From Thermoleophilaceae bacterium (GTDB lineage Bacteria > Actinomycetota > Thermoleophilia > Solirubrobacterales > Thermoleophilaceae): a stretch of DNA of 33,018 nt. A program made the position numbers and the translations under genes. Below the pieces are notes generated by a model, which made no database searches, had not been told where the DNA came from, and was given only the letters and a program-made list of their open reading frames with translations. Below are positions 1 through 33,018 of the stretch, in pieces (the first letter of the stretch is position 1; every line of letters starts with the position of its first letter). The stretch is from positions 1-33,018 of the forward strand of contig JACVRW010000025.1 of NCBI GenBank assembly GCA_014534235.1, written 5' to 3'.

Positions 1-285
1 CGCGTCAACTTCATCTTCGATCGCGCGCAGGAGCTCCACCTGAGCGCCGACGAGCTCAGCGCCCTGACCGGCGTGAAGAAGGCCACCATGGCGAACAAGG
101 GCAGGGCGATCTCCGACCTGCTCCGCCTGAGCCACTTCGATCCCGAGCTCTGCCGCCGTGACGTGCTGGAGCAGTCTCCGTTCAAGTGGCTGGTCGAGGT
201 TGACGGCCTGATCGTCGACGCTCGCTGGCTCCCGACGCCGCTCCAGGAGGAGGCGCGGCGCCGCGGGCTGATCCCCGCTGCCTAG
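1..285 (+). CDS. C-terminal part of a DUF6398-like protein (5' end outside window)
   Basis: The frame is open from base 1 to a TAG at 283-285, giving 94 residues with no convincing start inside, so the gene begins upstream of the window. The segment opens with RVNFIFD, then a helix-turn-helix-like stretch (LSADELSALTGVKKATMANK), a short LLRLSHFDPELCR block and the tail WLVEVDGLIVDARWLPTPLQ ending in RRGLIP. This order matches my recollection of the C-terminal domain of DUF6398 proteins, often seen with SEC-C or pRiA4b ORF-3-type proteins; the match is from memory. No catalytic residues can be named. Function is unknown. Confidence 0.6.
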   Translation, partial: RVNFIFDRAQELHLSADELSALTGVKKATMANKGRAISDLLRLSHFDPELCRRDVLEQSPFKWLVEVDGLIVDARWLPTPLQEEARRRGLIPAA

Positions 286-373
286 CCGTCGGCCGACCGC
301 GCCTCGCCGGCTGCGGCGCGGGGTCCCATTGCCGACCCCGGGCGCGCGAGGTCCCGAGGGCCGGTCCCGCCGG

Positions 374-904
374 CTACTCGCTCGGCGGCCAGTCGATCCG
401 CTCGGCGAGCTGGCTCGGCCCCAGGTCGATCAACCCGCTTCGCTTCACCTCGCGGTACTCGCCGCCCTCGAGCGCGAGCCAGTGCACCGAGCGCTCGGTG
501 GGATCGACGATCAGCACCTCGTCCACCCCGTGGGCGGCGTAGAAGGGCAGCTTGTCCCAGGTCTCGTCGTCGGGGGAGACGATCTCGAACACCAGCGCCG
601 CCGTCGGGTGCCAGACGCAGGAGTCGCCCTCTCGATGCAGGCCCCCGTCCGGGACGCGGTAGTCGTTCTCGTTCTCCCCGAGGTTGAAACCGCCGACCGT
701 CGGCACGAGACCGGCCTCCCGCGCGGGGGGCCCAAGCAACTCGACAAGCTGGCCGCTCACATAGGCGTGGGCGAACGACGGTGCGGGGACCAGGTGGAGA
801 ACACCGTCCCACACCTCGTCGAAGCGATCGACGCCCGAGCGGCGGCGCCGCTCCTTCAGCGCCTCGATCTCGGGCGGTGGCGAGCCGAGCACGAGAGTCG
901 ACAT
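374..904 (-). CDS. Uma2 family (DUF820) PD-(D/E)XK nuclease-like protein
   Basis: The product is 176 aa. The Uma2 fold is a restriction-endonuclease-like PD-(D/E)XK core found in many accessory genes; cellular targets are mostly unknown. Visible elements in order are VWDGVLHLVPAPSFAHA, the YRVPDG turn supplying the first Asp, ALVFEIVSPDDETWDK supplying the Glu and downstream Lys, and GVDEVLIVDP. The frame is open further upstream, but ATG at 904 (MSTLVLG...) is where family similarity begins, and TACTCT at 918-913 lies 8 nt before it, suggesting a leaderless transcript. There is no Shine-Dalgarno. It is divergent from the 454-aa gene starting at 1005. Length is close to the family norm of about 180-190 aa. 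Confidence 0.8.
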   Translation of the reverse strand: MSTLVLGSPPPEIEALKERRRRSGVDRFDEVWDGVLHLVPAPSFAHAYVSGQLVELLGPPAREAGLVPTVGGFNLGENENDYRVPDGGLHREGDSCVWHPTAALVFEIVSPDDETWDKLPFYAAHGVDEVLIVDPTERSVHWLALEGGEYREVKRSGLIDLGPSQLAERIDWPPSE

Positions 905-912
905 CCGGCACA

Positions 913-918
913 AGAGTA
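913..918 (-). promoter_or_regulatory. -10-like TACTCT, leaderless promoter of the Uma2 gene
   Basis: On the minus strand TACTCT is followed by 8 nt (TGTGCCGG) and the ATG at 904. No Shine-Dalgarno is present. The spacing puts transcription initiation at or next to the start codon. No convincing -35 was seen. Confidence 0.45.
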
Positions 919-990
919 CCCGCGCGCTGCCGCCGCCGAAGCGCATGGAAAGGCCCGCCTCCCGGCAGCGGCTCCGTCGTGCCCGGCGCG

Positions 991-996
991 TATCGT
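991..996 (+). promoter_or_regulatory. -10-like TATCGT, leaderless promoter of the 454-aa gene
   Basis: TATCGT is followed by 8 nt and GTG at 1005. The same hexamer with the same gap precedes the genes at 5595 and 7718. No ribosome binding site is present. Confidence 0.45.
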
Positions 997-1004
997 GCCG
1001 GGCC

Positions 1005-2369
1005 GTGCCCATCGAGGTCTCGGTGGAGTCGCTTCGGATCGCACTGGCCCGGCTGGGCGAGCACGATCTCGACGCGCCGGGCGACGTCGAGCGGGCGCTC
1101 GAGTGGATAGCCGTCCGCGACGGCCCCGACGCGCCGCTCACGATCAGGCGCTACGACCTTCAGGCCTTCCTGTGGTACCGGCTGCCCTGCAAGCTGCTTA
1201 CCTCGCCCGAGCACAAACGGGCGGTGGCGGCGAGGCTGGGTCGCTTCTTCGAACTGGTGGGCGGTCGGGCTACTGAGTACGCGCGGATCTGCACCTCGGA
1301 GGAGACCGTGCAGCTGCTGCGGACATGGCATCTCGAGGGCCCTCGGGCCGGGCGCCTCCTCCGCGAGGCCCTCCGGGCGTCCGGGATCGAGCCCCCCGAC
1401 ACCGACGCGCTTCGATGGGGCGCGGTGATGGGGCCCGAGGAGGCGACGATCCACGACGAGGTCGCGCTCGAGCTCGAGCGAGCCCTCGAAGACAGGCGCC
1501 TCGACCCCGCTGCCCGCGGGTTCGGAGCCCGGAGGAAGCAGCTCGTCGAGGAGCTACTCCGCCGTCGCCTCCCCGAGCTCGGCGGGCGGGCGCCGCTCGA
1601 TTTGGTGGCCGAGGAGCGGCTCGAGCACTGGTTGCGGCGGGGGAGCGAGCAGCGGCGCGGGATCGTGGGGCCGGTCGAGCCCCTGCTGCGCGTACCTGCG
1701 TCGCTGGTGAACGGCGACGCGGGGACGCTTGCGCCGCTCGCCTGGCTTCTGGACGCCGCGGGCGAAGGTATCGCCCTCACTCAGACCGGCGCCCTCAACC
1801 TGTCGCTTGTCCGCGCCGCCGTCGAGCGCTTCCCCGAGTGGTGGTGGGGCGGGTCGCGCGGGCCGCCGCGTAGCGAGGGCGACGTGGCTTCGCTCTGCGA
1901 GACGCACGCGCTCCCGCGACGCATGCGGGCGCTCCGTCGGCGCGGCCGCCGGCTCCTGCTCACCCGCCGCGGCGAGGAGCTTCGCGGGGACTGTGCCGCC
2001 CTGCTCCGCGCCTGCGCTCCCCATCTCATTCCGGGAGAGGGCTTCGAGGCCGCGGTCGGGGAGCTCGCGGCCGCGGTCCTCCTGAGGCACGAGACCGTCG
2101 ACCGAGACGATCTCGAGGCCGCGGTTCACGCGGCGATCGTGGCCGACGGCTGGAACGCGGACGGCGAGCCGCCCGACCTCCGGGACGTCGCCTGGGCCGC
2201 CGCGGCCCCGCTCCGGCTCGCGGAGGCCCTCGGGCTCGTGGGGTACGAGAGCGAGTTCGAGCCCGGCGTCGGGTTCACCAAGCGGGACCTGACGCCGACG
2301 CCGGCGGGGCACGAGGCGCTGCGCCTCTGTCTTCGGGCGCGCGCGCTCGCACCCGCGACCCTGCCGTGA
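1005..2369 (+). CDS. Hypothetical protein with a winged-helix-like C-terminal region
   Basis: The product is 454 aa and of unknown function. The frame extends up to 945, but GTG at 1005 fits better because TATCGT lies 8 nt before it. The N-terminal 200 residues are mainly helical and contain a WYRLPCKLL segment. The part from about residue 225 contains PLAWLLDAAGEGIALTQTGALNLSLV, a WWWGGSRGPPRSEGDV segment and RALRRRGRRLLLTRRGEEL. That 'RRRG-LLLT-RG' wing recurs, from memory, in actinobacterial proteins related to pRiA4b ORF-3-like or SEC-C proteins, which fits the DUF6398-like fragment at the window edge. No membrane segment, signal peptide or catalytic motif is visible. A DNA- or protein-binding role is only a guess. 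Confidence 0.65.
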   Translation: MPIEVSVESLRIALARLGEHDLDAPGDVERALEWIAVRDGPDAPLTIRRYDLQAFLWYRLPCKLLTSPEHKRAVAARLGRFFELVGGRATEYARICTSEETVQLLRTWHLEGPRAGRLLREALRASGIEPPDTDALRWGAVMGPEEATIHDEVALELERALEDRRLDPAARGFGARRKQLVEELLRRRLPELGGRAPLDLVAEERLEHWLRRGSEQRRGIVGPVEPLLRVPASLVNGDAGTLAPLAWLLDAAGEGIALTQTGALNLSLVRAAVERFPEWWWGGSRGPPRSEGDVASLCETHALPRRMRALRRRGRRLLLTRRGEELRGDCAALLRACAPHLIPGEGFEAAVGELAAAVLLRHETVDRDDLEAAVHAAIVADGWNADGEPPDLRDVAWAAAAPLRLAEALGLVGYESEFEPGVGFTKRDLTPTPAGHEALRLCLRARALAPATLP

Positions 2370-2427
2370 GGTCCGGGGGCGCGCGGTCGGGCGCCCGCAT
2401 CCGCAAGCCCGCCGTGCGGGCCGCGGT

Positions 2428-3492
2428 ATGGGCGTGAGCGGTCGCGAGCGGCTCGAGCGGCGCGTCGTCGAGGCGGCCGAGGCGGCGCTCGCCGAGCGGA
2501 AGTTCGTGACCCCGATCGACGTGCTGGTCGGCTTGGGATGGCTTCAGCCCGCGCACATCGACCGCTGGCGCCAGGGACGCGTGGACTACCTCGAGCGGAC
2601 CGTGCAGGCGAACCTGAGCAAGATCTCGACGGCTATGAAGGCCTTTCGTCGCTGGGCGACGGGGCGCGGTCTCCAGCCGAGTGAGACCGCCTACCTGGCC
2701 CGGACCCGCGACCGTCGCCAGCTTCGGTTCTCGACGAGCGGCGATCCCCGGGTCGAGCGCGGCTACCGGACCCACTGGGTCTCGTCCGAGCTCTCAGAGG
2801 CGAAGCGCGAGCGACTCGCCGAGCGTCAGAGCCGTCCGCCGGACCTGGTCGTGGTCTCGCCCGTCCGGGAGTGGACGTGCACCGAGTGCGGCGGCACCGG
2901 CGACTTCCTGCTGATGGAGGACGCGGGGCCGATCTGCATGTCGTGTGCGGACATGGCCCACCTCGTGTTTCTGCCCGCGGGCGACGCGGCGCTCACCCGG
3001 CGGGCGAAAAGGAGGAGCCGGCTGTCGGCCGTGGTGGTGCGGTTCAGCCGGGCACGGAAGCGCTATGAGCGCCAGGGCATCCTCGTCGAGGAGGAGGCCC
3101 TGGAGCGGGCGGAGGCGGAGTGCCTCGCCGACGCGGACGCCAGGGCCCGGCGCCGCGAGCGAGAGGAGGAGCGGCGCGCACGGCAGGACCTCGACTTCCA
3201 GGCGCGGATGGCACGGGAGATCGGGCGCCTCTACCCGAGCTGCCCTCCCGAGCGGTCGGAGGCGATCGCACGCCACGCCGGCGCTCGCGGCAGCGGCCGG
3301 GTGGGTCGCTCCGCAGCGGGGCGCGCCCTCGACCCTGAGGCGATCGAGCTCGCGGTCGTCGCCTCCGTCCGCCACCGGGACACGCGCTACGACGACCTGC
3401 TGATGTCAGGGGCGGACAGAGCCGAGGCCCGGGAGCAGGTCCGCCCGGACGTCGACCGGGTGCTCGAGAGCTGGAGGCGGGCTCGCGGTTGA
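2428..3492 (+). CDS. DUF2293 domain protein with a four-cysteine zinc-ribbon-like insert
   Basis: The product is 354 aa. The N-terminal half (about 1-140) is basic and helical. A likely metal site is formed by C151-x2-C154 and C170-x2-C173. A charged coiled-coil-like stretch (about 215-250, rich in Arg and Glu) leads into the DUF2293 domain at about 255-352, recognised by YPSCPPERSEAIARHAG, the GSGRVGRSAAGRALDPEAI block, VASVRHRDTRYDDLL and the final VDRVLESWR. DUF2293 has no established biochemical activity; the zinc ribbon and basic charge suggest nucleic-acid contact, which is inference. It begins 58 bp after the 454-aa gene on the same strand. No clear ribosome binding site or TAnnnT element precedes the ATG, so it may be co-transcribed. 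Confidence 0.75.
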   Translation: MGVSGRERLERRVVEAAEAALAERKFVTPIDVLVGLGWLQPAHIDRWRQGRVDYLERTVQANLSKISTAMKAFRRWATGRGLQPSETAYLARTRDRRQLRFSTSGDPRVERGYRTHWVSSELSEAKRERLAERQSRPPDLVVVSPVREWTCTECGGTGDFLLMEDAGPICMSCADMAHLVFLPAGDAALTRRAKRRSRLSAVVVRFSRARKRYERQGILVEEEALERAEAECLADADARARRREREEERRARQDLDFQARMAREIGRLYPSCPPERSEAIARHAGARGSGRVGRSAAGRALDPEAIELAVVASVRHRDTRYDDLLMSGADRAEAREQVRPDVDRVLESWRRARG

Positions 3493-3538
3493 AGGCCGAC
3501 GGGCGGCGCACCGGCTCAGGACCGTCCGGCCCCGATCG

Positions 3539-3544
3539 TACGCT
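3539..3544 (+). promoter_or_regulatory. -10-like TACGCT, leaderless promoter
   Basis: TACGCT is followed by 6 nt and GTG at 3551, with no Shine-Dalgarno. This supports both the GTG start and an independent promoter for the 254-aa gene. Confidence 0.4.
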
Positions 3545-3550
3545 GAGCGG

Positions 3551-4315
3551 GTGCTCTTCGGCGACGACCCGTTGGACGAGCTTGCGGCGTGCGGCGACGG
3601 TGACGAGCTCTGCCGGTTGCTACTGCGCTCGCAGTGGGCCTTGGGATCGAGCACAAGTCACCGGGAGGCGGTGGAGCTCATGCGTCGGGTGCACGGCACG
3701 TCCGAGTTCGGCGACGTCCTCGTCGCCTTGCTGCTTTGCACCTGGCCCCGCTGGCGGCGGGTGACCTCTCGCCTGATCGCGGCGATCGAGGACAGCGGGC
3801 TGCTCTCGGAGGAGGAGCTCGACGAGCTGGCGGAATCGCTGCTCGCGCACGAGCTCGTGATCTCCTACCCGCTTGGGTGGGTCTCATCCGATTGGCTCAA
3901 GCTCGAAGGCGGCATCACGCTCCCCGAGGACACGCTCGGGCACCGCGAAGTTTCGGTGCGACCACCGCTGCGACGCTGGGCCGCGGCGCGGGCGCTCCGC
4001 GCCTCTCCGGGGCGGCTGGGCGAGCTGGTCGAGATTGCCGAGGGATTCGAGCCGCACGGCCGTGACGCGGCGATCCATGGCCTGCTCGACGCGGCCGGCG
4101 TCCTCGCCGAAGCAGAGCTTCGTGAGCTTGTACAGCGTGCCCTGCGCTCGGGTCAAGCTCCTGTGCGCCGTGCAGCCCTCGACCGGATCGCGCAGCTGGA
4201 TGGCCGCGAGGCGGCGCTGCGCACGGCGCGCTCCGACCCGAATGCGGCGGTGCGGGCGTGGCGCCCGAGCTCGCTCCCGCTCCAGCTTCTCGGGGACCAC
4301 GAGGAGGCGGCCTGA
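3551..4315 (+). CDS. Hypothetical helical-repeat (HEAT-like) protein
   Basis: The product is 254 aa and not recognised as a named family. It is almost entirely helical and rich in Leu, Ala, Arg and Glu. The C-terminal 120 residues look like degenerate HEAT/PBS-type repeats: RRWAAARALRASPGRLGELV, DAAIHGLLDAAGVLAEAELRELV and APVRRAALDRIAQLDGREAAL. Such repeats normally form protein-binding scaffolds. There is no signal peptide or membrane segment. GTG at 3551 was chosen because TACGCT sits 6 nt upstream and no earlier start is in frame. It follows the DUF2293 gene by 58 bp and belongs to the accessory block. Function unknown. Confidence 0.6.
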   Translation: MLFGDDPLDELAACGDGDELCRLLLRSQWALGSSTSHREAVELMRRVHGTSEFGDVLVALLLCTWPRWRRVTSRLIAAIEDSGLLSEEELDELAESLLAHELVISYPLGWVSSDWLKLEGGITLPEDTLGHREVSVRPPLRRWAAARALRASPGRLGELVEIAEGFEPHGRDAAIHGLLDAAGVLAEAELRELVQRALRSGQAPVRRAALDRIAQLDGREAALRTARSDPNAAVRAWRPSSLPLQLLGDHEEAA

Positions 4316-4516
4316 CCGCCCCCGCGCTGCGAGGCTCGCGAGGAGGGCGAAGGGCCGTCAGTAGGCAGGGTGGAAATAGTGCCGTGCGGCGACGCCACAA
4401 GCTCGCCACCAGCCCGTCGCGGCCCGCTCGACGCTCGTAGGCGGCTCCCCGGAGTGATCACCGGAGGGCCGGTGGCCCGCGTGTTCAGCGGGTCGTACCA
4501 CGTACCGTGGCATCAC
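4316..4516. other. Intergenic region upstream of the toxin-antitoxin pair
   Basis: These 201 bases carry no convincing gene. The notable elements are an 8-bp palindrome GTGATCAC near 4454 and the operator-like palindrome at 4496-4512. An open frame entering from 4370 is an upstream extension of the antitoxin frame with low-complexity, non-family sequence. Confidence 0.5.
4496..4512. promoter_or_regulatory. Operator-like palindrome overlapping the toxin-antitoxin promoter
   Basis: The arms TACCACG (4496-4502) and CGTGGCA (4506-4512) pair in six of seven positions around a TAC spacer. The putative -10 TACCGT (4503-4508) lies inside it and the antitoxin ATG at 4517 follows 8 nt later. Ribbon-helix-helix antitoxins commonly bind such palindromes to repress their own operon, so this is the likely autoregulatory site; binding is inference. 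Confidence 0.5.
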
Positions 4517-4816
4517 ATGCGTCAACTCACTCTTCGCATCCCGGAGCAACTCGCCGAGCGGCTCAAGCAGGCAGCCCGAGAGAGTGGTCGCAGCGTCAAC
4601 AGCTACGCCACAGCGGTACTGGGGGCGGCAGTCGACCCCGAACTCCCGGGCGATGAGGCCGCACGCGTTCGCGAGCGACTGGCCCGCGCCGGCCTCCTCG
4701 AGGCCGCAGGTCGTTTGTCGCGTGCGCGTCCCGCTGAGGAGGCGCTTCGCCGCGCCCGTCGGCGCGCTGCCAAGGGTCCACCGCTCTCCGAGCTCGTCAG
4801 CGAAGGCCGCCGCTGA
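4517..4816 (+). CDS. Ribbon-helix-helix antitoxin (FitA/Arc-like) of a type II TA pair
   Basis: The product is 99 aa. The N-terminal MRQLTLRIPEQLAERLKQAA followed by ESGRSVNSYATAVL is a classic ribbon-helix-helix DNA-binding motif (strand 2-8, helices about 10-22 and 27-38). The remainder is charged and helical, ending in a PPLSELVSEGRR tail of the kind used to occupy the toxin's PIN active site. The frame is open further upstream, but family similarity begins at this ATG and TACCGT lies 8 nt before it. The stop overlaps the inferred CTG start of the PIN toxin by 3 nt (CTGA), so the two are translationally coupled. Confidence 0.8.
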   Translation: MRQLTLRIPEQLAERLKQAARESGRSVNSYATAVLGAAVDPELPGDEAARVRERLARAGLLEAAGRLSRARPAEEALRRARRRAAKGPPLSELVSEGRR

Positions 4817-5271
4817 CCGTCTTCGCGGACTCGTCGGCGCTCGTGAAGCTCTACGCCGACGAGCCGGGTCACACGACGGTCGGATCGCTCGACGCGCTGA
4901 TCGTGTCCTCGCTCGCCCGCGTCGAATGTGCCCGCGCGCTTTGGCGCAAGGAACGGCTCGGCGAGTTCAGTGCCGCGGACGCCGACCTCCTCGTGACCGC
5001 GTTCGAGGCCGACTACTTCGGGACCGGCGACGAGGAGCCGGCATTCGCAGCAGTCGCGATCCGAGCCGCCCTCCTGGACGAGGCGGCCGCGCTCACCGGA
5101 AGCCATGGGCCGCGTGCCTATGACGCGGTCCAACTCGCGAGTGCCCTGGCAGCCCGTCGGGCAGATCCGGGCTGCACCAGATTCGCCTGCTTCGCCCACG
5201 AGTTGCGCGCGGCGGCTGCGCGGAGCGTATTCGCTCCTATCCCCCCGTCGCGACTCGGTGTGCGCTTTTGA
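4813..5271 (+). CDS. PIN-domain (VapC/FitB-like) toxin, probable CTG start
   Basis: The product is 152 aa, a typical PIN toxin length. PIN toxins are Mg-dependent ribonucleases that cleave tRNA, rRNA or mRNA. Conserved acids are D6 in VFADSSALVKLY, E38 in SSLARVECARALW and D104 in AYDAVQLASAL. The fourth acidic position, usually Asp in an F-x-S/T-x-D-x2-L pattern, reads FACFAHEL, placing A128 there. No ATG or GTG lies before D6 in this frame: the first GTG (4843) would remove the first catalytic Asp. CTG at 4813 overlaps the antitoxin TGA and has GAAGG at 4802-4806 six nt upstream. The RHH antitoxin directly upstream supports the assignment. Confidence 0.8.
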   Translation: MTVFADSSALVKLYADEPGHTTVGSLDALIVSSLARVECARALWRKERLGEFSAADADLLVTAFEADYFGTGDEEPAFAAVAIRAALLDEAAALTGSHGPRAYDAVQLASALAARRADPGCTRFACFAHELRAAAARSVFAPIPPSRLGVRF

Positions 5272-5594
5272 CTGTGCCGGCGCCATGGCGACGGTAGGGG
5301 GCCACGATCCCTCTTCTTGCGGCTCGGTCGCAAGGGACAGGTGATGCTGCGGCGCCGCGGGTGGCTATTCCGACGGGAGCCTTCGCCCACGCCTCGCGTG
5401 ACTCGGCATGGGAGCTTCGATCCGTCTGCCGACTGACTCGGCGTGAACCTATTCCAGAGCACCTCGACAATCCTGCGCGAGCTCGGATGGTCGGAGCCTG
5501 GCGCCGCGGGCACCGGGCCTGACGGCGGCGCGGCTCCTCGGCGGTAGCCACCGCCCCCGCACGGCATCCACGCCGCTGCGTATCGTTGTGCCGG
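5272..5594. other. 323-bp intergenic region, no gene recognised
   Basis: It lies between the PIN toxin and the 59-aa gene. A 34-codon frame from a GTG near 5443 (starting VNLFQSTSTILRELGW) has no ribosome binding site, no TAnnnT element and no recognisable family. The only supported element is TATCGT at 5581-5586. It may be remnant DNA from rearrangement of the accessory block. Confidence 0.4.
5581..5586 (+). promoter_or_regulatory. -10-like TATCGT, leaderless promoter of the 59-aa gene
   Basis: TATCGT, then 8 nt (TGTGCCGG), then ATG at 5595. The 8-nt gap is identical to that before the Uma2 start at 904, and the arrangement matches those at 991 and 7704. Confidence 0.45.
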
Positions 5595-5774
5595 ATGCCG
5601 GCGAACCCCCAGAACCCCGAACGCCTAACCAAGACGCGCGTCGGAGATCTCGACACTGCAGCGCGCGAGCGCCTGGAGCGCGACTGGCGGCTGCCGATGA
5701 GCGAGCGCCTCGCACGTGTCCATGAGCTCTGTAAGCAGATGACGACAATCGCGGGCGCCGCAAAGCGGGAGTGA
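5595..5774 (+). CDS. Small charged helical protein coupled to a nucleotidyltransferase
   Basis: The product is 59 aa, charged and predicted helical: TRVGDLDTAARERLERDWRL, then MSERLARVHELCKQM. It has no cysteine cluster or membrane segment. Its stop overlaps the GTG of the next gene (GTGA), so the two are translationally coupled. From memory, small helical proteins of this kind often precede DUF6036/MNT-like nucleotidyltransferases; whether they act as partner or antitoxin is inference. The start is supported by TATCGT 8 nt upstream. No independent function can be assigned. Confidence 0.6.
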   Translation: MPANPQNPERLTKTRVGDLDTAARERLERDWRLPMSERLARVHELCKQMTTIAGAAKRE

Positions 5775-6257
5775 GCAGCCTCGACTTGCGTGCCCTGCTC
5801 GGCGCGCTCGTCGATCACGAGGTTCGGTTTGTGTTCATCGGTGGCGTGGCGGTCGCTGCCCACGGCTACGTGCGCGCCACACAGGACCTCGAAGTCGTTC
5901 CCGACCCTTCGGTCGAGAACGCGCGTCGGCTTGCGACTGCCCTTGCAGCGCTCGAAGCCACGTTCCCCTTTGCGACCGGCCGCGCGGTCGATCCGGGCTC
6001 GGACATGGTTCACCTGATGAAGCGCAGGAACATGACGCTCGACACGAGCTACGGAGCGCTTGACGTCGTGCAGGATGCTCCCGGCCGTGCCGGCCTTCAT
6101 GGCGCTCGACCGGGAGGCAGTCGACAGCGAGCTTCTCGGCGTGCCGGTTCGGATCTGCTCGTTGGATCAGCTGCGACGGATGAAGCGAGCGCGTGGTGCA
6201 TCGCAGGACCGAGCCGATCTTGAGCACCTTCCGCCATGCGAGGCGACCGGCAGCTGA
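5771..6257 (+). pseudogene. Nucleotidyltransferase-like gene with a one-base frameshift
   Basis: The first frame from GTG 5771 encodes an NTase core: VRFVFIGGVAVAAHGYVRATQDLEVVPD, with the GG helix and a D-L-E in place of the usual D-x-D. It runs to LDTSYGALDVVQDAPG. The family continuation (VPAFMALDREAVDSELLGVPVRICSLDQLRRMKRA) appears in the next frame up to TGA 6255-6257. Removing one C at 6085/6086 (GGCCGTG to GGCGTG) joins the halves as DAPG-VPAFMALD, giving about 161 aa, full length for the family. Either the gene is inactivated or the base is an assembly error. Such proteins are related to DUF6036, AbiEii and MNT-type NTases, often the toxic half of a two-gene module. It is coupled to the 59-aa gene by a GTGA overlap. 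Confidence 0.75.
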
Positions 6258-6297
6258 GCGCCACTCCGTTCCGTCCGGCCGCGGCGCAGACCTTGGC

Positions 6298-6795
6298 TCA
6301 CGACCTCGGCTCGGTGGTGGATCCGCCGCCAGCTGGCGCCCCGATCCGGAACACCGGATGGTCCGGCGCGATCCGGCGCAGCTCCTCGTCTGAGGAGTCC
6401 GGCCCCACCCCGCCGAAGAAGCTCCCCACCTCCCACTTCCAGCGCTTCAGGTACTCCCGCAGCAGCGGTGGCTTCTCCTCGTCGGGGAGCTCGGTGACCG
6501 TGATCGGCTCGCTCCGGCGTCCGAGCAGCAATCGGCCCGCTCCGCTTACTCGAATGTTCTTGACCCACTGCGTGTGCCCGCGCGGCGCGACGAGGTAGCG
6601 CTTACTGTCGATCGTCAGCAGATTCACCGGGGTGCGCCGCCACTCGCCCGACTTGCGCCCGCGTACCTCGAGCACCCGGGATCCGGCGACGCTGATGCCC
6701 AGGCGGGTGACCGTCGCGACGGCGCGGTCGAAGACGTTCTTCGTGAACCAGCCCGGCTGGTCGTAGCGCTCCGGCACGGCCGCCGATTCTGCCAT
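6298..6795 (-). CDS. Ddn-like F420H2-dependent nitroreductase-family protein
   Basis: The product is 165 aa. The deazaflavin-dependent nitroreductase (DUF385/Ddn) family is a split-barrel fold that uses reduced F420 to reduce quinones or nitro compounds. The diagnostic segment is VLEVRGRKSGEWRRTPVNLL, followed by YLVAPRGHTQWVKNIRVSGAGRLLLGRR, typical of the cofactor-binding barrel. The N-terminus (WFTKNVFDRAVATVTRLG) is the usual membrane-proximal helix. ATG at 6795 shares its A with the TGA of the EamA gene (TGATG), so the two are coupled. Pairing with an exporter may mean export of a product or toxic compound; this is inference. It implies the host makes F420. Confidence 0.85.
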   Translation of the reverse strand: MAESAAVPERYDQPGWFTKNVFDRAVATVTRLGISVAGSRVLEVRGRKSGEWRRTPVNLLTIDSKRYLVAPRGHTQWVKNIRVSGAGRLLLGRRSEPITVTELPDEEKPPLLREYLKRWKWEVGSFFGGVGPDSSDEELRRIAPDHPVFRIGAPAGGGSTTEPRS

Positions 6796-7679
6796 CAGGC
6801 CGGCACCCGGACCGGGCGCGGCCGCAGCGTCGCCACGGCGACCCCGCCCAGAACCACACCAACCCCCGCGAGCTGGACGCCGGAGGGAGCCTCGGACAGC
6901 AGCACCGCTCCCAGGATCACCGCGCCCACCGGCTGGAGCATGAGGAGGATCGAGGTGACGAGGGCCGGCAGGCGCGGCAGCGACACCGAGATGAGGAGCC
7001 AGCCGAGCACCTGCGAGGATAGGGCGAGCGCGACGAGCCACGCCTGCGATTCGGGGCCCGGCGTCCACTCGATGTCCCCCGTGGCGATGCCCCCGAGCGC
7101 AGAGAAGACGGCGCCGCTGAGCGTGGCGTCAAACAGCGGCCCCGCCGGCCGGCGCAGATCGGAGTTGCCCTGCCGAAGGATCAGGAGGAACAGCGCGTAG
7201 CAGAGAGCCGTCAGCATGCCGTACACGACGCCGAGGCCCGGGTCGTCGCCGTACGCCCCCGCGCCGACCACGCCCGAGATCAGCACCACGCCAAGGAACA
7301 CGAAGGGGATCGACGCGATCGAGCGGGCGGCGGGGCGCTCGCCCAGGACGGCCCACGCCATCAGCCCCACGAGCACGACCTGGACGTTCCCGAGCACCGT
7401 CGCGAGCCCCGCGCCGACCGCCTCGATCGAGTGGTGCCAGAAGGTGAGGTTGGCCGCGAACGCCACCCCGGCGCCGAGGGCGAGCAGCCTGTCGCGACGC
7501 GAGCGCGGCCCGTAGCGCCTTTGCTCGAGCCACGCTAGCGCGCCAAGGATGGGCACGGCGTAGAGACAGCGGAAGAGCGCCGCCGTGGAGGGCGAGACCT
7601 CAGCCAGCCGCACGAGGATCGCGGAGAACGCGATCACCAGCGCGCCGAGCACGCCCGCGAGGACCGGTCGATCCGTCAC
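6795..7679 (-). CDS. EamA (DMT superfamily) transporter
   Basis: The product is 294 aa with about ten hydrophobic segments arranged as two EamA repeats, the usual size for drug/metabolite exporters. The first repeat runs from VLAGVLGALVIAFSAILVRLA to IPFVFLGVVLISGVV. The second runs from GVVYGMLTALCYALFLLILRQ to LAGVGVVLGGVAVATL and has the family's SILLMLQPVGAVILGAVLLSEAPS helix pair. Substrate is unknown. The GTG start at 7679 has no ribosome binding site but TAGTCT lies 8 nt upstream. It is the first gene of a two-gene operon and divergent from the 58-aa gene at 7718, only 38 bp away. Confidence 0.85.
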   Translation of the reverse strand: MTDRPVLAGVLGALVIAFSAILVRLAEVSPSTAALFRCLYAVPILGALAWLEQRRYGPRSRRDRLLALGAGVAFAANLTFWHHSIEAVGAGLATVLGNVQVVLVGLMAWAVLGERPAARSIASIPFVFLGVVLISGVVGAGAYGDDPGLGVVYGMLTALCYALFLLILRQGNSDLRRPAGPLFDATLSGAVFSALGGIATGDIEWTPGPESQAWLVALALSSQVLGWLLISVSLPRLPALVTSILLMLQPVGAVILGAVLLSEAPSGVQLAGVGVVLGGVAVATLRPRPVRVPA

Positions 7680-7687
7680 CGAGGTCG

Positions 7688-7693
7688 AGACTA
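7688..7693 (-). promoter_or_regulatory. -10-like TAGTCT, leaderless promoter of the EamA operon
   Basis: On the minus strand TAGTCT is followed by 8 nt and GTG at 7679. It lies only 10 bp from the opposite-strand TATCGT at 7704-7709, so the two polymerase footprints must overlap and the divergent operons probably compete. Confidence 0.45.
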
Positions 7694-7703
7694 GTTGCGC
7701 AGG

Positions 7704-7709
7704 TATCGT
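7704..7709 (+). promoter_or_regulatory. -10-like TATCGT, leaderless promoter of the SDR-NYN operon
   Basis: TATCGT, then 8 nt, then GTG at 7718, without a Shine-Dalgarno. It faces the TAGTCT element of the EamA operon. Confidence 0.45.
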
Positions 7710-7717
7710 CCGCCGCC

Positions 7718-7894
7718 GTGGATCGCAACACGGTTCTGTGGACTCTCGTCCTCTTCTTTGGCGCCTCGCTGATGTTCGCGACGATCCGCGACGCCACGCG
7801 CGACGAGGGGATCGGCCTCGCGCTCGCGGCGCAGCTGGCGGCGGGAATCCTGCTCGTCACGGTCATAGTCCTCCTCTTCAGGCGCTGGAGGTGA
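7718..7894 (+). CDS. Small two-helix membrane protein (58 aa)
   Basis: GTG at 7718 to TGA at 7892-7894. The sequence begins VDRNTVLWTLVLFFGASL and ends VIVLLFRRWR. Two transmembrane helices are evident (about 5-22 and 33-54), joined by a charged loop (IRDATRDEGIG) and ending in a basic cytoplasmic tail. No family is recognised. Evidence that it is real: TATCGT 8 nt before the start, and a stop overlapping the SDR-NYN start as GTGA. The membrane topology, with an acidic/basic loop and RRWR tail, is seen directly; any role is unknown. Confidence 0.65.
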   Translation: MDRNTVLWTLVLFFGASLMFATIRDATRDEGIGLALAAQLAAGILLVTVIVLLFRRWR

Positions 7895-9024
7895 GGCCGA
7901 TCGCCGAGCAGACCATCCTCGTCACGGGCTCGAGCGACGGGCATGGGAAGCGGGTCGCGCGGGAGCTCGCGGCGCGCGGCGCCACGGTGCTCGTGCACGG
8001 CCGCGACCGGCGGAAGACCGAGGCCGCCGCCGAGGAGATAGGGAGTGACCGGGTGCTGGTCGCGGACCTGGCCTCGCTCGACGCGGTGCGCCGCCTGGCC
8101 GACGAGATAGACGAGCTCGACACGCTCGTCAACAACGCCGGCGTGATCGTGCCCGAGCGCCGCGAGAGCGCCGACGGTTACGAGCTCACGTTCGCCGTCA
8201 ACTACCTGTCGCACTTCCTACTCACGCAGCTCCTGTTGCCGAAGCTCCGCGAACCGGGCCGGATCGTGAACGTCTCCTCGATCGGACAAGCCCCGCTCGA
8301 CTTCGACGACCTGATGCTCAAGCGCGACTACAACGCCTACCTCGCCTACGCCCACAGCAAGCTGGCTCAGGTCATGTTCACGATCGAGCTCGCGGAGCGG
8401 CTCGACGGTCGGGACATCACCGTCAATGCGCTCCACCCGGCAACGCTGATGAACACGAAGATGGTGACCGGGGGAGGCGTCCGCCCGCGCAGCTCGGTGG
8501 AGGAGGGGGTCGAGGCGACCCTGCGCCTCGTGGCCGCCCCCGATCTCGACGGCGTGACCGGCCGCTTCTTCGACGGGACGCGCGAGTCGGCCGCCGACGG
8601 CCAGGCGTACGACGCGGACGCCCGGCGCCGGCTCTGGGAGGTGAGCGAGCGGCTCACGGGCACCGTGAACTCGCGCTGGATCGTGGACGGCATGAACGTG
8701 ATCGGCTCGCGTCCGACCGGCTGGTGGCGCGATCGCCGCGCGGCCATGCGCGAGCTTGTGGCCGCCCTGCGCGGGCTCGGCGAGCCGGTGACGGTCGTGT
8801 TCGACGGCGAGCCGTTCGACCTCTCAGACGAGGTGGTCGACGTCCGCTTCGCAAGCCGCCGCGCACGCGGTGCGGCCGACGACGAGATCGTCGTGCTCGT
8901 GGCGGAGGAGGCGGAGCCTTCCCGGGTGGTCACCTCTGATGTGGAGCTCGCCGAGCGGGTCCGCGCGCTCGGCGCGGAGGTGGTCGGCGCGGGAGCGTTC
9001 CGGGCGCGGCTCGAGGGATGGTGA
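7891..9024 (+). CDS. Short-chain dehydrogenase fused to a YacP-like NYN ribonuclease domain
   Basis: The product is 377 aa from GTG 7891, overlapping the previous stop. Residues 1 to about 255 are an SDR of the retinol-dehydrogenase/WWOX-like type: TGSSDGHG cofactor loop, LVNNAGV, and the catalytic YAHSK. The SDR part ends at about ERLTG. From about residue 259 the same frame continues into a NYN domain of the YacP/Rae1 type: RWIVDGMNVIGSRPTGWWRDRR, VTVVFDGEP, ADDEIVVLV and RVVTSDVELAERV, retaining the Asp cluster (D266 is the first). There is no stop between the parts. A GTG at 8665, with TGA one base out of frame (GTGA), is where a stand-alone NYN gene would start, so this may be a recent fusion by one-base indel or a sequence error. 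Confidence 0.8.
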   Translation: MRPIAEQTILVTGSSDGHGKRVARELAARGATVLVHGRDRRKTEAAAEEIGSDRVLVADLASLDAVRRLADEIDELDTLVNNAGVIVPERRESADGYELTFAVNYLSHFLLTQLLLPKLREPGRIVNVSSIGQAPLDFDDLMLKRDYNAYLAYAHSKLAQVMFTIELAERLDGRDITVNALHPATLMNTKMVTGGGVRPRSSVEEGVEATLRLVAAPDLDGVTGRFFDGTRESAADGQAYDADARRRLWEVSERLTGTVNSRWIVDGMNVIGSRPTGWWRDRRAAMRELVAALRGLGEPVTVVFDGEPFDLSDEVVDVRFASRRARGAADDEIVVLVAEEAEPSRVVTSDVELAERVRALGAEVVGAGAFRARLEGW

Positions 9025-10301
9025 GCGGCCGTGGCGAGCGGCACCCGGCCGAGGGACGACGAGCGGCCGCGACGGCGCCGCCGACTCGAGGGACGACGAG
9101 CGCCCGCGCCGCCCCGCGGCAGGCTCGAGCGACCGCCAACCCCTACGCGCTCGCGTTCGTCGACTGGCTCGCCTGCGCCGCCCGCGGCCGCCAGGAGCCC
9201 GCGGCGCGGGCCGCGAAACAACTCTGCGACTCGGTGGTCCACGCCGGCGTCGCGGGGCACGTGGTCGACTACGACGACACCTACCTGCCCGGCATCGCCC
9301 ACCTGAGCGCGCCGGTGGCGCCGGTGGCGCTCGTGCTCGGCGCCGAGCTCGGTCGCAGCGTCGGCGATGTGCTCGCCGCCTACGCCGAGGGCTTCGAAGC
9401 CATGGGCGCCATAGCGCGAGCGAGCCATCCGGCGCTCTACGACCGCGGCTGGCACCCGACCGCGGTGTGCGGCGGGGCCGGCGCCGCGGTGGCCGCGGCG
9501 GAGCTCCTCGCGGCCGAGCGCGACGACGCCGTGGCGATCGCGCTCCTGCGCGCGAGCGGAATGCGCGCGGCGTTCGGGTCCCAGGGCAAGTCGCTCCAAG
9601 TGGGCCTCGCAGGCGCCTCCGGCCTACAGGCGGCGCGCCTTGCCGCGGGCGGGGCGCGGGTGCCGCTGGCGGACGCGGCGCGCGGGTTCGAGCAGGCGGT
9701 CGGCGGCCGGTATGCGGTGCCCGCCGAAGAGCGCGCCGTCGAGCAGAACTGGATCAAGGCGTGGCCGTGCTGCCTCCAGACGCACGGCGCGATCGAGGCG
9801 GCGAGCCGGCTTCGCGAGGCGGGCGACCTCCAGACGCAAGGCGCGATCGAGGCGGCGAGTTGGCTTCCCGAGCGGGGCGAGCTCACGATCACCGTCCATC
9901 CCGTCTCGCTTCAAGCCGCCGCTCACGGCCCACGCCCGCGGGACGGTCTCCAAGCCAAGTTCTCGATCCCCTACCTGACCGCGTTCACGCTCCTGCACGG
10001 GGAACCGCGGGTCGAGAGCTTCGACGCCGTCGATCCGGACGCGTGCGCCCTGGCCGAGCGGATCGAGGTGCGAACCGACCCGGGCCTCCTCGAGTCTGAG
10101 TGCGTGCTCGCGGCGGACGGGAGTGAGGTCGCCCGAGTGGAGGCGGCGCTCGGCTCACCACAGCGGCCGATGGACGCGGACGCCCTGCGCGCCAAGGTCG
10201 CCGAGCTGGCCGGGGCCGGCCTGGCCGAGGCGCTCGATGACCCGACCCGCCCCGCGGCGGAGCTGCTCGAGACGACCGGGCTCCGCGCCACCGAGTCATA
10301 A
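9018..10301 (+). CDS. MmgE/PrpD family protein with an internal 18-aa duplication
   Basis: The product is 427 aa. MmgE/PrpD proteins include 2-methylcitrate dehydratase and related dehydratases or isomerases. Family segments are AGHVVDYDDTYLPGIAHLSAP, GFEAMGAIARASHPALYDRGWHPTAVCG and KAWPCCLQTHGAIEAA. The catalytic role is unassigned. The first 40 residues are low-complexity (Arg, Ala, Gly) and carry a 16-bp direct repeat, so the true start may lie further in, although no good internal start is visible. ATG 9018 overlaps the previous gene by 7 nt; GTG 9021 would give a 4-nt GTGA overlap like the two junctions upstream. LQTHGAIEAASRLREAGD is followed at once by a near copy, LQTQGAIEAASWLPERGE. 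Confidence 0.75.
   Translation: MVSGRGERHPAEGRRAAATAPPTRGTTSARAAPRQARATANPYALAFVDWLACAARGRQEPAARAAKQLCDSVVHAGVAGHVVDYDDTYLPGIAHLSAPVAPVALVLGAELGRSVGDVLAAYAEGFEAMGAIARASHPALYDRGWHPTAVCGGAGAAVAAAELLAAERDDAVAIALLRASGMRAAFGSQGKSLQVGLAGASGLQAARLAAGGARVPLADAARGFEQAVGGRYAVPAEERAVEQNWIKAWPCCLQTHGAIEAASRLREAGDLQTQGAIEAASWLPERGELTITVHPVSLQAAAHGPRPRDGLQAKFSIPYLTAFTLLHGEPRVESFDAVDPDACALAERIEVRTDPGLLESECVLAADGSEVARVEAALGSPQRPMDADALRAKVAELAGAGLAEALDDPTRPAAELLETTGLRATES
9050..9102 (+). repeat. 16-bp direct repeat, 37-bp period
   Basis: CGAGGGACGACGAGCG occurs at 9050-9065 and 9087-9102. The 37-bp period is not a multiple of three, so the copies are read in different frames of the MmgE/PrpD N-terminus. The surrounding sequence is degenerate CG-rich repeat. 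Confidence 0.6.
9774..9881 (+). repeat. 54-bp in-frame tandem duplication inside the MmgE/PrpD gene
   Basis: Two adjacent 54-bp units (9774-9827 and 9828-9881) match at 47 of 54 positions and encode LQTHGAIEAASRLREAGD and LQTQGAIEAASWLPERGE. The seven differences include non-synonymous changes, so the duplication is recent but not a simple assembly artefact. Confidence 0.85.
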
Positions 10302-10349
10302 GTCGGACTTCACCGGGAATACCACCGGAGAAGCGGAAGGAGGAGTCGC

Positions 10350-11858
10350 ATGCGTCAGCTCACGAGCCTGGACGCCCAGTTCCTGAGCGTCGAGACCTCG
10401 CGCACCTACGGCCACGTCGGCGGGCTGGCCGTCTACGACCCATCGACGGCGCCGGGCGGCCAGATGGAGATCGGCGACGTATGCCGGCTCGTCGGGGAGC
10501 GGCTCCATCTGCTGCCCGTGTTTCGGTGGCGCCTCGCGCAGGTGCCGTTCAACCTCGACCTTCCCTACTGGGTGGACGATCCCGACTTCGACATCGACTT
10601 CCACATCCGTGAATCAGCGGTCCCGCCTCCCGGCGATGACGGGAAGCTGGCGGAGACCGTGGCGCGCATCTTCGCCCGGCCGCTCGACCGGGCCCGGCCG
10701 CTCTGGGAGCTGTACCTGATCCAGGGAGTCGAGGGCGGGCGCGTCGCGCTCCTGACCAAGATCCATCACGCGGTCGTCGACGGCGTATCGGGGAGCGAGA
10801 TCCTGTCGATCCTGCTCGACCCGAGCCCGGAGGGGCGGGAGATACCTCCGCCGCCGCCCGAGGCCGACGGCGGCGAGCGCCCGCCGGGCGACCTCCAGAT
10901 GCTCGCGCGCGGGCTGCTCGGGCTCCCGCGCCAGCCGCTCCGCGCGGTGAAGGCGCTGCCCACCACGCTGCCCAACGTCACCGAACTCCCGGGCGCGAAC
11001 GCCCTCCCCGGAATGCCGACCCTGACCCGTGCGCTCACAGGCGTACGACGGGCGCTCGGCTCCGACGAGGACCCCAACGTACTCGAGGTCACGACCGCCC
11101 GGCCGCCGCGCACCTGCTTCAACGGACCGATCTCCGCGCACCGCCGGTTCGCGTTCGGCTCCCTCTCGCTCGACACCGTCAGGCGGATCAAGAACGAGCT
11201 GGGGGTCAGGGTCAACGACGTGGTGGTCGCGCTCTGCGCGGGCGCACTCAGGGGCTGGCTCGAGGAGCGCGACGAGCTGCCGGACGACCCGCTCGTCGCG
11301 ATGGTGCCGGTATCCGTGCGGACCACCGAGGAGCGCGGCACGTTCGGCAACCGCGTCTCGATGATGGTCGTTCCCATCCCCACGAACGAGTCCAACCCCG
11401 GCCGCCGCGTGCAGCGCACGCACGAGTATCTGCGCCGCGCGAAGGAGCGCCACCGCGCCCTACCGGCCAACCTCCTCACCGACGCCACCCGCTTCATCCC
11501 GCCGGCGGTCATGGCGCTTGCCGCCCGCACGACCGTCGACGTGCTCGGGCGCACCCGCCCACCCGTCAACGTGGTGATCTCGAACGTGCCGGGTCCCCGC
11601 GAGCCGCTGTACTGCGCCGGGGCGCAGCTCCAGGCGCATTATCCGGTGTCGGTAGTCGTGGACGGCGTCGGCCTTAACATCACCGTGATGAGCTACCGCG
11701 ACCACCTTGACTTCGGCATCGTCGCGGACCGCGAGCAGGTGGACGACGTATGGTCGCTCCTCGCCGGTGCAGGGCGAGCGCTCGACGAGCTCAAGTCGCT
11801 GGTCGGGGGGAGCAAGCGGCCCCGGGTGACGCGCAGCCCCGCCGGGGCCGGCCGCTAG
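10350..11858 (+). CDS. Wax ester synthase/diacylglycerol acyltransferase (WS/DGAT)
   Basis: The product is 502 aa, close to the usual 450-500 aa. WS/DGAT enzymes transfer acyl groups from acyl-CoA to fatty alcohols or diacylglycerol to make storage lipid. The catalytic motif HHAVVDG is at residues 139-145 (H139, H140, D144), preceded by the conserved PLDRARPLWE at 111-120. NDVVVALCAGALRGWL and the C-terminal DUF1298 segment (NVVISNVPGPREPLYCAGA, VVVDGVGLNITVMSYRDHLDFGIVAD) complete the family. The strong Shine-Dalgarno AAGGAGGA (10337-10344) fixes ATG 10350. The Gly-rich membrane protein starts 6 bp after its stop. It fits a lipid-storing actinobacterium; the acyl-CoA synthetase at 26.5 kb could supply substrate. 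Confidence 0.92.
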   Translation: MRQLTSLDAQFLSVETSRTYGHVGGLAVYDPSTAPGGQMEIGDVCRLVGERLHLLPVFRWRLAQVPFNLDLPYWVDDPDFDIDFHIRESAVPPPGDDGKLAETVARIFARPLDRARPLWELYLIQGVEGGRVALLTKIHHAVVDGVSGSEILSILLDPSPEGREIPPPPPEADGGERPPGDLQMLARGLLGLPRQPLRAVKALPTTLPNVTELPGANALPGMPTLTRALTGVRRALGSDEDPNVLEVTTARPPRTCFNGPISAHRRFAFGSLSLDTVRRIKNELGVRVNDVVVALCAGALRGWLEERDELPDDPLVAMVPVSVRTTEERGTFGNRVSMMVVPIPTNESNPGRRVQRTHEYLRRAKERHRALPANLLTDATRFIPPAVMALAARTTVDVLGRTRPPVNVVISNVPGPREPLYCAGAQLQAHYPVSVVVDGVGLNITVMSYRDHLDFGIVADREQVDDVWSLLAGAGRALDELKSLVGGSKRPRVTRSPAGAGR

Positions 11859-11864
11859 CGAGAC

Positions 11865-13121
11865 ATGCGCGTCCTCGCCGTGACCCTCGCCCTGCTGCTG
11901 CTCCTGGCCGGGAACGCCGGCGCGCAGGGGCAGCTCGAGCGGGCGGCCGAGGCGCTCGAGCTGGACCCGGTGTACGTCCACCCGGACGCCGAGCGCGCGA
12001 TCGGCGAGGACGAAGCCGAGCGCCTGCGCGAGTCGATCTCGCGAAGCGGCGCCGGCCCCATGTACCTCGCGGTGCTGCCCGCCGGCGCCGCCCGTGAGGC
12101 CGGCGGCGACCCGGGCGCCGCGGTCAGGGAGATCGCCCTCACGCTGGGCGAGCCCGGCACGTACGCAGCGGTGATCGGCGACAGCTTCCGCGCCGGCTCG
12201 ACGGAGCTGCCGGAGGGGCGGGCGGGTGAGCTGGCCGCGGACGCGATCAGCGCCGAGCGCGGGAACGGCACCGCCGCCGTGCTGGAGGACTTCGTCGCTC
12301 GGGTGGCCGACGCTCGGGACGCCGCCACGGCACGGGACGGCGGATCGGACGGCGGCGGCGCGGGCTTCGCGATCTTCCTCGCGCTCCTGCTCGTCGTCGC
12401 GGTGGGGCTGTTCGGCTGGAGCCGGGTGAAGCGGCGTCGCAGCGAGCAGGCCGATCTTGCGGAGGTGAAGGAGGTCACGAGGGAGGACCTCATCGCGCTC
12501 GGGGATGACATCCGCGCGCTCGACCTTGACGTGGAGATGCCCGGCATCGACGACGAGACGAAGCAGCACTATGGGCTCGCCGTGGAGCGCTACGGGCAGG
12601 CCGACGAGGCATGGCGGAGAGCCCGGAGGCCGAGTGACATGGAGCGCGTCACCTCCCTGCTCGAGGAGGGCCGCTGGGCGATGACCGCGGCGAAGGCCAA
12701 GCTCGCCGGCGAGCCGGTGCCCGAGCGGCGGCCGCCGTGCTTCTTCGATCCCCGCCACGGGCCGTCCGTGGGCGACGTCGAGTGGGCCCCGCCCGACGGG
12801 CAGCCTCGCCCTGTACCGGTGTGCGCGGCCGACCTGCAGCGGATCCGAGACGGCGTCGAGCCGTACGCGCGCCACGTCCAGGTGAACGGCGAGTCCGTGC
12901 CGTACTGGAACGCCGGTCCCGCGCTCACTCCGTGGGCGGGTGGGTTCTACGGCGGCGGCCTCCTCCCGGGGCTCTTCATCGGCTCGATGCTGGGCGGCGG
13001 CTTCGGCGACATCGCCGCGGGCGAGGCGATCGCCGCCGACACGGGCGACTTCGGCGGCGGCGGCTTCGGCGGCGGCGACTTCGGCGGCTTCGGCGGCGGC
13101 GACTTCGGCGGCGGTGGTTAG
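11865..13121 (+). CDS. Secreted/membrane protein with TPM-like head and Gly-rich tail
   Basis: The product is 418 aa. Signal peptide about 1-20 (VTLALLLLLAGNAGA). An extracytoplasmic region follows (VYVHPDAERAIGEDEAERLRESI, AGPMYLAVLPAGA) that resembles, distantly, TPM/YgcG-type modules. One transmembrane helix (about 167-185) leads to a basic cytoplasmic stretch and a helical domain (ALDLDVEMPGIDDETKQHY). A conserved-looking block ending in YWNAGPALTPWAGGFYGG precedes a hydrophobic Gly-rich segment and a GGGFGGGDFGG tail (about 394-418), as at the ends of YgcG-like proteins. Function unknown. It starts 6 bp after the WS/DGAT stop. Its TAG overlaps the stop of the convergent SCP2-hydrolase (TTAG shared). 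Confidence 0.75.
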   Translation: MRVLAVTLALLLLLAGNAGAQGQLERAAEALELDPVYVHPDAERAIGEDEAERLRESISRSGAGPMYLAVLPAGAAREAGGDPGAAVREIALTLGEPGTYAAVIGDSFRAGSTELPEGRAGELAADAISAERGNGTAAVLEDFVARVADARDAATARDGGSDGGGAGFAIFLALLLVVAVGLFGWSRVKRRRSEQADLAEVKEVTREDLIALGDDIRALDLDVEMPGIDDETKQHYGLAVERYGQADEAWRRARRPSDMERVTSLLEEGRWAMTAAKAKLAGEPVPERRPPCFFDPRHGPSVGDVEWAPPDGQPRPVPVCAADLQRIRDGVEPYARHVQVNGESVPYWNAGPALTPWAGGFYGGGLLPGLFIGSMLGGGFGDIAAGEAIAADTGDFGGGGFGGGDFGGFGGGDFGGGG

Positions 13122-14317
13122 GGCTTCCGGCGCATCCCGTGCAGAAACTCCCTGATCGCGGCGTGGGTCTCGCGCGGTAGCTCGATCTGCGGGACGTGAC
13201 CGCACTCGAGCTCGACGTGCCGCGCCCGGGGGAGCGTGCGCTCCACGTGCTTGCGGAACCCGATTGGGACGACCTTGTCGTGGCGGCCCCAGACGAAGAG
13301 CGTGTGTGGCGAGAGCTCTCCGAGCCTGGTCCAGAAACCGTCGTCACCATGCGGCTCGTCGAGGTAGATGTTGCGGGCGGCGGCGTAGAACGCGGCGCGG
13401 CCGCGCGGTGTGAGGAAGGAGCGAAGGAACTCGTCGACCCCCGCGGCCGCCCAGCCGTCGGCGGCGCCCGGGATCAGCCTCCTGACCAGGGCCTCCACCA
13501 GCGAGCGGGGTGCCGGCTGGATCAGTCCGAGCTCGGGGCGCAGCGCTCGCGCCACGGACGTCCACCGACGCTCGCGGAGCCACGCCAGGGCCGGGGATAG
13601 AAGCACGAGTCCACCGACTCGCTCGCGCTCCATCAGGCCCGCCTCGATGGCCACCCGGCCGCCCATGCTGTTGCCGATCAGGTGGGCCCGGTCCACGCCG
13701 AGGGCGTCGAGCGTCTCGAAGGCGGCCCTCGCGAACCACGCGGAGTCGTACGGAGCCCCGATGGGCTTGTCGGACTCGCCGAAGCCGGGCAGGTCGAGCG
13801 CGACGACCCGGTACGAGCGGGCGAGCGCGGCGACGGTCGGGAGGAACGAGGCCTTCGTGCCACCGAGCCCGTGAAGGCAGAGCACGGTCGCGCCCCGGCC
13901 GGCGGAGAGGATCGAGATGCGGCCGGCGCCGGGGGTGCGGAGCGTGTTGAAGCGGAGCCGGCCCGGTTGCGCCGAGTCGGCGGTGGCGGCGAGAAGCCCC
14001 ACGCCCAGGTGGAGGTTGCGACGGATGCGCAGCCGCCCGGCCCGGAACGCCTTCATTCCGGCGCCGACGTCGGCCGTAATCTGACGCCATGTGGCGGCAT
14101 CGGCCCGCAGAACGGCGTCGGGCTCGGTTCCGGCGGCGGCTTCCGCGAGTACCAGCCGTCCACCGTCGATCACGGCATCCCATGCGCGCTTGCCCACGAC
14201 CTCCAAGCGCATCCGGGCGCGACCGCCCGGCACGTCCATTACCTCGGGGTCGAAGCGCTCGGCGAGCGCGGCGATCCCCGCGGGCGGCGACGCTGCGCGT
14301 GCTCTCGTAGCCGACAT
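13118..14317 (-). CDS. SCP2-like domain fused to an alpha/beta hydrolase
   Basis: The product is 399 aa. Residues about 15-110 look like an SCP2 sterol-carrier domain (RMRLEVVGKRAWDAVIDGGRLVLAEA, PDAVLRADAATWRQITAD, AFRAGRLRIRRNLHL). Residues about 130-395 are an alpha/beta hydrolase: LCLHGLGGTKASF oxyanion region, LDLPGFGESDKP, nucleophile S217 in GNSMGG, acid D347 in WGRHDKVVP and H374 in ECGHVPQIEL. The triad is complete, so the enzyme should be active, probably on an ester or lipid presented by the SCP2 module; substrate is unknown. ATG 14317 has no clear ribosome binding site. It is divergent from the ROK regulator and converges on the Gly-rich protein with overlapping stops. Confidence 0.85.
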   Translation of the reverse strand: MSATRARAASPPAGIAALAERFDPEVMDVPGGRARMRLEVVGKRAWDAVIDGGRLVLAEAAAGTEPDAVLRADAATWRQITADVGAGMKAFRAGRLRIRRNLHLGVGLLAATADSAQPGRLRFNTLRTPGAGRISILSAGRGATVLCLHGLGGTKASFLPTVAALARSYRVVALDLPGFGESDKPIGAPYDSAWFARAAFETLDALGVDRAHLIGNSMGGRVAIEAGLMERERVGGLVLLSPALAWLRERRWTSVARALRPELGLIQPAPRSLVEALVRRLIPGAADGWAAAGVDEFLRSFLTPRGRAAFYAAARNIYLDEPHGDDGFWTRLGELSPHTLFVWGRHDKVVPIGFRKHVERTLPRARHVELECGHVPQIELPRETHAAIREFLHGMRRKP

Positions 14318-14361
14318 CTCTTAACCCATACCAGCGGGGAACGAGTCAAGCGCCGGTGCCA

Positions 14362-14380
14362 TTGTTCGGAACCCGGACAA
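14362..14380. promoter_or_regulatory. Operator-like inverted repeat between the hydrolase and ROK genes
   Basis: TTGTTCGG (14362-14369) and CCGGACAA (14373-14380) pair at seven of eight positions around a 3-nt spacer. It lies in the 135-bp divergent region, about 37 bp upstream of the TTGACA box. It is a candidate autoregulatory site for the ROK protein; binding is inference. Confidence 0.4.
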
Positions 14381-14416
14381 ACCTATGCGGATTTCGCGTT
14401 AAGTTCTGCCGAAGCC

Positions 14417-14445
14417 TTGACAAAACATCGCCGGCCCGGCAGCAT
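14417..14445 (+). promoter_or_regulatory. Sigma70-type promoter of the ROK regulator (leaderless)
   Basis: A perfect -35 TTGACA (14417-14422), a 17-bp spacer and CAGCAT (14440-14445) as a weak -10. Seven nt separate the -10 from ATG 14453, so the transcript probably begins at or beside the start codon. No Shine-Dalgarno precedes it. Confidence 0.6.
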
Positions 14446-14452
14446 CCGCGCG

Positions 14453-15697
14453 ATGAGGGAGGAGGACTCCGGCTCGCTCAGGTCGCTGCGGGAGTCGAAC
14501 AGGGAGCGGGTCGTCCAAGCGCTGCGGGTGCTCGGAGTGGCCAGCCGAGCGGAAGTGGCCCGCTGGACCGGGCTATCGAGATCGACGGTCTCGAGCATCG
14601 TCACGGAGCTCTTGGCGGCGGGGATCGTGGTGGACCGCGCCGACGACGGCCGGTCGAGCTCGGCGGGTCGCCCGCCCGCTCTGATCGCGCTCGATCCGGC
14701 GGCCGGCATCGCCGTCGGCGTCGACTTCGGCAAGCGCCATCTCGCGGTCGCCGCCGCCGATCTCTCGCACCGGATCCTCGCCGAGGAGTGGGTGGAGATC
14801 CCAGAGGACTACCAGGCGGAGGAAGGCATCGACCAAGCGGCCGATCTGGTGGAGACGGTGCTGGCGGACAGCGAAGCCGACAGCGAGCGCGTGCTCGGTG
14901 TCGGCATGGGCCTCCCCGGGCCGGTCCACCGCTCGGGAGTCGTGGGGTCGTCGGCGATCCTCCCGGGCTGGGCGGGAATGCCTTGGGCTGAGCGCCTGGC
15001 GGAGCGGCTGGGGCTGAGGGTGTGGCTCGGCAACGACGCCAACCTCGGCGCACTCGCGGAGGGGACGTGGGGCGCGGGGCGCGGCACCGGCGCGTTCGTC
15101 TACCTTAAGCTCGCCACGGGAATCGGCGCGGGAATCGTGATCGACGGCAAGCTCTTCGAGGGCGCCGGCGGCACCGCCGGGGAGATCGGCCACACGACGC
15201 TCGACGAGACGGGTGAGATCTGCCGGTGCGGCGGGCGGGGCTGCCTCGAAACGTATGCCGCGGGTGCGGCGATCGCCCGAATGCTCAGCCACAGCCGCGG
15301 CGAGGACCTCGACGTCGACATGGTCCTGAGCCGCGCCGCTGCGGGTGATCCCGCCTGCCGGCGGGCGCTTCTCGAAGCCGGCCGTCACATCGGCGTGGCG
15401 GTCGCGAATCTCTGCAATCTCGTCAACCCCGAGCGGATCGTGGTCGGGGGCAGCATGGGCTACGCCGGTGACCTGCTGCTCGATCCGCTCCGAGAGTCGG
15501 TGGGGCTGCGCGCGATTCCCAGCGCGGCCGAGGACGTGGAAATCGTCCCCGGCGAGCTCGGGGAACGCGCCGAGTTGCTCGGCGCGGTCGCGCTCGTGCT
15601 CCACGACGCCGGCCCGGCCTGGAGTGGGCGAGCACCGGCGATGCAACAGGCCGCAACAGCGGAAACCAAGACGTCTCGGGCGAGGGTCCGCTCGTGA
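14453..15697 (+). CDS. ROK family transcriptional regulator of the sugar locus
   Basis: The product is 414 aa. ROK repressors bind operator DNA through an N-terminal winged helix and release it on binding a sugar. The HTH spans about 12-60 (RERVVQALRVLGVASRAEVARWTG, LSRSTVSSIVTELLAAGIV). The sugar-kinase-like fold starts at GVDFGKRHLAVAAADL. GNDANLGALAEGTWGAGRG and GIGAGIVIDGKLFEGAGGTAGEIGH follow. The zinc signature CxCGxxGCxE is intact (C257, C259, C264, E266). The frame is open hundreds of bases upstream, but ATG 14453 gives a family-typical N-terminus and sits 7 nt after a good promoter. It is 53 bp upstream of the binding protein, so it probably represses the transporter operon; the ligand is likely a pentose or similar sugar. 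Confidence 0.88.
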   Translation: MREEDSGSLRSLRESNRERVVQALRVLGVASRAEVARWTGLSRSTVSSIVTELLAAGIVVDRADDGRSSSAGRPPALIALDPAAGIAVGVDFGKRHLAVAAADLSHRILAEEWVEIPEDYQAEEGIDQAADLVETVLADSEADSERVLGVGMGLPGPVHRSGVVGSSAILPGWAGMPWAERLAERLGLRVWLGNDANLGALAEGTWGAGRGTGAFVYLKLATGIGAGIVIDGKLFEGAGGTAGEIGHTTLDETGEICRCGGRGCLETYAAGAAIARMLSHSRGEDLDVDMVLSRAAAGDPACRRALLEAGRHIGVAVANLCNLVNPERIVVGGSMGYAGDLLLDPLRESVGLRAIPSAAEDVEIVPGELGERAELLGAVALVLHDAGPAWSGRAPAMQQAATAETKTSRARVRS

Positions 15698-15737
15698 TTC
15701 GGCAAATGACCGGGCCACGAACGGAGGCCCGAGACCC

Positions 15738-15745
15738 AAAGGAGG
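15738..15745 (+). promoter_or_regulatory. Strong Shine-Dalgarno of the sugar-binding protein
   Basis: AAAGGAGG lies 5 nt before ATG 15751 and decides that start against the in-frame extension from 15694. Confidence 0.8.
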
Positions 15746-15750
15746 AAACG

Positions 15751-16866
15751 ATGACGAAACGACGCTGGAGACTGAGCATGCTCGCCGTCGTCGCCGTCCT
15801 GGCCGCCGGCGTGCTGCTGGCGGCCTGCGGCGACGACGACGACGACGGAGGTGGTGGAGGCGGCGGCGAAGGCGGGGGCGGCTCGATCGCGTTGCTTCTC
15901 CCCGAGTCGAAGACCGCGCGCTACGAGTCGCAGGACCGGCCGAACTTCGAGCGAAAGGTGCAGGAGCTGTGTCCGGACTGCACGATCGAGTACGCGAACG
16001 CGGACCAGGACCCGTCTAAGCAGCAGCAGCAGGCCGAGGCCGCTATCACGAAGGGCGTGAAGGTGCTGGTGCTCGACCCGGTTGACGCCGCGTCCGCCGG
16101 GGCGATCGTGAGCCGAGCGAAGCAGTCCCAGATCCCGGTGGTCAGCTACGACCGCCTGATCACCGACGCCGACATCGACTACTACATCTCGTTCGACAAC
16201 GTCAGGGTCGGCGAGCTGCAGGGCGAGAGCCTCGTCTCGAAGCTCGAGGAGGACGGCGCCAAGGGCGACATCATCATGATCAACGGCGCCCCGACGGACA
16301 ACAACGCGAAGCTCTTCAAGCAGGGCGCCCATAGCGTCATCGACAGGAGCCAGTTCAATGTCGCCAAGGAGTACGACACGCCCGACTGGAGCCCGGACAA
16401 GGCCCAGACCGAGATGGAGCAGGCGATCACGGCCGTGGGCGAGAACGGCTTCGCGGGCGTGTACGCCGCCAACGACGGCACGGCGGGCGGCGCCATCGCC
16501 GCCATGAAGTCGGCCGGCATCGACCCCGCCACACGCCCGACCACCGGGCAGGACGCGGAGCTTGCCGCGATCCAGCGGATCCTGGTCGGCGAGCAGTACA
16601 TGACCGTCTACAAGGCGATCAAGCCGGAGGCCGAGGCGGCGGCCGAGCTGGCCGTGGCGCTCGCGCGTGGCGAGGACGCGCCGAAGGGCCTCGTCAACGA
16701 CAAGGTCGACAACGGTCAAGAGCAGGTGCCGTCGGTTCTGCTGAAGCCGGTCGCGGTGACGAAGGACAACATCAACGAGACGGTCATCAAGGACGGCTTC
16801 TGGAAGGCGTCCCAGGTCTGCACCGGGAAGTACGCCGCAGCCTGCAAGGAGGCTGGCATCCAGTAG
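15751..16866 (+). CDS. Sugar ABC transporter substrate-binding lipoprotein (XylF/ChvE-like)
   Basis: The product is 371 aa. Signal peptide with lipobox LAAC (C26), followed by an Asp/Gly linker, so the protein is lipid-anchored outside the membrane. The mature part is a Peripla_BP_4 sugar-binding protein: ADQDPSKQQQQAEAAITKGVKVLVLDPVDAASAGAIV, IPVVSYDRLI, YYISFDNVRVGELQG, GFAGVYAANDGTAGGAIAA and TGQDAELAAIQRILVGEQYMTVYK. These match XylF and ChvE better than RbsB-type proteins, so the ligand is probably xylose or a related monosaccharide; this is inference. It is first in an SBP-ATPase-permease operon and is followed by a stable hairpin at 16883-16912. Confidence 0.9.
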   Translation: MTKRRWRLSMLAVVAVLAAGVLLAACGDDDDDGGGGGGGEGGGGSIALLLPESKTARYESQDRPNFERKVQELCPDCTIEYANADQDPSKQQQQAEAAITKGVKVLVLDPVDAASAGAIVSRAKQSQIPVVSYDRLITDADIDYYISFDNVRVGELQGESLVSKLEEDGAKGDIIMINGAPTDNNAKLFKQGAHSVIDRSQFNVAKEYDTPDWSPDKAQTEMEQAITAVGENGFAGVYAANDGTAGGAIAAMKSAGIDPATRPTTGQDAELAAIQRILVGEQYMTVYKAIKPEAEAAAELAVALARGEDAPKGLVNDKVDNGQEQVPSVLLKPVAVTKDNINETVIKDGFWKASQVCTGKYAAACKEAGIQ

Positions 16867-16882
16867 ACAAGAGGTGCAGAAT

Positions 16883-16912
16883 GTCCGGCGGCGCCCCCGG
16901 GCGCCGCCGGAC
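16883..16912 (+). terminator. Perfect 14-bp intercistronic hairpin, no U-tract
   Basis: GTCCGGCGGCGCCC (16883-16896) and its exact complement (16899-16912) flank two bases; in practice the loop will be larger. It lies 16 nt after the binding-protein stop and 24 nt before the ATPase start. No T-run follows, so it more likely protects the 3' end of the binding-protein mRNA or attenuates read-through than acts as a full terminator. This is a usual device for making more binding protein than ATPase. Confidence 0.6.
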
Positions 16913-16936
16913 TGCATCCTGAAAGGAGCCTCAGAA

Positions 16937-17728
16937 ATGAACGGGAATACGCCCGTGCTCGCCCTCAAGGGGGTGAGCAAGAGGTTCGGGCCGGTCCAGG
17001 CGCTGACCGATGTCGACTTCGACATCCACAACGGCGAGGTCGTCGCCCTCGTGGGAGACAACGGAGCCGGCAAGTCGACCATGGTCAAGACGATCGCGGG
17101 GATCCACACGGCCGATGAGGGTCAGATCCTCTTCGAGGGCCGCGAGGTGAAGATCAGCCACCCGACGGACGCAACGAACCTCGGGATCGCGACGGTGTAC
17201 CAGGACCTGGCCCTCTGCGACAACCTCGACGTGGTCGAGAACCTCTATCTCGGCCGCGAGGAGGTTGGAGGTAACGGGCTTGGCTCGGTCGTCCGCCCGC
17301 TCGACGAGACCACGATGGAGAAGCGGACGCACGAGCTGCTCAGCCGCCTTGCCGTGACGATCGTGGACGTGCGCGCGGAGGTGGGCACGATGTCGGGCGG
17401 CCAGCGACAGCAGGTGGCGATCGCGCGCTCGCTGCTCGGCGAGCCGAAGATGGTGATGCTCGACGAGCCCACTGCCGCCCTAGGCGTCCGCCAGACGGCC
17501 ATGGTGCTCGGGCTGATCAAGCGGCTGCGCGAGGAGGGCCACGCCGTCCTCGTGATCAGCCACAACCTGGCCGACGTGTTCGAGGTGGCCGACCGCATCT
17601 TCGTCCTGCGGCTGGGACGCAAGGCGGGTGACTTCGCCGTGGGCGAGGCGAGCCAGGAGGAGGTCGTGGCCGCGATCACGGGCGCGGAATTCGGTCACAT
17701 CGAGGACGAGCCAGGAGGTAACCAATGA
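16937..17728 (+). CDS. Sugar ABC transporter ATPase, single-domain (FrcA/XylG-like)
   Basis: The product is 263 aa. It has one complete nucleotide-binding domain: Walker A GDNGAGKS (40-47), Q-loop in TVYQDLALCDNLDVVENLYLG, signature MSGGQRQQVAIARSL, Walker B VMLDEPTAALG and the switch His in VISHNLADVFEVADRI. Classical XylG, RbsA and MglA have two such domains (about 500 aa); this one-domain form resembles FrcA and would act as a homodimer. Shine-Dalgarno GAAAGGAG (16921-16928) supports ATG 16937. Its TGA overlaps the permease ATG (ATGA). It powers import by the neighbouring permease. Confidence 0.92.
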   Translation: MNGNTPVLALKGVSKRFGPVQALTDVDFDIHNGEVVALVGDNGAGKSTMVKTIAGIHTADEGQILFEGREVKISHPTDATNLGIATVYQDLALCDNLDVVENLYLGREEVGGNGLGSVVRPLDETTMEKRTHELLSRLAVTIVDVRAEVGTMSGGQRQQVAIARSLLGEPKMVMLDEPTAALGVRQTAMVLGLIKRLREEGHAVLVISHNLADVFEVADRIFVLRLGRKAGDFAVGEASQEEVVAAITGAEFGHIEDEPGGNQ

Positions 17729-18945
17729 GCGCGCACGGAGGAGGCGCCGCCGCGGCGGCCCCCGAGGTTGAGGTCGCGCCGCCGAGGCTCGACCTGGTAC
17801 GGCGATTTGTCCAGGGCGATCTGGCCGAGCTGCGGGTCGTCCTCGTCCTCGCCGTCATCTGGATCATCTTCTACATCCAGGAGGACCGCTTCCTCAGCTC
17901 GGTCAACCTGACCAACCTCGTGCTCCAGGCGACCGCGGTCGGGTTGGTGGCCGTCGGGGTGGTGCTCGTGCTGTTGCTCGGCGAAATCGACCTGTCGGTC
18001 GGCGCGGTCAGCGGCCTGTGCGCGGCGATCATGGCCGTGCTCGCCGAGAAGGAGGGCTTGTCGCCCTACCTCGCGATCGCGGCGGCCGTCGCTTGCGGAG
18101 CCGCGATCGGGCTGTTCCAGGGGTCCGTCTGGACGCGATTCGGCATCCCGTCGTTCGTGGTCACCCTGGCCGGCTTGCTCGCCTGGCCCGGTGCGCAGCT
18201 CGAGGTGCTTGGCGAGACCGGCACGGTGAACATCACCGATACGAAGATCACCGGCCTCGTCAGCACCTTCTACAGCGACACGGTGGGCTGGATCTTCGCG
18301 TTCCTGGCGATCGGGGCCTTCGCTGCCTTCAACCTGCTGGGAAGGCAGCGGCGACTCCGCCAGGGCCTGTCAGCTCCGCCGCTGGGGCAGCTCGTCATCC
18401 GAATAGTGCTCGTCGCCGTGGCGATGCTGGTGGCGATCTGGATATTGAACGACGATCGCGGGTTGCCGCTGGCTGTGCTGATCCTGGGCGGCTTCGTGCT
18501 GCTGTTCTTCTACATCACCACGAAGACGACTTTCGGGCGCCACATCTACGCGGTCGGCGGCAACGCGGAGGCCGCCCGGCGCGCGGGCATCAACATCACG
18601 CGCGTGCGCATCATCGTGTTCATGATCGCGTCGACGATGGCGGCGATCGGCGGGATCATGGCCGCCTCGCGGCTCCTGGCGGTGAACCAGTCCTCCGGCG
18701 CCGGGGACTTCCTGCTGCTCGCCATCGCCGCGCCGGTGATCGCGGGCACGAGCCTGTTCGGCGGCCGCGGCAGCGTCTGGCATGCGCTGCTCGGCGCGCT
18801 CGTGATCCAGTCGATCTCGAACGGCATGGATCTGCTCGGCCTCGAGTCGTCCGTGAAGTTCATCGTCACGGGCGCCGTCCTGCTGGCCGCCGTGGTGGTC
18901 GACGCGATCGCCCGGCGTCAGCGACAGGCCGCGGGACGCGTCTAA
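17725..18945 (+). CDS. Sugar ABC transporter permease (XylH-like, BPD_transp_2)
   Basis: The product is 406 aa, the size of XylH. After a 35-residue Ala/Pro-rich cytoplasmic start it has about ten transmembrane segments. Recognisable parts are NLTNLVLQATAVGLVAVGVV, LLGEIDLSVGAVSGLCAAI, GIPSFVVTLAGLLAWPG, the cytoplasmic coupling segment TTFGRHIYAVGGNAEAARRAGIN, and GGIMAASRLLAV. FGGRGSVWHALLGALVIQSISNGMDLLGL is the family's C-terminal pore region. ATG 17725 overlaps the ATPase stop and is preceded by AGGAGGT (17711-17717). It forms the membrane channel of the XylF-like system and is followed 11 bp later by a 13-bp hairpin. Confidence 0.92.
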   Translation: MSAHGGGAAAAAPEVEVAPPRLDLVRRFVQGDLAELRVVLVLAVIWIIFYIQEDRFLSSVNLTNLVLQATAVGLVAVGVVLVLLLGEIDLSVGAVSGLCAAIMAVLAEKEGLSPYLAIAAAVACGAAIGLFQGSVWTRFGIPSFVVTLAGLLAWPGAQLEVLGETGTVNITDTKITGLVSTFYSDTVGWIFAFLAIGAFAAFNLLGRQRRLRQGLSAPPLGQLVIRIVLVAVAMLVAIWILNDDRGLPLAVLILGGFVLLFFYITTKTTFGRHIYAVGGNAEAARRAGINITRVRIIVFMIASTMAAIGGIMAASRLLAVNQSSGAGDFLLLAIAAPVIAGTSLFGGRGSVWHALLGALVIQSISNGMDLLGLESSVKFIVTGAVLLAAVVVDAIARRQRQAAGRV

Positions 18946-18956
18946 TGCGGATTGCC

Positions 18957-18986
18957 CCGGGCCGCCGCGTCACCGCGGCGGCCCGG
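18957..18986 (+). terminator. Perfect 13-bp stem-loop after the permease gene
   Basis: CCGGGCCGCCGCG (18957-18969), loop TCAC, and the exact complement (18974-18986). No U-tract follows. It begins 11 bp after the permease stop and its right arm is also the start of the 27-bp tandem repeat array. It may attenuate transcription into the dehydrogenase. Confidence 0.5.
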
Positions 18987-19081
18987 CGGCCGCGGTTAGG
19001 CGGGACGGCCCGGAGGATGCCGTGAGGCCGGACGGCCCGGCGGGCGCCGTGAGGCCGGGCGGCCCGGCGGCCGCGGTTGAG
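18974..19081 (+). repeat. 27-bp GC-rich tandem repeat (four units) spanning a start codon
   Basis: Units run 18974-19000, 19001-19027, 19028-19054 and 19055-19081, sharing the core GGCCCGG and ending in GTTAGG, GTGAGG or GTTGAG; degenerate copies continue to about 19165. Being nine codons long, the unit is read as (R/E)P(D/G/A)GPA(G/A)(A/G)V in the dehydrogenase. The second unit carries the changes that create GGAGG, and the GTG at 19022 is the unit's own GTGAGG end. Confidence 0.85.
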
Positions 19082-20341
19082 CCGGACGGCCCGGCGGGCG
19101 GGGCCGGCGCCGCGCCGGCGGCCGCGGTTGAGCCGGCCGGCCCGGCGGGCGGCGCCGCAGCCGCGGGGCCGGGCCGCGGCCGGCACGGCGATCCGCCGAC
19201 CGGCGGCGGGCGCCCCGGGGATCCGCCGCCCAACGGCGGCGGCCGGCACGGCCATCCGCGGCCGACCGGCCGCCATGGCCGCCCGCCGCTGCGGGTAGGG
19301 CTCATCGGCTTCGGGCTGGCCGGCGCCGCCTTCCACGCGCCGCTGATCGCGGCGGTCCCGGAGCTGCGGCTGGCGACGATCGCCACCTCGAATCCAGAGC
19401 GTTCTCGTCGGGCGCGGGAGCGGTTCCCCCAAGCCGGGGTCGTACCCGATGCCGATGCGCTCCTCGACACCGCCGACGAGCTCGACATGGCGGTCGTGGC
19501 CTCGCCGAATCGTTTCCACGTCGCCTATGGGCTGGCTGCTCTCGAGGCAGGCTTGCACCTGGTGGTCGACAAGCCGGTCGCGGCTAGCGCGGCCGACGCC
19601 CGGCGGCTGGCCACGGCCGCGGAGGAGCGTGGGCTCGTCGCCGCAGCGTTCCACAACCGTCGGTGGGACGGCGACGCTCTTACCGTGCGGCGGCTGCTTG
19701 ACGACGGGGCACTCGGCCGACTCTTTCGCTTCGAGTCCCGCTTCGAGCGCTGGCGCCCGGTGGTCGACGTCAAGCGGTGGCGCGAGCAGCCCGCGCCGGA
19801 GGATGCCGGCGGGCTGCTCTTCGACCTCGGCAGCCACCTGATCGACCAGGCGCTCTGCATGCTTGGCCCGCCCGCGCGCGTGTACGCGGAGATCGCGCGC
19901 CGCCGGCCCGGCGCGCGAGTCGACGACGACGTCTTCATCGCGCTCGAGTACGCCGGTGGGGTGGCGGCTCACCTGTGGATGAGCCACGTGACCGCGCAGC
20001 TAGGGCCCCGTTTCCGCCTGCTCGGGTCGCGCGCGGCGTATGTGAAGTACGGCCTCGACCCGCAGGAAGCCGCGCTGCGCGCGGGCGAGCGACCCGACAC
20101 GCCGGGCTTCGGCCGCGAGCCACGTGAGGGCTGGGGAACGCTCGGAACCGACGCCGGCGTCGAGCGCGTCGAGACCGAGCCGGGACGCTACGTGGCCTTC
20201 TACGAGGGAATGGCCCGCGCCGTCCGCGACGAGTCGCCGCCGCCTGTGCCGCTCGCGGACGCGACCCGGGGGCTCGAGGTGATAGAGGCGGCCAGGGTCA
20301 GCGCCGAGCGCGGCGCGGTCGTGGAGCCGGCGACTGGATGA
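19022..20341 (+). CDS. Gfo/Idh/MocA family dehydrogenase with a repeat-derived N-terminus
   Basis: The product is 439 aa. These enzymes oxidise sugars or inositols with NAD(P). The Rossmann fold begins only at about residue 90: RVGLIGFGLAGAAFH (G93, G96, G98), then MAVVASPNRFHVAYGLAALEAGLHLVVDKPVA, where DKP (183-185) replaces the usual EKP. The C-terminal domain has FRFESRFERWRP, GGLLFDLGSHLIDQAL and AFYEGMARAVRD. The first 88 residues are Pro/Gly/Ala low-complexity encoded by the 27-bp repeat plus a GGGRxGxPP region. GTG 19022 has GGAGG 5 nt upstream; GTG 19049 is an alternative. Without the extension the enzyme would be about 350 aa, the family norm. It lies downstream of the sugar transporter and probably acts on the imported sugar. 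Confidence 0.88.
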   Translation: MRPDGPAGAVRPGGPAAAVEPDGPAGGAGAAPAAAVEPAGPAGGAAAAGPGRGRHGDPPTGGGRPGDPPPNGGGRHGHPRPTGRHGRPPLRVGLIGFGLAGAAFHAPLIAAVPELRLATIATSNPERSRRARERFPQAGVVPDADALLDTADELDMAVVASPNRFHVAYGLAALEAGLHLVVDKPVAASAADARRLATAAEERGLVAAAFHNRRWDGDALTVRRLLDDGALGRLFRFESRFERWRPVVDVKRWREQPAPEDAGGLLFDLGSHLIDQALCMLGPPARVYAEIARRRPGARVDDDVFIALEYAGGVAAHLWMSHVTAQLGPRFRLLGSRAAYVKYGLDPQEAALRAGERPDTPGFGREPREGWGTLGTDAGVERVETEPGRYVAFYEGMARAVRDESPPPVPLADATRGLEVIEAARVSAERGAVVEPATG

Positions 20342-20425
20342 GCGGGTCGGCGGCAGCGCGCAGTCTTGTAACGCGGCGAGCGGCGACTTGTCACGCTGCG
20401 CACCCACGCGTTCGCCGGGTCCCCG

Positions 20426-20431
20426 TACCGT
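20426..20431 (+). promoter_or_regulatory. -10-like TACCGT, leaderless promoter of the pilin-like gene
   Basis: TACCGT, then 6 nt (CGGCTC), then GTG at 20438. No Shine-Dalgarno. It supports this GTG as the true start. Confidence 0.4.
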
Positions 20432-20437
20432 CGGCTC

Positions 20438-21055
20438 GTGGCTTCGGACGACGGTCAGGCGACGATCGAATGGGCCGGCCTGCTGTTGCTGGCCGCGCTC
20501 GTCATGGGCGCACTCGCAACCCTGGCGCCGCGGGTTGATGGCCTCGCGCTGGGCGGCTCGATCGCGCACGCCATAACCTGCGCCGCCCGCGGGGCCTGCA
20601 CCGACGAACACGGGCGGCGGCGACTTGTGGGGGCGAGGCCGCGAGGCATTCGACCGCCGGCGGTACCCGTCAGGCGGGGAGTGACGCCAGACTCCGCCGC
20701 GGGCGCCCGCCCGGCCCCCTGGCCGCCGGGCGCGCGGGCCCGCCGCCCGGCGACCCAACGCACACCGGCCGCCCCGCGGCCGCCGGGCGCGCCGGCCCGC
20801 AGACGCGCCACGCCACGAAACCCTCGCGCGCCCACGCGAGCGCTCGGCGCACCCGCCCGCCGATCCCCGGGCTCTCGGGTCCTTCGCGCGGCGGGTCAGG
20901 TCACGAAGAAGCTATGGATCGTGTGCCTCGGCTACCGTCGCCACCGCTACGAGCTCGACCACCCGCTGGCGCCAACGGAGTCGATGCCGCTCGACGATGC
21001 GCTGCATATCGCCAATGAGTGCATGAACCCCCTTGGGTTCCTGATGGACGACTAG
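20438..21055 (+). CDS. TadE/Flp-like pilin-type protein with Pro/Arg-rich middle
   Basis: The product is 205 aa. The N-terminus DDGQATIEWAGLLLLAALVMGALATLAP is a class III (type IV pilin-like) signal: cleavage after G6 would leave Q at +1 and the required E at +5, followed by the hydrophobic assembly helix. Residues about 58-150 are low-complexity Pro/Arg/Ala (APRPPGAPARRRA-type runs). The C-terminus KKLWIVCLGYRRHRYELDHP, then MPLDDALHIANECMNPLGF, is a conserved block I recall from other actinobacterial GQAT-E-W proteins. No tad ATPase or prepilin peptidase is in the window. The GTG start is fixed by TACCGT 6 nt upstream. The small membrane protein follows 4 bp later. Confidence 0.7.
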   Translation: MASDDGQATIEWAGLLLLAALVMGALATLAPRVDGLALGGSIAHAITCAARGACTDEHGRRRLVGARPRGIRPPAVPVRRGVTPDSAAGARPAPWPPGARARRPATQRTPAAPRPPGAPARRRATPRNPRAPTRALGAPARRSPGSRVLRAAGQVTKKLWIVCLGYRRHRYELDHPLAPTESMPLDDALHIANECMNPLGFLMDD

Positions 21056-21059
21056 CCCC

Positions 21060-21362
21060 ATGCCGCGCGGTGGCCTTTGCTGGTTTTTCGTCGTCTGTGG
21101 AGCCCTCCTCGCCGGTGCGGGGCTCGGCTTCGTCGCGCGCGACCTCCTCGGCCTCGAGCAGCCGCTCGTGGCCATTGCCTGGATCGTCGGCGTCGCCGCC
21201 GGGCTGGCCGCTCAGTGGGGCGGGAGCGGCGCCCGGGATGACGGCTCAAGTAGCTCGGTTCGGCCGGACGCCGGTTTCGCGGGTCGCCCGCCTCCGGACC
21301 CGGCTCGCAAGCCGCCGCCGCGGCGGCGCAAAGGCGGGCCACCTAGCCGAGCGAGTGGCTGA
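21060..21362 (+). CDS. Small membrane protein (100 aa)
   Basis: Two transmembrane helices are clear: LCWFFVVCGALLAGAGLGFVA (about 6-26) and PLVAIAWIVGVAAGLAAQWG (about 35-54). A hydrophilic Pro/Arg tail follows (PDPARKPPPRRRKGG). ATG 21060 is 4 bp after the stop of the pilin-like gene, with no visible ribosome binding site, so it is probably coupled to it. No family recognised. Overlapping frames were considered, but only this one has a membrane-protein pattern starting right at the junction. Confidence 0.5.
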   Translation: MPRGGLCWFFVVCGALLAGAGLGFVARDLLGLEQPLVAIAWIVGVAAGLAAQWGGSGARDDGSSSSVRPDAGFAGRPPPDPARKPPPRRRKGGPPSRASG

Positions 21363-21602
21363 CCGCGCGCATCCCTTGCCGTGCCGCCGCCGCGCGAGCG
21401 GCGCGATGGACTCGTCCGGATCATGCTCTCTGGATTGGTGCCACTGTGGCCCCCAACTCAGATCGCGTCGGTCATGGGAGGCGTGACCGAGCGCATACAC
21501 GCCCGGGCACGGCTCGCCGAGCAGAGCCGGTTTGACGGGCGCGACGCCGGAAAGCACCTCCGTAGCGACGAAGCACTTGGTGGTCACCGAGGAGGCCGGA
21601 CC
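21363..21602. other. 240-bp region without a recognised gene
   Basis: Open frames on both strands here show no recognisable family. The only supported element is the GAGGAGG ribosome binding site near its end (about 21589-21595) that serves the next gene. Confidence 0.4.
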
Positions 21603-22259
21603 CTGGCGCGCGTAAGCAAGAAGCAGATAGTCGCCGCGCTGCTCGACCGGCATGGGCAGACCTACGCCGAGGAGCTCGGCATAGATCCGCGCAAGCAGAC
21701 GCCCAGCAACCTGTTCCAGCTGCTCTGCGCGGCGGTCCTCTTCAGCGCCCGCATTGATGCCTCGATCGCCACCGAGGCCGCCCGCAACCTGAAACGCCGC
21801 GGGTGGCGCACCGCCCGGAAGCTGGCGGACTCCACCTGGCGCGAACGGGTGGCGGCGCTGAACGAGGCCGGCTACACGCGATACCAGGAGCGCACGGCCA
21901 CGATGCTCGGCGAGATGGCGGAGACCGTGCTCGAGCGATGGGGCGGCGACCTGCGCCGGCTACGCGAGGAAGCCGGCCGCGACCCGAAGCGCGAGCGGAA
22001 GCTCTTGAAGCAGTTCAAGGGAATGGGAGACGTCGGGGTTGACATCTTCTTCCGCGAGGCGCAGGCGGGCTGGGATGAGCTGCGCCCCTTCGCCGACCGG
22101 CGTGCACTGGACGCGGCCCGGCGGCTTGGCCTAGGACGCGACGCCAAGGTCCTGGCCCGGCTCGCCGACGGCCGCGACTTTGACCGTCTGGTGGCGGCGC
22201 TCGTACGGACGGAGCTGTCGGACGACTACGACGAGATCCGCGCAGCCGCGCGCGGGTAG
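21603..22259 (+). CDS. Endonuclease III-like (HhH-GPD fold) protein, probable CTG start
   Basis: The product is 218 aa. The layout is that of the HhH-GPD DNA glycosylase fold: NLFQLLCAAVLFSARIDASIATEAARNL (N-terminal helices), LADSTWRERVAALNEAGYTRYQERTA, and a helix-hairpin-helix region KQFKGMGDVGVDIFFREAQ. The catalytic Lys of EndoIII (LPGVGRKTA type) is absent and the C-terminal iron-sulfur cysteines are missing, so glycosylase/lyase activity is doubtful. No ATG or GTG lies near the family N-terminus ARVSKKQIVAALLDRHGQTYAEELG. CTG 21603 gives MARVSKK and has GAGGAGG about 7 nt upstream. The open extension to 21381 is unlike the family. Confidence 0.7.
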   Translation: MARVSKKQIVAALLDRHGQTYAEELGIDPRKQTPSNLFQLLCAAVLFSARIDASIATEAARNLKRRGWRTARKLADSTWRERVAALNEAGYTRYQERTATMLGEMAETVLERWGGDLRRLREEAGRDPKRERKLLKQFKGMGDVGVDIFFREAQAGWDELRPFADRRALDAARRLGLGRDAKVLARLADGRDFDRLVAALVRTELSDDYDEIRAAARG

Positions 22260-22393
22260 ACGCGGGCGCGCGGGCCATCCCCTGGCGCGGCGACGCGGCG
22301 TCGGGTCTCACCGCGCACTCGGCGGTGATGCGCAGGACGCGGTTGCCGTGTGACGAATCAGGTCTCACGTGCGCGCCGACCTGCGGCGCGGCC

Positions 22394-22400
22394 AGGAGGG
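22394..22400 (+). promoter_or_regulatory. Shine-Dalgarno AGGAGGG of the CapA-like gene
   Basis: It lies just upstream of ATG 22404 and favours that start over the in-frame GTG at 22350. Confidence 0.6.
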
Positions 22401-22403
22401 ACA

Positions 22404-23918
22404 ATGGCCACCAAGGACGAGTCGAGCGATACCGGCGCGGGCGTCGGCCCTCAGACGCCGGCTGCCCGCCTGCGTCCTCCTTCGGCTCCGCCGGAACCCG
22501 GCCCGGCGGGAAGCCCTCGGCGGGTGTGGTCGGCGGAAACCGCGCCGGGGCTGTGGTCGCCCGAAACTCCGCGGCGGCGAGGTCGCGGCCGGGCCGCGCG
22601 CACTCCGACCACCGTCTGGGCCCCGCCTCCGCGGGGGCCTCGCTCGAGGACGAACCGCGCAGCGGCGCTGCTCGCCCTCGGCTCGGCGGTGGGCTTTCTC
22701 GTGTTCCTCCTCGTCTCGCAGGGGTCGTCGACCTCGCTCCCCGGCCTCGGCGAGCTTGAAGCAGAGCCTTCGAGTCGCCTCGTCGCGCCGGGAGGCAGGC
22801 TCACCGTCGTCGGCTCGGACGCGCCGGGCCGGACGAAGTTGCTGCTCGAGACGAGGTCCGGCGGCGGCCGCTGGCGCGCGGCTGGAACGTCGTATTCGAA
22901 CGGCGACGGCGAGTTCCGGGTCGAGGGCCGCGCCCTCGCCCGGCCGGGACGACTGTTCGTGCGGGCGCGGGCGCCGGGAGCCGGAGCGTCGACGCCCGTG
23001 CCCGTCACAGTCCGGCCAGTCCGGCTGGCCTCGGTGGGGGACATCAACCTGGGAGACGCGCCGGGCGAAGCCATCGCCGCGAACGGCCCACGCTATCCGT
23101 GGACCAGCGTCGGCAAGCCCCTCCGCGCGGCGGACATCGCCTTCGGGAACCTCGAGTGCGCGATATCGCGGCGGGGCCGCCCCTTCCCGAAGCAGTTCAC
23201 CTTCCGTGGCACGCCGGAGGCGCTGCGGGGCCTGCGCCGCGGGTCGCGGATCGACGTCTTGAACCTCGCCAACAACCATGTCGGCGACTACGGCAGGCAG
23301 GCGATGCTCGACACCGTCCGCGCGGTCGAACGCAACGGAATGCGTGCGGTCGGCGCCGGGTCGAACCTCCGCCGCGCGCTCGCCCCGCAGGTGGTCGAGC
23401 GGCTTGGCCTCCGGGTGGCCTTCGTGGGCTTCTCGCAGATCGCGCCGCTCGAGTTCGCGGCCGGCAAGCGCATGCCTGGAACAGCCTGGGCGACCGCCGG
23501 GTCGGTCGTGCGGGCGGTGCGCAGGGCACGCAGGCAGGCGGACGTGGTGGTGGCGACTTTCCACTGGGGCATCGAGAAGGCTTCGTTCGAGAGCGCCGAG
23601 CAGCGGACCCTTGCCGAGACGGCCGTGTCAGCCGGCGCGCACCTGGTGATCGGGGCTCACCCTCACGTCCTCCAACCGGTCCGGCGGGAGGGCGCGGCTC
23701 TCGTCGCCTACTCGCTCGGCAACTTCGTGTTCGGCGCGGCCTCGAGCGACACGACGTCGACCGGCATCCTCGAGACCGACCTGACAGCCGAGGGAGTGAC
23801 CGCCGCCCGGTGGCGCGCGGGCCGGATCGTGGCCGGACGGCCGGTGCTCGACCGGACACGCCCCCGGCGCCTGCCGCTCGGCGACCCGGCGAAGATGGCG
23901 TCGGGTGTAAGCCTCTGA
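22404..23918 (+). CDS. CapA/PgsA-like membrane-anchored metallophosphoesterase-fold protein
   Basis: The product is 504 aa. CapA/PGA_cap proteins are linked to poly-gamma-glutamate capsule synthesis or serve as surface hydrolases. A disordered Pro/Arg cytoplasmic start (1-85) is followed by one transmembrane helix (about 86-106, AALLALGSAVGFLVFLLVSQ). A beta-rich linker domain follows (GGRLTVVGSDAPGRTKLLLE). The PGA_cap domain has ASVGDINLGD, FGNLECAIS, VLNLANNHVGDYG, VVATFHWGIEK, HLVIGAHPHVLQPV and YSLGNFVFG. The Asp, Asn and His metal ligands of the fold are therefore present. No capB/capC genes are nearby, so polyglutamate synthesis is not supported here. It converges on the CDF gene with 12 bp between stops. 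Confidence 0.85.
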   Translation: MATKDESSDTGAGVGPQTPAARLRPPSAPPEPGPAGSPRRVWSAETAPGLWSPETPRRRGRGRAARTPTTVWAPPPRGPRSRTNRAAALLALGSAVGFLVFLLVSQGSSTSLPGLGELEAEPSSRLVAPGGRLTVVGSDAPGRTKLLLETRSGGGRWRAAGTSYSNGDGEFRVEGRALARPGRLFVRARAPGAGASTPVPVTVRPVRLASVGDINLGDAPGEAIAANGPRYPWTSVGKPLRAADIAFGNLECAISRRGRPFPKQFTFRGTPEALRGLRRGSRIDVLNLANNHVGDYGRQAMLDTVRAVERNGMRAVGAGSNLRRALAPQVVERLGLRVAFVGFSQIAPLEFAAGKRMPGTAWATAGSVVRAVRRARRQADVVVATFHWGIEKASFESAEQRTLAETAVSAGAHLVIGAHPHVLQPVRREGAALVAYSLGNFVFGAASSDTTSTGILETDLTAEGVTAARWRAGRIVAGRPVLDRTRPRRLPLGDPAKMASGVSL

Positions 23919-23930
23919 ACCGACGCGGCG

Positions 23931-24959
23931 CTACGGCGAGCGCGCCGGCTCCTCGCCGACCGCACTCGAGCGCGGGCGGCCGTCCCGCGACGGGATGTCG
24001 ATCTCGCGCACCGGGACGACGACGATGTCGTAGACCTTCCACTCGAGTGAGAGCAGATGGTGGGCGAGCTCCTCGAGGCGATCGACGAGGTGATCGTCCT
24101 CCCGGGGCACGACGAGCACCTCGCCGGTGAATACGTGACCCTCCTCGCGAAGGCGGACGGCTCCGTCCTCGATCCAGTCGAGCTTCCGGAGCTCGTCCTC
24201 GATCCGGTCGACGATCGGATGGAACTCGCGGGCGTCGTGGCGGCGAGGGCGGGCGTCCATCAGGTCGTGCACCGAGGCGCGCATGTTCTTCCAGCCGTCG
24301 TGCAGGATGTCCAGGGAGATGAAGATCGCCGCCACCGCATCGGCCCACCACAGGCCCACCCCGATGCCGAGGATGCCGACGATCGCCGCGGACACCGTCA
24401 TCCAGTCCGCCTTGTTCATCTGGGCATCGGCGTAGAGGACCTTGTCGTGCAGCTCGTCGGCGAGCTTCAGCTTCGCGCGGCCGAGGAAGACGGCGGGGAG
24501 ACCGCTGTAGACGAGCGCCCCGATCATCACCCACCCGAGCCAGATCTCCTCCCCGAAGAGCTGGATCACGCCGATCGGAGGACGCTCGGCCGTCACGAGT
24601 TTGAACGCCGAGTCGAAGAAGACGTAGGCCCCCATGACGAGGAGGGCCAGCGCCGCGAAGACGTAGGCGACGGAGACCGAGCGATGAAAGCCCCAGGGGA
24701 ACTTCGCGCTCGGGTCCCGCGTGCGCATGGCGCTCGCGATCAGGAAGGCCGCCGGCGGCAGGAGGCTCAGGAGATCCTCGATCCAGGCGGCCTTCATCGC
24801 CTGCGACTGGCCGAGCGTCAGCGCGAGCAGCACGACCGCGCTCAACATGTAGACGAGCGTCAGCCACTCGAGCCGAACGGCCTTCCGCTGCTCGGGAAGG
24901 AGCTCCTCCGGGAGCTCGAAGCGCCGGAACGGGCCCTCGGTCTCGCGCCGGTCGGTCAC
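23931..24959 (-). CDS. Cation diffusion facilitator (CDF) transporter with altered metal site
   Basis: The product is 342 aa. About six transmembrane helices are followed by a cytoplasmic ferredoxin-like domain (FHPIVDRIEDELRKL, VYDIVVVPVREID), the normal CDF layout. The usual HxxxD of helix V (ADxxHxxxD) reads ADAQMNKAD, so Met (M181) stands at the His position while D185 is kept. In helix II the segment MKAAWIEDLLSL has E61/D62 but lacks the usual spaced Asp/His pair. Metal choice may differ from Zn(II), or the site may be impaired. The start is GTG 24959 overlapping the TGA of the upstream binding protein (GTGA). No ribosome binding site is needed if coupled. Confidence 0.85.
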   Translation of the reverse strand: MTDRRETEGPFRRFELPEELLPEQRKAVRLEWLTLVYMLSAVVLLALTLGQSQAMKAAWIEDLLSLLPPAAFLIASAMRTRDPSAKFPWGFHRSVSVAYVFAALALLVMGAYVFFDSAFKLVTAERPPIGVIQLFGEEIWLGWVMIGALVYSGLPAVFLGRAKLKLADELHDKVLYADAQMNKADWMTVSAAIVGILGIGVGLWWADAVAAIFISLDILHDGWKNMRASVHDLMDARPRRHDAREFHPIVDRIEDELRKLDWIEDGAVRLREEGHVFTGEVLVVPREDDHLVDRLEELAHHLLSLEWKVYDIVVVPVREIDIPSRDGRPRSSAVGEEPARSP

Positions 24960-25660
24960 GGCCGCCCCTCCTTGCGCAACATGCGCTCGATCTCCTCCGA
25001 CCGGCCCAGGAGGAAGCGCTCGAGCCGCACGAGGAACGCGTTCTCCCCGAGGCGCGCGGCCATGACGTGCTTGTCCTCCTTTAGTTCTGTGCCCGCCGCG
25101 AGCCCGAGGTCGTCGAGGACGTAGTCGTGGGCCGCCGCGGGCTCCCCGTGCGCCCGGCCGAGGTCACGCACCGGCCGCACGTCGGCGTCCGTCTTGGCGT
25201 CGACGAGTGCCTCGGCCTCGGTCCCGAGCTCGGCCGCGACCGTCACGCCGTCGAGGTCGTCCGGCAGCGAGCTGCCGGCGGGCACGCCCACGACGGTCGT
25301 GGTCTCGACGTAGGGCCGGGTGAACGCGGCGTCCTTCTTCCAGCGCGACTTGCTCGTCAGCCCTCCGATCACGAGGTCGAGCGAGCCCTCCTTGAGCGCG
25401 TCCACGAGCTCCTCCTCGGAGCCGTCGACCCACTCGATCCTTGCGCCCAGGTCGCGCGCGAAGCGCCGCACGAGCCGGACCTCGACGCCACCGGTCGGGA
25501 CCCCTCCCTCCAGCTCCACCCACGGGTCGCTCTCCGTGATGCCGACTCGCATGACGCCGCCCTCGACTCGATCGAGCGTGCCGTCCGGGTCCTCCGGGAT
25601 CCGGCAGGCACAGGCGGCTACGGCTACCACGGCCAGCGCGATGCATACGGCGGCTCGCAC
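24956..25660 (-). CDS. Solute-binding lipoprotein, family 3 (amino-acid-type)
   Basis: The product is 234 aa. Lipobox VAAC with C17. Family 3 (SBP_bac_3) features: MRVGITESDPWVELEGG, GVEVRLVRRFARDLGARIEWVDGSEEELVDAL, LDLVIGGLTSKSRWKKDAAFTRPYVET and VTVAAELGTEAEALV. The usual final lobe is short, and the C-terminus HVMAARLGENAFLVRLERFLL is the normal closing helix. There is no amino-acid permease or ATPase beside it. It is coupled by GTGA to the CDF gene, an arrangement I recall from other actinobacteria. It might sense or deliver a metal chelate or an amino acid; the ligand is unknown. GTG 25660 is the first codon in frame giving a signal peptide. Confidence 0.8.
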   Translation of the reverse strand: MRAAVCIALAVVAVAACACRIPEDPDGTLDRVEGGVMRVGITESDPWVELEGGVPTGGVEVRLVRRFARDLGARIEWVDGSEEELVDALKEGSLDLVIGGLTSKSRWKKDAAFTRPYVETTTVVGVPAGSSLPDDLDGVTVAAELGTEAEALVDAKTDADVRPVRDLGRAHGEPAAAHDYVLDDLGLAAGTELKEDKHVMAARLGENAFLVRLERFLLGRSEEIERMLRKEGRP

Positions 25661-25800
25661 CGCTCTTCGGGTACCCCACCGGTGCCCACCCTATGCGGGG
25701 TCGGTCACGCTCGTGAGGCCACGGCGCTCGCGCCGCTCGCGGGCATTTACCCAGGAAAGGCCGTGGTTCTGTTGGCAAAGTCGGCCCGCGGGGAAGCGAG

Positions 25801-26440
25801 ACGGCGACGAAGGTCGGGCTTGTGCTCGGGGCCGGGGCGTGCTCGCAGGGGCCTGCCTCACCGGCGCGCTGGCTGCAAGCACCGGGAGAAGGAATGGGAT
25901 CCGGGGAGTGGTTCCCGCTCCGCCAGTCGCGCGGCAAGCCCTGCGGTCGGGGTGTCAGGAGAAAGTGGGGTTATAGAACCAAAAGTCCTGACACCCGCCG
26001 TCCGAGGGCGACCCCGGCCAACGGCAGCTCGCCGAGCGCGGAGTACATCCTGGGCACTTCGGCGGGCGCGATGATCGGGGCGCTCCTCGCGGGGCATCCC
26101 GCCGCGGTTCGCGGTCGCCCACTCGACCGGCCGGGTCTTCGATGACCTGCTCGGTCAAGACGGCCGCCCGACGGCCGACGCCGATCGCGCGGCCGGCGCC
26201 GTCTTAGGCTCCACCGCGGGTTGCCACGACTCGGACCGGCGTCGCTGCGGATGGCGACCACCGCCCTCGCTAACCCGCTGCGGCACACCCCGCTGCAGAT
26301 GGTGGTCGGCTGGCTTCCCAGCGGGCTGATCTCGACGGACCCGCTGGCCGAGACCGTGCGCCGCGCGGTCGCCGGTCGGTGGGTTCCAGCATCCGAACGT
26401 CAGCGCCGTTGCCTACTCGGTGCGCTCTCGGGCCGGGAGT
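25801..26440 (+). pseudogene. Patatin-like phospholipase pseudogene
   Basis: Fragments of one patatin-like protein appear in order but in changing frames. ATKVGLVLGAG (25804-25836) is preceded by ACG where ATG is expected. One base short, it resumes as GVLAGACLTGALAA. After an unrelated stretch holding a 47-bp palindrome comes SAEYILGTSAGAMIGALLAG (nucleophile elbow GTSAG). Another shift leads to RFAVAHSTGRVFDDLLGQDGRPTADADRAAG, another to LPRLGPASLRMATTALANPLRHTPLQMVVGWLPSGLIST, and a last shift near 26385 (extra C) to QHPNVSAVAYSVRS. The catalytic Asp (DGG) region was not found. At least four frame changes and an insertion mean this is not sequencing noise. It lies just upstream of the acyl-CoA synthetase, so both were probably in one lipid operon. 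Confidence 0.8.
25950..25996. repeat. 47-bp REP/MITE-like palindrome inside the patatin pseudogene
   Basis: Perfect 11-bp arms GGGTGTCAGGA (25950-25960) and TCCTGACACCC (25986-25996) enclose an inner GGTT-ATAG-AACC hairpin (25969-25980). The inner part is much more AT-rich than the surroundings. It resembles the REP-type palindromes mobilised by RAYT (TnpA_REP) transposases; no such transposase is in the window. Confidence 0.6.
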
Positions 26441-26523
26441 CGAAGTCGATGGTCGCGCGCAACCTCGAGCGTACGCTGCAGAATCTCGAGCTGCGCTTGA
26501 ATGCGAAAGGAGGTTCTGAGGAA

Positions 26524-28176
26524 GTGAGCGAGGAGGGCATGAGCCTGGCGGCGCGGATGGCGTACGTGCTCGGCGGCCTGAAGGTCTTGGTCGACGCCGG
26601 CGTGGCTCGCCCGATGCGTCCGGATCGGGCGTGGGGAGTGCTGCGCACGATCCAGAAGTGGGGTCGCAGCCCCGCGGCCGGCTCGATCTCGCTCGCCGAG
26701 CGCTTTCCGGACGAACCCATGATCGTCGACGAGCTCGGAGCGCTGACGTACTCCGAGGTGCACACGCGCACGAACGCGCTTGCCCATGCGCTCTCGGACG
26801 CCCGCGTCGTCGAGGGTGACGGTGTCGGCGTCATGTGCCGAAACCACCGGGGGTTCATCGAGTCGACCGTCGCGGTGTCGAAGCTCGGCGCGAACGCCCT
26901 CTACCTGAACACGGCGTTCGCCGCACCGCAGCTGGCCGACGTCGCGAGGCGCGAGGATCCGACCGCGATCGTCTACGATGAGGAGTTCCGCGGGCTGCTC
27001 GAGGAGGCCGGCCGGAGGCGCAAGCGCTTCGTCGCCTGGCACGACTCGGAGGCCTGCGACGACCCCACGCTCGATGAGCTGATCGCCGCGGGCGACCCCG
27101 GGGACGTGGTCCCGCCGGAGCGGGAGGGCCGGGCGGTGATCCTCACATCGGGCACCACGGGGGCGCCGAAGGGCGCGTCGCGAGCGAACCCGCAGTCACT
27201 CGACCCGGCCGTCTCTCTGCTCTCGAAGATCCCGCTGAAGGCCCGCCAGGTCTCGCACATCGCGGCGCCGCTCTTCCACTCCTGGGGGTTCGCCCATCTC
27301 GCCTTGGGGCTGATCCTGGGGACGACGTTCGTCCTGCGGCGCAAGTTCGAGCCCGAGGGCTGCCTCGCCGAGGTCGCGCGACACGGCTGCGACTCGCTGG
27401 TCGTCGTGCCGGTGATGCTGCAGCGGATCCTCGAGCTGCCGACGGAGACGCGCGCGAAGTACGACCTCTCCTCGCTCAAGGTGGTCGCGGCGAGCGGTTC
27501 GGCGCTCCCCGGCGATCTCGCGATCGAGTGGATGGACGAGTTCGGCGACAGCCTCTACAACCTCTACGGCTCGACCGAGGTGGCATGGGCGTCGATCGCC
27601 ACGCCCGTCGACATGCGCGTGGCTCCGGGGACGGCGGGCAAGCCGCCCCGCGGCACGGTCGTGCGCCTGTACGACGAGAACGGCAGGGAGGTGCCGCCTG
27701 GCGAGACCGGCCGCATCTTCGTCGGCAACGAGCTGGTCTTCGAGGGCTACACGGGAGGTGGATCGAAGGACTTCATCGACGGCCTCATAGCGACCGGCGA
27801 CGTGGGCCGCTTCGATGAGGGCGGACGGCTGTTCGTCGAGGGCCGCGACGACGAGATGATCGTCTCGGGCGGCGAGAACGTATTCCCGAAGGAGGTCGAG
27901 GACGTGCTCGCGCGTCACGAGGCGGTTTCCGACGTGGCCGCGATCGGCGTGGACGACAGGGACTTCGGCCAGCGTTTGAGGGCGTTCGTCGTGCTGGAGA
28001 AGGGGAAGCAGGCGACCGAGGACGACCTCAAGTCGTACGTCAAGTCGAACCTGGCGCGATACAAGGTCCCGCGGGAGATCGTCTTCCTCGACGCGCTGCC
28101 CCGCAACGCGACCGGCAAGGTGCTGAAACGCGAGCTGAGCACGCTTGAGCCTGAGGACGCCGGGACGAGGAAGTAG
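26524..28176 (+). CDS. Acyl-CoA synthetase (AMP-forming, FadD-like)
   Basis: The product is 550 aa. AMP-forming ligases activate fatty or aromatic acids to acyl-CoA. All motifs are intact: P-loop ILTSGTTGAPKGASR, FHSWGFAHLALGL, NLYGSTEVAWASIATP, the hinge region TGDVGRFDEGGRLFVEGRDDEMIVSGGENVFPKEVE and the catalytic Lys in PRNATGKVLKREL. GTG 26524 was chosen because AAAGGAGG (26506-26513) lies 10 nt upstream; ATG 26539 is an alternative with GAGGAGG too close. The frame continues upstream to 26221 but that part is patatin remnant in the same frame. The chain-length preference is unknown. It could feed the WS/DGAT at 10.35 kb. Confidence 0.9.
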   Translation: MSEEGMSLAARMAYVLGGLKVLVDAGVARPMRPDRAWGVLRTIQKWGRSPAAGSISLAERFPDEPMIVDELGALTYSEVHTRTNALAHALSDARVVEGDGVGVMCRNHRGFIESTVAVSKLGANALYLNTAFAAPQLADVARREDPTAIVYDEEFRGLLEEAGRRRKRFVAWHDSEACDDPTLDELIAAGDPGDVVPPEREGRAVILTSGTTGAPKGASRANPQSLDPAVSLLSKIPLKARQVSHIAAPLFHSWGFAHLALGLILGTTFVLRRKFEPEGCLAEVARHGCDSLVVVPVMLQRILELPTETRAKYDLSSLKVVAASGSALPGDLAIEWMDEFGDSLYNLYGSTEVAWASIATPVDMRVAPGTAGKPPRGTVVRLYDENGREVPPGETGRIFVGNELVFEGYTGGGSKDFIDGLIATGDVGRFDEGGRLFVEGRDDEMIVSGGENVFPKEVEDVLARHEAVSDVAAIGVDDRDFGQRLRAFVVLEKGKQATEDDLKSYVKSNLARYKVPREIVFLDALPRNATGKVLKRELSTLEPEDAGTRK

Positions 28177-28263
28177 GGGTACTTCCGTGGCTTGTTGGGT
28201 AGCCGTGCGGGGAGACGCAAATCCCGTCGCCTCGCGGGGATTACTTGAGGTAAGGAAGGCGGA

Positions 28264-28584
28264 ATGAGCACAGGACTATGGATCGTGATCATCGTGGCAG
28301 TGCTGATCGTGCTCGCCCTGCTCGTGTGGACGAGCACGCGGGCGCGGCACCGGAGGCTCGACGCGCGCAGAGACGAAGCGCGCGAGATTCGGCGCGAGGC
28401 GGAGGTCCGCGGCGCCGAGGCCGACCGAATCGCCGCCGAGGCGGAGGAACGAGCCGCGCGCGCCCGTCAGGAGGAGGCGAAGGCGCGCGAACAGGCCGCG
28501 CGCGCGGAGGAGCACAAGCAGGAGGCGGAGGCGCACCGCGAGCGCGCGGAAGCGGTCGACCCGGACGCCGACAGGAGAGAGTGA
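28264..28584 (+). CDS. Membrane-anchored coiled-coil protein (106 aa)
   Basis: One N-terminal transmembrane helix (LWIVIIVAVLIVLALLVW, about 5-22) is followed by an uninterrupted charged helix rich in Arg, Glu and Ala (RREAEVRGAEADRIAAEAEE, then repeated AR-EEA patterns), ending VDPDADRRE. This is a simple type-II-like anchored coiled coil. No enzymatic motif. AAGGAAGG (28252-28259) supports ATG 28264. A weak hairpin AATCCC/GGGATT at 28220-28242 lies between it and the acyl-CoA synthetase. Similar small proteins are common in actinobacteria; role unknown. Confidence 0.7.
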   Translation: MSTGLWIVIIVAVLIVLALLVWTSTRARHRRLDARRDEAREIRREAEVRGAEADRIAAEAEERAARARQEEAKAREQAARAEEHKQEAEAHRERAEAVDPDADRRE

Positions 28585-28708
28585 GCCGAGGCGCCCGGGC
28601 GGTCCACAATCCGCCGGGCGCCCGCCCGCACGCATCGGCCGCCCGCCGCCGCGCCCGGCCGGACGCGGCCGCACGGTCAGCGGTAGCCGCGCCGCCGCAC
28701 CGAAGCCG

Positions 28709-29320
28709 TCAGCCGCAGACCGGCCAGTGACGCGGGCCGTCGCGGCTCAATAGCAACCAAGCGCGCCATGTCTGCTCCGACCGCGGCGCCGCCGCGGGGT
28801 CGCCCGACCCGCCGACGACTCGCCACGTCCGGAAGGTGAACTGGTAGAGCCCCCGGAACACGCCGCCGCCGCCGATCGCGCGCGGCCTGTGTCGCGACTC
28901 ACACCACGCGATCCGGCGCAGATGGCTCCGGCCCCAGTCCGGGATCGTTCGCACCTTGGCGGCGAACCGCACCGCGCGCCCCCGAGGGGAGCGCAGGAAG
29001 CGATAGAAGCGCCGGCGCATGCGGTCAAGCGACTCGCGGAGCCGGCGCGCCGCGGGCAGCCGGCGCTCCCTGCGCGCAGCGTGGAGCAGGTTGCGCCCGC
29101 GCCATAGATCGTGGCGTCCGAGCCTCCGGTGCCAGTGCCGGTACGCCCGCTTCAGCCGCTCGGTCGCCGGTCGTGCCGGCGCGGCGGGCGCCGTCTCACC
29201 ACCGGCCGCCGTGGTGTCGCCGGTCGTCGCGGGCTGCTGTGCAGGCTCCTGCCCGATTGCCGGCGCCGCCGCGGTCGAGAACGCGAACGCGAACGCCAGC
29301 AGACTCCCCGCCTTCTTCAT
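28709..29320 (-). CDS. Secreted Rpf-like transglycosylase
   Basis: The product is 203 aa. The signal peptide (MKKAGSLLAFAFAFSTAAAPAIGQ) is followed by a Pro/Thr/Ala linker, a basic helical region (55-125, very Arg-rich) and a C-terminal transglycosylase-like domain. The domain reads LRRIAWCESRHRPRAIGGGGVFRGLYQFTFRTWRVVGGSGDPAAAPRSEQ in order, then VCG at the very end. E141 is the catalytic Glu; C140 and C202 can form the Rpf disulfide. Rpf-type enzymes cleave peptidoglycan and stimulate regrowth. ATG 29320 has AGGGG 6 nt upstream. The 73-aa half-domain gene ends 13 bp before it on the same strand, so the two form an operon. Confidence 0.85.
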   Translation of the reverse strand: MKKAGSLLAFAFAFSTAAAPAIGQEPAQQPATTGDTTAAGGETAPAAPARPATERLKRAYRHWHRRLGRHDLWRGRNLLHAARRERRLPAARRLRESLDRMRRRFYRFLRSPRGRAVRFAAKVRTIPDWGRSHLRRIAWCESRHRPRAIGGGGVFRGLYQFTFRTWRVVGGSGDPAAAPRSEQTWRAWLLLSRDGPRHWPVCG

Positions 29321-29333
29321 GAGGTCCCCTGTC

Positions 29334-29555
29334 TCAGCCGCCGCAGGCGGGCCCGTGGCCCGCGCCCTGACGGGCGAGGAGCATCGCCGCACGGCGGTCC
29401 TGCTCGGCCTCCAGAGCGGCCGCCGGGTCGCCCATTCCGAACACCGACCGCCACGTCTCGTACTGCTCTTCGGCGAGCTCCTGGGCCGTCGCAGCGGCGG
29501 ATGCCGCCGCTGCGGCAGCGCACGCGCACGTCAGGACCGCTCGTCTTCGTGACAA
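29334..29555 (-). CDS. Small secreted protein with only the C-terminal half of an Rpf domain
   Basis: TTG 29555 to TGA 29334-29336, 73 aa. The signal peptide (SRRRAVLTCACAAAAAASAAATAQ) is followed by QYETWRSVFGMGDPAAALEAEQ, DRRAAMLLARQGAG and a final CGG. Residues 32-73 align with residues 163-203 of the next gene product (TWRxVxGxGDPAAAxxxEQxxRAxxLLxRxG), but the catalytic CES part is missing. The TTG start is supported by GGAGGTGAT (29570-29562), a nine-base match to the 16S anti-Shine-Dalgarno, and by a signal peptide starting there. The remaining Cys has no obvious partner in the domain. It may be a deletion remnant or a non-catalytic partner. Confidence 0.7.
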   Translation of the reverse strand: MSRRRAVLTCACAAAAAASAAATAQELAEEQYETWRSVFGMGDPAAALEAEQDRRAAMLLARQGAGHGPACGG

Positions 29556-29561
29556 AGACGA
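29541..29561 (-). promoter_or_regulatory. Hairpin over the start codon of the half-Rpf gene
   Basis: TCGTCTT and AAGACGA form a perfect 7-bp stem around a 7-nt loop. The TTG (29555-29553) lies at the stem-loop junction, and the GGAGGTGAT ribosome binding site abuts the stem. It could restrict initiation; whether it does so in vivo is inference. Confidence 0.45.
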
Positions 29562-29707
29562 ATCACCTCCGGGTGAACTGCCCGGCCGAGCGCCGGAGCG
29601 CCGCCAGGGCTTGCCGCGGCCGCGCGGGACATGGCACGCGACCGGGGCCGTCTTACCGCCGCCGCCCAAGCCGAGCTCGCGAGGCGACGCCTTACGACAA
29701 CGCGGTC

Positions 29708-29736
29708 ACCGTAGCCGGCAGAGGCCGGCCGTAAAC
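29708..29736 (-). promoter_or_regulatory. Tentative promoter of the half-Rpf/Rpf operon
   Basis: Minus strand: GTTTAC (29736-29731), 17 bp, TACGGT (29713-29708). The CRP-type box lies just upstream. Neither hexamer is a strong match, so this is tentative. The leader to TTG 29555 would be about 145 nt. Confidence 0.3.
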
Positions 29737-29740
29737 GCTT

Positions 29741-29758
29741 GTGTGATGCATCTCACAC
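29741..29758. promoter_or_regulatory. CRP/GlxR-type binding site
   Basis: TGTGA (29742-29746), TGCATC, TCACA (29753-29757): a perfect consensus for cAMP receptor-family proteins, extended to 6-bp arms GTGTGA/TCACAC. It lies about 187 nt upstream of the half-Rpf start, just upstream of the tentative promoter, and downstream of the pepA stop. In Mycobacterium CRP (Rv3676) regulates rpfA, and in Corynebacterium GlxR acts on rpf2, so the placement is consistent with known Rpf control. Confidence 0.65.
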
Positions 29759-29810
29759 GACGTGAAACCGGCGTGAAACGAACGAGCCAAAGGGCGGGCG
29801 ACGCGGCCGC

Positions 29811-31262
29811 TCACGCGGACGCGCGCCTGGCCAGCTCGATCAGCGTCCTCGTGCCGAACCCGGAGGCCCCCTTGCCGGTGTAGTTCCGGGCCAGCCCCCA
29901 GGCCGTGCCGGCGATGTCCATGTGCACCCAGGGCCGGTCGTCCACGAATTGGCGCAGGAACTCCGCCGCATAGCTGGAGCTGGCGACCCGCTGCTCAGCC
30001 GCGTTGGTCAGATCGGCGTACTCGCCCTTGGTCAGTTCGAGGAACTCCGGGTGCAGGGGCATCCGCCAGCCGATCTCGCCCGTCGCGGCGCCCGCCGACT
30101 CGACCTGCGTGCACCACTCGTCGTCGTTCGAGAAGACGCCCGCGTACGTGTGGCCGAGCGCGACGACGATCGCTCCGGTCAGCGTCGCCAGGTCGACGAT
30201 GCGCTCGACGCCCTGCTCGATCGCGTAGCACAGGGCGTCCGCGAGGATCAGGCGCCCCTCGGCGTCCGTGTTGTTGACCTCGATCGTCTTGCGGTTCATC
30301 GCGGTGACGATGTCGCCCGGCTTGGTCGCCCGGCCGCTCGGCATGTTCTCGGTGGCTGGGACGACGGCGGTGATGGTCGCCGGCAGCCCGAGCTCCGCGA
30401 CGGCCCCGACCGCCTCGATCACGGCCGCGCCGCCCGACATGTCGAACTTCATCTCGTGCATCTTGGCGCTGGGCTTGATCGAGATCCCGCCCGTGTCGAA
30501 TGTGACGGCCTTGCCCACGAAGCCCAGATGCGGCCCGCGGGCCCCGGCCGGTCGGTGCCGCAGCACGATCAGGCGCGGGTCGGCGTCGGTGCCGCGGGCC
30601 ACCGCGATGAATGCCCCCATCCCGCGCGCGGCGATCGCGTCCCTGTCGAGGAGCTCGACCTCGAGCGACTCGTGCTGCTCGGCGATCTCGGCGGCGCGCT
30701 CGGCGAGGAAGGTGGGCGTGGCGACGTTCGAGGGCAGGTTCTGGAGCTCGCGGGCCGCGTTGGCCGCGGCGGCGAGCACCCTGGCGTACTCGACCTCGTC
30801 CGCGTCCACGTCATCGCCCGCCACCTCGAGCGACTCGATCCCCTCCTCTCCTTCCTCCGGCCGCTCGGACTTGAAGCGGTCGAAACGGTAGAGGCGCAGG
30901 AGCGTCCCCTCCACGAGCGCGCCGGCCACGCCGTCGCCCGCCGGCACGGCCCACGACAGCGACACGGCACCGAGGTCCTTCGCCCTTGCCGCCGCGGCCG
31001 CCGCGGCGACGCGGGCGCGCTCGGCGTCGAACTGCTCTCGCTTCCCAAGGCCCGCGACCAGCACCCGACGCTCGCCTCCGCCGGGAGCGTTCTCATGCGC
31101 GAGCGCAACCTTCTTCAGGCCCGGCTTCGCCTCCCCGAGATCGACGAGTCGCCGGAGCAGCGGGTCGGCCGGCGTCTCGCCCTCGAAGAGGCCGACGACC
31201 CTCGTGTCGGCGGCCGTCTCCTCCGGGGCGCCGCGGCGCGCTGTCACGGTCAGGTTGGCCAT
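29811..31262 (-). CDS. pepA: Leucyl aminopeptidase (M17)
   Basis: The product is 483 aa, the normal length. M17 aminopeptidases remove N-terminal residues using two metal ions. The C-terminal catalytic domain shows GKAVTFDTGGISIKPSAKMHEMKFDMSGGAAV (metal ligands Lys and Asp), NTDAEGRLILADAL (the M17 signature, with Asp, Glu and Arg) and DLATLTGAIVVALGHTYAGVF. The N-terminal macro-like domain is present (VVGLFEGETPADPLLRRLVDLGEA, RVLVAGLGKREQFDAERARVAAA). The frame is open further upstream, but ATG 31262 (MANLTVTARRG) is family-like and TAAACT lies 10 nt before it. It is divergent from the thiolase across an 85-bp region holding an inverted repeat. Confidence 0.92.
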   Translation of the reverse strand: MANLTVTARRGAPEETAADTRVVGLFEGETPADPLLRRLVDLGEAKPGLKKVALAHENAPGGGERRVLVAGLGKREQFDAERARVAAAAAAARAKDLGAVSLSWAVPAGDGVAGALVEGTLLRLYRFDRFKSERPEEGEEGIESLEVAGDDVDADEVEYARVLAAAANAARELQNLPSNVATPTFLAERAAEIAEQHESLEVELLDRDAIAARGMGAFIAVARGTDADPRLIVLRHRPAGARGPHLGFVGKAVTFDTGGISIKPSAKMHEMKFDMSGGAAVIEAVGAVAELGLPATITAVVPATENMPSGRATKPGDIVTAMNRKTIEVNNTDAEGRLILADALCYAIEQGVERIVDLATLTGAIVVALGHTYAGVFSNDDEWCTQVESAGAATGEIGWRMPLHPEFLELTKGEYADLTNAAEQRVASSSYAAEFLRQFVDDRPWVHMDIAGTAWGLARNYTGKGASGFGTRTLIELARRASA

Positions 31263-31272
31263 GGGCCGCGGC

Positions 31273-31278
31273 AGTTTA
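31273..31278 (-). promoter_or_regulatory. -10-like TAAACT of pepA
   Basis: Minus strand TAAACT, then 10 nt, then ATG 31262, with no Shine-Dalgarno. The leader would be at most a few nucleotides. Confidence 0.4.
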
Positions 31279-31279
31279 C

Positions 31280-31302
31280 CCGGGACCAGCGCCGCGTCCC
31301 GG
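31280..31302. promoter_or_regulatory. Inverted repeat between pepA and thiolase promoters
   Basis: CCGGGAC (31280-31286) and GTCCCGG (31296-31302) are perfect 7-bp arms around 9 nt. Each CGGGAC arm lies exactly 17 bp from the -10-like hexamer of one gene (TAAACT, TATCGT), so it covers both -35 positions. It looks like a shared operator. Confidence 0.4.
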
Positions 31303-31303
31303 A

Positions 31304-31309
31304 TATCGT
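31304..31309 (+). promoter_or_regulatory. -10-like TATCGT of the thiolase gene
   Basis: TATCGT precedes a leader of about 30 nt with AAAGGAGA before ATG 31348. Unlike the leaderless genes of this window, this one has a ribosome binding site. Confidence 0.35.
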
Positions 31310-31347
31310 TCAACGCGCCCGGCAGAGATCCCAAAGGAGACCCAGCA

Positions 31348-32532
31348 ATGCCCAAGACCGTGATTCTCGGCGCAGCCCGGACGCCGTTCGGCAAGCTCGG
31401 CGGCGGCCTTTCGACGCTCGACGCCACGGAGCTCGGCGGCAGGGCGATCGGGGCCGCTCTCGAGCGCGCCGAGGTGGCGCCCGAGCAGGTGGAGGAAGTC
31501 GTCTTCGGCCAGGTGCTGCAGGCGGGCCAGGGGCAGATCCCGAGCCGTCAGGCGCAGATCAAGGCGGGCATCCCGAAGGAGGTGCCCTCGGCGACCGTGA
31601 ACAAGGTGTGCGCGTCGGGGATTCGCTCCGTGGGGATCGTCGACCAAACCGTGCGCGCCGGCGACGTCGACGTTGCCGTGGCCGGCGGCATGGAGTCGAT
31701 GTCCCAGGCGCCCTACCTCCTGAAGCAGGCCCGCTTCGGCTTCCGGATGGGCGATGCCAAGGCGCTCGACGAGATGGTCTACGACGGCCTGCGCAACCCG
31801 TTCACCGGCAAGCACATGGGCGAGGAGGCCGACGAGGTGGGCGAGGAGCTCGAGATCACCCGAGCCGACATGGACAAGTTCGCGCTGCGCTCCCACGAGT
31901 TCGCGCTCCAGGCGACCGAGGAGGGGCGGCTGCCTGAGGAGATCGTCTCGGTCACGGTCAAGTCAAAGAAGGGCGATACGACCGTCGAGGTCGACGAGGG
32001 GCCCCGGCGGGAGACCTCGCTCGAGGCGCTGTCGAAGCTGCGCGGGGCGTTCCACGACGGCGGGGCGCACACCGCCGGAAATGCCCCCGGGGTCAATGAC
32101 GGCGCCGGCGCCCTCGTGCTCAGCTCGGACGAGTGGGCCCGCAGCAACGACCGCGAGCCGCTCGCCACGATCGTGGCCCAGGCGGCGGTGGCGGATGAGT
32201 TCCCATACCTGGCCCGCACGCCCGCCAACGCGGCGACGAAGGCGCTCGAGAAGGCCGGTCTCTCGGTGGATGACATCGACCTGTTCGAGATCAACGAGGC
32301 CTTCGCGTCGGTGGCCCTCAACTCGATGCGCATGCTCGGCGTCGACGAGTCGAAGGTGAACGTCAACGGCGGCGCGATCGCGCTCGGCCACCCGATCGGC
32401 GCGAGCGGGGCGCGAATCCTGATTACGCTCGCGCTCGAGTTGCGCCGGCGGGGCGGCGGGCTCGGCTGCGCCGCGATCTGCTCGGGCGGGGGCCAGGGCG
32501 ACGCGGTGATCATCGAGGTAGATGGCGGCTGA
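31348..32532 (+). CDS. Acetyl-CoA C-acetyltransferase (thiolase)
   Basis: The product is 394 aa. Biosynthetic/degradative thiolases join or split acetoacetyl-CoA. The nucleophile Cys lies in VNKVCASGIRSV, the second motif is GGAIALGHPIGASGARI, and the acid/base Cys is in AAICSGGGQGDAV. NEAFASVALNSMRMLGV supplies the conserved NEAF. All catalytic parts are intact. AAAGGAGA (31333-31340) supports ATG 31348. The last 11 bp overlap the HAD-IB gene, so these two are coupled. An atoB/phaA-like or fadA-like role cannot be separated from sequence alone. Confidence 0.92.
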   Translation: MPKTVILGAARTPFGKLGGGLSTLDATELGGRAIGAALERAEVAPEQVEEVVFGQVLQAGQGQIPSRQAQIKAGIPKEVPSATVNKVCASGIRSVGIVDQTVRAGDVDVAVAGGMESMSQAPYLLKQARFGFRMGDAKALDEMVYDGLRNPFTGKHMGEEADEVGEELEITRADMDKFALRSHEFALQATEEGRLPEEIVSVTVKSKKGDTTVEVDEGPRRETSLEALSKLRGAFHDGGAHTAGNAPGVNDGAGALVLSSDEWARSNDREPLATIVAQAAVADEFPYLARTPANAATKALEKAGLSVDDIDLFEINEAFASVALNSMRMLGVDESKVNVNGGAIALGHPIGASGARILITLALELRRRGGGLGCAAICSGGGQGDAVIIEVDGG

Positions 32533-33018
32533 GGGCCGGGGCGCCGCCTTCTTCGATCTCGACAAGACGCTCATCGAGGGCTCCAGCGCCCTCCACTTCG
32601 CGCGCGCCGCATACAAGAACGGCATGGTGTCGCGCAGCCAGCTGGCGAAGGACGCCTGGGCGAACGTGAGGTTTCGCCTCCGCGGCTCGACCGACGAGGA
32701 CACCGAGCAGCTGAAGCAGCGGGTGCTGGACGCGATCGCGGGTCAGCGGACCGTCGACCTCGCCCGGCTCGTTGGCCCGCACGTGCTAGCCGGCGTGCTG
32801 CCGCTCCTCTACCGCAAGGTGCTGGACGAGGCGTACGCCCACCAGGACGCGGGTCGCCGCGCGTACATCGTCACCGCCGCCTCCCAGGAGCTGGCCGACG
32901 TGCTGGCCCACGTGCTCGTGCTCGACGGCGGCATCGGCATGCGGGCTGAGGTAAAGGACGGCGTCTACACCGGCAGGCCCGCCGGGCCGTTCACCTACCG
33001 GGAGGGGAAGGCGGAGGC
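32522..33018 (+). CDS. HAD-IB family phosphatase (3' end outside window)
   Basis: ATG 32522 overlaps the thiolase stop by 11 bp; 165 codons are visible before the window ends. The HAD motif I is FFDLDKTLIEGSSA (D12 nucleophile, D14 acid/base), motif II is YIVTAASQEL, and the inter-motif helices (ALHFARAAYKNGMVSRSQLAKDAW) are of the HAD-IB type seen in serine-phosphatase-like and lipid-linked phosphatases. It continues past VKDGVYTGRPAGPFTYREGKA. No Shine-Dalgarno is clear; translation is probably coupled to the thiolase. Substrate unknown. Confidence 0.85.
   Translation, partial: MAAEGRGAAFFDLDKTLIEGSSALHFARAAYKNGMVSRSQLAKDAWANVRFRLRGSTDEDTEQLKQRVLDAIAGQRTVDLARLVGPHVLAGVLPLLYRKVLDEAYAHQDAGRRAYIVTAASQELADVLAHVLVLDGGIGMRAEVKDGVYTGRPAGPFTYREGKAE

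Follow-up and report, generated by a model that had tools for sequence, protein, structure and literature searches.

Is a small open frame that joins a secretion signal to half of an enzymatic domain, directly in front of the gene for a complete enzyme of the same kind, a new regulator or a gene on its way out? The question is raised by a stretch of 33,018 nucleotides from a Thermoleophilaceae bacterium (hereafter the window; positions are in its coordinates unless a locus is named), in which an earlier note had seen a 73-aa protein with the C-terminal half of an Rpf domain upstream of a full-length Rpf-like gene, and had read it as either a deletion remnant or a non-catalytic modulator of the active enzyme. 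Our comparison favours the former. With a probability of roughly 0.87, the small ORF is the remnant left when the leading gene in an operon of two rpf genes lost about 114 codons in frame; judged from the sequences, ordinary gene decay and no new regulator is the most likely account, because a close relative holds the full-length gene at the same position.

The small ORF (29334-29555, minus strand, 73 aa) begins with a TTG codon 7 nt past the Shine-Dalgarno sequence GGAGGTGA and encodes a Tat-like or secretory N-terminus, SRRRAVLTCACAAAAAASAAATAQ, fused to the C-terminal half of PF06737. Its residues 32-71 match positions 35-77 of the 77 in the profile (start 35-36; E 1.4e-4, 22.9 bits), which is below the gathering cut-off of 27 bits and falls short of a complete domain. 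A PDB sequence search pairs the protein with the second half of the RpfC and RpfE structures, and since profile and structures match over the same half, the homology to Rpf is real. The protein resembles the C-terminal half of RpfC, RpfE and RpfB of M. tuberculosis over TW...PxCG, but in contrast to them lacks the first helix, the CES segment and with it the catalytic Glu, the first Cys and the core Trp, so that only the C-terminal Cys of the disulfide pair is kept. The coordinates and features described earlier, including the 13 bp between the stop codon and the ATG of the complete gene, are thus confirmed. AF2 predicts two helices for the protein alone (pTM 0.31); an alignment of it to the whole domain was dropped for structure prediction, as it misaligned the signal peptide onto CES.

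The complete neighbour, gene 2 (28709-29320, minus strand), encodes an Rpf-like transglycosylase-domain protein of 203 aa with signal peptide, helical linker, PF06737 and CES (Glu141). Its profile match (5-77, E 2.5e-13, 50.9 bits) is over the cut-off, and the CES Glu and both Cys are present (WCES...WPVCG). Like the M. tuberculosis Rpf proteins, it has the whole domain and a predicted Rpf fold: it matches the whole RpfE and RpfC domains in the PDB sequence search, its AF2 model is a confident Rpf domain with a domain pLDDT of about 96, and Foldseek relates this model to RpfE, RpfC and RpfB (4cge, TMt 0.81). Given these intact catalytic residues, the activity of the operon is probably carried by gene 2. 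One more PF06737 protein over the cut-off lies on another contig of the window genome and reads as a PG-binding/Rpf fusion, its PG-binding part being assigned by reading the sequence and not by family search. Gene 2 itself is an unusual Rpf paralogue with CESRHRP, RGLYQF and EQTWRAWLLLSR (28709-29320; G001 L109 1-77), and its C-terminal end is common to the window and G001.

The probable origin of the small ORF emerges from the genus, which was sampled with three genomes: that of the window, G001 and G002. In the window the rpf pair lies between pepA, an M17 leucyl aminopeptidase gene (29811-31427, minus strand), upstream, and, on the other side, a small putative single-pass membrane protein gene (28264-28584, plus strand) convergent with gene 2, followed by an AMP-binding ligase gene (26221-28176, plus strand). 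In G001 a full-length rpf gene of 187 aa with linker, complete domain (PF06737 2-77, E 1.6e-18) and CES directly follows pepA on the same strand at the same site. The two genomes are colinear from thiolase through pepA and the leader into the signal peptide, with 78% nucleotide identity (G001 L037 2620-5601 against window 32519-29506); they share a CRP-like palindrome, the leader, the Shine-Dalgarno sequence and the SRRR...ACACAA signal peptide, and in the retained half the G001 protein is 67% identical to the small ORF. Where the window ORF has its TTG start, the G001 gene has CTG only (L037 5552). The gene that follows G001 gene 1 begins at an overlapping GTGA, at which the contig stops; a second G001 contig opens inside gene 2 (its last 24 aa, 83% identical) and continues through the convergent membrane protein and the AMP ligase in the order of the window. 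With the end of gene 1 and the start of gene 2 on one contig and the end of gene 2 on another, G001 therefore has the rpf pair, with gene 1 full-length. The earlier note had named a full-length counterpart in relatives as the sign of a local deletion, and such a counterpart, with CES and at the same locus, is what G001 has, down to a shared leader and signal peptide. G002 has no rpf between pepA and the membrane protein; what lies there is a gene that resembles a GH3 beta-glucosidase (L081 4430-6815), a label taken from sequence reading and not from a family search. A single site within one genus thus carries a pair, a truncated pair or a GH3-like gene, an instance of rpf gene turnover within this actinobacterial order.

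We propose that the ancestor shared with G001 would have had pepA followed by a full-length rpf gene 1 and by gene 2, the latter two presumably co-transcribed. The window lineage would then have lost about 114 codons of gene 1 in frame, namely those for the linker and for the N-terminal half of the lysozyme-like domain, to which both the catalytic Glu and the disulfide Cys belong; it would have kept the promoter region, leader, Shine-Dalgarno sequence, signal peptide and C-terminal half. What is left may be decaying and would be devoid of muralytic activity, and gene 2, with its catalytic Glu and predicted intact fold, would supply that of the operon. The reverse order, in which a short gene was ancestral and the G001 gene was lengthened, is formally permitted by the data. 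Counting against a remnant are the frame, intact from start to stop, the perfect Shine-Dalgarno sequence, the CTG start that gene 1 of G001 would require, and the fact that gene 1 is full-length in one congener only. About 12 residues 5' of ETW in the small ORF have no match in G001 better than shuffled sequences, and, this bridging segment being no better than shuffles, exact deletion breakpoints relative to G001 could not be placed.

The changes in the retained half point in the same direction as the synteny. A comparison with 57 distinct full domains shows two residues, invariant in all 57, that are altered in the small ORF: G37F, which replaces the first G of GG, and W66G, which replaces the core W of WPxCG. 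None of the 57 full domains itself departs from the invariant sites more than once. At variable sites, gene 2 and one Streptomyces protein equal or exceed the small ORF in residues of their own. The RpfC counterpart of W66 is Trp73, which forms part of a hydrophobic pocket close to the catalytic Glu. The remaining Cys matches Cys76 of RpfC, and this pairs with Cys15 in the CES segment, hence in the lost half; a published study notes that muralytic activity is impaired when one or both of these cysteines are replaced (PMC4648573). The check for purifying selection that had been suggested gave a divided answer. The pairwise dN/dS against G001 over the 40 retained codons is about 0.15, a value to be expected of a truncation that postdates the divergence from G001. 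In a codon model, underpowered at 39 codons, the small-ORF branch has an omega of 0.58 against a background of 0.045 and against 0.007-0.12 for the seven other terminal branches tested, and neither the background rate (p 0.17) nor neutrality (omega=1; p 0.84) is rejected.

The earlier note had suggested looking for the same small Glu-less gene beside Rpf in related genomes. A survey of the 31 genomes of the family revealed no conserved half-Rpf; all the remaining PF06737 matches that exceed the cut-off there span 2-9 to 77 and are complete; the tandem rpf genes of G026 are both complete as well. Among 101 relatives, comparably short open frames (86-87 aa) occur at contig ends only, and a GTDB contig scan returned no same-species record. 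The order-wide PF06737 search (232 genomes) refers to the matches listed, weak ones excluded, and the absence of half-Rpf genes holds for the family only. A second decayed 3' half of an rpf gene is present in G010 (L110 1818-1910), from which we conclude that rpf remnants occur in this family. It likewise consists of the second half of the domain alone, but differs from the small ORF in lacking a signal peptide, in its frameshifted end and in its locus.

Several other explanations have to be weighed against a truncated remnant. The one that fares best, although we consider it unlikely, is that the short ORF serves as a leader cistron, which through its Shine-Dalgarno sequence and by being translated would hold the mRNA open and promote translation of gene 2, so that the frame is selected and the protein sequence is not. 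The overlap of the G001 genes at GTGA is an arrangement of translational coupling, and the 13 bp gap in the window, together with a frame kept while conserved residues change, would suit such a role; however, gene 2 has an SD-like AGGGGA of its own before its ATG, and a single recent deletion stays in frame with a chance of one in three. The role fits the data and is compatible with a remnant. The strong ribosome binding site had earlier been taken to suggest translation. Its perfect sequence stands and is the same in G001, with one proviso: the site lies in a possible 5-bp hairpin, TCACC-CGGA-GGTGA (29563-29576, minus strand; UCACC-CGGA-GGUGA in the RNA), so that its strength alone is no proof of strong translation. 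That the half-Rpf is translated and secreted, and has been retained to tune the downstream Rpf in the role of a leader cistron or of a non-catalytic partner, appears to us highly improbable. The same applies, slightly more strictly, to a functional secreted partner that would modulate the downstream Rpf, for instance by binding peptidoglycan or the enzyme: the open frame, the perfect Shine-Dalgarno sequence, the retained secretion signal and the mean dN/dS agree with it, but it is absent from the relatives searched, has lost the core Trp, the invariant Gly and the disulfide partner, and is predicted as two helices at low pTM, which leaves the proposed modulator without positive support. Equally remote is an assembly error in a really full-length gene, for although the window assembly is a fragmented, metagenome-type one (197 contigs, 84% complete) and the rpf pair region seems hard to assemble, because the G001 contig breaks exactly there, the frame continues across the junction, and a mis-join would not create the changed family-invariant residues.

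The small ORF is accordingly best regarded as an ordinary, partly decayed gene, and the case advises caution: a secreted 'half-enzyme' beside a full-length relative can be explicable by comparing one neighbouring species.

The leader shared by the window genome and G001 has features of its own. Both have a strong hairpin, GCCCTGGCGG...CCGGGC, with CCCGGAGGTGA after it (window 29563-29625, minus strand; L037 5495-5545). A riboswitch reading of the leader was dropped, as an Rfam search for known RNAs gave no match. The CCGGG arm of the hairpin could pair with CCCGG 5' of the Shine-Dalgarno sequence. Farther upstream, a CRP-type palindrome, TGTGAGATGCATCACA in minus-strand reading (29742-29757), lies 5' of the rpf pair and is also present in G001. 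A perfect TGTGAN6TCACA palindrome precedes 10 of the 57 rpf domains examined, that of the window included (further sites at L009 180-195, L015 910-925, L017 1002-1017, L021 2108-2123 and L068 684-699, and in L013, L019, L020 and L052); within the rpf-bearing loci covered here it occurs at no other place. In M. tuberculosis, rpfA is activated by CRP (PMC8026907). By analogy, the putative CRP-type sites before rpf suggest that cAMP control of the mycobacterial rpfA type may reach this order.
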